IMG/VR virus record: IMGVR_UViG_3300042542_002320
Coordinates: 1 to 34,867 of that record
Length of the DNA stretch: 34,867 bases
Reading direction: 5' to 3' (one strand)
Source: a virus
Position 1 is the first letter of the stretch. Each line of letters opens with the position of its first letter. This document shows positions 1 through 34,867 of this stretch, piece after piece. Made by a program: the position numbers and the translations under genes. The notes beneath the pieces are model-generated. The model was not told where the DNA came from, ran no database searches, and saw nothing but the letters and a program-made list of their open reading frames with translations.

Positions 1-127
1 TGGCGGTGCAACTGTGTTATCTTGGGGGCCAGATGATCCAAAGGCGGCAATCCGTGGTGCAAGTTTAGATGTTGAACTTTTAAATGTACAAGGCACATTT
101 CCAATATCTAATTTTTACAGCATCGAA
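1..127. repeat. Left copy of 127-bp terminal direct repeat (circular contig overlap)
   Basis: Bases 1-127 are identical to bases 34741-34867. A tail gene that is open at both window edges becomes a single continuous frame when the two copies are merged. This is what an assembler leaves when it closes a circular or circularly permuted genome with an overlap of one k-mer. A true packaging repeat is unlikely because it would have to lie in the middle of a tail gene. Unit length is therefore 34,740 bp. Confidence 0.95.
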
Positions 128-2158
128 GATGATACTTTTAAGGTTAGGCTTTACGAAAACGGGTTGCTCGTATTTACTGGCTTTCTTGTACAAGATGATT
201 GTAGCGAGGTTGTGGATGATTTTACGCATTCTTTAAACATTTCTGCTACTGATAACCTTGGCCTACTAAAAGATATTTCTTTAGATCAAGCAGCGTTTAT
301 AAATCGTGATATTATAATAAATGGAACTTTTGCCGTAACAAGCGGCGGGGGTAGTTATCCAGTAGGTTTATTTATAGAAGCACTATCTACAACAGATTTG
401 CTTATTAATGGTGCATCAATTACAATTGATAACGGCATAACGCCACCTTACACGGTTACAGTTGCATCTTACACATTCAGCGCAATCACTGGCGATTATA
501 CCATCGTTGTAGGCACAGCGCAGCCTTCCTATTCGGTTTTAGCTGCATCAGTAGAGATTTACCGCCAAGATGATTTAAGAGGCCGTATTACGTTTGCAGA
601 ACTGTTTAAACTGCTTATGCGTTCAACTGGATTAGAACTTAATACCAAAGTATTTATGACGGTGTTTGCGGTTGGTGGTGCAACTGGCAGAACATTTGAA
701 GATGTGCAGATTGATCCACAAACTTGGCTAAATAATCAAAGATATGAGGATTGCTGGCAAATTATAGAAGATGTATTAGGCCGTTTTCGGGCTTGTTTGT
801 TTCAAGCCAACGGGTATTGGGTAATATTAAGGCCAGATGAAATAAGAGAGTGGAACGGGCAGATAGTTGGCTTTGAGTATGATGCAGATTTCGTTTATGT
901 GGATGCAGTAACTATGCCAGCGCCAGTGCTGATTGGAACGGGCAGCGATATTGAAGCAGGGTTGTTATCATCAATACAAAGGCCGCTGAAGTTTGTTCGT
1001 GAAGAATTTAAATACGAATTTCCAGAGAATACTTTATGCAACGGGCCTTTGGATCAATTAGGCAATTATCGTACATCTTACTCATCCGGTGCCAATACAA
1101 TTACTGAATATGATTTACCAGGCTGGGAGCAAGGGTTCGACTATACAACGGGCGGCAATGGTTACATCGGCTCAACTGCTTTGCGGTTTATAAGAATAAC
1201 ACGAAATGCAGTAGGTCAAGAGATTGGTAGAACATTAGTTATAAAAGGCAATAGCGGTTTTTCCAACCCTACTTGTGCGCAATCTTGCCCTATTGAGGTT
1301 CGTGCTGGTGATCGCATACAATGGGGATTTGAGTTTAAAACAAACGTATCACAGCCAGGGCAGCGTGATATACCATTAGTAGTTGAGATTATTACAACAC
1401 TTTCACCTACACCACGCAGTATGAATAACAAGCGTTTACGTTATGATGGCGAATGGTTTTCGTGGATGGATCCGATTCCGCCAAATACATCAATAGCAGC
1501 CGTAATTCAACAAGGCGATAATTCTAATACTTGGCAAAACTTTAGCATATCAAGTGCAGAAATTCCCGTAAATGGAATTTTAACTGTAAAAATTGCACAA
1601 GCAGTTTTAGGCAATAGTTCAAGCAAAGAAACAGAATACAGAAACTTTAGCTTTGAAATTACACGCTCAATTGCAGGCGTTCAAAATATAATTGGCCATA
1701 CACACACGCAAACACAAGATCCAAAAATTAAGAACAACAACGACATCACCATTAAAATTGATGATGCGCCAAGTTCAAACATTAGGGGCGCAATGTTTTT
1801 AAATACTTTTACTGGCCCTTTGCAGAACCTCACAACATTATGGCAGCGTGGTATTGATGGCAGCGGTAGTGGTGGCGATCAGTTTGTTTTGGGTAGTTTG
1901 ATTACAAAGGATGAACTTTTTAACCGCCGTAAGGACAGGGTAAAATTAGATGGGAACATTTTACTTAGCAACCTTACACCATTATCCGTAATTCAATATT
2001 CAGATATGATGGATAAATACTTTATATTTGGGGCATTGGAAATAAGCCATAAACTTGGCGAAACACAAGGCAGTTTGTACGAATATTATTCAGATGATGA
2101 AACGCTAGGGGATTTAATTTCTATTTACGAATTTTATTATTTATACGATACAAGATGA
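2..2158 (+). CDS. Tail tip / baseplate hub-like protein (5' end at right edge of window)
   Basis: This is the main part of a 756-residue protein whose start codon is the ATG at 34628; the GTG at 14 is not the real start because the frame is open upstream across the circular junction. It directly follows the tape-measure gene, where siphoviruses carry distal-tail and tail-associated proteins, so a role in the tail tip is inferred from position. Around window residues 45-65 a segment with LYENGLLVFTGFLVQDD looks like a beta-rich tail-tip domain. No signal peptide, membrane segment or enzymatic motif is visible. The TGA stop overlaps the ATG of the next gene (ATGA), so translation is probably coupled. 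The exact tail-tip role is uncertain. Confidence 0.75.
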   Translation, partial: GGATVLSWGPDDPKAAIRGASLDVELLNVQGTFPISNFYSIEDDTFKVRLYENGLLVFTGFLVQDDCSEVVDDFTHSLNISATDNLGLLKDISLDQAAFINRDIIINGTFAVTSGGGSYPVGLFIEALSTTDLLINGASITIDNGITPPYTVTVASYTFSAITGDYTIVVGTAQPSYSVLAASVEIYRQDDLRGRITFAELFKLLMRSTGLELNTKVFMTVFAVGGATGRTFEDVQIDPQTWLNNQRYEDCWQIIEDVLGRFRACLFQANGYWVILRPDEIREWNGQIVGFEYDADFVYVDAVTMPAPVLIGTGSDIEAGLLSSIQRPLKFVREEFKYEFPENTLCNGPLDQLGNYRTSYSSGANTITEYDLPGWEQGFDYTTGGNGYIGSTALRFIRITRNAVGQEIGRTLVIKGNSGFSNPTCAQSCPIEVRAGDRIQWGFEFKTNVSQPGQRDIPLVVEIITTLSPTPRSMNNKRLRYDGEWFSWMDPIPPNTSIAAVIQQGDNSNTWQNFSISSAEIPVNGILTVKIAQAVLGNSSSKETEYRNFSFEITRSIAGVQNIIGHTHTQTQDPKIKNNNDITIKIDDAPSSNIRGAMFLNTFTGPLQNLTTLWQRGIDGSGSGGDQFVLGSLITKDELFNRRKDRVKLDGNILLSNLTPLSVIQYSDMMDKYFIFGALEISHKLGETQGSLYEYYSDDETLGDLISIYEFYYLYDTR

Positions 2159-2862
2159 GCGAAATAGTTAGAGGCGAAAATGTAACCGTTTTTAAATACG
2201 AGGACTCCATTAATGTTTGGGTGCCGTATGCCTGCGCTCGTTCATGCTCATTTTCGGTTGAAACAGATAGTATTGAAACATCAATAAAGGGCAGCGGTAA
2301 ATATAGAACATTCATACCACGTTCAAACGCATCTACTGGGAGTTTAGAAGGGGTAACACAGTTGGAAAAGGTAAACAACCTTAGCATTGCAGATTTAATT
2401 CAATTGCAAGTAGATCATGAAATATTGTTAATGCGGTGGGAAGATATTTCAGACAATGGCGATGTTTTCACAAAGGAACTGGAAATGTTTATTACCAACA
2501 CAACACAAACTGCATCCTTTGATAATGTAGCAACATTTTCTGTATCTTTACAGGGTACAGGGCCAATAACATTAGTTTACACACCTACACCAATAATTCA
2601 AGGTATCATGTACAGAAAAGAATTTACATTATCAGCAGGCGAAGATTCAATTTCATTATCAGAATTGGACGGTGTAAGCATTGACAATATCATTTCCATA
2701 ATTTTAGATAACAGCGATGCTAGTATAATTATTGGCAGCGGAACGCCTATCGGACAGGAAGTAAGATACAATCCATCTGGTGCAACTATTACATTTCCGT
2801 TTGCATCAGACATAGATTTAAACGGGTATGTAGCATATCAAATTATATATGAAGCAAGTTAA
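2155..2862 (+). CDS. Tail protein with tail-tube-like N-terminal domain
   Basis: 235 residues, starting with an ATG that overlaps the stop of the previous gene. Residues about 25-145 (C..SFSVETDSIETSIKG, GKYRTFIP, TGSLEGV, ATFSVSLQGTGPIT) have the layout of a TP901-1-type tail-tube domain: an SFS strand, a TGS/EG turn and a closing strand with GTGP. Residues about 150-235 form a second beta-rich domain. The standard tail-tube gene of this phage is at 30883, upstream of the tape measure, so this second tube-like protein sits among tail-tip genes and may form a ring at the distal end. The tail fibre gene overlaps its 3' end by 14 bases. The fold assignment rests on pattern recognition only. Confidence 0.6.
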   Translation: MSEIVRGENVTVFKYEDSINVWVPYACARSCSFSVETDSIETSIKGSGKYRTFIPRSNASTGSLEGVTQLEKVNNLSIADLIQLQVDHEILLMRWEDISDNGDVFTKELEMFITNTTQTASFDNVATFSVSLQGTGPITLVYTPTPIIQGIMYRKEFTLSAGEDSISLSELDGVSIDNIISIILDNSDASIIIGSGTPIGQEVRYNPSGATITFPFASDIDLNGYVAYQIIYEAS

Positions 2863-5524
2863 ATTAACATTATTATTTCTGCTTACTGCTTTTGTAGCAT
2901 TTGGGCAAACAGTTACGCCAGACCCTGGCCCTTATACGCCTATGAATCAAAAATACCAATATCGTTGGTTGAAAACAACTGGCGGTATTTGGAACACTGG
3001 CAAATTTGTGCAAGTGGATAGCGCACAATTTAGCGGCATAACTTACGTTCCAACGGCTGCCAATGCGGATAGTAGCATAAAGGCTGCTAACACTGCATGG
3101 GTAAGGAAATGGATAAAGGACAATATTACACCTTCTACACCAGGCACCCCTTCACCTACATGGCAATTTACTGGTAATTACACACCAGATGATCCAACTT
3201 CTGGCAGGCTTGGTTTTAAAGATTCAACAGACCTATCAATTATTACAAACGATATTATTCGCATGGTAATTCCTGACAATGGAATCAAAAGAAATACGGC
3301 AGCGGTTAATAAGGTTTTGGTAATAGATACCATTACTAAATTAATTTACTATACAGATGCAAGCGGCGGCGGCGGTGGTGATACTACTGGCATTGGCAAT
3401 CTTTACATCCGTAACACAACTACACAAGAAAACAAACGCTTTAACGTAAAGGGCGGTCGATTAGACAGCTTATATGCCTCAACAAGTGCTGGCGGTAGGG
3501 TATTGAGCAATAGCGGTACTGTGGCGGCTGAATGGGGTGCAGGCGGTGGTAGTAACTTTGACTTTCACGGGTTCGCTGGCTACAATCTTAATCGTGCATC
3601 AAGTTATACGGCACGTTCATTTACGGATAAGAATTATGTAGATAGTAGTTTGGCGTTGAAAACCACTGTTACCTCTTACGGCAAAAACGCTGGAGGTGAT
3701 AGCACAATACTTTTACTTTCAAATGGTACAAGATATGCTGCGAAGGATAGTGTAGGTGGTGGTGGTGGTTCACAAACATTGCAGCAAGTCTTAACAACAG
3801 GTTCAACACTTACACAAGCAAATAATACCAACAATGGCGGCTTTGCTCAAACTAGTTCAAACGGCAAGAATATTTTTGATTCGATAGCCATAAAATCAGC
3901 CGCAAAAGTCGTTGATTCAATTTGGTTTGATGGAACGAGTATAACCGCAGGAGTTGGCGTTAGTTCTAGTTCTTACAGGTTTACAACTTTACTTTCTAAT
4001 AAATTAAATTGTATTGAAAAAAATATCGGCGAAAGCGCCGCACGGATGTATGTTGAAGGAATAGCTGCTAACCACATGGGAGCAATACCGATTTATTCTG
4101 CTTCAAAATATAAATGGATGATTTTGGAGTGGGGAACAAATGATATGCAATTAGGAGTTGTGGATACAGCTACCTACGCAGCGGCTTATTTGCGCTATTT
4201 AGACACAGCCATTGCACGAGGATGGTCGGTATCTAATATAGTTGTTCTATCCCCTTCATGGGTAGATAGTTCGGTAACAGGGGCAGCACTGACGCCACGA
4301 ATGAACGCCTTTAATCTTTGCACTAAAAATATAGCATTGAGAAGGGGCACAAAATATATAGACGTTTATTCTTTGCAATTACAAAGGGGTAAACAAATAT
4401 TGTTATCAGATGGAATACATCCTTCAAATAGTGGTTCAAGTTTATCTTATGTAACGCCGATAGTTGAACTGCTAACCGATAGTGTCGAAAACGAAGGACA
4501 GGCTATTGCAATTAACGGTAATATTGAATTTCAAAATTTGAAATTGAGGGTAAAAAATATTGCAAACGATAAAACAGTACCTATTGGATTGGACAGTTCC
4601 GGAAATGTAGTGAGATACGATAATGCGGGATTGATTGCAAATGGTGAAGCAATGATACAGCCGCAGGGAGCAAGTATTAATATTTCAGGTCGGGCATTAA
4701 TTGGTAACGTTACTTCCCCAAGTTCCGTAGAAAAATTACAGGTTAATGGAACTTTAAAGGCATCATATGGGCGTTTTACGGCTAGCGGACCTTCGGGGCT
4801 TTTAGGGGCTTCGACTGAAATTGGGTTTACTTCAAATGAAGGTTATTTATATGCATACGACAGAACGGCTAGCACCACAAAGGCATTGAATATTAATTTT
4901 TTAGGAGGTATTGTAAAGGTAGGCGGCGGCGGCGGCTCCGATGCGGCATTGAGCGCACCAACGATACAAGCGGCAACGGGTAAATTTTCGGGCGCATTAA
5001 CTGCTATAACAGGCGCAGGCGTAGAGATAGCGACATTTGCAGGCGGTGGGTATATAGGCGCATACAATAGACCTTCAACAGCAATGGACTTGTATATGCA
5101 GGGATTGGGCGGCAAAATTTTGTTTGGCTCCCTTTCAATAGTTGGTACAAACACCTTTCAATTTGCTGGAACGGGGCACTTTACAAGTTCGTTAAATATT
5201 GGTGCAACAGCGGCACCAACAGCAACTTTGCAAACTACATCATTTGCAACGGCATACACAGCAAGCGGCGTAAATATTACAGCCACGATTGCGCACAATG
5301 TAATTGATTTAACGGCAACAGGGCTAACAGCTACATTGCCCACAGCGGTAGGAATTACAGGGCGTGAATACACCATTAAATTAACTGCAATAGGGACTGG
5401 AACGGTTGCAACTACATCAAGCCAAACAATAGATGGTTCAACAACATATTCTTTGCTAGCTCAATATAAATACGTAACCGTTAAAAGTACAGGTGCCAAC
5501 TGGATTATAATTGCAAACAATTAG
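2849..5524 (+). CDS. Tail fibre/spike protein with SGNH (GDSL-type) esterase domain and N-terminal signal peptide
   Basis: 891 residues. It opens with a signal-peptide-like segment (MKQVKLTLLFLLTAFVAFGQ), odd for a virion protein. Glycine-rich linkers (runs of 4-5 Gly) at about residues 171-175, 231-234, 301-305 and 691-695 separate modules. An SGNH hydrolase domain spans about residues 355-545: DGTS with candidate nucleophile Ser364, WGTND with Asn431, and DGIH with the Asp521/His524 pair. Such domains remove acyl groups from surface glycans, so this is the likely receptor-processing protein. The last 100 residues are Thr/Ala-rich beta-structure ending GANWIIIANN, as in many fibres. It follows the tail-tip genes, overlapping the previous gene by 14 bases. 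Confidence 0.85.
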   Translation: MKQVKLTLLFLLTAFVAFGQTVTPDPGPYTPMNQKYQYRWLKTTGGIWNTGKFVQVDSAQFSGITYVPTAANADSSIKAANTAWVRKWIKDNITPSTPGTPSPTWQFTGNYTPDDPTSGRLGFKDSTDLSIITNDIIRMVIPDNGIKRNTAAVNKVLVIDTITKLIYYTDASGGGGGDTTGIGNLYIRNTTTQENKRFNVKGGRLDSLYASTSAGGRVLSNSGTVAAEWGAGGGSNFDFHGFAGYNLNRASSYTARSFTDKNYVDSSLALKTTVTSYGKNAGGDSTILLLSNGTRYAAKDSVGGGGGSQTLQQVLTTGSTLTQANNTNNGGFAQTSSNGKNIFDSIAIKSAAKVVDSIWFDGTSITAGVGVSSSSYRFTTLLSNKLNCIEKNIGESAARMYVEGIAANHMGAIPIYSASKYKWMILEWGTNDMQLGVVDTATYAAAYLRYLDTAIARGWSVSNIVVLSPSWVDSSVTGAALTPRMNAFNLCTKNIALRRGTKYIDVYSLQLQRGKQILLSDGIHPSNSGSSLSYVTPIVELLTDSVENEGQAIAINGNIEFQNLKLRVKNIANDKTVPIGLDSSGNVVRYDNAGLIANGEAMIQPQGASINISGRALIGNVTSPSSVEKLQVNGTLKASYGRFTASGPSGLLGASTEIGFTSNEGYLYAYDRTASTTKALNINFLGGIVKVGGGGGSDAALSAPTIQAATGKFSGALTAITGAGVEIATFAGGGYIGAYNRPSTAMDLYMQGLGGKILFGSLSIVGTNTFQFAGTGHFTSSLNIGATAAPTATLQTTSFATAYTASGVNITATIAHNVIDLTATGLTATLPTAVGITGREYTIKLTAIGTGTVATTSSQTIDGSTTYSLLAQYKYVTVKSTGANWIIIANN

Positions 5525-5525
5525 T

Positions 5526-5960
5526 ATGAAAATACTACTCACCATATTACTCATTACAATCGCTTCCACAGCAATGGGGCAAACTAAGCCATTTGTAGGC
5601 GTATCGTTTCACTCAATAGGGTATTCGTTGCAAGTCGGTGTTAAAGGCGAAAATACCGTTGCTTTAATCGGTTACAGCAAACCCTTGACAAGTGCAGTTA
5701 ATCCGACTTTGGTTTTTGCTAAGGTGGGGTATGAATTTAACATTACGCCAGAGAGAGAAGATGGCTACAATTTTACACCCTTAGTAGGCATATCTTCTTA
5801 CACCTATCAGGACGTAATTAAAGAACAAACTATTAAAGGTATTGCCCCTATCTATTCCTTAGAATTGGGCAAAGACTTTTTTAATGGTAGAATATTTGTA
5901 ACGGCAAATTATTGCAGGGTATTGTTTGCCGGTGCGGGGTTTAAAATATTTATAAATTAA
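5526..5960 (+). CDS. Secreted small beta-barrel-like outer membrane protein
   Basis: 144 residues, starting at the ATG just after the fibre stop. Residues 1-19 are a clear signal peptide (MKILLTILLITIASTAMGQ). The rest alternates short hydrophobic and polar strands with aromatic ends and finishes AGAGFKIFIN, the pattern of a small outer-membrane beta-barrel. I recognise no named family. A phage-encoded outer-membrane protein next to the receptor-binding fibre could mask a receptor, block superinfection or help lysis; this is inference from position. Confidence 0.65.
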   Translation: MKILLTILLITIASTAMGQTKPFVGVSFHSIGYSLQVGVKGENTVALIGYSKPLTSAVNPTLVFAKVGYEFNITPEREDGYNFTPLVGISSYTYQDVIKEQTIKGIAPIYSLELGKDFFNGRIFVTANYCRVLFAGAGFKIFIN

Positions 5961-5970
5961 AAAAAATAAA

Positions 5971-6294
5971 ATGGGAATCTTAAAATTAAGATGGAAAGCA
6001 CCATCGCCAGCGTTTTTTAAAAAGGTTATAAAAATAGCAATTACACTTTCGGCGGCTGCGGTTACAGCACTTGGAGGCGAAGCGTTGGGCAAAACAGTAC
6101 TACCGGGCTTTACTTGGACGTTGTTGCCGTGGGCTTCTATAATGTGGAAAAATTTATTAGTTGCTGGGCTGGCAGCGGCAGCAGTCGCAAAGCTGACAAA
6201 AGAAGATGGTTATCAATTAGAAGAACCAGCAGGAAAGACAGGTCCAGGCGGTTCACAAAATCCACCAACAGGGGGACTTCCAATTAAGCCATGA
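5971..6294 (+). CDS. Small membrane protein, holin candidate
   Basis: 107 residues. A basic N-terminus (about residues 1-22, many Lys/Arg) is followed by two hydrophobic segments, about 22-40 (IKIAITLSAAAVTALGG) and 47-75 (LLPWASIMWKNLLVAGLAAAA), and a Pro/Gly-rich soluble tail. Size and topology fit a two-span holin, and it begins the cluster leading to the spanin and endolysin. Its TGA stop overlaps the next ATG. No holin family is identifiable by eye. Confidence 0.6.
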   Translation: MGILKLRWKAPSPAFFKKVIKIAITLSAAAVTALGGEALGKTVLPGFTWTLLPWASIMWKNLLVAGLAAAAVAKLTKEDGYQLEEPAGKTGPGGSQNPPTGGLPIKP

Positions 6295-6728
6295 GCATGA
6301 AGAAAACGACATACACAACGCTGTTCTTTTTCTTTGCCTCTGTGTTGGTGAACAATGCAAACAGGGCGTGGAGTTCAACAGAACTTATAAATCCTTTTGT
6401 ATTGGAACGGGGTATTGAAATCAGTATCGCATGGTACGCAAAGCACATAGCTGAATTATCGGCATACATACTTTTTATGATGTGTGTTGTATCAATACTT
6501 AGACCAGTGGAAAATCATTTGCAAAAAGTGCAATGGATAGGACATAACTATATGCTAACATTTGTCAGCGTATGGCATAGGATTTTCGTTGTAACTACTT
6601 GGATTGGAGGGTTAGATTTGTTTCACTATCTAATTGCATTTAGGCAGTGGCATAATTTTTTTATATTACAAAATCTTGTTTTCTTTATATTAACATCATA
6701 TTACCTTTGGAAAGCATACAAACAATGA
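6291..6728 (+). CDS. Multi-span membrane protein of the lysis region
   Basis: 145 residues with about four hydrophobic segments: roughly 10-22, 50-70 (LSAYILFMMCVVSIL), 85-103 (YMLTFVSVWHRIFVVTTW) and 118-140 (FFILQNLVFFILTSYYLW). Many aromatic residues and His. It is translationally coupled to the gene before (ATGA at 6291) and the gene after (ATGA at 6725). No family recognised. Its place between two small membrane proteins ahead of spanin and endolysin makes a role in membrane permeabilisation plausible. Confidence 0.65.
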   Translation: MSMKKTTYTTLFFFFASVLVNNANRAWSSTELINPFVLERGIEISIAWYAKHIAELSAYILFMMCVVSILRPVENHLQKVQWIGHNYMLTFVSVWHRIFVVTTWIGGLDLFHYLIAFRQWHNFFILQNLVFFILTSYYLWKAYKQ

Positions 6729-6961
6729 ATAAGCAGCCTAAATTATGGGAAATTGCATCGGCATTACTACCAATATTCATCGGATTATTTGGGTGGGTTT
6801 GGAATTTGAATACTACGGTAAAGGAGCAGGCGATTGAGATTAAGTATCTGAAGCAGGGGCAATCCGAAATGAAATTAGATATAAAGGAAATCAAAGATAA
6901 TACACAGCAAATTAGGATATTAATTGAAAACAAACAGAACAGGGATGATTTAAAAAAATAA
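6725..6961 (+). CDS. Small membrane-anchored coiled-coil protein (holin or accessory lysis protein)
   Basis: 78 residues. One hydrophobic segment (about 11-27, ASALLPIFIGLFGWVW) is followed by a heptad-rich helix (NTTVKEQAIEIKYLKQGQSE onward) predicted to be a coiled coil. The ATG overlaps the preceding TGA; the longer frame starting at 6707 would overlap the upstream gene by 22 bases and is less likely. The topology resembles XhlA-like haemolysin/holin partners, though those carry the membrane segment at the C-terminus. Confidence 0.65.
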   Translation: MNKQPKLWEIASALLPIFIGLFGWVWNLNTTVKEQAIEIKYLKQGQSEMKLDIKEIKDNTQQIRILIENKQNRDDLKK

Positions 6962-6969
6962 TAAGGTTT

Positions 6970-7003
6970 AAAAAAGCAGTTGTTCGGGATTTCCGAACAG
7001 CTG
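6970..7003 (-). terminator. Hairpin with U-run reading on the minus strand (first of two)
   Basis: An 11-bp stem (6977-6987 with 6993-7003, one G-U pair) is flanked on its left by six A at 6970-6975. It is therefore an intrinsic terminator only when read on the minus strand. On the plus strand no T-run follows. Confidence 0.6.
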
Positions 7004-7015
7004 AAATAAGCTATG

Positions 7016-7046
7016 AAAAAACCGCCAACTTTTGGAAGGTTGGCGG
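7016..7046 (-). terminator. Second minus-strand-facing intrinsic terminator
   Basis: A perfect 8-bp stem CCGCCAAC/GTTGGCGG (7022-7029, 7039-7046) with six A at 7016-7021, giving a hairpin plus U6 on the minus strand. With 6970-7003 it forms a tandem pair facing leftward, although no minus-strand gene is visible before 9261. Confidence 0.65.
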
Positions 7047-7102
7047 CTAAATCTGTTACAAATTAAGGTAAAGGAATGAGAGTACAAATATAAACAATTA
7101 TT

Positions 7103-7633
7103 ATGAACAAAAAATTATTTTACACGCTGCTCGCCATTGCCTGTGCAGCCTGTTTATTTTCCTGCAAATCGCCCGAAAAACTTTACAACAAGGCAAAGGC
7201 AAAGGATGAGGTAAAGGTGGCAGAACTAGCCCGTAAAGACTTTCCCTGCACCACCACAAAGATAGACAGCGTGCGCACCGTTGATACGTTGTATGACTTA
7301 ATTGAAGTGGAATGCCCACCGAGCGAAACAAGGGTGGATTCTTTCGAAACTATCAGCACAAAGATTGTAAAGGTTAAAGTGCCCCGTGAGGTGGTTACAA
7401 TTCGTACTACACTCAAAGTTGAGGACAGCGCAAAAATCAAAACCATGTATGCAGAAATTCAAAAGGCAGTGTCAATGTACCTTGCAGAAAAGAAGTTAAA
7501 AGAGGAAGCTAAAGCAGAAGCCGAAAAGGAGCGTAAAGCAAAGAACAAATGGTGCAAGTGGTTTTGGATATTGTTTGCCATTAATGCGGCCATTGTAGCA
7601 TTCAGATTATTCAGATCAAAAATAGGATTATGA
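7103..7633 (+). CDS. Unimolecular spanin candidate (lipoprotein signal plus C-terminal membrane anchor)
   Basis: 176 residues. The N-terminus is a lipoprotein signal (MNKKLFYTLLAIACAACLFSC) with a lipobox ending at Cys21, or possibly Cys17. The middle is charged and helical with a Lys/Glu/Ala-rich coiled coil at about residues 120-150. Residues about 151-170 (CKWFWILFAINAAIVAFRLF) form a C-terminal membrane span followed by a short basic tail. An outer-membrane lipid anchor joined to an inner-membrane anchor in one chain is the design of u-spanins such as T1 gp11, which fuse inner and outer membranes at the end of lysis. It overlaps the endolysin start by 4 bases, which supports this. The sequence family itself is not recognised. 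Confidence 0.7.
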   Translation: MNKKLFYTLLAIACAACLFSCKSPEKLYNKAKAKDEVKVAELARKDFPCTTTKIDSVRTVDTLYDLIEVECPPSETRVDSFETISTKIVKVKVPREVVTIRTTLKVEDSAKIKTMYAEIQKAVSMYLAEKKLKEEAKAEAEKERKAKNKWCKWFWILFAINAAIVAFRLFRSKIGL

Positions 7634-7998
7634 AACTAACAAAAGATTTTCAATTAAGCGAATTTGCCTGCAATGATGGCACACCCGTACCGGAAAGCCT
7701 AATACCAAACGTAAAAGAACTTGCAAAGAACCTTCAAGTATTGCGGGATGAAGTAGGGCAAACAATTATCATCAACAGCGGTTACAGATCACCTGCCTGG
7801 AACAGAAAGATTGGTGGGGCTAAAAACAGTATGCACATAAAAGCAATGGCCAGCGATCTTGTATGTGTTGGACTTACGCCTAAGCAATTAAAGGCGGTAA
7901 TTGAACGGCTCATCAAAGCTGGCAAAATGAAGAACGGCGGCATTGGATTGTACCCTTCATTCGTGCATTACGATATCGGGGCGGTAAGGAGGTGGTAA
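7630..7998 (+). CDS. Endolysin: M15-type D,D-/L,D-carboxypeptidase
   Basis: 122 residues, a compact peptidase M15_3-type domain. The motif SGYRSPAWNRKIGGAKNSMH (residues 56-75) supplies the first zinc ligand His, MASD just after it the Asp ligand, and FVHYDIG near the C-terminus (about 113-119) the catalytic and second His region. The usual Gly of SxHxxGxAxD is Lys or Met here (SMHIKAMASD). It cuts peptide cross-links in peptidoglycan. No signal peptide, so export needs the holin candidates upstream. Coupled to the spanin gene by an ATGA overlap. Confidence 0.85.
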   Translation: MKLTKDFQLSEFACNDGTPVPESLIPNVKELAKNLQVLRDEVGQTIIINSGYRSPAWNRKIGGAKNSMHIKAMASDLVCVGLTPKQLKAVIERLIKAGKMKNGGIGLYPSFVHYDIGAVRRW

Positions 7999-8018
7999 AT
8001 ACAAACTAAAAATCATTT

Positions 8019-8996
8019 ATGAACAAAGTAGAAATTGCTAAAAGTTACAGAAAAAAGTATCCTGAATTCCCTACCTTGAAATTAGCAAGGATTATGTATG
8101 CCGAAAATAATTTAAAATTCAAAGATGTAGAGGAAGCACGCTACAAATTAAGGTACATAGAGGGTAAGACATTCCAAAAACCTGTAAACATAAAAGAATC
8201 GGAATTTTACATGGCGGAAGCTAGACCCTATAATCCGTACAATTTACCTAAGACAGAGGCGGAACCATACGAGCCTTTTATAATGCCTGATCACAAAAGA
8301 GTTTTAATACTTAATGACATTCATCTACCATACCATGATATAGATGCTTTAACAGCGGCTTTTAACTATGGCAAAACAAAAGAACCAGATGCCATATTTT
8401 TAAACGGCGATATTTTAGACATTCATCATCTTTCATATTTTGAGAAAGATGTAAAAAAGAAAGATTTTGCCTATGAATTAGATGTTTTTAAAAATTTCAT
8501 GGAGATATTGTACAACACATTTAAGTGCAAAATTTATTACAAATTTGGAAACCACGAAGAAAGGTATGATAAATTCTTAAATGAAAAGGCAAAAGAGTTA
8601 AGAGGGGTTGAAGAATTTGAACTTGAAAATATTATCCGGAAAAGGGCAGACTGTGAGATAATAAGAGATAAGCGTATAGTAGTTATAAACGGGTTGCCAT
8701 ACATTCACGGCCATGAATTTGGCAGGGCCGTTTTTAGCCCAGTAAATGCAGCAAGAGGTTTGTTTTTGCAAGCAAAGCATAGCGCAGTTAAAGGCGATTG
8801 CCATACCACTAGCGAGCATACCGAGCCAGACATTTTTGGAAAAATAATGACAACGTATAGCATCGGGGCATTGTGTGGGCTTACTCCAAAATGGCTGCCT
8901 TTAAACAAATGGAATCACGGCGTAGGAGTACAGTTTAATGATGGAGATAAGTATTCTCTTGATAACAGAAGAATTTATAAAGGCGAAGTGCTATAA
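8019..8996 (+). CDS. Calcineurin-like metallophosphoesterase
   Basis: 325 residues. The five metal-binding blocks are visible: NDIH (about residue 102), NGDILD (about 130), GNHEER (about 173), IHGHEF (about 232) and a later CHTTSEH (about 258). The first 90 residues include a helical, Lys-rich region that may bind nucleic acid. The substrate cannot be told from sequence; relatives in phages act as DNA nucleases, nucleotidases or end-processing phosphatases. It is the last large plus-strand gene before the converging minus-strand accessory arm. Confidence 0.85.
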   Translation: MNKVEIAKSYRKKYPEFPTLKLARIMYAENNLKFKDVEEARYKLRYIEGKTFQKPVNIKESEFYMAEARPYNPYNLPKTEAEPYEPFIMPDHKRVLILNDIHLPYHDIDALTAAFNYGKTKEPDAIFLNGDILDIHHLSYFEKDVKKKDFAYELDVFKNFMEILYNTFKCKIYYKFGNHEERYDKFLNEKAKELRGVEEFELENIIRKRADCEIIRDKRIVVINGLPYIHGHEFGRAVFSPVNAARGLFLQAKHSAVKGDCHTTSEHTEPDIFGKIMTTYSIGALCGLTPKWLPLNKWNHGVGVQFNDGDKYSLDNRRIYKGEVL

Positions 8997-9067
8997 TTAT
9001 AGAACAAGCAACAGATGAACCTATTGAAGAATTTGAGGTTGAACTAACAACTAGGCAAGAGTACATC

Positions 9068-9217
9068 ATGTGCGCCTGCGAGGCTTACATCACTATTGCA
9101 GAAAGTAACCCGATGACCAAAGACAGCCAAAAGACGGTGAATAAGATTAAAGAAAAATGTATTAAGATAATTGCATTCTATGTAGATGAGATGTACGAAG
9201 AATTGTTTGAAGATTAA
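9068..9217 (+). CDS. Small acidic/helical hypothetical protein, start uncertain
   Basis: The only ATG in this frame (9068) gives 49 residues (MCACEAYITIAESNPMTKDS onward) ending EELFED. The frame is open back to 8981 with coding-like acidic residues upstream (EQATDEPIEEFEVELTTRQE) but without ATG, GTG or TTG. The real start may therefore be a rare ATT/ATA at 8996-8999, one or two bases after the phosphoesterase stop, or the region may be made by frameshifting from the upstream gene. No family recognised. Confidence 0.55.
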   Translation: MCACEAYITIAESNPMTKDSQKTVNKIKEKCIKIIAFYVDEMYEELFED

Positions 9218-9233
9218 TTTTAGTGAGTCGGGG

Positions 9234-9260
9234 TAGCGGGTAGCAGCGAGTTAGCAGTAA
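9234..9260. repeat. 27-bp direct repeat, copy 1 (gene-end element)
   Basis: Starts with TAGCGGGTAGCAGCGAGTTA and matches 9923-9949 at 24 of 27 positions, the first 20 identical. Each copy lies directly behind the stop codon of a minus-strand accessory gene (9261 and 9952). Read on the minus strand it carries the same TAAC core as the neighbouring palindromes, suggesting a half-element of the same family. Confidence 0.8.
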
Positions 9261-9452
9261 TTACATATAACCACCTTCGTGCAACCTAATATATGCTTCA
9301 CAATCTGCCAATCCACCTTGATATACTTTATTCTCTTCCACCGTATCAGGCTCGCTATCGTAAGCACTTGTTCGTTCTCCGTATGTGGTTATAATCTCAA
9401 TAACTTCATAAGTGTTGTCTTGAAAAAATCTAACTTTATATTCTCTTTTCAT
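9261..9452 (-). CDS. Small accessory protein
   Basis: 63 residues: MKREYKVRFFQDNTYEVIEI ... ending YIRLHEGGYM. The N-terminal half looks like a small beta-sheet; the end is of a type common in small phage accessory proteins, but I cannot name a function. It is the last member of the leftward array, starts just outside the palindrome at 9467-9558 and stops just before the 27-bp repeat at 9234, so it is packaged like a cassette between two repeat elements. Confidence 0.7.
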   Translation of the reverse strand: MKREYKVRFFQDNTYEVIEIITTYGERTSAYDSEPDTVEENKVYQGGLADCEAYIRLHEGGYM

Positions 9453-9466
9453 AATAAGTAACTGTT

Positions 9467-9558
9467 GCTAACAGCGTATATGTGAAATACGCTATTAAGG
9501 TTTGTATTTAATTTTAAAGTTTCTGCTATGCGTACTTCACATATACGCAAACCGTTAG
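9467..9558 (-). repeat. attC-like palindromic element C
   Basis: A 19-bp inverted repeat, GCGTATATGTGAAATACGC at 9474-9492 and its complement at 9530-9548 with one mismatch, separated by a 37-bp loop. Outside the stem lie CTAAC and GTTAGC, so read with the genes it runs AAC ... GTT, with extra unpaired bases (GGTTT) on one side only. This is the geometry of integron attC sites, though the full 7-bp consensus ends are not met. The stop codon of the gene at 9555-9797 lies in its end. Confidence 0.75.
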
Positions 9559-9797
9559 TGGCAAGGTGGCACAATGACCGCCCAAAATCTAATCTCGTTA
9601 TGATTGTAAGCCCAACCGCTACCGTTCCAAGTTTCCCAATGTATCTTACCATCTTTTCTGCATATCAAATACTTTCCGTAAGCGGTTGGGCGTGTTTCAA
9701 TTTTGTTCCAATCGAAAGCCACCCAGCAGCTAACAGCAGTTTGCCGCAATGGCGGGTTCAGTTCTTCGTTCATAGCTTTGTAATCTCTTTCGTCCAT
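9555..9797 (-). CDS. DUF551-like small protein with a repeat-encoded N-terminus
   Basis: 80 residues. Residues about 25-80 (WVAFDWNKIETRP, YGKYLICRKDGKIHWETW, AYNHNEIRFWAVIVPP) match the small Trp-rich beta domain seen in DUF551-type phage proteins; function unknown. Residues 1-24, including NPPLRQTAVSC, are encoded by the loop and one arm of palindrome B (9729-9886), so the start codon at 9797 sits inside the repeat. Either the repeat supplied the start or the natural start was lost when the element inserted. The stop TAA overlaps palindrome C. Confidence 0.7.
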   Translation of the reverse strand: MDERDYKAMNEELNPPLRQTAVSCWVAFDWNKIETRPTAYGKYLICRKDGKIHWETWNGSGWAYNHNEIRFWAVIVPPCH

Positions 9798-9886
9798 TGT
9801 TCTTCGTATTAAAGTTTAGTAATATAAATCCGCCACTGCGCAAAGCCACCAAACGTTATCGTTATGTTGATAGCAACAAAACGATA
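9729..9886 (-). repeat. attC-like palindromic element B with outer inverted repeat
   Basis: Read on the minus strand: GATAAC at 9860-9855, a stem with TTTGCG and CAGTGGCGG, a long loop holding the start of the 9555-9797 gene, the returning arm CCGCCATTG/CGGCAAA, then GTTAGC at 9734-9729. The arms pair with bulges and one G-U. A second inverted repeat TATCGTT/AACGATA (9857-9863, 9880-9886) extends it. It is clearly related to element A. Confidence 0.75.
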
Positions 9887-9922
9887 ATTGTCAATTACTT
9901 ACTGTTATGGTTAATCCAAAAC

Positions 9923-9949
9923 TAGCGGGTAGCAGCGAGTTATCGGCAA
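9923..9949. repeat. 27-bp direct repeat, copy 2 (gene-end element)
   Basis: Second copy of the 9234-9260 repeat with three differences. It lies immediately behind the stop of the gene at 9952-10170 and carries CGATAAC on the minus strand, as in elements A and B. The 36 bp between it and element B hold no gene I can see. Confidence 0.8.
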
Positions 9950-9951
9950 CC

Positions 9952-10170
9952 CTATGAACCGACCTCATAATCATCAAAATCAGTTAGTGACCTTGCGTGG
10001 ACATGACCTCTATCATCATGTGCTTTTATTGCTGCATCCCAAGTTCTGCCATGTTGGTCACGCTCTAATTCATACGCTCTATCTATTATTTCTATTGGAT
10101 AGTTTTTTAATAATTGTTGGTCGTTTAGAACCTCTAACAACCACTCTACTGCTGTTTGTTTTTTTGACAT
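9952..10170 (-). CDS. Small accessory protein (KQTAVEWL family)
   Basis: 72 residues: MSKKQTAVEWLLEVLNDQQL, then a helical stretch with ERDQHGRTWDAA and an acidic end. The start KQTAVEWL and the following IDRAYELERDQH segment are familiar from small proteins scattered through Bacteroidetes phages; function unknown. It is bounded by element A upstream and the 27-bp repeat downstream. Confidence 0.75.
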   Translation of the reverse strand: MSKKQTAVEWLLEVLNDQQLLKNYPIEIIDRAYELERDQHGRTWDAAIKAHDDRGHVHARSLTDFDDYEVGS

Positions 10171-10217
10171 TGTTTTTATTTTAAATTGTTAATAATCATT
10201 CCGAAAGAAGGGCAGCC

Positions 10218-10324
10218 GATAACCGCAGTTTGGCGCAATAGCCACCAACGCTGCAAGCCAACCCTTCGGCTACTGTCGCCAAGCTGCCTAACGTTATCGT
10301 TTCCCCGATCTCAACAAAACGATA
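10218..10324 (-). repeat. attC-like palindromic element A with outer inverted repeat
   Basis: Read on the minus strand: GATAAC at 10298-10293, extra bases GTTAG, then GCAG, TTGGCG and CAGTAGCC, a 19-base loop, and the returning arm GGCTATTG, CGCCAA, CTGC, ending GTTATC at 10223-10218. The two sides pair with small bulges. A second inverted repeat TATCGTT/AACGATA lies at 10295-10301 and 10318-10324. About 70 bp, including spacing, resemble element B. Confidence 0.75.
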
Positions 10325-10503
10325 CTGTGATGAATACATTTGTCCCCGAATAAGTTTTCTCGTGCAGTCAATACCCTAGCACATCCAAATTGAGCGCAGG
10401 TTCTTTCTGGGGTGCCATTAAATGCACGGGATAACAGGCTATCTACTGCAGGCTTCGCTTCCCGTGCTTTGGCGTTGGCTTCGTTTGCTTTGTCCCAGGC
10501 CAT
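10294..10503 (-). CDS. Small hypothetical protein with repeat-encoded C-terminus
   Basis: 69 residues: MAWDKANEANAKAREAKPAV, then CAQFGCARVLTARENLFGDK and a basic end. Ala/Lys-rich helix at the front, three Cys and two His in the second half (CAQFGC, CIHH) that could bind a metal. Its last ten or so residues and TAA stop are encoded within element A, so the C-terminus is probably the product of fusion to the repeat. It begins two bases after the stop of the upstream gene. Confidence 0.6.
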   Translation of the reverse strand: MAWDKANEANAKAREAKPAVDSLLSRAFNGTPERTCAQFGCARVLTARENLFGDKCIHHSIVLLRSGKR

Positions 10504-10505
10504 GG

Positions 10506-10874
10506 CTAATCTTCAAATGTTGTGATGATGGGTAGGTCGGTTATATGGTCAAATGGCAATACTACTAGGTATCTGCCATCCCTCACCACCTTCCACTTCT
10601 TCTTAGCTACGGGGATGCGGTAGTAGTTGCAAGTAATTGCCGTATATTTGTCTCTTTCAGCTTCAACTACAACCATTCCTCCGCTGGTAAACCCTATGAA
10701 CTTTCTAATTCTCCAAAATTCTGTTTCGTCATCCCTCACCTCAATCTCCTGCCCCCATTGTGGCATATTCTTGCGTTCTTCCATAAGGGCGAGGTAGGCA
10801 GCCCATAAGCTACCTCTTGAATTATACTTTTGATTAGCTATTTGTTCCAACAATGTTTCTAGTGCTTTGCTCAT
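10506..10874 (-). CDS. Hypothetical accessory protein
   Basis: 122 residues: an N-terminal helix (SKALETLLEQIANQK), then a beta-rich C-terminal half with FWRIRKFIGFTSGGMVVVEA and KWKVVRDGRYLVVLPFD. I recognise no family and see no membrane or secretion signal. Eleven bases separate it from the gene upstream; it is part of one leftward transcription unit. Confidence 0.7.
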   Translation of the reverse strand: MSKALETLLEQIANQKYNSRGSLWAAYLALMEERKNMPQWGQEIEVRDDETEFWRIRKFIGFTSGGMVVVEAERDKYTAITCNYYRIPVAKKKWKVVRDGRYLVVLPFDHITDLPIITTFED

Positions 10875-10885
10875 GTGTTTATTTT

Positions 10886-11125
10886 TTAAAGGTTTCGTTT
10901 AAACGCCCAAACTCTCCTACCGTTAGATTGTCCAACTGTTCGAATTGATAATCCTTTAGACAATATCCTAATCCTTGCACAAGCGATAGAGTTGTTTACG
11001 ACTGTCTTATTAAAATCTTCATAGTTTAGAAATACGCTATCTCCATCGTTTAAGCTGATTAAAAAATTTACCAACTCTTTGCTTTGTTTTTTTGGGAATG
11101 GTATATTTCTTTCAATGCTTAACAT
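10886..11125 (-). CDS. Small hypothetical protein
   Basis: 79 residues: MLSIERNIPFPKKQSKELVN, a segment DGDSVFLNYEDFNKTVVNN, and a basic end RIRILSKGLSIRTVGQSNGR. The arrangement (short domain with a basic C-terminal half) resembles small phage nucleic-acid-binding proteins, but no family is recognised. Member of the leftward accessory operon. Confidence 0.7.
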   Translation of the reverse strand: MLSIERNIPFPKKQSKELVNFLISLNDGDSVFLNYEDFNKTVVNNSIACARIRILSKGLSIRTVGQSNGRRVWAFKRNL

Positions 11126-11136
11126 AGTTTTATTTT

Positions 11137-11520
11137 TTAAGGTTTATAAATTAGTTCTTTGCCTGTTAAAAAGAAGTAAAGGTTTTGGAGTTGGTGCAAA
11201 TGTTTCACGTGAAACTTTCCGTAATAAAGTTCGCTCACATTGTAACCAAAAAGACTAAAAGTATAATTACCGCTAATAACTGCACCATGTTCATCTCTAC
11301 TGCCGTCATCAATTATCCAAGAGTTGTTTAATTTTTGCATTCCACACTTCTCCAATATTTCGGGTGTTAGAGGGATTGGTAATATACGTTTATGTGTTCT
11401 AAATTGGTTATTATCATCCTCAAACCTACATCCAGCTTTTGTTATACCAGATATTTTAAAAACTTGATTTTCATCCCAATAAATATAATTACCTATTCTT
11501 AGTTCGTTTGCTGCTATCAT
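11137..11520 (-). CDS. ELRIGNY / LHQLQNLY family accessory protein, copy 1
   Basis: 127 residues. Begins MIAANELRIGNYIYWDENQV and ends LHQLQNLYFFLTGKELIYKP, with PLTPEILEKCG in the middle. The gene at 26006-26371 has the same three landmarks, so the phage carries two divergent copies about 15 kb apart. Such proteins occur in Bacteroidetes phages; function unknown. The first half is beta-rich. Confidence 0.75.
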   Translation of the reverse strand: MIAANELRIGNYIYWDENQVFKISGITKAGCRFEDDNNQFRTHKRILPIPLTPEILEKCGMQKLNNSWIIDDGSRDEHGAVISGNYTFSLFGYNVSELYYGKFHVKHLHQLQNLYFFLTGKELIYKP

Positions 11521-11535
11521 GGTTTATAAATTTTG

Positions 11536-11629
11536 TACGAGGGGCAGGATTTGAACCTGCATGATAACACGCCCTATTTATTAACGGTTGTTATCTACGT
11601 ATAGCGTCTACCAATTCCGCCACCCCCGT
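11536..11629 (-). tRNA. tRNA-Leu-like gene with anomalous anticodon/variable region
   Basis: On the minus strand: acceptor ACGGGGG (11629-11623) pairs with CCCTCGT (11543-11537, one G-U); the D-arm GCGGAATTGGTAGACGC is typical of tRNA-Leu; the T-arm GCAGG-TTCAAAT-CCTGC is perfect; discriminator A, CCA not encoded. The 42 bases between D- and T-arm, about ten more than usual for tRNA-Leu, do not form a normal 5-bp anticodon stem with a 7-base loop. They contain instead GATAACA/TGTTATC, a perfect 7-bp stem with a 19-base loop. The anticodon is therefore unclear (a UAA Leu type is possible). Confidence 0.65.
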
Positions 11630-11635
11630 CATTTA

Positions 11636-11661
11636 AAATGGCATACATTACCCGGTATGCC
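11636..11661 (-). terminator. Hairpin behind the RecT-like gene
   Basis: GGCATAC/GTATGCC (11640-11646, 11655-11661), a 7-bp stem with an 8-base loop. Read leftward it is followed by ATTTTAAAT. It lies between the recT-like gene and the tRNA-like gene and may be a weak terminator or a processing hairpin. Confidence 0.45.
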
Positions 11662-11684
11662 AGCGGGCTTTAAAACAAAACTAA

Positions 11685-12359
11685 TTAATCGGCTATCGCT
11701 TCAGCCATTATGAGGTTATAACGAAATGTTGCTGCTTCAACAAACGAAGCATCTTTAACGATGTAGGCAGGCAGGATTTTTTTAAATTCTTTCAGTTCAT
11801 CAACGGTAGTGAGCAGCGGTAACTTCTCAACAGCGTGCGTAACCTCCTCTTTAATGTCGGTATGGTTGATGTCTTGTGTTACTACTACATCAAACTCTTC
11901 AGGCGTGTACACAGGGCCGCTGAATACGTCTGGGGTGTAGAATTTAACGCCGTTGCTAATAGCACGGGCAAACAGCATATTTTTCGGGAACTTGTCGAGG
12001 TTCTTTGTTCCAGCTTTCTTTGCCTCCTCAATAGTAAATGTGCTATTGCCTAGCAATTCCTTACCCTTGTAAAAGTCGATGCTGCATACCTTTTCGGTTT
12101 GTTCGATCACTTTGTAATCGTACTTGTTTGATGCCTTTACATTGGCAGCCATAAGCCCTGCCCCAATAGTAGGTTTGCCTTGAATGATGTGAATGCCAGA
12201 CATAGCGGCAAAAGGTGGGATTCCCATTTCGGCACCAGCGGATATTTTGACCATTGCCTGCGCTGCGCTTTTAATATCTGTAAACATTCCAGACTCATAA
12301 AAAGCTTTACTGATGTTCATCATATCAGTAGTGTTGATTGTTGTTACTTCGTTTTGCAT
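11685..12359 (-). CDS. RecT-like single-strand annealing protein
   Basis: 224 residues. The sequence GIPPFAAMSGIHIIQGKPTI followed by GAGLMAANVKAS, CSIDFYKGKELLGNSTFTIE, NLDKFPKNMLFARAISNGVK and YTPDVFSGPVYTPEE follows the layout of the RecT/Redbeta-like phage recombinases, including the RAI..G segment before the PDVFSG motif. Such proteins anneal complementary single strands during recombination-dependent replication. No exonuclease partner is beside it, although the VRR-NUC protein at 15704 could serve. The C-terminal 50 residues look like a separate helical tail. The family assignment is by motif pattern only. Confidence 0.7.
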   Translation of the reverse strand: MQNEVTTINTTDMMNISKAFYESGMFTDIKSAAQAMVKISAGAEMGIPPFAAMSGIHIIQGKPTIGAGLMAANVKASNKYDYKVIEQTEKVCSIDFYKGKELLGNSTFTIEEAKKAGTKNLDKFPKNMLFARAISNGVKFYTPDVFSGPVYTPEEFDVVVTQDINHTDIKEEVTHAVEKLPLLTTVDELKEFKKILPAYIVKDASFVEAATFRYNLIMAEAIAD

Positions 12360-12380
12360 TTGTTTTGTTTTTTATTGTTA

Positions 12381-12581
12381 TTAAAATATACCGTGTTTCG
12401 CAAGATACGCATCCTGCCGCGCGTTATCTTCTTCCTCTTCTTGTAGGCTTATAATCTTATCTTGGTAAATCCTAACAAGTTGTGAGGATGTGTATGGCTT
12501 TACATCGTGTTTGTGGCGCGGTAGAATATCTTCTGGCTCCAGTTGCATGTGTACCCAGTTGTTGTAGGCTGTTTCATTCAT
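12381..12581 (-). CDS. Small hypothetical protein
   Basis: 66 residues from the ATG at 12581: MNETAYNNWVHMQLEPEDIL ... ending AYLAKHGIF. Acidic, mostly helical, with a Glu run at about residues 48-52. The start overlaps the upstream stop (ATGA), preferred over a longer frame that would run back to 12644 inside the upstream gene. No family recognised. Confidence 0.65.
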   Translation of the reverse strand: MNETAYNNWVHMQLEPEDILPRHKHDVKPYTSSQLVRIYQDKIISLQEEEEDNARQDAYLAKHGIF

Positions 12582-12814
12582 GGTTTTGGCTTGTTTAGTT
12601 CTGCAATAAGGGCATCGGCGGCTATAACAGATAAAGCTGCACAATACTTTATATTAATTTCATTAGAAGGAAAATCTTGTACATTTAAACAAGAAAGCAT
12701 CCCCTGCATTGCCATTGCTGCAAAGTGTTGGCGGATGGTTAAACCTTGTTCATCAATATCAGAGTATTCTACGCCTAATGGAAATGCTGGGTTTTCTGGT
12801 TTTAATTTTCTCAT
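12578..12814 (-). CDS. Small phage protein (GLTIRQHFAAMAMQG family)
   Basis: 78 residues. PENPAFPLGVEY, then GLTIRQHFAAMAMQGML (about 29-45) and a C-terminal helix ALSVIAADALIAELNK. This pattern (short N-terminal segment, GLT.R..FAAMAMQG, ADALIAEL) is widespread among small phage and prophage proteins with no assigned function. It is translationally coupled to the downstream gene. Confidence 0.75.
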   Translation of the reverse strand: MRKLKPENPAFPLGVEYSDIDEQGLTIRQHFAAMAMQGMLSCLNVQDFPSNEINIKYCAALSVIAADALIAELNKPKP

Positions 12815-12832
12815 TTCTTAATATTTTTAATG

Positions 12833-12985
12833 TTATAAAGTTTTACAATCGCCAGATCTCTTAGCCTTGGCGGTAGGCTCATTAAAATTCGTAGCTTGCT
12901 CATTGTCGATTGGGATTATAACATGCTGCCAGTAGAGCCATACGGCCCACAATAGCAACGCAGTTGATGTGATGAATAAAATCAT
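12833..12985 (-). CDS. Short single-span membrane protein
   Basis: 50 residues, starting at 12985 with an ATG that overlaps the TGA stop of the upstream gene (ATGA), which supports it. Residues 1-25 (MILFITSTALLLWAVWLYWQ onward) are one hydrophobic span with Trp at the interface; the rest is a short polar tail ending RSGDCKTL. Function unknown. Confidence 0.6.
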   Translation of the reverse strand: MILFITSTALLLWAVWLYWQHVIIPIDNEQATNFNEPTAKAKRSGDCKTL

Positions 12986-13299
12986 AATGCTAAGTGGATT
13001 TTATGAAGTTGCATGATTTGAATTTGTTCCTGTGCATACATCAATCGGAACCTTTCTTTATTTTCAGGAAATTCAGACTCCTGAAACAAACTAATACATC
13101 GCAAGGATTCTGCGTGATGAAAACGCAGTTGGTCAAAAAGACTTTCAATCGGTTCATTAACTTCTTCTACTTCAGCGTTCACAGGTACACCAATATAAAA
13201 GTTAAAAAGGAATTTTGCCTGCTCTAAATCGCTGGCTTCGATTTTCTTTGATTTGGAAACCCCATCAGGGCTTACCCATTTGAATTTAAATTGTTTCAT
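12982..13299 (-). CDS. Hypothetical accessory protein
   Basis: 105 residues: MKQFKFKWVSPDGVSKSKKI, an Asp/Glu-rich helix, VNEPIESLFDQLRFHHAESL and a C-terminal helix MYAQEQIQIMQLHKIHLAL. Residues 1-45 look like a small beta-alpha domain (FKFKWVSPDG ... EASDLEQAKFLFN); the rest is helical. No family recognised. Coupled to the short membrane protein downstream. Confidence 0.7.
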   Translation of the reverse strand: MKQFKFKWVSPDGVSKSKKIEASDLEQAKFLFNFYIGVPVNAEVEEVNEPIESLFDQLRFHHAESLRCISLFQESEFPENKERFRLMYAQEQIQIMQLHKIHLAL

Positions 13300-13358
13300 G
13301 TTGTTTTGTTTTAGTTGTGTAAGCCTGTTGATTAATTACAGGCTTTGATGTTTTATTT

Positions 13359-13520
13359 TTAAATTACTTTCCATAAAGAACAATTATTTAATTCTTCAAC
13401 TGTTTTTAATGTAGAAACAGCATCAACAACTGCATCAAAATTTGTTATTGAAAATTCAATAGTAAAGATTGCTAATTGTCCTGCTTTTTTTGTTGGTAGA
13501 GTTACTTTTAAAGTTGTCAT
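13359..13520 (-). CDS. 53-residue hypothetical protein
   Basis: MTTLKVTLPTKKAGQLAIFT ... ending NNCSLWKVI, a small alternating beta/alpha pattern. The ATG is 20 bases inside a promoter-like element on the minus strand (13540-13547) and the frame is free of overlap with others. No family recognised. Confidence 0.55.
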   Translation of the reverse strand: MTTLKVTLPTKKAGQLAIFTIEFSITNFDAVVDAVSTLKTVEELNNCSLWKVI

Positions 13521-13539
13521 GTTTTTTGCTTTTGTTACA

Positions 13540-13547
13540 CAAAGATA
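13540..13547 (-). promoter_or_regulatory. Bacteroidetes-type -7 element (TATCTTTG, minus strand)
   Basis: CAAAGATA on the plus strand is TATCTTTG on the minus strand, fitting the Bacteroidetes TAnnTTTG -7 box. It lies 20 bases upstream of the 53-residue gene. A TTG at the usual -33 distance is not evident. Confidence 0.4.
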
Positions 13548-13568
13548 ATGATATTAATTTGATATTAC

Positions 13569-13712
13569 CTAATTTTTTTTAGGTTTTTTTAAACTATTTT
13601 CTAAAAGGTTGTTTATCAAGGTATTAACGCTGATATACTTAACCTTCGCTTGCTTTTGTAATTGCTCGTAAATCTTTTCATCCATAATTCTAAGTGGGAA
13701 ATGCTTTGCCAT
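13569..13712 (-). CDS. Arc-like ribbon-helix-helix DNA-binding protein
   Basis: 47 residues. MAKHFPLRIMDEKIYEQLQK, then QAKVKYISVNTLINNLLENS and a Lys-rich tail. A beta strand (HFPLRI) followed by two helices with a SVNTLINNLLENSLK second helix is the Arc/MetJ ribbon-helix-helix pattern: a dimer inserts the strand into the DNA major groove. It heads the leftward arm and faces the replication operon across a 119-bp region containing an inverted repeat. It is the best candidate for the phage's early switch or autorepressor. Confidence 0.7.
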   Translation of the reverse strand: MAKHFPLRIMDEKIYEQLQKQAKVKYISVNTLINNLLENSLKKPKKN

Positions 13713-13723
13713 AATTATTATTT

Positions 13724-13762
13724 TTTTGGTAAAATTAATAAATATTATTGTAATACCAAAAT
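13724..13762. promoter_or_regulatory. Operator-like inverted repeat between divergent arms
   Basis: TTTTGGTA at 13724-13731 and TACCAAAA at 13755-13762 form a perfect 8-bp inverted repeat with a 23-bp AT-rich spacer that contains a near palindrome (AATAAATATTATT). It covers the -33 side of the rightward promoter and lies next to the repressor-like gene, as expected for an operator bound by a ribbon-helix-helix protein. Confidence 0.5.
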
Positions 13763-13777
13763 AATATTTATATTTGC
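13749..13777 (+). promoter_or_regulatory. Rightward early promoter (TTG - 18 bp - TATATTTG)
   Basis: TTG at 13749-13751 and TATATTTG at 13770-13777 fit the Bacteroidetes -33 and -7 boxes (TAnnTTTG), with an 18-bp spacer. The element lies 54 bases before the first replication-arm gene and overlaps the operator-like inverted repeat. This is the best promoter match in the window. Confidence 0.6.
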
Positions 13778-13831
13778 TTTTTAACTAACTAAACTTTAAA
13801 CCACAGCGGCTCTGGTCAATCCGTATAAATT

Positions 13832-14131
13832 ATGGCAGATCAAACATTAATGAAAGGTATTAGACTTTTCGCACCAAAACCAAACCAACCCGATTTTGTA
13901 CTCGCATCGGGCGTGATTACTCTTAATGAGTTGGTAACATTCGCAAAGGAAAACCCACAACTTTTAACCGAATACAACGGCGAGAAACAACTACGCATCC
14001 AGTTGCTGAAGTCAAAGGACGGCAAACCCTACATGGTAGTAGATACTTGGAAGCCAACGGAAACAACAGCACCTGCATTTGCAGCACCAACGCTGGCAAC
14101 AAAAGAAGATCTTTCAGACCTCCCTTTCTAA
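13832..14131 (+). CDS. Early protein with SSB-like acidic C-terminal tip
   Basis: 99 residues: MADQTLMKGIRLFAPKPNQP, VITLNELVTFAKENPQLLTE, LRIQLLKSKDGKPYMVVDTW, then a flexible Ala/Thr/Pro linker and the end KEDLSDLPF. A short beta-rich core, a low-complexity linker and an acidic tail ending in LPF mimic the tip of bacterial SSB (DDDIPF type), which docks helicases, nucleases and RecO. As first gene of the replication arm it may be a phage single-strand binding protein or an SSB-partner mimic. It does not show an obvious full OB-fold. Confidence 0.6.
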   Translation: MADQTLMKGIRLFAPKPNQPDFVLASGVITLNELVTFAKENPQLLTEYNGEKQLRIQLLKSKDGKPYMVVDTWKPTETTAPAFAAPTLATKEDLSDLPF

Positions 14132-14138
14132 TCACAAA

Positions 14139-14161
14139 ACCCCGGCTGTAATGGTCGGGGT
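14139..14161 (+). terminator. Short GC hairpin behind the first early gene
   Basis: ACCCCG/CGGGGT (14139-14144, 14156-14161), a 6-bp stem with an 11-base loop, followed by ATAATTTTA. It may be a weak terminator or attenuator that favours expression of the first gene. Confidence 0.45.
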
Positions 14162-14189
14162 ATAATTTTAAACTTTAAAACAAATAATT

Positions 14190-14483
14190 ATGGGTTACAT
14201 TTCAGTAGAAGTTGATATTGATATTGATTTATATGAAATTGATACAGATGATTTAGTAGAAGAAATTTGTCGCAGATTAAAAAGTTTTGGAAGTAAAAAA
14301 TCTTTATCAGACAAGGAAAAAAAAGACATTAAAGAATCTTTATCAGATTTAGAAGATTCTTTAAATATATCTCCAGTAGAAAGTATTGAGATAAAAACTT
14401 TAGATGATAAAATGAAAGTAGAGCATTTTTCATCAGTCTTTTATAAGTACACTTCCTCCCAAATTGAAAATTTACTGCCATGA
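14190..14483 (+). CDS. Acidic hypothetical early protein
   Basis: 97 residues, strongly acidic at the front (VEVDIDIDLYEIDTDDLVEE) with a Lys/Ser-rich helical middle. No family recognised; the front half looks like a small alpha/beta domain. ATGA overlap with the next gene. Confidence 0.65.
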   Translation: MGYISVEVDIDIDLYEIDTDDLVEEICRRLKSFGSKKSLSDKEKKDIKESLSDLEDSLNISPVESIEIKTLDDKMKVEHFSSVFYKYTSSQIENLLP

Positions 14484-14668
14484 AAACAAAACAAACAGGT
14501 ATCTACCAACGGCGACCAAAGGATGATGTAATTAAAAATCATGCGCAAATAATTAAACTTAAACAACAAGGGCATAGCCTTATAAGTATTGCCAAAACAT
14601 TGGGCACCACTTATGGCAGCGTTTTGTATGTTGTTTATCGTAAAGAAAATAACGGGTTATGGCAATGA
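14480..14668 (+). CDS. Small helix-turn-helix protein
   Basis: 62 residues. After a basic start (MKTKQTGIYQRRPKDD) residues about 22-50 (AQIIKLKQQGHSLISIAKTL, then GTTYGSVLYVVYR) form a helix-turn-helix resembling those of resolvases and sigma region 4. It is likely a DNA-binding regulator or recruits the methyltransferase whose gene starts on its stop codon. Confidence 0.65.
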   Translation: MKTKQTGIYQRRPKDDVIKNHAQIIKLKQQGHSLISIAKTLGTTYGSVLYVVYRKENNGLWQ

Positions 14669-15741
14669 TGAAACACATCGGACTATTTGAAGGCATTGGC
14701 GGTTTCTCACTTGCAGCACGTTGGATGGGATGGGAAACCATTGCTTGGTGCGAGTGGAACGAATTTGGACAAAAAGTATTAAAACATCATTTCCCAAAAG
14801 CACAACCACATGGCGACATTACAAAAACAGACTTCACTATTTACAGAGGACAATGCGACATCGTTACTGGAGGATTCCCCTGCCAACCATACAGCCTTGC
14901 AGGCAAGCGAAAAGGCAAAGCAGATGACAGACATCTCTGGCCAGAAATGCTTAGAGCAATTAGAGAAATTCAGCCACGTTGGGTTGTGGGCGAAAACGTT
15001 TTCGGCCTTGTTAATTGGGATGGAGGGTTGGTATTCAACGAAGTGCAAGCTGAATTGGAAGCTGCGGGGTACGAAGTATTCCCGTATGTATTGCCAGCTT
15101 GCGCCGTCAACGCTCCCCACAGACGGGATAGGATTTGGTTTGTTGCCTACAGCAACAGCGCAAGACTTCAAAAGGCGCGGAGCGAACAGCAAGCAACAAG
15201 GATTGAGCAATACGGAGAACTGGACTGGACTACTCCCAACCCCGACAACGCAAGAAACGCCACACATGGATGCAGAACTGACAGAAACGGGGAGAAGGAA
15301 AGCAGCCAACGGGAACAGCCACAGTTTAAATCTAATCGACTATGCAATACGAGGTTTGCTTCCAACAGTTCGAGCAAGAGCAGCCGGGGGGAATTGCAGC
15401 AACGACAGGGGGAAGGGGAATTTAGAGGATGTGATAGCAAAGGGGTTATTACCGACACCAACAGCGGACGACAACCCAGCAAAGAACACGGGCAAACGGA
15501 ATCAGGACGGATTGCAGAAACGGGCATACCAAGCGACTGGCAAAACTTCCCAACTCAATCCCCCATTTGTTCTGGAGATGATGGGATTTCCGCCCGATTG
15601 GACTCTATCACCTTTCCTAAATGGAGAAACGAATCCATAAAAGCAGCAGGCAACGCCATCGTTCCACAAGTAGCATTTCAAATATTTAAAGCAATAGAAC
15701 AGTATGACATGGACACAAAGATACCGCCAATCGCACAATGA
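14665..15741 (+). CDS. C5 cytosine DNA methyltransferase (Dcm type)
   Basis: 358 residues from the ATG at 14665, which overlaps the upstream stop (ATGA); an ATG two codons upstream is also possible. Motif I GLFEGIGGF, motif IV GGFPCQPYSLAG with the catalytic Cys, motif VI GENVFG, motif VIII RRDRIW, and motif X KAAGNAIVPQVA are all present, so it should be active. It methylates cytosine C5 in a specific sequence, probably to protect phage DNA from host restriction. The segment between motif VIII and the C-terminal block (the target-recognition region, about 15170-15540) is poorly ordered, rich in Ser/Arg/Gln/Asn. The region from codon 49 to the end is overlapped by a 276-codon frame in +1. Confidence 0.9.
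   Translation: MMKHIGLFEGIGGFSLAARWMGWETIAWCEWNEFGQKVLKHHFPKAQPHGDITKTDFTIYRGQCDIVTGGFPCQPYSLAGKRKGKADDRHLWPEMLRAIREIQPRWVVGENVFGLVNWDGGLVFNEVQAELEAAGYEVFPYVLPACAVNAPHRRDRIWFVAYSNSARLQKARSEQQATRIEQYGELDWTTPNPDNARNATHGCRTDRNGEKESSQREQPQFKSNRLCNTRFASNSSSKSSRGELQQRQGEGEFRGCDSKGVITDTNSGRQPSKEHGQTESGRIAETGIPSDWQNFPTQSPICSGDDGISARLDSITFPKWRNESIKAAGNAIVPQVAFQIFKAIEQYDMDTKIPPIAQ
14810..15640 (+). CDS. Overprinted gene inside the methyltransferase, GLLPT-repeat protein
   Basis: 276 residues in the +1 frame, entirely inside the methyltransferase gene, ATG start (MATLQKQTSLFTEDNATSLL). Residues about 47-105 are ordered-looking: CLEQLEKF, HVGLWAKTFSALLIGMEGWY, CKLNWKLRGTKY, CQLAPSTLP. GLLPT then repeats at residues 110, 140, 182 and 212, followed each time by TATAQD, PTTQE or PTADD types. 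The C-terminus SQLNPPFVLEMMGFPPDWT (247-265) echoes the LxPxxxxxxMGFPxxW segment of cytosine methyltransferases. An 831-base open frame with repeated motifs in AT-rich DNA argues for real coding. I associate similar sequences with phage methyltransferase loci. Function unknown. Confidence 0.65.
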   Translation: MATLQKQTSLFTEDNATSLLEDSPANHTALQASEKAKQMTDISGQKCLEQLEKFSHVGLWAKTFSALLIGMEGWYSTKCKLNWKLRGTKYSRMYCQLAPSTLPTDGIGFGLLPTATAQDFKRRGANSKQQGLSNTENWTGLLPTPTTQETPHMDAELTETGRRKAANGNSHSLNLIDYAIRGLLPTVRARAAGGNCSNDRGKGNLEDVIAKGLLPTPTADDNPAKNTGKRNQDGLQKRAYQATGKTSQLNPPFVLEMMGFPPDWTLSPFLNGETNP

Positions 15742-16135
15742 GTGGTGCAAACGCCAAAGCCCAGCATTCTTTGACGCTTCAGGTGGCAACAGTATGAAGG
15801 TTACTTACCCATGCGTTACAAAGTCAAACGGACTTACAACTGCAATATGTAAGTACTTAGAATGGGAGGGCCATAGGGCAACCCGTATCAATACCGCTGG
15901 CAGAATAGTTGAAGGTCGTTACATTACATCAACAACCCGTAAAGGAACCGCTGACATATCAGCAACTATTAAAGGACGTGCTGTAATGTTGGAAGTTAAA
16001 GTCGGTAAAGACAAACCTTCTGTTTACCAATTAGCAGAACAGCAACGGGAAAGGGCCGCTGGTGGTATCTATGAGTTTATACATACAATACAGGAGTTCT
16101 TTGATTTTTACGACGAACTATTAAGTAAAATTTAA
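15704..16135 (+). CDS. VRR-NUC domain nuclease
   Basis: 143 residues, overlapping the methyltransferase end by 38 bases. After a variable N-terminus, residues about 44-143 form a PD-(D/E)xK fold of the VRR-NUC type: GTADISATIKG supplies the Asp, VMLEVKVGKD the E-x-K pair, then VYQLAEQQRERAAGG. It probably cuts branched or structured DNA in recombination or replication, and could be the nuclease partner of the RecT-like protein at 11685. Confidence 0.8.
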   Translation: MTWTQRYRQSHNEWCKRQSPAFFDASGGNSMKVTYPCVTKSNGLTTAICKYLEWEGHRATRINTAGRIVEGRYITSTTRKGTADISATIKGRAVMLEVKVGKDKPSVYQLAEQQRERAAGGIYEFIHTIQEFFDFYDELLSKI

Positions 16136-16197
16136 TAGTTGGAAAACCCTACTAATGAAACCACAAGAAATAATTTTTATTTATTAGATTTTTTTAT

Positions 16198-16205
16198 TAA
16201 ATTTG
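16198..16205 (+). promoter_or_regulatory. Bacteroidetes-type -7 element (TAAATTTG)
   Basis: TAAATTTG fits TAnnTTTG and lies 97 bases before the primase-helicase start. No TTG is seen at -33. It would drive a leader that carries an inverted repeat at its first bases and a hairpin with T-run before the gene. Confidence 0.45.
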
Positions 16206-16215
16206 TAGTATAACG

Positions 16216-16247
16216 ATTCATTAATTATTGAGGGATGATTAATGAAT
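16216..16247. promoter_or_regulatory. 10-bp inverted repeat at the start of the primase leader
   Basis: ATTCATTAAT (16216-16225) and ATTAATGAAT (16238-16247) with a 12-base spacer. It begins about ten bases downstream of the promoter-like box, where a transcript would start. It may be an operator or a 5' hairpin with a UAUUGAGGGAUG loop. Confidence 0.5.
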
Positions 16248-16267
16248 TTATTGGTAAACTTTTACCA

Positions 16268-16298
16268 GCCCGGTGTTCCCTCGACATCGGGCATTTTT
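16268..16298 (+). terminator. Leader hairpin with T-run before primase (attenuator candidate)
   Basis: GCCCG/CGGGC (16268-16272, 16288-16292) followed by ATTTTT, ending three bases before the start at 16302. A terminator-shaped hairpin between promoter and gene suggests attenuation of the primase gene, or the 3' end of a short leader RNA. Confidence 0.5.
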
Positions 16299-16301
16299 AT
16301 T

Positions 16302-18050
16302 ATGATAACGAACATAGAAGAAATAAAGCATAAAGCTGACATTGTAGATATTATTTCTGCTTATGTTAATTTAAAAAAGGAAGGAACAGAAATGGTAGGA
16401 CTTTGCCCATTTCATAAAGAAAAGACACCATCTTTTAAAGTAAGCAAAGCAAAAGGAATTTATAAATGTTTCGGTTGTGGTAAGTCTGGAGATGCTATTG
16501 CATTTATAATGGAACATGAAAATACAGATTACATTTCTGCAATAAAGATGATTGCCAAAAAGTACAACATCGAAGTAGAAAATTCTAAAAAGGAATATCA
16601 AAAGCCTTTGCCACGTTTGGAAAAACTTTCTGCATCTACAATTAAATACTTTGAAACAAGGGGCATAAGTAACAATACATTACTTAGAATGAATGTTACT
16701 GAATCAATAGAATGGATGCCAAAAGCACAATCAGAAGTTCCAACGATTTGCTTTAATTACTATAACGAAAACGAATTAGTAAATATAAAGTTTAGGGCAA
16801 AAGACAAAGACTTTAAATTGGCAAAAGATGCTGAATTAATATTTTATAACTTAGACAGCATCAAAGATGAATCTACAGCTATTATAGTTGAAGGGGAAAT
16901 AGATTGCCTTTCATTGCATGAGGCTGGCATTTATAACGTGGTAAGCGTTCCAAACGGGGCAGGCACCGGAACCCAACAACTAAAGTATTTAAATAACTGT
17001 TGGCATCACTTTGAAGATAAGGAACGCATTATTTTGTTTACTGATAATGATGAACCAGGAAATAATTTGAGAGATGAAATTTCTCGCCGCTTAGGTCGTG
17101 ATCGTTGTTATAAAATAGAATACCCAGACGGATGTAAAGATGCAAACGATGTACTTTTAAAGTATGGCAAACCAATGCTGCATACTTTGATAGAAACAGT
17201 CAAACGCTGGCCTATTGATGGCATAATAACTGTTGAAGATGTTTATTCAACTGTATTAGATTACTATATGAACGGATACCCAAAAGGCTGCAATGCTGGA
17301 ATAGGCCAATTTGATGAACTGCTAACCTTTGCCGGTGGATTGGTAACTATTGTAACGGGCGCGCCAGGTAGTGGTAAAAGTGAATTTATAGATTATATTA
17401 TTACATCACTTGCACGCCGCCACAACTGGAAGTTTTCAGTTTGCTCATTTGAAAACCCTACCGCAATTCATGTAACTAAATTGATGGAAAAGTTTATTGG
17501 TAAATCATTTAATTTTAGAAAGGATTTTAACCATCGAATAAATAAAGATGAGTTTGAGGAAAGCATTTTACTTACAGATGATTATTTTAGTTTTCTAAAT
17601 ATTGCACAAGTTGAAATTACAATACAAGGGATAATTCAAAAACTTACTGAAGTAGTTAAAAAAACGGGTGTTAAAGGTGTAGTAATTGACCCGTGGAACT
17701 ATATTGAACATAAGATTCCAAACGGTTATTCGGAAACGCAATACATAAGTGAGGCACTTACTTTAATAAAAGAATTTGCAGTTAAAACAGATACCCATGT
17801 TTTTATTGTAGCACATCCTCGAAAGTTGCAAAAAGACCAGTCAGGACAATACCCTCCAGCAACATTGTACGACATTGCAGGAAGTGCACATTTTTTTAAT
17901 AAAGCCGATAATGGCATATCTATCCATCGGGATATAATTAAAGGAATAGTTACGGTTTATTGCCAAAAGGTTAGGTTTTCTTTTCATGGTAAAATAGGAT
18001 ACACATCATTTAATTACGATTTATTCACTAGAAAATATACAGAAATATGA
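16302..18050 (+). CDS. Primase-helicase (DnaG-type zinc finger, TOPRIM, DnaB-like helicase)
   Basis: 582 residues from the ATG at 16302; the longer frame from 16242 would translate the hairpin leader and is unlikely. CHC2 zinc finger at about residues 33-57 (CPFHKEKTPSF, YKCFGCG), TOPRIM at about 188-255 (VEGEIDCLSLHEAG, LFTDNDEPG), and helicase Walker A VTGAPGSGKSEF at about 348, with Walker B VKGVVIDPW and FIVAHPRK further on. This is the T7 gp4 design, making primers and unwinding at the phage fork. No separate DNA polymerase is seen, so the host's is used. It overlaps the DUF4373 gene by 4 bases. Confidence 0.9.
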   Translation: MITNIEEIKHKADIVDIISAYVNLKKEGTEMVGLCPFHKEKTPSFKVSKAKGIYKCFGCGKSGDAIAFIMEHENTDYISAIKMIAKKYNIEVENSKKEYQKPLPRLEKLSASTIKYFETRGISNNTLLRMNVTESIEWMPKAQSEVPTICFNYYNENELVNIKFRAKDKDFKLAKDAELIFYNLDSIKDESTAIIVEGEIDCLSLHEAGIYNVVSVPNGAGTGTQQLKYLNNCWHHFEDKERIILFTDNDEPGNNLRDEISRRLGRDRCYKIEYPDGCKDANDVLLKYGKPMLHTLIETVKRWPIDGIITVEDVYSTVLDYYMNGYPKGCNAGIGQFDELLTFAGGLVTIVTGAPGSGKSEFIDYIITSLARRHNWKFSVCSFENPTAIHVTKLMEKFIGKSFNFRKDFNHRINKDEFEESILLTDDYFSFLNIAQVEITIQGIIQKLTEVVKKTGVKGVVIDPWNYIEHKIPNGYSETQYISEALTLIKEFAVKTDTHVFIVAHPRKLQKDQSGQYPPATLYDIAGSAHFFNKADNGISIHRDIIKGIVTVYCQKVRFSFHGKIGYTSFNYDLFTRKYTEI

Positions 18051-18520
18051 AAAAAGAGGCTTATTATTTTTCGCATGATGCCAACGCACAAGATGATCCT
18101 AAGTGCATGGTATTAATTGATCAGTTAGGGATGGAAGGTTATGGCATATTTTGGGCATTAATTGAAAAATTAAGGGCCGAAAAAGACTATAAATTACCAC
18201 TTGAAACACTGCCAGCTTTTGCCAAAAGATGGGGAACTTCTAAAGAAAAAGTGGAAACTGTTGTGAAAAACTATAATTTATTTAAAATAAAGCAAAACTA
18301 TTTTTTTAGTTATAGATTAAAAATCTCAATGGATTTAAAAACAGAACGTGCAACTAACGCAGCATCAATACGTTGGAGCAATGCAAATGCAATGCAAACG
18401 CATAGCAAACGCATTGCAAATGGTATGCAAAATGATGCTATTAAAGAAAAGAAAAGAAAAGAAAAAGAAAGTAAAACGGATTTTTCACCTAACGGTGAGT
18501 TTGAAGGCATGGTTTTTTAA
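18047..18520 (+). CDS. DUF4373 (Lin1244/Lin1753-like) replication protein
   Basis: 157 residues. Residues 1-95 (YFSHDANAQDDPKCMVLIDQ, GMEGYGIFWALIEKLRAEKD, WGTSKEKVETVVKNYNLF) are the winged-helix DUF4373 domain found in phage replication initiator-like proteins. The tail is basic (KEKKRKEKESK). The gene contains five 11-bp direct repeats at 18383-18437 and a purine-rich tract behind them, like phages that keep their origin inside the initiator gene. It may bind these repeats and load the primase-helicase encoded just upstream. Confidence 0.75.
   Translation: MKKEAYYFSHDANAQDDPKCMVLIDQLGMEGYGIFWALIEKLRAEKDYKLPLETLPAFAKRWGTSKEKVETVVKNYNLFKIKQNYFFSYRLKISMDLKTERATNAASIRWSNANAMQTHSKRIANGMQNDAIKEKKRKEKESKTDFSPNGEFEGMVF
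18383..18437. repeat. Five 11-bp iterons inside the DUF4373 gene (origin candidate)
   Basis: GCAAA begins at 18383, 18394, 18405, 18416 and 18427, exactly 11 bp apart (about one helical turn). The first four units read GCAAATGCAAT, GCAAACGCATA, GCAAACGCATT, GCAAATGGTAT; the fifth is degenerate. A purine-rich tract of AAAGAAAAGAAA type follows at about 18438-18475. This is the layout of iteron origins: bound repeats next to a tract that melts easily. Confidence 0.6.
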
Positions 18521-18546
18521 TTTCCATCGCACATTAAAAAAATTAG

Positions 18547-18554
18547 TATATTTG
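18547..18554 (+). promoter_or_regulatory. Bacteroidetes-type -7 element (TATATTTG)
   Basis: A perfect TAnnTTTG 14 bases before the small terminase start, in a 47-base gap behind the replication genes. No TTG at -33. It probably starts the late, structural transcription unit. Confidence 0.5.
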
Positions 18555-18567
18555 GGAAATAAAAGTT

Positions 18568-18972
18568 ATGGCAAAAGAAGGCAGACCATTAAAGTTTGAA
18601 ACAGCAGATGACCTTGAAAAGGCAATAGAGGCTTATTTTCAAGAGATGAAGAAAAGTAAGGGCATTGTAACCATTTCTGGTTTGGCTTATCACTTGGGCT
18701 TTGTAAGCCGTCAAAGCATCTATGATTACAAAGAAAGAGAAGAGTTTTCTTACATTTTAAAAAGAGCCACATTTTTTGTTGAATCGTGCTACGAAGAAAA
18801 GTTATCTGGATCTAGCCCAACTGGTGCAATATTTGCACTTAAAAATATGGGTTGGAAAGACAAAGTCGAAACAGGTTTTACCGATTCACAAGGCAAAGAC
18901 ACACAACCGCAATTTAATTTTATTCAAGCCCCAAACTGCCAACCAATTGCAGATAGTAATTCCACTACTTAA
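18568..18972 (+). CDS. Terminase small subunit
   Basis: 134 residues. MAKEGRPLKFETADDLEKAI, then a helix-turn-helix VTISGLAYHLGFVSRQSIYD (about 33-53) and helices with EEKLSGSSPTGAIFALKNMG leading to WKDKVE, the layout of small terminase proteins that recognise phage DNA and feed the large terminase. It follows a promoter-like box. The large subunit gene is not next to it: three sugar-related genes (18947-22304) intervene. Confidence 0.8.
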   Translation: MAKEGRPLKFETADDLEKAIEAYFQEMKKSKGIVTISGLAYHLGFVSRQSIYDYKEREEFSYILKRATFFVESCYEEKLSGSSPTGAIFALKNMGWKDKVETGFTDSQGKDTQPQFNFIQAPNCQPIADSNSTT

Positions 18973-19570
18973 CAGAGGCCCTTACGAACAGTTGCGTTAT
19001 GCCATCCGTTCAATGGCTACCGTTTACCCAAATGCAGAATTTATATTGGTAGGCGGTAAACCTAAATGGTACAATGGGCACCATATTGAACATACTGATT
19101 ATGAAAGAGTTAATAAAGAACAGAACATTCGTGATAAGGTAATTGCAGGTTCAATGGGCACCGGCAAATTTCTTTTTGCTAATGATGATCACATTCTACT
19201 GGCACCCATTACCGAAAGTTACCACAAAGGCAAACTATCAGAAACAATCAAAGGCCGCAATCCTTCAGGCAGTTATACAAGGCTACTGCTAAATACGATT
19301 GCACATTATGGCGATGTTGATAATGTAGATGCTCACTGTCCTATGTGGATGGATTCAGAGGCATTACAGCGCACTAACTTTGAATGGCCGATGTTTGGAT
19401 TAGGGTTCAAAACCTGTTATGCGCAGGAAAATAAAATAGAAACAGTATTTATGCAGGATTGTAAAGTATCATCAATACCATTAGACCGCCAATGGTGGAG
19501 CATGACAGATGATTTTGATGTTAGGTTGCTGAAAAATATACTACCGAATGCTTGTAGGTTTGAGAAATAG
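18947..19570 (+). CDS. Glycosyltransferase-like protein (GT-A fold, DDH motif)
   Basis: About 207 residues from a TTG at 18947, overlapping the small terminase end by 26 bases; the longer frame back to 18776 lies inside that gene and is unlikely. It opens with the beta strand QIVIPLLNRGPYEQLRYAIR and carries FLFANDDHILLAPI (about residues 75-88), the D-D-x metal site of a nucleotide-sugar transferase. The family cannot be named precisely; relatives include phage glycosyltransferases and Stealth-type phosphotransferases. It is the first of three linked glycan genes between the terminase subunits. Confidence 0.6.
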   Translation: MQIVIPLLNRGPYEQLRYAIRSMATVYPNAEFILVGGKPKWYNGHHIEHTDYERVNKEQNIRDKVIAGSMGTGKFLFANDDHILLAPITESYHKGKLSETIKGRNPSGSYTRLLLNTIAHYGDVDNVDAHCPMWMDSEALQRTNFEWPMFGLGFKTCYAQENKIETVFMQDCKVSSIPLDRQWWSMTDDFDVRLLKNILPNACRFEK

Positions 19571-19588
19571 TAATTACATTGCAATACA

Positions 19589-19620
19589 AAGCTGTTGTAG
19601 ATGCGGGTCTAAAACAGCTT
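19589..19620 (+). repeat. 8-bp inverted repeat behind the first glycan gene
   Basis: AAGCTGTT (19589-19596) and AACAGCTT (19613-19620) form a perfect 8-bp stem with a 16-base loop. No T-run follows. It may stabilise the 3' end of the transcript. Confidence 0.5.
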
Positions 19621-19639
19621 ATTTAAAAACAGGCTAACA

Positions 19640-19676
19640 GCCGCCAAAGACTCCCGCAAGTTTGAGGCGGCTTTTT
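19640..19676 (+). terminator. Intrinsic terminator inside the glycan cluster
   Basis: GCCGCC/GGCGGC (19640-19645, 19666-19671) followed by TTTTT. It lies between the first glycan gene and the small gene at 19683, so the cluster is not one simple transcript. The start codon further left at 19662 falls inside this hairpin and is rejected. Confidence 0.65.
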
Positions 19677-19682
19677 AATGTT

Positions 19683-19928
19683 ATGGAAATTATTACAGAA
19701 AGAATTAAACAGGCGTTAATTAATTGTCAAGATTCTTTAAAATTGCAAAGAAACGAACTAGGAGAATTGTATCATTTTATTTTGGCTAATACACCTGAAC
19801 CAAAGATGCAAAAGTGGAATGTTTACCAATACGATAGAAAAGAAACAGAACTAAAAACTGTACCAGCCGGTGTATTAGTTGATGAAAGACATTGGAAACT
19901 TATTCACTCATTCGAACTACCTATATGA
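19683..19928 (+). CDS. Small hypothetical protein of the glycan cluster
   Basis: 81 residues: MEIITERIKQALINCQDSLK, then a helix and a C-terminal beta segment KWNVYQYDRKETELKTVPAG. No family recognised. The TGA stop overlaps the next ATG (ATGA), so it is translated with the glycosyltransferase that follows. The ATG at 19683 lies seven bases after the terminator T-run. Confidence 0.65.
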   Translation: MEIITERIKQALINCQDSLKLQRNELGELYHFILANTPEPKMQKWNVYQYDRKETELKTVPAGVLVDERHWKLIHSFELPI

Positions 19929-21100
19929 ACCTCCTAGTTATAGTTGTTTACAATCGAACCGAAAACATTAACCGATGGTTAAAGGTTTGGGAGCAGTGTA
20001 AACAATCGGCGCACATGGTTATCATTCACACGGGTCCAGATGCACTAACGATTCCCGATGGCATCACCTACATCCGCAGACCTAACATTGGCTTTGACAT
20101 TGGCAGCCTGCAAGATGTTTGCAATGAGCGATTAGCAGGATTCCCTAACGATTGGCAAAAAATGCTGTGGTGTACAGACGATACTCTACCGATGCAGCCA
20201 GACTTTTTAGATGTATTCTTCAACAAGCTAACTGGTAAAGTTGGTTGCGTTGCAATGGAAATTAGCCCGTATGTTAGAAAGCACATTAGAACTACTGGTT
20301 TTGCAATAACAAAAGATGTTAGCAAGAGGCTTACATTTCCCGTTGATCCTATTGTAACAAAAGAACATTGCTACCAGTTTGAGCATCGGAGCCAAAACAT
20401 TATGTATCATCAAATACTACTGATGAAGTTAGAGGTACTTATGGCAGCACCCAAAGAAAATAGCCCGATGTTTGATTTTGGCTATCATAGGCGGTTGAAG
20501 CATAGGGAGGCGGAGCATTACGCTACATTCCCAGAACAAAGCAAGGCATTGCCAAAGGTTGCTATTATCTGCCCTACTTACAACAACTACCCACAAATAG
20601 TATCTGCATTACTTTGTCAGACGTACCAAAATTGGGAGTTGCATCTTGTACATGATGGACCTGGCGATATTGAACTACCTAAAGACAAACGAATAAAGTT
20701 TACACAAACGCCTGCACGTTCAGCCAATTGGGGACATTCCATTCGCAGGGATATGCTCCAAACAGTTACCGGCGATTATGTTGTAATAACAAACCCAGAT
20801 AATTATCTGGTGCCTACCTTTTTGGAAAAGATGCTGGCAGGATTTAGTAAGGGTATTGTAGCAACTTATTGCGGTCAGATGGTACATAATTACATCGGCC
20901 ATCAAGTGATACAATGCAGCCTTAAACGTGGTTATTTGGATTGTAGCGGCGTTATGCTTAAATTAGCAGAAGCAAAATCGGTTGGATGGAATGATGTAAC
21001 TTCGCATTCGGCTGATTGGTTTTTCTTTAACGATATTATAAACAGATATGGGCAGCACTCATTTGCAAGGGTTGAAGGATGCCTATTAATACACAATTGA
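19925..21100 (+). CDS. Two-domain glycosyltransferase
   Basis: 391 residues. Residues about 1-190: MNLLVIVVYNRTENINRWLK, YIRRPNIGFDIGSLQD and MLWCTDDTLPMQPDF, a GT-A-like domain. Residues about 205-391 form a family-2 glycosyltransferase: VAIICPTYNNYPQIVSALLC, QTYQNWELHLVHDGPGD, GDYVVITNPDNYLVPTFL with the DxD-like site. Two transferase domains in one chain suggest building a di- or polysaccharide. Acceptor unknown: virion protein, phage DNA base or host surface glycan. No nucleotide-sugar synthesis genes are in the phage, so donors must come from the host. Confidence 0.8.
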   Translation: MNLLVIVVYNRTENINRWLKVWEQCKQSAHMVIIHTGPDALTIPDGITYIRRPNIGFDIGSLQDVCNERLAGFPNDWQKMLWCTDDTLPMQPDFLDVFFNKLTGKVGCVAMEISPYVRKHIRTTGFAITKDVSKRLTFPVDPIVTKEHCYQFEHRSQNIMYHQILLMKLEVLMAAPKENSPMFDFGYHRRLKHREAEHYATFPEQSKALPKVAIICPTYNNYPQIVSALLCQTYQNWELHLVHDGPGDIELPKDKRIKFTQTPARSANWGHSIRRDMLQTVTGDYVVITNPDNYLVPTFLEKMLAGFSKGIVATYCGQMVHNYIGHQVIQCSLKRGYLDCSGVMLKLAEAKSVGWNDVTSHSADWFFFNDIINRYGQHSFARVEGCLLIHN

Positions 21101-21101
21101 T

Positions 21102-22304
21102 ATGAAATGCAAAGATCACGTTAAATGCCGTTGCTGTGGTTCTGACAAGTTAGAGCCTTACCTTGATTTGGGTATGATGCCATTGGCAAACAATTTGGAA
21201 CTAACAAAAGAAGATGCAATAAATGCAGAACGATTCCCGTTAAAGGTGCTGCTTTGCGAAGATTGCTCATTGAGCCAATTATCTGTGGTAATAGATCCAA
21301 GTTTGTTATTCAGCAATTATTTTTACCGTTCGAGTATGTCGCAGGGTTACAAAAACCATTGCAGAAAAATGGCTATAGAATTGCAGAAAAAATACGGTTT
21401 AAATGATAAATCATTTATAATAGACATAGCGGGCAATGATGGGGCATTGTTGCATGAGTTTGACCAAGTGATTAAGCCGTGGAAATCTTTAAACGTAGAT
21501 CCAGCCGAAAACTTAGTAGAGGCTAACAATGTGGTAAATGTTCGACAATTTACCGCATTTTGGGGAATATATACCGCAAAGCAGATTGAAACAATGGGCT
21601 GGCCAAAGGCTGATTTAATCACAGCTACAAATGTGTTTGCCCACGTTGATAACATCAAAGAGTTTTTACAGGCGGCAAAGTTTGCATTAAAAGATGATGG
21701 CGTTATTGTACTTGAATTTCCCTACATTATTGACTTCATCGAAAAAGGGGAGTTTGATACGGTTTACTTTGAGCATCTAAGCTACATGAGCGTTTCGCCG
21801 TTAGAGTTACTGGCCTTTGATTGCGGTTTGCATATTGCAAACATCACAAAGCATTCAATTCACGGTGGCACTATCCGAATTGAATTAAAGCATGGTACAA
21901 GTACAAAGATTAGTGATGAATCACTTTCCGAATTTTTTATTGATTACAAAAGCTATGCGGATAAAGTAGCCGAAACGGTATCAGCATTTCGCAAAGGCAT
22001 TGCACAACTAGATGGCACCGTTGCATGTTTCGCCGCATCTGCAAAGGGTAACACATTGTTAAACGTGGTAGGTGAAACAAGCCGCATCGAATACATCGTA
22101 GATGAAACGCCAGAAAAGGTTGGTAAATATTCACCCGGTACTGGTTTGGAAATTGTACCGTTAATACACCTTTTAGCATTTCCAGTTGATTACATAATAA
22201 TCCTTAGCTGGAACTTTGCAGATGAAATAATTGCAAAGTGCAAAACGGTTGGTTATACTGGTAAATTTATCATTCCAATACCAACATGGCAAATTGTAGA
22301 ATAA
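21102..22304 (+). CDS. Sugar C-methyltransferase-like SAM enzyme (Methyltransf_13/14 type)
   Basis: 400 residues. The N-terminal zinc-binding segment CKDHVKCRCCGSDKLEPYLD and LGMMPLANN is that of Methyltransf_13. SAM motif I reads IIDIAGNDGALLHEF (about residue 106), followed by ATNVFAHVDN, LEFPYIIDFIEKGEFDT with FEHLSYM, GGTIRIEL, and the C-terminal Methyltransf_14 region (AKGNTLLNVV). These proteins C-methylate NDP-4-keto-hexoses in deoxysugar pathways. With the transferase upstream it would add a methyl-branched sugar to a glycan. The large terminase start overlaps its end by 19 bases. Confidence 0.8.
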   Translation: MKCKDHVKCRCCGSDKLEPYLDLGMMPLANNLELTKEDAINAERFPLKVLLCEDCSLSQLSVVIDPSLLFSNYFYRSSMSQGYKNHCRKMAIELQKKYGLNDKSFIIDIAGNDGALLHEFDQVIKPWKSLNVDPAENLVEANNVVNVRQFTAFWGIYTAKQIETMGWPKADLITATNVFAHVDNIKEFLQAAKFALKDDGVIVLEFPYIIDFIEKGEFDTVYFEHLSYMSVSPLELLAFDCGLHIANITKHSIHGGTIRIELKHGTSTKISDESLSEFFIDYKSYADKVAETVSAFRKGIAQLDGTVACFAASAKGNTLLNVVGETSRIEYIVDETPEKVGKYSPGTGLEIVPLIHLLAFPVDYIIILSWNFADEIIAKCKTVGYTGKFIIPIPTWQIVE

Positions 22305-23458
22305 TAGAATACACGCCAGTATTTGCCGCCAATAAAGAGGCCTACGACAGCGGACTGTATAGGTTTATAGGCAATGAAGGGAGCAGTAGGAGCAGTAAAT
22401 CGTATTCGCTTGCTCAATTAATGGTAGTTATTGCCATGACTGAAAAACTAGAGATTACAATTACTGGGCCATCGCTGCCACATTTGAAGCGTGGTGCAAT
22501 GAAAGATGTTTTGGATGTTGTAAAAGGATGGGATTTGTACAAAGAAGATAACCACAACAAAACAGATCAGATACTAAAATTTCCATCTACTGGCAGCTAT
22601 ATTGAATTTTTTGGTATTGAGGATGTGGGCAAGCTACGAGGCCCAGGCCGTGATATATTGTGGATGAACGAAATGAACCTACAGCCAAAAGCAGCTTACA
22701 CGCAATTAGCATTAAGAACCAGAAAAACAATCTTTGGCGATTGGAACCCAGCGGATGAATTTAGCTATGTGTATGAGTTGGCAGATAAGCCAGGCAATAA
22801 AAAAATACATTCAACATATTTGAATAACTTGCAGTTTCTAACCTCGGACAATATAAACGAAATAGAAAGCCTAAAGGATGCAGATGAAAACCTTTGGAAG
22901 GTATTTGGCCTTGGGTTGCGTGGAACATCAACAGAAACGATTTACACACATTGGAAGGTAATTGACCATTTCCCTGATTGTGATCGGGTTGTTTATGGTT
23001 TAGATTTTGGATTTAATCATCCAAACGTATTAACAAAGGTGGGCATTATGGATGAAAGGCTTTATGTAGAAGAAATGATTTACGAAAGTAAGCTAACAAC
23101 GGATGACCTTTGCTATGCCATTAAAGCGTTAGGATTAAATAATAGCCACAAGATTTACTGCGATTCTGCACGACCAGACACCATTGAAGAAATGAACCGG
23201 GCGGGCCTTTGGGCGGTATCTTCAAATAAGTCCGTTTGGGATGGGATTCAGTTCGTAAAAAGTAAGCCCCTTTATATTACTAAAAATTCTATAAATTTGT
23301 TGAAAGAAATTAAATCGTATAAGTGGATGAAGGATAAAAACGACATTGTACAAGAGCAACCCGTTAAGTTTAAAGATGATGGGATGGATTCAATGCGTTA
23401 TGCTGCATTCACTGAATTTTCACAACCCTTAATTACATACGCAGATGCAACTTATTGA
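22286..23458 (+). CDS. Terminase large subunit
   Basis: 390 residues. Walker A variant NEGSSRSSKSYSLAQ at about residues 31-45, Walker B ILWMNEMN at about 126-133, and a C-terminal RNase H-like nuclease with DFGFNHPNVL (about 234), YCDSARPDTIEE (about 287) and KDDGMDSMRYAAF (about 365) give the PBSX/phage_terminase_3 type ATPase-nuclease that packages and cuts DNA. It overlaps the portal start by 14 bases. Confidence 0.9.
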   Translation: MANCRIIEYTPVFAANKEAYDSGLYRFIGNEGSSRSSKSYSLAQLMVVIAMTEKLEITITGPSLPHLKRGAMKDVLDVVKGWDLYKEDNHNKTDQILKFPSTGSYIEFFGIEDVGKLRGPGRDILWMNEMNLQPKAAYTQLALRTRKTIFGDWNPADEFSYVYELADKPGNKKIHSTYLNNLQFLTSDNINEIESLKDADENLWKVFGLGLRGTSTETIYTHWKVIDHFPDCDRVVYGLDFGFNHPNVLTKVGIMDERLYVEEMIYESKLTTDDLCYAIKALGLNNSHKIYCDSARPDTIEEMNRAGLWAVSSNKSVWDGIQFVKSKPLYITKNSINLLKEIKSYKWMKDKNDIVQEQPVKFKDDGMDSMRYAAFTEFSQPLITYADATY

Positions 23459-24683
23459 TTCAATAAAGTCATTTTTAGGAATAGAGAAAGTAAAGGCTTT
23501 GCAATCTTATTCATCAATAAGTATGCACAATCAAATATTCCCGACATGGCAATCCTGGAGAGAAATACAAGCGTTTCAAACCGTTGAAGATATTTACACA
23601 GTTGTAAACAGGTTAGCAAAGGAATGCGCAAACATACCGATTTATGGCTATGATATGAAAGGTAATGACCTTGCTGATTCAGATAAATTTGCACAGTTTT
23701 TAAGGACACAAACAAGGGCAAAAAGGTATGAGATGTTCTTATGGTATTGGCTAAGGGGCGAAAGTTTTATATATAAAGACCGATTTATTGGCGCAGATGC
23801 GAGAGTAGAAAAACTTTACTTTCTTAATCCAAACTTTGTAACGCTCATCATTAACGATGTATTTCCCTTCAATGTTGTAAGATACCGTTACACAAATACA
23901 AACGCTGGCATAGATATTTTTATTGATTTGGAGGATATGATATTTATCAAAGACTTCAACCCCACCGATGACTTCCAGCTATCCTTCAGAGGTTTAAGCA
24001 AAGTGCAAGTATTGGCAAAGCGATTAACAAAACTATCAGCAAACATTAACAACAGCGTTGCACAGATGCAGAACGGCGGCGTTCCGGGTATTGTGTACCA
24101 AAAAGACTTAAATCCAACGCCAGACAGCGCAAAAGTTGTGGGGTCGAGGCGTGATAACTTTTCACGGTTCCTGCAAAACAGTGATAATAAAGGTGCGCCA
24201 TTCTTTGCCGCTGGGGAGATGGGTTACATAAAACTAGGATTGAGTACCGTTGAACTAGATGCAATAAAAGCAGAATTAAGCGACTTCAAAAAAGTATGTA
24301 ACGCATTTAGTTTGTCAGATAGGCTTTTTAATAATGATGCAACAGGAAGCGAAATTTCAGACGACAATGCTCGTAAAGGGTTATACACCGATGCCTGTAT
24401 GCCTGCTACTGGAATGTTTGAGGATGCTTTTAATACAGAACTTTGCCCAGATTTCGGAGGTATTGCAAGGATGTGTAAATTTGATTACAGCGAAATAAAG
24501 GTATTGCAGTCAAACCAACTTAGTTTGGCTCAAGCTATTGCAGCAAGTCCTACATTCATACCTAACGAACAAAGGGCAGCACAGGGATTACCACGCATTG
24601 AAGATCCTGCAATGGACGCAGTGTACTTTAAAACGGGCTACCAAAGTATTGATGATTTTGAACCTTTGCCGCCGATTGAGTAA
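23445..24683 (+). CDS. Portal protein (HK97 family)
   Basis: 412 residues. Landmarks of phage_portal: IYTVVNRLAKECANIPIYGY near the front, YEMFLWYWLRGESFIYKDRF, LYFLNPNFVTLI, DLEDMIFIKDFNPTDDF, LRGLSKVQVLAKRL type helices and a C-terminal region with NNDATGSEISDDNARKGLYT. It forms the ring through which DNA enters and leaves the head. Placed directly behind large terminase as in most siphoviruses. Confidence 0.85.
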   Translation: MQLIDSIKSFLGIEKVKALQSYSSISMHNQIFPTWQSWREIQAFQTVEDIYTVVNRLAKECANIPIYGYDMKGNDLADSDKFAQFLRTQTRAKRYEMFLWYWLRGESFIYKDRFIGADARVEKLYFLNPNFVTLIINDVFPFNVVRYRYTNTNAGIDIFIDLEDMIFIKDFNPTDDFQLSFRGLSKVQVLAKRLTKLSANINNSVAQMQNGGVPGIVYQKDLNPTPDSAKVVGSRRDNFSRFLQNSDNKGAPFFAAGEMGYIKLGLSTVELDAIKAELSDFKKVCNAFSLSDRLFNNDATGSEISDDNARKGLYTDACMPATGMFEDAFNTELCPDFGGIARMCKFDYSEIKVLQSNQLSLAQAIAASPTFIPNEQRAAQGLPRIEDPAMDAVYFKTGYQSIDDFEPLPPIE

Positions 24684-24870
24684 GTCCGTTGAACATATTG
24701 CAGATATGGCGGTAAGACAAGTGCTGAAGGTAATTGAACAAGAATTGCCACAGCCAGAATGCCCAAGAAGCAGGCCGCAAAACAACTGGAAAAAAGAACA
24801 GGTTAAAAAGATTGTAGGGCAAAGATTATGGCCAGCAGATATGGGGGTAAACATTGATATTAAAATTTAA
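24676..24870 (+). CDS. Small hypothetical protein behind portal
   Basis: 64 residues from a TTG that overlaps the portal stop; an ATG at 24706 would give 54. KSVEHIADMAVRQVLKVIEQ, then PQNNWKKEQVKKIVGQRLW, helical and moderately basic. Position suggests a head or scaffold accessory, but no family is recognised. Confidence 0.55.
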   Translation: MSKSVEHIADMAVRQVLKVIEQELPQPECPRSRPQNNWKKEQVKKIVGQRLWPADMGVNIDIKI

Positions 24871-24874
24871 AGAT

Positions 24875-25012
24875 ATGAAAGTATATTACAGAAGGGGAAA
24901 ACATCCAAAGTTTGTAAAAACGAATAAAATAACTGTTTTAAAACAAGAGTTTGTAAAACTTAATTTTACATACAATAAAATTACAGGCGAAACAAATGCA
25001 ATGGTGGTATGA
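24875..25012 (+). CDS. 45-residue basic hypothetical protein
   Basis: MKVYYRRGKHPKFVKTNKIT ... ending NAMVV, very basic, beta-like. Its TGA overlaps the ATG of the next gene (ATGA at 25009), which supports it as a real coupled gene. Function unknown. Confidence 0.55.
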   Translation: MKVYYRRGKHPKFVKTNKITVLKQEFVKLNFTYNKITGETNAMVV

Positions 25013-25746
25013 ACAAAGCCGAATACATACGCCGCTGGGATAGGTTCCAAAAACGCTATGAGCGTATCTACACCACTAAATTTAAAGCAGCCTTACGAGA
25101 ACAAGTGCGCCAGCATATTGAAGTAGGTTACATAAACAGCGAACCGATTTATCAAGTACTTGTTGATCTCTACAAAACAGTCGGCCCATTATGGGCGTTT
25201 AATACTGGTGTTCACAGGTTTAAGCCAAAGAAGCAAGTTAAAGCCCGTATGCCGATGGGATTCAGTGAGCGCATTGTAGAATTGATGCGGCAATATTACG
25301 GCATTGATTTACTTAATGATGCTGAAGGGATAACCGCCAACACAAGGGATTATATTCAAGATATATTAAGCGATGCGGCCATAACTGGTATTAGCTTTGA
25401 TGAAATTGTAAAGCTACTTGAAACAGACCCTAATTTATCCGCAATGCGTGCCAGACGTATTGCTCGTACTGAAGTAGTAGGGGCGGCCAATGCAGCATCA
25501 TTGATTAACGCACAGGAAACAGATGTACCAATGGTGAAGATATGGCTATCAGTAGATGATAAGCGCACAAGGCGCAGTCATAGATTTGTTGATGATCAGA
25601 CGGTGCCACTAGATACACCTTTCAATGTTGGTGGTGTGCAAATGATGCAGCCCGGTGTAAGGCAACAGCCAAACGGTTTACCAACGCCAGCAAATGAGGT
25701 TGTAAATTGTAGGTGTGTATTAGGTTACAGGGTTATTGAGGAATAA
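25009..25746 (+). CDS. Phage head morphogenesis protein (MuF / SPP1 gp7-like)
   Basis: 245 residues. A long helical N-terminal half is followed by the MuF C-terminal domain at about residues 150-240: RARRIARTEVVGAANAA, WLSVDDKRTRRSHRFVDDQ, PFNVGG and the end EVVNCRCVLGYRV. Minor capsid proteins of this family bind the portal and may enter with the DNA. It lies after portal, as expected. Confidence 0.85.
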   Translation: MNKAEYIRRWDRFQKRYERIYTTKFKAALREQVRQHIEVGYINSEPIYQVLVDLYKTVGPLWAFNTGVHRFKPKKQVKARMPMGFSERIVELMRQYYGIDLLNDAEGITANTRDYIQDILSDAAITGISFDEIVKLLETDPNLSAMRARRIARTEVVGAANAASLINAQETDVPMVKIWLSVDDKRTRRSHRFVDDQTVPLDTPFNVGGVQMMQPGVRQQPNGLPTPANEVVNCRCVLGYRVIEE

Positions 25747-25775
25747 AAAAGCCCGCCGTGTAGAAACACAGCGGG
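25745..25775 (-). terminator. Intrinsic terminator for the minus-strand moron
   Basis: CCCGC/GCGGG (25752-25756, 25771-25775) with an inner GTGT/ACAC stem, and six A at 25745-25750 on its left, hence hairpin plus U6 on the minus strand. It ends transcription of the two minus-strand genes at 25803-26371. Confidence 0.65.
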
Positions 25776-25802
25776 TTAAACCAAAAAACCCATGAAAACC
25801 AA

Positions 25803-26009
25803 CTAATCTATTTTAGGATAATGTCCCATTCTTTCGCCTGCGTGTACATACTGCACCTTTTCGGTGCGGCGCTCACGTTCTAATTTTTCCATCATAGCTT
25901 CAGAAGTCCACGCACCCAAGTTTATTAATTCTCCGCAATGTTTAACAGCTTGTGCGTGCGCATCGTCAGTAACCCTAATATTTTTGCCTTTGTATTTTGT
26001 ATCGCTCAT
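25803..26009 (-). CDS. Small protein of the minus-strand moron, RHH-like pattern
   Basis: 68 residues: MSDTKYKGKNIRVTDDAHAQ, AVKHCGELINLGAWTSEAMM, then KLERERRTEK. The strand NIRVTDD followed by two helices resembles a ribbon-helix-helix domain, but this is weaker than for the protein at 13569. Start overlaps the upstream stop (ATGA). Read against the direction of the surrounding structural genes. Confidence 0.55.
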   Translation of the reverse strand: MSDTKYKGKNIRVTDDAHAQAVKHCGELINLGAWTSEAMMEKLERERRTEKVQYVHAGERMGHYPKID

Positions 26010-26371
26010 GGTGTGTAAGTTAGTTCTTTGCCTGTTAAGGTATAATAAAGGTTTTGTAATTGGTGAAGTGTTTTAATTGTTGGGCAATATAACGCTATGT
26101 TAGGATTTCTTTGAATAAGTTTTTTATCAAACGGGTTGTAAAAAAGTTGAATAGTTCCATCATCTTTTATAATCTTATCACACAAATCAATTAATCCTAA
26201 ACCAGATTTAGACTCGCACTTTATTAATATTTCAGGAGTAAGGGGGCTGGGCGAATAAAATCCTCCATTTGCATAAATTTCGCAAAGTAAATAAGGCGTA
26301 ACAATAACCCGTAATCCAGTCTTTAAATCTTCTATACAGTTACCCATTCTTAGTTCAGTAGCATTTATCAT
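26006..26371 (-). CDS. ELRMGN / LHQLQNLY family accessory protein, copy 2
   Basis: 121 residues from the ATG at 26371 (MINATELRMGNCIEDLKTGL), matching the start MIAANELRIGN of its relative at 11137-11520; a longer frame to 26404 adds 11 unlikely residues. It shares PLTPEIL and LHQLQNLYYTLTGKELTYTP with that gene. An island of two minus-strand genes with its own terminator inside the head module is a typical moron. The sequence CAAATATG at 26386-26393 is one mismatch from a minus-strand -7 box. Confidence 0.7.
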   Translation of the reverse strand: MINATELRMGNCIEDLKTGLRVIVTPYLLCEIYANGGFYSPSPLTPEILIKCESKSGLGLIDLCDKIIKDDGTIQLFYNPFDKKLIQRNPNIALYCPTIKTLHQLQNLYYTLTGKELTYTP

Positions 26372-26432
26372 ACTGCAATATAATACAAATATGTTAAAGC
26401 ACAAACAAAATCATTAAATTATTTTTACATCA

Positions 26433-27158
26433 GTGAATAAAATATACGACTATAAGAATTTATTGATTCCTGCATCATTCAAAGATGCGGATTCAAAAAA
26501 AGGTATTGTAACGGGCTATTTTAGCAAGTTCGATAACGTAGATTCTGATGGAGATATTATTCGTAAAGGGGCGTTCACAAAAACCATAAGGGAAAACGGC
26601 CCAAAGAGCGCACAACCACGCATAAAGCACTTGATGAATCACAGCCCTTCTTTGCCACTGGGTAAAATACTAGAACTGAAAGAAGATACTGAAGGATTGA
26701 GTTATGAATCACAGGTAGGAACGCACTCATTAGGACAGGACTTCATAAAGATGGTTGAAAGCGGTTTGATTACGGAGCATTCAATTGGCTACCGTACAAT
26801 TAAGCGTAACCAGTTACAAGATTATGCTGGGTACATGAAAAACCCATCAAAGGGATGGTTTGAATTAACGGAGTTGCAATTAATGGAAGGTAGCAGTTTA
26901 ACAGCATGGGGAGCAAACAGCCTTACACCAATTACAGGTTTAAAAGGTGTTGCTGATATTGATACCATCATTGAACAGCAAAAGGCAATGGAAAAGTTTT
27001 GTAAAGATTCTACTGCTACAGATGAAACAATTGAAATGTTATTGTTGCACTCAAAGCAACTTTCACAATACATACTTGATATTAAGGCCAATCAGCCAGC
27101 ACCGCCTACTGATCCGGATAAATGGCAAGGATGGCTAACAAAATTAAAAACAACTTAA
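26433..27158 (+). CDS. HK97-type prohead protease
   Basis: 241 residues from a GTG. The U35 pattern is visible: GIVTGYFSKFDNVDSDGDII, KHLMNHSPSLPLGKILELKE with the catalytic-type His, EGLSYESQVG, HSIGYRTIKR and LTELQLMEGSSLTAWGANSL, where the Ser is the usual nucleophile region. It cuts the N-terminal scaffold of the capsid protein. C-terminal tail about 60 residues longer than the core, overlapping upstream of the capsid gene. Confidence 0.85.
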   Translation: MNKIYDYKNLLIPASFKDADSKKGIVTGYFSKFDNVDSDGDIIRKGAFTKTIRENGPKSAQPRIKHLMNHSPSLPLGKILELKEDTEGLSYESQVGTHSLGQDFIKMVESGLITEHSIGYRTIKRNQLQDYAGYMKNPSKGWFELTELQLMEGSSLTAWGANSLTPITGLKGVADIDTIIEQQKAMEKFCKDSTATDETIEMLLLHSKQLSQYILDIKANQPAPPTDPDKWQGWLTKLKTT

Positions 27159-27169
27159 TTATTTATAAA

Positions 27170-28480
27170 ATGGAAAAGAAAACTACTGCTCAATTAGAAG
27201 CAGAAAAGAAAGCCAGAAAAAACGCTATTGAAGTAGCTGAAAAGGCTTACAACGAATTTGAAGTTAAAGAACCAGCCGATATGCAAAAGTCATTCGATTT
27301 GCTTAAAGCAGTTATCGAATTGAAAGGTGCAGATGAGGTTAAAAACTTTGACGAAAAGATTGCCGCTATTGAAGCTGCTACTTTGGAAGCAAAAGAGGCT
27401 AAAGAAGCCGAATTGAAAACAATCGGTGATCGTTTAGAAGCGACCATCAAAGCACTTGATATTGTACAAGCGAGAGTAAAAGCAGATCGCAACAGTGGTA
27501 CAGCTACTCCTTCTACAAAGTCATTTGCTGAATTGTTGAGCGAAAACATCAACGAGAAAGCAAGCGAAATTACCACATTGAAGAAAGGGCAATCTACATC
27601 TTTTGAAATGAAAGATATGAGTTTTGCAACTTCTTTTAGTACTGCTGGTACTTCAGTTGCTTTTCCTCGCCCAGGCATCATTGAATTGCCTAAGCGTAAA
27701 TTGCACATTCGCCAGCTTTTGACTGGTGGTAATATGGGTGCAAAAAGCACTTTTGATTACGTTAAAGAAGTTGCTGGTTCTGGTTCAATTGCCCCAGTTG
27801 CAGAAGCAACTTTGAAGCCGCAGATTGAACTTGCTTTGCAAGAGGTTAGCGTTAAGGCCGAATGGATCGCTGGATGGTTGCGTATATCTCGCAATATGCT
27901 TGATGATGTAACTGGAATGACTACCTTTTTACAGAACCGTTTGCCAGAGTTGTTACTTCGCGCTGAAGATAACCAATTATTGAACGGTACTGGTACTTCA
28001 CCACAGTTAAGCGGTATCACTGATGCTGGCAACTTTACTGCCCCAAACAGCGGTTACACAATCGATGTTGAGCAATTAGTTGGTGCAGTTGCACAGCTTG
28101 AAGGTTACGACAGAGAAGCAAATGGCATCTTATTGAACCCTGCTGATTGGTATCGTATCTGGCTTACTAAATCAACTGGTTCAGTTGCTGGTTTGTACAA
28201 CTTGCCTACTGAATTGATTAGCCGTGTTGGTGATCAAATGTTCATCGCTGGTGTTCCAGTGTTCAGAAGCACTGCAATTGCAGTTGATAAGTTCATCGTT
28301 GGTGATTGGGCAATGGGTGCAAACTTCATCTTGCGTGAAGCGCCAAGGGTTGAGTTCTTCTACGAAGATGGTATCAATGTTCGTGAGAACATGGTTACTG
28401 TGAGAATCGAAGAAAGAGTTGCATTCCCGATTTACGGTGATAACTACTTCATCTACGGTGATTTTGGTAACGCATCATAG
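27170..28480 (+). CDS. Major capsid protein (HK97 fold)
   Basis: 436 residues from ATG 27170. Residues about 1-120 are a Lys/Glu/Ala-rich coiled coil, the delta-like scaffold domain that the upstream protease removes. After a Ser/Thr-rich junction the HK97 fold follows: FPRPGIIELPKRKLHIRQLL, YVKEVAGSGSIAPVAEATLK, AEWIAGWLRISRNMLDDVTG, LLLRAEDNQLLNGTGTSPQL and GDWAMGANFILREAPRVEFF. The gene uses C- and T-ending codons (GGT, CGT, ATC, TTC) more uniformly than its neighbours, as expected for very high expression. An intrinsic terminator follows. Confidence 0.92.
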   Translation: MEKKTTAQLEAEKKARKNAIEVAEKAYNEFEVKEPADMQKSFDLLKAVIELKGADEVKNFDEKIAAIEAATLEAKEAKEAELKTIGDRLEATIKALDIVQARVKADRNSGTATPSTKSFAELLSENINEKASEITTLKKGQSTSFEMKDMSFATSFSTAGTSVAFPRPGIIELPKRKLHIRQLLTGGNMGAKSTFDYVKEVAGSGSIAPVAEATLKPQIELALQEVSVKAEWIAGWLRISRNMLDDVTGMTTFLQNRLPELLLRAEDNQLLNGTGTSPQLSGITDAGNFTAPNSGYTIDVEQLVGAVAQLEGYDREANGILLNPADWYRIWLTKSTGSVAGLYNLPTELISRVGDQMFIAGVPVFRSTAIAVDKFIVGDWAMGANFILREAPRVEFFYEDGINVRENMVTVRIEERVAFPIYGDNYFIYGDFGNAS

Positions 28481-28505
28481 TTTTGTTTGATTGTTTAGTA
28501 AATAA

Positions 28506-28534
28506 AAGCCTGCTCTTTAACGGGCGGGCTTTTT
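28506..28534 (+). terminator. Intrinsic terminator behind the capsid gene
   Basis: AAGCCTGC/GCGGGCTT (28506-28513, 28524-28531, one G-U) followed by TTTT. It would make most transcripts stop after the capsid gene, matching the high capsid demand. Confidence 0.75.
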
Positions 28535-28546
28535 AAATTAGTTAAA

Positions 28547-29110
28547 ATGGATTACCGCAGAAATGAAGATAGAATTTTGCTAACTGGTTCTGGTTTGTCT
28601 TATAACCAGCAGTTAGATATTAGCTGGATTGAACCGAGTGGAGGCTTTACAGAACCCGTAACACTTGAAGAAGTAAAGCTATTCTGCAAAATTGATTTTA
28701 ATGATGATGATACACTAATTGAAACGCTGATTACTGCGGCCCGTGAAATGTGCGAAGATTACTCAAACATCGGATTTGTGAATCGTGAAATTACGGCTGT
28801 GATAAATAACGGCAATGGCGGTTTTTATCTTTCATTGGGGCCAGTAACAAGTGAACTTATAACTGGTTTTGATGATGAAGATAATGAAGTTGAACTAAAA
28901 ATATCGGGTAGCAAGTTTAAGCAGATTATTACGCCTACTTTACACCGAATGACTGTAGAATATACAGCAGGCTATGAAGTGCTGCCAGCGCAATTAAAAA
29001 CCGCTTTATTGAATGCAATATTCTATTTGTATGACAACCGTGCGCAAGCGGTTGATAATATTGGCCCTATTGCCCAAATGATTTTAAACCCAATTAGAAG
29101 GGTATGGTAA
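28547..29110 (+). CDS. Head-tail connector (gp6-like)
   Basis: 187 residues. EPVTLEEVKLFCKIDFNDDD, LIETLITAAREMCEDYSNIG, VEYTAGYEVLPAQLKTALLN and AIFYLYDNR give the layout of the gp6/connector-1 adaptor that docks beneath the portal. It is the first gene after the capsid terminator and overlaps the next one by 7 bases. Confidence 0.85.
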   Translation: MDYRRNEDRILLTGSGLSYNQQLDISWIEPSGGFTEPVTLEEVKLFCKIDFNDDDTLIETLITAAREMCEDYSNIGFVNREITAVINNGNGGFYLSLGPVTSELITGFDDEDNEVELKISGSKFKQIITPTLHRMTVEYTAGYEVLPAQLKTALLNAIFYLYDNRAQAVDNIGPIAQMILNPIRRVW

Positions 29111-29454
29111 ACATGAACCGCCGAATATTAATAGTAGAATGCAAAGGCGTTAAAAACGACCAAGGCGGCATTGATAATACTGTTGTGCGTTCATGGGCAA
29201 AGTGGGCAATGATTGAAGATAGGACTGGTTCAAATGGTGTAACGCAAAACCAAACGCAATGGCAATACAATTATAAAATTACAATGCGTTACTATCCTTC
29301 GGAGCCAACCAAAAGCAACCACTACATATTATACGAGGGCGTTGTAATGAAGATTGAAAATATCAGCATAAACAACGAAGGGTTTAAACATTTCGAGGTT
29401 GCAAGATGCAGCAAAGTTGATGAACAAATAACGGTGCCAGAAACATCATCATAA
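29104..29454 (+). CDS. Head closure / head-tail adaptor (SPP1 gp16-like)
   Basis: 116 residues. VVRSWAKWAMIEDRTGSNGV, TQWQYNYKITMRYYPSEPTK and YEGVVMKIENISINNEGFKH fit the small beta-barrel head-tail joining proteins. Order connector - adaptor - tail completion is standard. Confidence 0.75.
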   Translation: MVNMNRRILIVECKGVKNDQGGIDNTVVRSWAKWAMIEDRTGSNGVTQNQTQWQYNYKITMRYYPSEPTKSNHYILYEGVVMKIENISINNEGFKHFEVARCSKVDEQITVPETSS

Positions 29455-29852
29455 TGGTAGATTTAAACACATTAGGAGAAGCGGAACCTTTAACAGGGTT
29501 TGAGCAATTACCATTGCTGCAAAACGGTATTTGGGTATTAGCTAGGCTTGCAGATGTGTTGAATTTAGCAACGCCAACAATTGCGACAGCACCAACAGCG
29601 TTTGCGGCGGTTGCATTTGATGAATCGCAGATTGATTTAACTTGGAGCGGTAGTGCAGATAATTACGTTGTAGAATCAAACAGAGGCGATAACGGCGATG
29701 CCTGGGTTGAGATTTACAGCGGTGCAACTGCATCGTATAGTGATACGCTATTATTCCCAGAAGAAACGTATTACTACCGTGTTAAATCACAAGTAGCTGG
29801 CGAAGCGGATTCCGATTGGGTATTGACTAACGAAACAACGCCAGCGGCATGA
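29454..29852 (+). CDS. Small protein with fibronectin type III-like domain
   Basis: 132 residues. Residues about 45-130 (APTAFAAVAFDESQIDLTWS, NYVVESNRGDNGDAWVEIYS, EETYYYRVKSQVAGEADSDW) match the FN3/Ig-like fold with the typical LTW and YYYRV strands. Residues 1-40 are different and may attach it to the neck. Such domains on virions bind cell-surface glycans. It is inserted between the head-closure and gp10-like genes, overlapping the former by 1 base and the latter by 4. Confidence 0.65.
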   Translation: MVDLNTLGEAEPLTGFEQLPLLQNGIWVLARLADVLNLATPTIATAPTAFAAVAFDESQIDLTWSGSADNYVVESNRGDNGDAWVEIYSGATASYSDTLLFPEETYYYRVKSQVAGEADSDWVLTNETTPAA

Positions 29853-30430
29853 TAACGATAAAGCTAAAAGGCTTTGACAAAGCTGTAAAGGATGTAGAAA
29901 AGTTGGCTACCGATGCAAACAAAAACGCAAAGATTGCGCTAGTTGATTTTGGTACAAGGGTTGAAACAGAGGCAAAGCGTAATGCGCCAGATGATGATGG
30001 TAAATTAAGATCATCAATAAATGCTGTATTTGACAATAAAACATTTACAGTAAAAATAACCGTTGCAACAGATTACGCAGCCTATCAAGAGTTCGGCACT
30101 CGCAAATTTGCAGCCGCTTATGTTGGAACATTGCCGCAAGAATGGCGAACATACGCAGCTACATTTAGAGGTAAAACGGGCAAAGGCACTTTTGATGAAT
30201 TTATACAGGCTATAATGGCTTGGGCAAAGCGTAACGGAGTTGGCGCAGATTTAACAAAGTCTGGCAATTTTAGTAATTCTGCATCATCATTAGACAAACA
30301 ACAACAAGCGGCGTATTGGATAGCAATTAACATATTGCAAAACGGAATAAAGCCAAAGAAGTTTTTGTATGAAGCCGTAAAAGATAATTTGCCTAAATTG
30401 CAATCAGATTTTAATAAAATATTTCAGTGA
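29849..30430 (+). CDS. HK97 gp10-like tail component
   Basis: 193 residues: MITIKLKGFDKAVKDVEKLA, FGTRVETEAKRNAPDDDGKL, then DYAAYQEFGTRKFAAAY and GIKPKKFLYEAVKDNLP near the C-terminus. NAP...G.L..SI.....  and YA.Y.EFGT are the hallmarks of the HK97-gp10 family, needed to join head and tail. The stop overlaps the next start. Confidence 0.8.
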   Translation: MITIKLKGFDKAVKDVEKLATDANKNAKIALVDFGTRVETEAKRNAPDDDGKLRSSINAVFDNKTFTVKITVATDYAAYQEFGTRKFAAAYVGTLPQEWRTYAATFRGKTGKGTFDEFIQAIMAWAKRNGVGADLTKSGNFSNSASSLDKQQQAAYWIAINILQNGIKPKKFLYEAVKDNLPKLQSDFNKIFQ

Positions 30431-30861
30431 AAGATATAAACAACCCATTAATTAAAGCATATTACACAGCCTTACAAGGTAACGTGGTTAATCAGCTATC
30501 AACAGTAGTGGAAGTTTACGAGGGCGAAGAACCAGACGATTTGCTAGCATCTGAATACATTGTTATAACTGATGTATCAGATACCGATGCAAGTAACAAA
30601 GGTTGCACTGGACATGATGCAAGGGTGCAGATTACCATAAACACTTGGAAAACAAAATACGTTAATAAAAAGGAGTTAAACTACATTGCAGGGCAGATAT
30701 TACAGATTATAATGCCAACGCCGCAAAGCACATTACAAGCGGATGGAATACAGATAGTTACAACAACTTTAAACGGTTCCAATGATATTGATTACGGAGT
30801 ATTGGCAAACAGAAAGTTTGTCAGCAGAAATTTAATTTTTTCACATTTAATAAATTACTAA
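30427..30861 (+). CDS. Tail completion / terminator protein
   Basis: 144 residues from a GTG overlapping the upstream TGA. An N-terminal helix is followed by beta segments (YIVITDVSDTDASN, ARVQITINTWKTKYVNKKEL) and NYIAGQILQIIMPTP, the alternation seen in tail terminator proteins that cap the tail tube. It is placed directly before the tail-tube gene, as in lambda and SPP1. Confidence 0.7.
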   Translation: MKDINNPLIKAYYTALQGNVVNQLSTVVEVYEGEEPDDLLASEYIVITDVSDTDASNKGCTGHDARVQITINTWKTKYVNKKELNYIAGQILQIIMPTPQSTLQADGIQIVTTTLNGSNDIDYGVLANRKFVSRNLIFSHLINY

Positions 30862-30882
30862 CTTTATAAAAAATAAAATGCA

Positions 30883-31323
30883 ATGGCACAAAGAACAGCA
30901 GAAGGCAAAAACTTAGTATTGTTGATTGATACCCTAAATACGGGTGCAAGTTACGGTATTGTTGTATGCCTTACAAATAACAGTTTTACTCGTACAGCTA
31001 ACGTAATTGATGCGTCTAGTAAGTGCGGAACTGAAAAAATAAACGGCGTTAAAGATCGTACAATTGCGCTTGAAGGAACAGTCCAGTTAGATCCTTCAGT
31101 TGGTAAACTTTCAGAAGGTGATTTAAACGACATCTTCGAGAATGATACCCGTGTTGCGTGGTTATTCGGCCCAGAGAATCCCGTTGATGGCGATTACTAC
31201 TACACTGGCACAAATGCTTTGTTGAGTGATTTAACTTTGGATGCTCCTAACGATGGTGCAGCAACATTCAGCGGTACTTTGCAGTTGAGTGGTGTGCCAG
31301 TTCGTACAGTAGAAGGAAGCTGA
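30883..31323 (+). CDS. Major tail (tube) protein, ending at a leaky-looking UGA
   Basis: 146 residues. NLVLLIDTLNTGASYGIVVC, SSKCGTEKINGVKDRTIALE, GTVQLDPSVG and GAATFSGTLQLSGVPVR follow the TP901-1-type tail tube layout. Position between tail terminator and tail chaperones fits. The stop is TGA followed by CTA, and the same frame stays open for 219 further codons (31324-31983) encoding a LamG-like domain, so a minority of the protein may carry this extension. Confidence 0.85.
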   Translation: MAQRTAEGKNLVLLIDTLNTGASYGIVVCLTNNSFTRTANVIDASSKCGTEKINGVKDRTIALEGTVQLDPSVGKLSEGDLNDIFENDTRVAWLFGPENPVDGDYYYTGTNALLSDLTLDAPNDGAATFSGTLQLSGVPVRTVEGS

Positions 31324-31344
31324 CTACCCCAGTCTTTGCCTGGG
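31321..31344 (+). promoter_or_regulatory. Stop-codon readthrough signal (UGA-CUA plus hairpin)
   Basis: TGA at 31321-31323 is followed by CTA and, four bases on, by CCCAG/CTGGG (31328-31332, 31340-31344) with a 7-base loop. UGA followed by C is the poorest stop context in bacteria (as at the prfB autoregulatory site), and UGA-CUA is a known readthrough context in viruses and animals. Stem-loops shortly behind a stop stimulate recoding. The TGA stops of other genes here do not have this arrangement. Confidence 0.55.
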
Positions 31345-31983
31345 TTGTGGGCTATCTATGACGCAGCGCAAGGCGTTACGGGTACAACATCTGTAACAGC
31401 ATGGGCAGATCAATCTGGGAACGGAAAGAATTTGACATTGGCAAACCCCAGCAACCCGCTTGAACTTGTAGCAGCAGAAGTAAATTCATTGCCTGCAATT
31501 CATAGCAAGTTCACTGGAGGTTATGGCACATTTATTTCTGCAACAAACGCATTGCCAGCACTTACAGCAGGTGGTGTAATTTGGGCGGTGGTAAAGCAAA
31601 CAACAGCGGATATTTCAATTGGTTCTGGTGTTACAAACTTTATGCAGGCTGGTTCTGAATTTGAGATTAAAAGGCATAACATTGCAATACCGGGTGCAAT
31701 TTGTGCATCTGCTTTAGGTTCTGGCTTGGCTGGCGTTGCCGCTGCTGATAATGTTTATCATATTGTTAGACTGGTTATCGGAGTAAGCAATTTAAAGTTG
31801 GCTATTAACAACGGCACCGAAGATGTTGAATCTGTATTTAACACACCAGCTGCATCGACATTAAATATGTTTGGGCAGGGTGATAAATACATTGCTTACG
31901 TTGCAATTGCAACAGCATTGCCTAGTGCAAACGATATTACAAATATGGAAGCATATCTAAATTCAAAGTTTGATGTTTATTAA
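31324..31983 (+). CDS. LamG/concanavalin-like domain, probable readthrough extension of the tail protein
   Basis: 219 codons in the frame of the major tail protein. LPQSLPGLWAIYDAAQGVTG, AWADQSGNGKNL, LPAIHSKFTGGYGTF and the end MEAYLNSKFDVY are the pattern of LamG-like carbohydrate-binding domains (opening LPGL.. W, WADQSGNG, closing helix). The natural domain start includes PQSLPGL, upstream of the first usable start codon (TTG 31336), which favours readthrough over independent initiation; a separate start at that TTG remains possible. The full readthrough protein would be about 366 residues. The tail chaperone start overlaps its end. Confidence 0.65.
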   Translation, partial: LPQSLPGLWAIYDAAQGVTGTTSVTAWADQSGNGKNLTLANPSNPLELVAAEVNSLPAIHSKFTGGYGTFISATNALPALTAGGVIWAVVKQTTADISIGSGVTNFMQAGSEFEIKRHNIAIPGAICASALGSGLAGVAAADNVYHIVRLVIGVSNLKLAINNGTEDVESVFNTPAASTLNMFGQGDKYIAYVAIATALPSANDITNMEAYLNSKFDVY

Positions 31984-32329
31984 GATAAAAGAGCAAGGTT
32001 TAAGGTTTGACAATTACTGCTGGAATGAGTACGTTAAGAAAGTGGATTGGGAAAACTTAGCGGGTAGCAGCAATCAAGCGGCAATGTACGGGGCAATGAA
32101 GGCATCTGCTTACTTTGATGGTATTGAATTACCAACGTGGCGTGAAGCAGGGGTTTTTATTACATCATTAGAAGTAGAAGATATGCAAAAGTTTGTAGCT
32201 GCTTTTGAGGCTATGAACGAGTGGAAGCAATTTTTAGATTTGGCAAAGCAAACGATTGAAGAACAAACGCCAGCAGAAGCAAAAAAAAAGCTTTTGAAGG
32301 AATCAAAGAAAACTTTGAAACAGCCTTAG
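31973..32329 (+). CDS. Tail assembly chaperone, gpG-like
   Basis: 118 residues: MFIKIKEQGLRFDNYCWNEY, a helical body with MYGAMKASAYFDGIELPTW and a Lys/Gln-rich C-terminus. It lies directly before the tape-measure gene, the place of lambda gene G. Near its 3' end nine A's create a slippery site (A AAA AAG at 32284-32290), and a second frame continues to 32604 in -1. Confidence 0.8.
   Translation: MFIKIKEQGLRFDNYCWNEYVKKVDWENLAGSSNQAAMYGAMKASAYFDGIELPTWREAGVFITSLEVEDMQKFVAAFEAMNEWKQFLDLAKQTIEEQTPAEAKKKLLKESKKTLKQP
32281..32290 (+). promoter_or_regulatory. -1 ribosomal frameshift slippery site (A AAA AAG)
   Basis: Nine A then G; in the gpG frame the codons are GCA AAA AAA AAG, the dnaX-type slippery heptamer. 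A slip by -1 joins to GCT TTT GAA GGA and opens the frame 32290-32604. Siphoviruses conserve such a frameshift here. Confidence 0.8.
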
Positions 32330-32604
32330 GCTGGTTAGGTTGGACAGAGCGTGAATATTACACAAGTAGCCCAGAAGCATTTTACTATGCCAGCAAGGGC
32401 TATTTTGCTAAAAGGCAAGAAGATATGTTGATTACAAGATTTTCAACGTACATCATAGCAGCCAGTAATGTAGGCACAAAGGCACTTGGTAGCATTGATA
32501 AAGTTTGGCCATTAAGTAGCGATGGCAAACTGGTTGATAAAATGGATGCAACAAGAATAGAAAATATTAAGAAACGCTATAAAATAAGAACAAATGCCAG
32601 TTGA
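32290..32604 (+). CDS. Tail chaperone extension, gpT-like (made by -1 frameshift)
   Basis: 104 codons in the -1 frame without a plausible start of its own: AFEGIKENFETALGWLGWTE, YYTSSPEAFYYASKGYFAKR, then ITRFSTYIIAASNVGTKALG and a basic end. The W/Y-rich pattern is typical of gpT-type domains that recruit tape measure to the tube protein. The fusion protein is about 211 residues. Its TGA overlaps the tape-measure start by 11 bases. Confidence 0.8.
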   Translation, partial: AFEGIKENFETALGWLGWTEREYYTSSPEAFYYASKGYFAKRQEDMLITRFSTYIIAASNVGTKALGSIDKVWPLSSDGKLVDKMDATRIENIKKRYKIRTNAS

Positions 32605-34624
32605 AGTACTCACGGTCGAAGCTAATTATGTAGGTGCTAGCCTTGATAAAGGGCTAAAAGGCGCACAGAAAGAATTGGCATCAACGGCAAAGGAGGCTGG
32701 CAAACTTGATAGTACTTTAGCGAAGGGGCTTACAAAAGGTTCAAACACAGCAGGGCAATCATTGGTAAACTTGGGCCGTATTGCTCAAGATGCTCCATTC
32801 GGGTTCATCGGTATTCAAAACAACATTAACCCACTACTTGAATCATTCCAAAGATTAAAAGTTGAAACGGGCAGCACTGGCGGCGCATTAAAGGCATTGG
32901 CTGGATCATTAATTGGTGCTGGTGGGCTTGGGTTAGCCGTCTCTGTTGCAACTGGTTTACTTACTGTATTGGCTCAAAGCGGATTCTTTAAAGCTAAAAA
33001 GGGAGCAGATGAATTAACAGAAGCTAATAAAAAAACAAAGGAGTCATTAGATAAATACAACGATTCTGTAAAGTCAAATTTGCTTGATTTTGAAAAGCAA
33101 CGTACAACATTGCAATTACTTGTAGCAACTGCTATATCAGATGTATCTACCAAAGAGCAGCAAGCATCAGCATTAAGAAGATTAAATGAATTAATACCAG
33201 ATAATATTGGTGTTTTAACACAGCAAAACATAACAACTCAAGAAGGTACAAGAATTTTAAGAGAATATACAAAGGCAATTGAAGCAAAAGGTTTTGCTGA
33301 ATTGTTATCGGGTAGAATTGCACAATTATCTGTTGATGTATTAGAAAAATCAATTGATACACAAAAAGAAATAGCATTATTAAAAGAAAGAGAGGCAAAG
33401 GCAAATTTAGAACTTAGTAAAATAACACAAGGGCTACAAATTAGCAATAATGAATTTGCTAAAGAAAAAGCACTAAGGAGAGAAATAGCTGATTTGCAAG
33501 GTAAGCAAATTGCGCTTGCACTTAAACAAAACAATAGCATTATTGATATAAACAAACAAATTGAAAGGTTTAGAAGCGAAGCATTAAAAGCGTTTCAAGA
33601 TTCTGCTATTTTGGATGTAGATAAAACAAAAGCGGATGCTACTAAAACAGTAAAAAGTGTAGAAACTATTTCCGATGTACTAGCAGAACTTGAAAAGCAA
33701 ATATCATTTTTAAATAAAAAAGAAATTGCCTTTAATACTAACGAAAGCAAAGCTAAAATATCTGCATTTTTTAGCACTGCTGAAAAGTTAATAAAGGATT
33801 TCAATGTTGATCCAAAAAATACAATTATTACCAAATTGTTTGGCCGTGCTGCGGATGTTAAAATTGTAGATACGTTAAAGATACTTGAAAGGTTTTCAGC
33901 CAATCAGTTTATTCCGCCACCTATTGAAATTCCTTTAAAAATTATACCTCCACTACCTGGCGAAAGTATATTTTCTGGCAATGAGCAACTTTTATCAGTA
34001 CCACCAATACAAGTAGAAAGATTTAAGAAAGAAGCGTTTTTATTAGGGCAAGGTTTTAACACTGAATTTGTAAAAGGGTTAAATGATGGCCAATTAGATA
34101 AAGCGTTTACTGAACTTACTGCAAGGATAGCAGAAAACCAATCTATTGTTGCAGATGTAATTGGAACATTTGGTGAAGGTATTGGTAAAAGTATTGCACA
34201 AGGCGGCTCATTTATATCATCTGCTTTTAGTGGCATTCTTAATATTATCGGGGATTTCTTAGTAAAGCTTGGCAGGGCTGCAATACTACAATCAAAGTTA
34301 ATTTTAGCCATTGGAGCTGGCAATCCTATTGCTGGACTTGCCGCTGGACTTGCCGCCCTAGTTGCTGGTTCAATACTTAAAAACATTAAGTTACCCGCAT
34401 TTGCCACGGGCGGAACTGCTCCAGGCGGCTCTATATTAGTTGGTGAACGTGGGCCAGAGATTATCACAGCGCCAAGAGGGGCAACGATTACACCAAACGC
34501 ACAAACAAATGCAATGCTATCGGGTGCCGGTGGTGGCACGGTAGTGTTTGAGATACAAGGCACAAAATTAGTAGGCGTATTAAATAACACAAATGCTAAG
34601 CTCGGCAGAAATGGGCAGGGGTAA
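32594..34624 (+). CDS. Tape measure protein
   Basis: 676 residues. MPVEVLTVEANYVGASLDKG, a helical, Lys/Glu/Ala-rich body, a hydrophobic segment GLGLAVSVATGLLTVLA at about residues 113-129, more helix to about 460, then a hydrophobic C-terminal block (NIIGDFLVKLGRAAILQSKL, GNPIAGLAAGLAALVAG) and the Gly-rich end GGTAPGGSILVGERGPEIIT, as in many siphophage tape measures. Length sets tail length; at about 0.15 nm per residue the tail would be near 100 nm. The following tail-tip gene starts three bases on. Confidence 0.88.
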   Translation: MPVEVLTVEANYVGASLDKGLKGAQKELASTAKEAGKLDSTLAKGLTKGSNTAGQSLVNLGRIAQDAPFGFIGIQNNINPLLESFQRLKVETGSTGGALKALAGSLIGAGGLGLAVSVATGLLTVLAQSGFFKAKKGADELTEANKKTKESLDKYNDSVKSNLLDFEKQRTTLQLLVATAISDVSTKEQQASALRRLNELIPDNIGVLTQQNITTQEGTRILREYTKAIEAKGFAELLSGRIAQLSVDVLEKSIDTQKEIALLKEREAKANLELSKITQGLQISNNEFAKEKALRREIADLQGKQIALALKQNNSIIDINKQIERFRSEALKAFQDSAILDVDKTKADATKTVKSVETISDVLAELEKQISFLNKKEIAFNTNESKAKISAFFSTAEKLIKDFNVDPKNTIITKLFGRAADVKIVDTLKILERFSANQFIPPPIEIPLKIIPPLPGESIFSGNEQLLSVPPIQVERFKKEAFLLGQGFNTEFVKGLNDGQLDKAFTELTARIAENQSIVADVIGTFGEGIGKSIAQGGSFISSAFSGILNIIGDFLVKLGRAAILQSKLILAIGAGNPIAGLAAGLAALVAGSILKNIKLPAFATGGTAPGGSILVGERGPEIITAPRGATITPNAQTNAMLSGAGGGTVVFEIQGTKLVGVLNNTNAKLGRNGQG

Positions 34625-34627
34625 CAC

Positions 34628-34867
34628 ATGCCATACGGTTTAATATACACATCTGAATTTGATTCCTTTAAAGGGGCCGCTTGCCGTTTAGAGATTGACA
34701 AAAAAGACTTTGTCGGTGCTGATACTGCAATTGTTTGCGGTGGCGGTGCAACTGTGTTATCTTGGGGGCCAGATGATCCAAAGGCGGCAATCCGTGGTGC
34801 AAGTTTAGATGTTGAACTTTTAAATGTACAAGGCACATTTCCAATATCTAATTTTTACAGCATCGAA
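34628..34867 (+). CDS. 5' end of the tail tip / baseplate hub-like protein
   Basis: ATG at 34628, three bases after the tape-measure stop, begins MPYGLIYTSEFDSFKGAACR and runs open to the window edge. It is in frame with the segment at 2-2158 once the 127-bp overlap is merged, giving 756 residues. The gene follows the tape-measure gene as expected for a tail-tip protein. It is incomplete only because the circular genome was cut here. Confidence 0.85.
   Translation, partial: MPYGLIYTSEFDSFKGAACRLEIDKKDFVGADTAIVCGGGATVLSWGPDDPKAAIRGASLDVELLNVQGTFPISNFYSIE
34741..34867. repeat. Right copy of 127-bp terminal direct repeat
   Basis: Exact copy of bases 1-127. It should be counted only once in the genome. 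The gene starting at 34628 reads through this copy and continues at base 128 of the window. Confidence 0.95.

Follow-up and report, generated by a model that had tools for sequence, protein, structure and literature searches.

A short region of a Bacteroidota phage genome most likely consists of two integron-like cassette arrays that are shuffled in trans by a recombinase of the bacterial host. The region lies in a 34,867-base IMG/VR virus record, hereafter called the window, that has matches to terminase, portal, major head protein, and tape-measure. A preliminary description of this DNA had proposed a possible cassette array made of attC-like palindromes and small accessory genes. This reading is borne out by three findings: The two ends of a cassette are complementary in a manner specific to that cassette, one cassette has been exchanged between viral contigs at its GTT and AAC boundaries, and arrays of the same elements in Bacteroidota adjoin a tyrosine recombinase.

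Elements, cassettes, and flanks in the window

Twenty training elements went into the covariance model R1, and element B is the only one of them from the window. Because neither A nor C was used in the alignment, their E-values (Table 1) constitute independent evidence. When the window was searched with filters off, R1 matched all three AAC...GTT palindromes where the preliminary description had placed them, and the best strand was minus in each case. Element coordinates are those of the covariance-model match.

Table 1. Features of the two mini-arrays (positions in the window)
Feature	Positions	Strand	Remarks
Whole layout	9234-10324	minus	three imperfect palindromes and three small genes
Flank of mini-array 1, TATCGTTTTGTTGAGATCGGGGAAACGATAAC	10293-10324	minus	AAC at 10295-10293; unit repeated before B; similar flank in L071
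attC-like element A	10215-10300	minus	R1 46.9 bits, E 1.2e-11; fold z -2.9
Cassette 1, GTTATCGGCTGCCC ... gene ... AGGGTTGCCGATAAC	9939-10223	minus	own ends complementary, 10/12
Cassette 1 gene, 72 aa (MSKKQTAVEW...)	9952-10170	minus	function unknown
Mini-array 1 end, TCGCTGCTACCCGCTA	9923-9938	minus	same 16 nt as mini-array 2 end
Flank of mini-array 2, TATCGTTTTGTTGCTATCAACATAACGATAAC	9855-9886	minus	repeat of unit preceding A
attC-like element B	9726-9862	minus	R1 95.7 bits (B in training set)
Cassette 2, GTTAGCTGCTGGGTGG ... GCCACCTTGCCACTAAC	9554-9734	minus	own ends match 8/12
Cassette 2 gene, 80 aa	9555-9797	minus	begins inside B (leader fusion), ends at C
attC-like element C	9464-9561	minus	R1 33.7 bits, E 4.2e-8; fold z -4.5
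Cassette 3, GTTAGCAACAGTTAC ... TTACTGCTAAC	9250-9472	minus	own ends match 9/12
Cassette 3 gene, 63 aa (MKREYKVRFF...)	9261-9452	minus	weak match to phrog_5957, unknown function
Mini-array 2 end, TCGCTGCTACCCGCTA	9234-9249	minus	then phage sequence common to relatives from 9216 down

The ~130-nt element has a common plan: YAAC, then ~5 unpaired bases, one side of a long stem, a loop, the other side of the stem, 1 unpaired base, and GTTR. Extra bases on one side only had been reported before, and the asymmetry is sharper than claimed, with ~5 unpaired bases after AAC versus 1 before GTT (5:1). In the R1 training alignment, 96.3% of pair cells are formed, and two-sided changes number 17 versus 5.0 in shuffles. 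The stem shows compensatory changes, and the imperfect palindrome with its one-sided extra bases is maintained by pairing. The relatedness of A and B that had been noticed earlier extends over 48 nt at 77%, and both also match one model. Element C has a 73% relative in L041. The single-strand folding proposed in the preliminary description was run on the minus-strand DNA. Elements A and C beat their shuffles, whereas B does not (z -0.9) because it contains a ~70-nt loop.

Three elements do alternate with small genes, as had been described, but the gene at 9555-9797 is not simply located between two elements. Its ATG (9797) and N-terminal codons are held in the loop of element B. Viral relatives of its protein share all of the protein, residues ~1-27 only, or residues ~21-80 only. 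A Pfam search with the cassette 1 protein gave no match.

A 32-nt flank (TATCGTTTTGTTG..ACGATAAC) stands ahead of A and again ahead of B, and both mini-arrays are closed by a flank of 16 nt. The flank of mini-array 1 and its 16-nt end are probably the two halves of the original target site. Positions 9217-11131 are without DNA counterpart in the relative L003, and all elements are absent from L002 and L003, which are close relatives of the window phage (RecT 93-94%).

Several further searches were made around the region. Its DNA had no match among named phages, and the consensus element had none among named plasmids and phages. An exact 18-mer from the array end yielded zero matches in viral contigs, and a phosphoesterase query found zero relatives. 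Promoter and terminator scans gave counts not above shuffles. The only match in an Rfam scan of the window at gathering scores was a tRNA, and a tRNA gene match is located near the cassette region (11536-11629, minus strand). The window also carries a DNA methyltransferase gene and an overlapping second frame of 276 codons on the same strand (14659-15741 and 14810-15640).

Cassette ends and exchange between phages

The ends of host cassettes are matched to each other. For cassettes in host arrays, the 12 bases that follow GTT agree at 8.4 positions with the complement of the 12 that precede the AAC of the same cassette, versus 4.3 for swapped ends. Perfect complementarity over the first seven end bases is seen in 23 of 50 host cassettes versus 0.6% of swaps. 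Within one element, the two sides agree at 2.5 of 7 positions, which is the chance level and resembles swapped ends. Elsewhere, 11 of 12 positions match in L041 and in one of the two L071 cassettes. This pairing between the two ends of each cassette fits the prediction for circular cassettes with one folded site.

Exchange at the predicted boundaries is evident in the viral contig L262. Cassette 1 recurs there with a protein that is 99% identical and with the same ends, and the breakpoints fall at GTT and AAC. A different element precedes the cassette in L262, and a full element follows it where the window has TCGCTGCTACCCGCTA. Relatives of the cassette 1 gene are also present in L266-L268, where they lack cassette ends and are plain phage genes. 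The leader of element B (MDERDYKAMNEELN.P) is joined in frame to other genes in five records (L339, L340, L341, L344, and L347). A check for elements located mostly away from genes found them between exchangeable genes instead, which leaves the cassette reading unrefuted.

The Polaribacter phage isolates P12002S and P12002L have flanks that are ~99.6% identical, whereas their cassette blocks differ. The differing block of P12002S contains all four of its R1 matches. These four elements of a cultured phage are at NC_028763 37995-40627 (L367), and the annotated starts of methyltransferase gp53 and of gp59 fall inside elements. P12002L gives a weak R1 match of 24 bits.

Host arrays and the linked recombinase

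The phage elements supplied a pattern for a genome scan, which returned at least 118 matching stretches. The titles among the matches listed include Flavobacteriales, Cytophagales, Chitinophagales, Sphingobacteriales, and Bacteroidales. R1 has a match in 30 of 30 genomes chosen after the pattern scan. The preliminary description had suggested a search beside other genes in Bacteroidetes genomes, and elements are indeed present there in cassette arrays. In an even draw of genomes from the phylum of Flavobacterium ichthyis, 48 of 118 have R1 matches at E <= 1e-8. In the control phylum of a Brocadiaceae-titled seed, R1 matched 0 of 78 other genomes.

Host arrays can be very large. The closed chromosome of Bacteroidota bacterium SSA2 (L117 genome, G030) carries at least 110 elements on one strand over ~0.5 Mb (C1:3486000-3983000), and in Flavobacterium ichthyis, elements lie on a single strand over 30 kb. 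The arrays run in one direction and each cassette has its own site (e.g., G030, G015, and G010). The central sequence of the element is strongly conserved phylum-wide. Some carriers of elements are titled Clostridium, Competibacteraceae, Methanobrevibacter, and Brocadiaceae (L130, L138, L167, and L115). The L138 genome sorts into the phylum set of Flavobacterium ichthyis, and the record titles or the binning may be wrong.

Most host arrays examined have a tyrosine recombinase at the start of the array in gene direction, and this gene usually faces the array. The distance from the recombinase stop to the first cassette is 26-126 bp in 10 of 15 loci, and the sequence in this interval is similar only between related loci. 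The recombinase is not co-directional with the array in L252, L253, and L259, and some array-bearing genomes have no recombinase seen nearby. In a phylogenetic tree, the 22 array recombinases fall into a single clade (100/98) apart from XerC/D of the same genomes. This clade groups with Vibrio IntI (98/86), with a long branch and a single IntI included.

The catalytic motifs of IntI are kept in the array recombinase. When compared with the IntI structure 2A3V, however, the array recombinase has ~17 residues where IntI has 59, a difference of ~42 that indicates that the IntI-specific insert is missing. The integron-integrase profile TIGR02249 matches in two pieces around the insert position and stays below its cut-off. 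Two of four array recombinases tested pass the cut-off of NF040815 (XerA-type). The structure used was an alignment-based prediction (pLDDT 79.8), and a single-sequence fold (pLDDT 44.5) was set aside. A fold search with the predicted structure returned a strong match to XerA-type structures in a list filled by catalytic-domain matches.

One to three extra N-terminal modules of ~75 residues each are present in the recombinases of L243, L245, L153, L187, and L131. These modules have weak matches to HARP (PF07443, E 0.0025-0.009) and DUF5710. HARP domains bind forked DNA, and the HARP-like modules may read the folded site.

Phage and host elements differ in their relation to genes. Genes beside host elements have one direction in 70 of 75 cases, whereas those beside viral elements have the opposite direction in 38 of 44. 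An ATG in the element with a frame of at least 25 codons past GTT is seen in 33 of 47 viral versus 6 of 75 host elements, although the viral count is biased since many cases came via a leader-bearing query. In a set chosen without this query, clear cases are B of the window, two elements in L071, and two in P12002S.

Virus records have 0-8 elements each, and 30 of 31 are without a PF00589 recombinase. The window likewise has no PF00589 match, consistent with the earlier remark that the phage has no integron integrase, so a recombinase of this kind is not in the same replicon as the window array. Since the enzyme is missing from the window and from almost every virus record examined, the phages probably borrow the host recombinase, and mobilization in trans by the host would be the simplest reading of the sequences.

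Interpretation and comparison with known systems

Array 1 is ordered flank-A-cassette 1-flank and array 2 flank-B-cassette 2-C-cassette 3-flank. Each cassette spans GTT to AAC, and under the proposed mechanism an excised circle would join the complementary ends around one attC-like hairpin. We infer that a Bacteroidota host tyrosine recombinase would act on these elements as folded single strands, cut them at G|TT, and insert, remove, and shuffle cassettes in trans. A phage element sits upstream of the gene it serves. Since B supplies an ATG and leader codons, as some other phage elements also do, an incoming cassette gene should be translatable as a leader fusion. The pool of swappable genes appears to be common to phages and hosts. 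Several points count against this explanation: The free energy of B is no better than that of shuffles, the canonical attC boxes and the IntI insert are lacking, the recombinase is not co-directional in three host loci and was not seen near the array in some genomes, and some of the exchanges could be homologous via RecT.

An ordinary CALIN, that is, canonical attC cassettes of known families left by a classical IntI integron, would have in common the AAC/GTT core, the hairpin, the arrays, and an IntI-like recombinase. Phages are known to carry canonical CALINs, and for one of them, Polaribacter phage P12002L, Qi et al. (2023; PMC9892861) describe recombination of attC2 with IntI1 in E. coli; attC2 is not equated here with any R1 element. 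However, among 119 scored elements, RYYYAAC is found in 8 and GTTRRRY in 5, although the inner boxes are kept (YAAC in 118 and GTTR in 119). The full consensus ends are thus unmatched, as the preliminary description had already reported. The linked recombinase is also short at the insert and below the integron-integrase cut-off, and IntegronFinder 2 reports one complete integron in Bacteroidetes, from Salinibacter (PMC9024848). An ordinary CALIN is therefore unlikely. Both the R-box consensus and the IntI insert were looked for and are lacking, and for this reason the system is not filed as a canonical integron. The earlier attribution to integron cassettes holds for an integron-like variant, which appears to work as integrons do, but not for a canonical integron. 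In addition, genes in the phage point the opposite way from those of host cassettes.

It is very unlikely that the pattern reflects phage mosaicism, with homologous or RecT-type recombination on repeated elements and no site-specific recombinase now acting on the phages. The window phage does encode a RecT-like protein, A and B are similar, and the phages are without a recombinase. However, cassette 1 is nearly identical in L262 and the window while both flanking sides differ, which leaves little homology to recombine on, and end complementarity is preserved for each cassette. It is hardly credible that the palindromes belong to a dispersed repeat family (MITE, REP, or terminator) and simply happen to lie between genes. 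Strong phylum-wide conservation of the central sequence is expected for an inserting repeat, and the elements are intergenic. This proposal conflicts with cassette-specific complementary ends, uniform array strand, a linked recombinase, movement of a whole gene with its ends between different elements, and a terminator scan that is not above shuffles.

Beyond integron-like arrays mobilized by the host, a broader proposal is plausible yet still somewhat doubtful. A phylum-wide lineage common to Bacteroidota and their phages might have a recombinase that is sister to IntI, with the insert replaced by HARP-like site-reading modules, and phage elements that serve as start-codon leaders for captured genes. 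If this is true, then leader fusions would let newly captured genes be expressed without a start of their own. Complete integrons have been described as rare in Bacteroidota, and the present findings point to widespread gene capture in this phylum, which standard tools seem to miss, with phages as carriers of cassettes of the same type. The IntI insert is considered essential in integrons (PMC8138268, PMC9668308), and this system offers a test of whether it is truly needed for cassette recombination. Exchangeable genes of hosts and phages could also be mined with the 130-nt element as a simple handle.

The literature searched, in which subscription papers were thinly covered and preprints lay outside, held no description of a host system of this kind in Bacteroidota. 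The arrays resemble IntI integrons and CALINs in their GTT/AAC-bounded cassettes, one-sided asymmetric attC-like hairpins, and one-direction tandem arrangement, and they resemble IntI integrons in having an IntI-like tyrosine recombinase that adjoins a candidate attI. Unlike IntI integrons, they have R boxes off consensus, a conserved ~130-nt element with a 5:1 bulge, end pairing that is specific to each cassette and reaches about 12-15 nt, and a recombinase without the IntI insert and with extra N-terminal modules. In Treponema, the integrase points toward attI (PMC3607928); by their description, these chromosomal integrons differ in that attC has typical R and L boxes.

Phage-borne attC clusters are already known. 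From the available text of Qi et al. (2023; PMC9892861), the phages described there are similar in being virulent, in carrying attC cassettes without an integrase, and in having methyltransferase cassettes, and P12002S is a sister isolate of one of them. Host arrays in Bacteroidota, reversed gene direction, and start codons inside elements go beyond that text. With regard to the enzyme, XerA-type recombinases (NF040815; PDB 5hxy and 4a8e) are alike in profile match and strong structural match. In contrast to them, the array recombinases form a separate clade that lies closer to IntI than to XerC/D, have additional N-terminal modules, and are located beside cassette arrays.

Follow-up and report, generated by a model that had tools for sequence, protein, structure and literature searches.

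Organization of the locus

The window, i.e. the whole stretch of viral DNA that was analysed (34,867 nucleotides), comes from a tailed phage according to PHROG matches to terminase, portal, major head protein, major tail protein, tape measure, primase/helicase and replication initiator. Adjoining the major tail protein gene there is an 891-codon gene (2849-5524) without a PHROG match. A C5 methyltransferase gene (14659-15741) is located upstream of the primase and is flanked by a small HTH gene (14480-14668) and an endonuclease-like gene (15704-16135). As described in the initial annotation, an ATG-started frame of 276 codons is open in +1 within the methyltransferase gene at 14810-15640; its start is opposite methyltransferase codon 51, not codon 49 as had been stated. 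The main-frame protein is called alpha and the product of the nested frame beta. The features of the locus are:

14659..15741, + strand: alpha, C5-cytosine DNA methyltransferase of 360 aa with motifs I-VIII and X and without motif IX (PF00145, phrog_363, AF2/Foldseek)
14686..14706, + strand: alpha motif I, FEGIGGF (sequence)
14810..15640, + strand: beta, nested +1 gene of 276 aa, predicted recognition and motif IX subunit (phrog_1008, conservation, constraint); stop codon TAA at 15638-15640
14810..14812, + strand: beta start codon ATG (homologous frames, main-preserving shuffles)
14869..14889, + strand: alpha motif IV, GGFPCQP, including the catalytic Cys; codons TTC CCC TGC CAA (sequence)
14975..15136, + strand: beta N-terminal conserved block, HVGLWAKTF...EGWYSTKCKLNWKLRGTKY...QLAPSTLP, overlapping alpha motifs VI-VIII (invariant columns)
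14989..15000, + strand: alpha motif VI, GENV (sequence)
15118..15147, + strand: alpha motif VIII, HRRDRIWFVA (sequence)
15137..15460, + strand: beta GLLPT(P) repeats, four copies, predicted target-recognition region (sequence)
15157..15528, + strand: alpha variable region (residues 167-290), a disordered unconstrained linker in the main frame (pLDDT, dN/dS)
15548..15604, + strand: beta motif IX, SQLNPPFVLEMMGFPPDWT (alignment to the single-chain relative L304, strongest beta constraint)
15649..15675, + strand: alpha motif X, GNAIVPQVA, 3' of the beta stop (sequence)

In beta, GLLPT is found at residues 110, 140, 182 and 212, HVGLWAKTFSALLIGMEGWY at residue 56 and SQLNPPFVLEMMGFPPDWT at residue 247, all as initially reported, and the C-terminal end of the protein is LNPPFVLEMMGFPPDWT.

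The main-frame protein

Alpha is matched by PF00145 (E=1.5e-47) and by phrog_363 (E=2.2e-71) and carries motifs I, IV (PCQ), VI (ENV), VIII and X, which makes it a C5 methyltransferase. A single-chain enzyme would also contain motif IX and an ordered recognition domain, both of which are missing from alpha. The AF2 model has a confident catalytic core that matches M.HhaI (Foldseek E ~1e-12). Over most of residues 188-331 the confidence is low, with pLDDT mostly <50 from residue 188. These pLDDT values agree with the earlier impression that the main frame is poorly ordered over the target-recognition part; main-frame dN/dS is ~1 in this region.

The nested frame is a conserved gene under selection

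A long frame inside another gene can be a chance ORF whose conservation is a mere shadow of the methyltransferase frame. For the present locus this explanation is extremely improbable. When synonymous codons of the methyltransferase were permuted with the main protein unchanged (n=20,000), the +1 frame had 4.3 stops on average and was open in 0.07% of permutations. In the reverse test, with beta fixed, the main frame had a mean of 9.2 stops and was open in 0/5,000 permutations. Openness of neither frame thus follows from fixing the other, and the two are specified independently of one another. When scored with a profile built from this frame at other loci, beta reaches 379 bits, as compared to at most 189 bits in 301 controls, nearly all of them main-preserving permutations. 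These controls still average 143 bits, as a shadow would have it, which means that part of the beta similarity does come from the main frame, but most of it does not.

The start of beta is conserved as well. ATG occurs at or before profile position 12 in 221 of the 222 beta-homologous frames, and 90/108 have an ATG near the beta start where main-preserving shuffles predict 53. A Shine-Dalgarno-like sequence upstream of the start is rare (7/209). Scarcity of Shine-Dalgarno sequences is usual for Bacteroidota.

Regarding selection, the geometry of the overlap separates the two frames: the first base of a beta codon is the second base of a main codon, the main wobble base is the second base of a beta codon, and the beta wobble base is the first base of a main codon. 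Among 1,116 pairs, the third main position differs at 0.41 in the N-terminal part and 0.46 in the tail outside the overlap, so that the alpha tail with motif X has ordinary wobble; in the three overlap segments the values are 0.29, 0.385 and 0.15. In the last two of these segments the first main position, which is the beta wobble, is the most variable one (0.53 and 0.25), which is the pattern predicted for a constrained beta frame. Substitution rates from 33 independent pairs agree with this. The rate of changes that are synonymous in the main frame and nonsynonymous in beta is 0.72 and 0.66 outside the overlap and 0.32, 0.34 and 0.14 inside; the main-frame synonymous rate is 2-5-fold lower inside the overlap.

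Across the overlap segments (motifs IV-VIII, variable stretch, motif IX), main dN/dS is 0.13, 0.95-1.24 and 0.57-0.83, and beta dN/dS is 0.53-0.60, 0.51-0.56 and 0.29-0.40, the constraint on beta being strongest at motif IX. As a calibration, a phantom +1 frame in non-overlapping stretches gives dN/dS of 0.67 and 0.90, and the beta value over alpha motifs IV-VIII is not clearly under these. The beta ratio is therefore not decisive alone over this segment, where the case for beta lies in the fall of the main-synonymous rate and in the conserved residues. Over the target-recognition part the second frame holds most of the constraint, with beta dN/dS of ~0.5 against ~1 for the main frame, in agreement with the initial proposal that it may hold much of it.

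Wobble suppression confined to the overlap, a beta frame more constrained than the main frame over the variable stretch and the location of motif IX in the beta frame all stand against a chance ORF, and the codon-position pattern refutes it. The codon-position comparison that had been suggested as a check on the second gene finds main synonymous sites suppressed solely within the overlap, so the proposal withstands it. The +1 frame is a real conserved gene, and conservation together with codon-position constraint supports the view that one stretch of DNA specifies two conserved proteins.

Spread of the overlapping arrangement

Searching phage and viral sequences with the 276-codon protein, as had also been suggested, returned an independent family, phrog_1008, along with 70 phage records and 254 viral contigs. 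Beta matches phrog_1008 with E=1e-26 over residues 17-265, and the same family is matched by 98/98 aligned beta homologues. Both frames are present, always in +1, in 170/170 fetched viral and phage loci, including 80 that were fetched via the main protein. The same holds for 80/80 bacterial loci, mostly from Bacteroidota, and for 27 of the 29 Pseudomonadota loci found with phrog_1008. It is important to note that homologues were gathered by short conserved peptides, which biases these counts to conserved loci, and that the fetched loci are partly redundant. The overlap is conserved across phages and prophages of Bacteroidota, Bacillota and Pseudomonadota.

Beta without alpha was seen in 0 cases in the 170 viral and phage, 80 bacterial and Pseudomonadota loci examined, and the bacterial genomes and phages searched contain no free-standing beta except for the split type of actinophages described below. 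The initial annotation had made the second gene depend on homologues outside the shared overlap. The phrog_1008 family speaks for the gene, and the expectation of free-standing homologues is borne out by the actinophage type only; the outcome does not refute the proposal. Since beta homologues are not free-standing, two proteins forming one enzyme fit better than an unrelated second gene. Beta is not covered by any family in Pfam, NCBIfam or PADLOC.

Domain content of beta and its fused and split relatives

The N-terminal block of beta has invariant columns at L68, G70, W74, S76, C79, W83, R92 and L97. It is followed by the GLLPT(P) repeats, of which most beta homologues have 2-4, usually 30-45 aa apart. 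Over the fetched loci the number of LPT(P) repeats varies from 0 to 5 per beta protein (residues 109-240 in window numbering), which suggests modular exchange of recognition units.

The C-terminal end had been noted to resemble an LxP..MGFP..W segment of methyltransferases. This is correct, and by sequence comparison the segment is motif IX, on three lines of evidence: an alignment to a single-chain relative, the split proteins of actinophages and the published description of M.EcoHK31I. In the single-chain relative (L304, 1880-2803) the methyltransferase frame itself encodes motif IX (LMPEFAEWLMGFPLGWT) as well as motif X, and LPTP repeats are lacking. The beta profile aligns to residues 230-251 of this methyltransferase, between motifs VIII and X, with E=7.5e-5 (best shuffled control 0.2). 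It is possible that the single-chain relative is an ancestral or re-fused form. Alpha of Streptomyces phage Heather and of Mycobacterium phage Obama12 ends directly behind motif VIII; LPTP repeats, the same motif IX and motif X follow, in this order, in the +1 protein. The actinophage loci of this type are L288 (1174-2269) and L290 (1186-2239). The actinophage arrangement represents either two subunits or a programmed frameshift.

In ordinary C5 enzymes the recognition region lies between motifs VIII and IX, and motif IX joins it to the catalytic domain. Given this order, and given that the actinophage +1 protein holds everything after motif VIII, we infer that the beta repeats are the recognition region. 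Thus it is probably beta, not alpha, that carries the target-recognition region, as predicted from sequence. Such a location would explain both the disorder of alpha and its lack of constraint opposite the repeats.

The history of the locus may have started from a single-chain enzyme in which a frame change after motif VIII separated the two parts. Beta would then have acquired an upstream start and, over motifs IV-VIII, the N-terminal block. The alpha frame of the window type would have stayed open across the recognition region, so regaining motif X.

A probable two-polypeptide methyltransferase and its alternatives

It is very likely that the locus encodes a two-polypeptide C5-cytosine DNA methyltransferase, in which the nested gene provides the beta subunit with the recognition region and motif IX. 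Alpha would be responsible for AdoMet binding and catalysis (motifs I-VIII) and would add motif X. Beta would be translated from the mRNA of alpha, starting at its internal ATG and reading in +1, and would supply the conserved N-terminal block, the LPTP-repeat modules as a putative target-recognition region and motif IX. The two proteins presumably bind each other and assemble into one active enzyme, where beta would read the target. Opposite the beta repeats alpha would act as a disordered linker that need only stay open and deliver motif X. The enzyme would probably serve for modification of phage DNA against host restriction, or for regulation. A counterpoint to assembly is the AF2 model of beta alone, which is poor (pLDDT 57.6, pTM 0.24) and has no structural match; a search of the PDB gave no sequence match to beta either. 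Foldseek matches of this model (cyanase etc., E >0.5) are meaningless given its quality.

The nested protein had been proposed as a partner or an antagonist of the methyltransferase. Our results favour the partner, as a beta subunit of a split enzyme, and speak against the antagonist, since alpha lacks motif IX and beta has it. An inhibitor or other separate regulator of the methyltransferase, or a protein with an unrelated phage function, is unlikely: motif IX and an ordered recognition domain are missing from alpha and this is precisely what beta has, the fused and split relatives hold the same segments within one enzyme, and beta was never seen without alpha in the loci examined. The N-terminal block of beta, which has no counterpart in ordinary enzymes, would fit a separate protein. 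A programmed frameshift that fuses the catalytic part of alpha to the beta frame, with one trans-frame protein as the enzyme, would suit actinophage loci L288 and L290, where alpha ends just past motif VIII and the +1 repeats begin at that place. For the window type we find a frameshift quite improbable, because the beta frame is conserved for ~110 residues upstream of any useful shift point and has a conserved ATG. Moreover, beta ends before motif X and alpha reads into it, so that two opposite shifts would be required.

Comparison with known systems

Lee, Kam and Shaw reportedly found in 1995 that beta of M.EcoHK31I is encoded in another frame inside alpha and that both are needed; the window beta is likewise nested in alpha in another frame. 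M.EcoHK31I is an alpha/beta C5 methyltransferase with the target YGGCCR. To our knowledge, the nested-frame arrangement of a methyltransferase has so far been demonstrated in this one enzyme only. The published description of M.EcoHK31I, a naturally split enzyme, assigns motifs I-VIII and X to the large subunit and motif IX to the small one (PMC3404938). Compared with this description, the window has the same anatomy: alpha with I-VIII and X, and IX in the smaller polypeptide. The difference concerns the predicted recognition domain, which in M.EcoHK31I has been placed in the large subunit, not the small one (PMC3404938), whereas in the window constraint, disorder and the split and fused relatives put it in beta. 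The best reading of the motif anatomy is that the window locus is of the M.EcoHK31I kind, where both polypeptides would be needed for methylation, and that this kind is far more widespread than its one characterised example suggests.

M.AquI also consists of two polypeptides forming one C5 enzyme, but it is split within the variable region, with motifs IX and X both in the small subunit (PMC3404938). Its genes are in tandem, unlike the nested beta of the window, which ends before motif X. M.AquI is resembled more by the actinophage relatives Obama12 and Heather than by the window.

Existing annotation covers parts of the arrangement. The PHROGs v4 entry phrog_1008 is annotated 'DNA methyltransferase' by name only and mentions neither an overlapping frame nor a subunit. 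In Paenibacillus larvae phages (e.g. Tadhana gp54/gp55), whose proteins have ~34% identity to the window beta, and in E. coli phage K1ind1 (ORF29/ORF28), both frames are annotated at the same place without comment; the names given are 'DNA-cytosine methyltransferase' for both genes or 'Mte8-like'. The overlap receives no discussion in the paper on the P. larvae phages. The literature searched contained nothing direct on an overlapping phage methyltransferase gene, and the breadth of the spread of nested beta seems to be unrecorded there, as does the probable location of the recognition region in beta and not in alpha. Annotators of bacterial and phage genomes seldom accept long overlaps of genes on one strand. 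The present overlap of ~830 bases has clear selection on both frames, and its second frame provides motif IX, which alpha lacks, and probably the recognition region too. If the second frame is the recognition subunit, as is probable, many phage 'orphan' methyltransferases have probably been annotated without their specificity subunit, and alpha cloned alone would then yield an inactive enzyme.

A stop codon inside the catalytic motif of related loci

The window alpha reads TTC CCC TGC CAA at motif IV, without an inserted stop. In four related loci (L015, L023, L026 and L072) alpha has the form GGFP-TAA-CTN-CQP and both frames are otherwise intact. A scan for this form returned 25 viral contigs; when TRR followed by NNN was allowed, 55 stretches were found. 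In a control scan that left six bases free between TTCCCN and TGCCARCC, pooled with the earlier matches, the first inserted codon is a stop in 51/51 methyltransferase loci among the matches listed (at least 51; 33 TAA, 10 TGA, 8 TAG), as compared to mixed codons in the 52 non-methyltransferase matches of the control scan among those listed. Loci with the insertion are L307-L337, L340-L342, L346-L350 and L352-L363, in addition to the four above.

Among the matches listed, which form 27 clusters, the second inserted codon is always YYN (CCN, CTN or TCN), and the Pro codon before the stop is CCG, CCT or CCA and never CCC. In uninserted genes CCC is the commonest Pro codon (90/266), and its absence from the inserted ones has P ~1e-5. 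None of the landing codons among the matches listed ends in C. Alpha 3' of the inserted stop is still constrained (dN/dS 0.19). Many of these loci have a beta ATG ~30 bases 5' of the stop, preceded by GGAG.

We lean towards the view that the nested alpha/beta family uses recoding in many of its members, full-length alpha being made by in-frame stop hopping. Peptidyl-tRNA-Pro(UGG) would leave CCN, skip the stop and re-pair with CCN, CUN or UCN (G.U allowed); TGC would be decoded next, restoring GGFPCQ exactly. A stop shortly after the beta start would also set the alpha:beta ratio. The alternative is readthrough of the inserted stop, with two extra residues in alpha.

Several other explanations were rejected. 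Code reassignment does not agree with the occurrence of all three stops and with TAA ending ordinary genes on the same contigs. Restart in the +2 frame would meet just short open frames. The insertion is not an effect of the beta frame alone, since the codon is never TGG among the matches listed, nor a sequencing error, since 51/51 insertions among these matches are stops. A conserved 3' RNA stem gave no folding signal.

According to a 2016 review, in-frame stop hopping is known from synthetic constructs and 'no occurences are known' in nature (PMC5009743). No natural case was found in the later literature searched; if true, stop hopping in this family would be the first natural one found there. 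No true case of the insertion was present in samples of 395 Bacteroidota genomes and 398 genomes from the phylum to which a Bacillota-titled MAG (L192) belongs, and the two pattern matches in these samples are not methyltransferases.

Other interruptions of the alpha frame

Stops were also seen elsewhere in alpha. Three loci (L165, L168 and L169) have TAG at about codon 198 of the main-frame match, in the linker after motif VIII, and two (L053 and L127) have TGA in the alpha variable region. In all five, beta is intact and motif X is still encoded downstream; alpha would lose it unless the stop is bypassed or the fragments come together. One locus (L108, 2877-3875) has two in-frame stops in a row, TGA TAG, near main codons 22-23 and directly behind alpha motif I, with the remainder intact; this may be a pseudogene, an error or another case of recoding. 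In marine autographivirus C739 (L010, ~1395-1440), the alpha frame changes in an A-rich run and motif I continues in the beta frame. This is probably a one-base error or deletion, and alpha of C739 is annotated as two genes.
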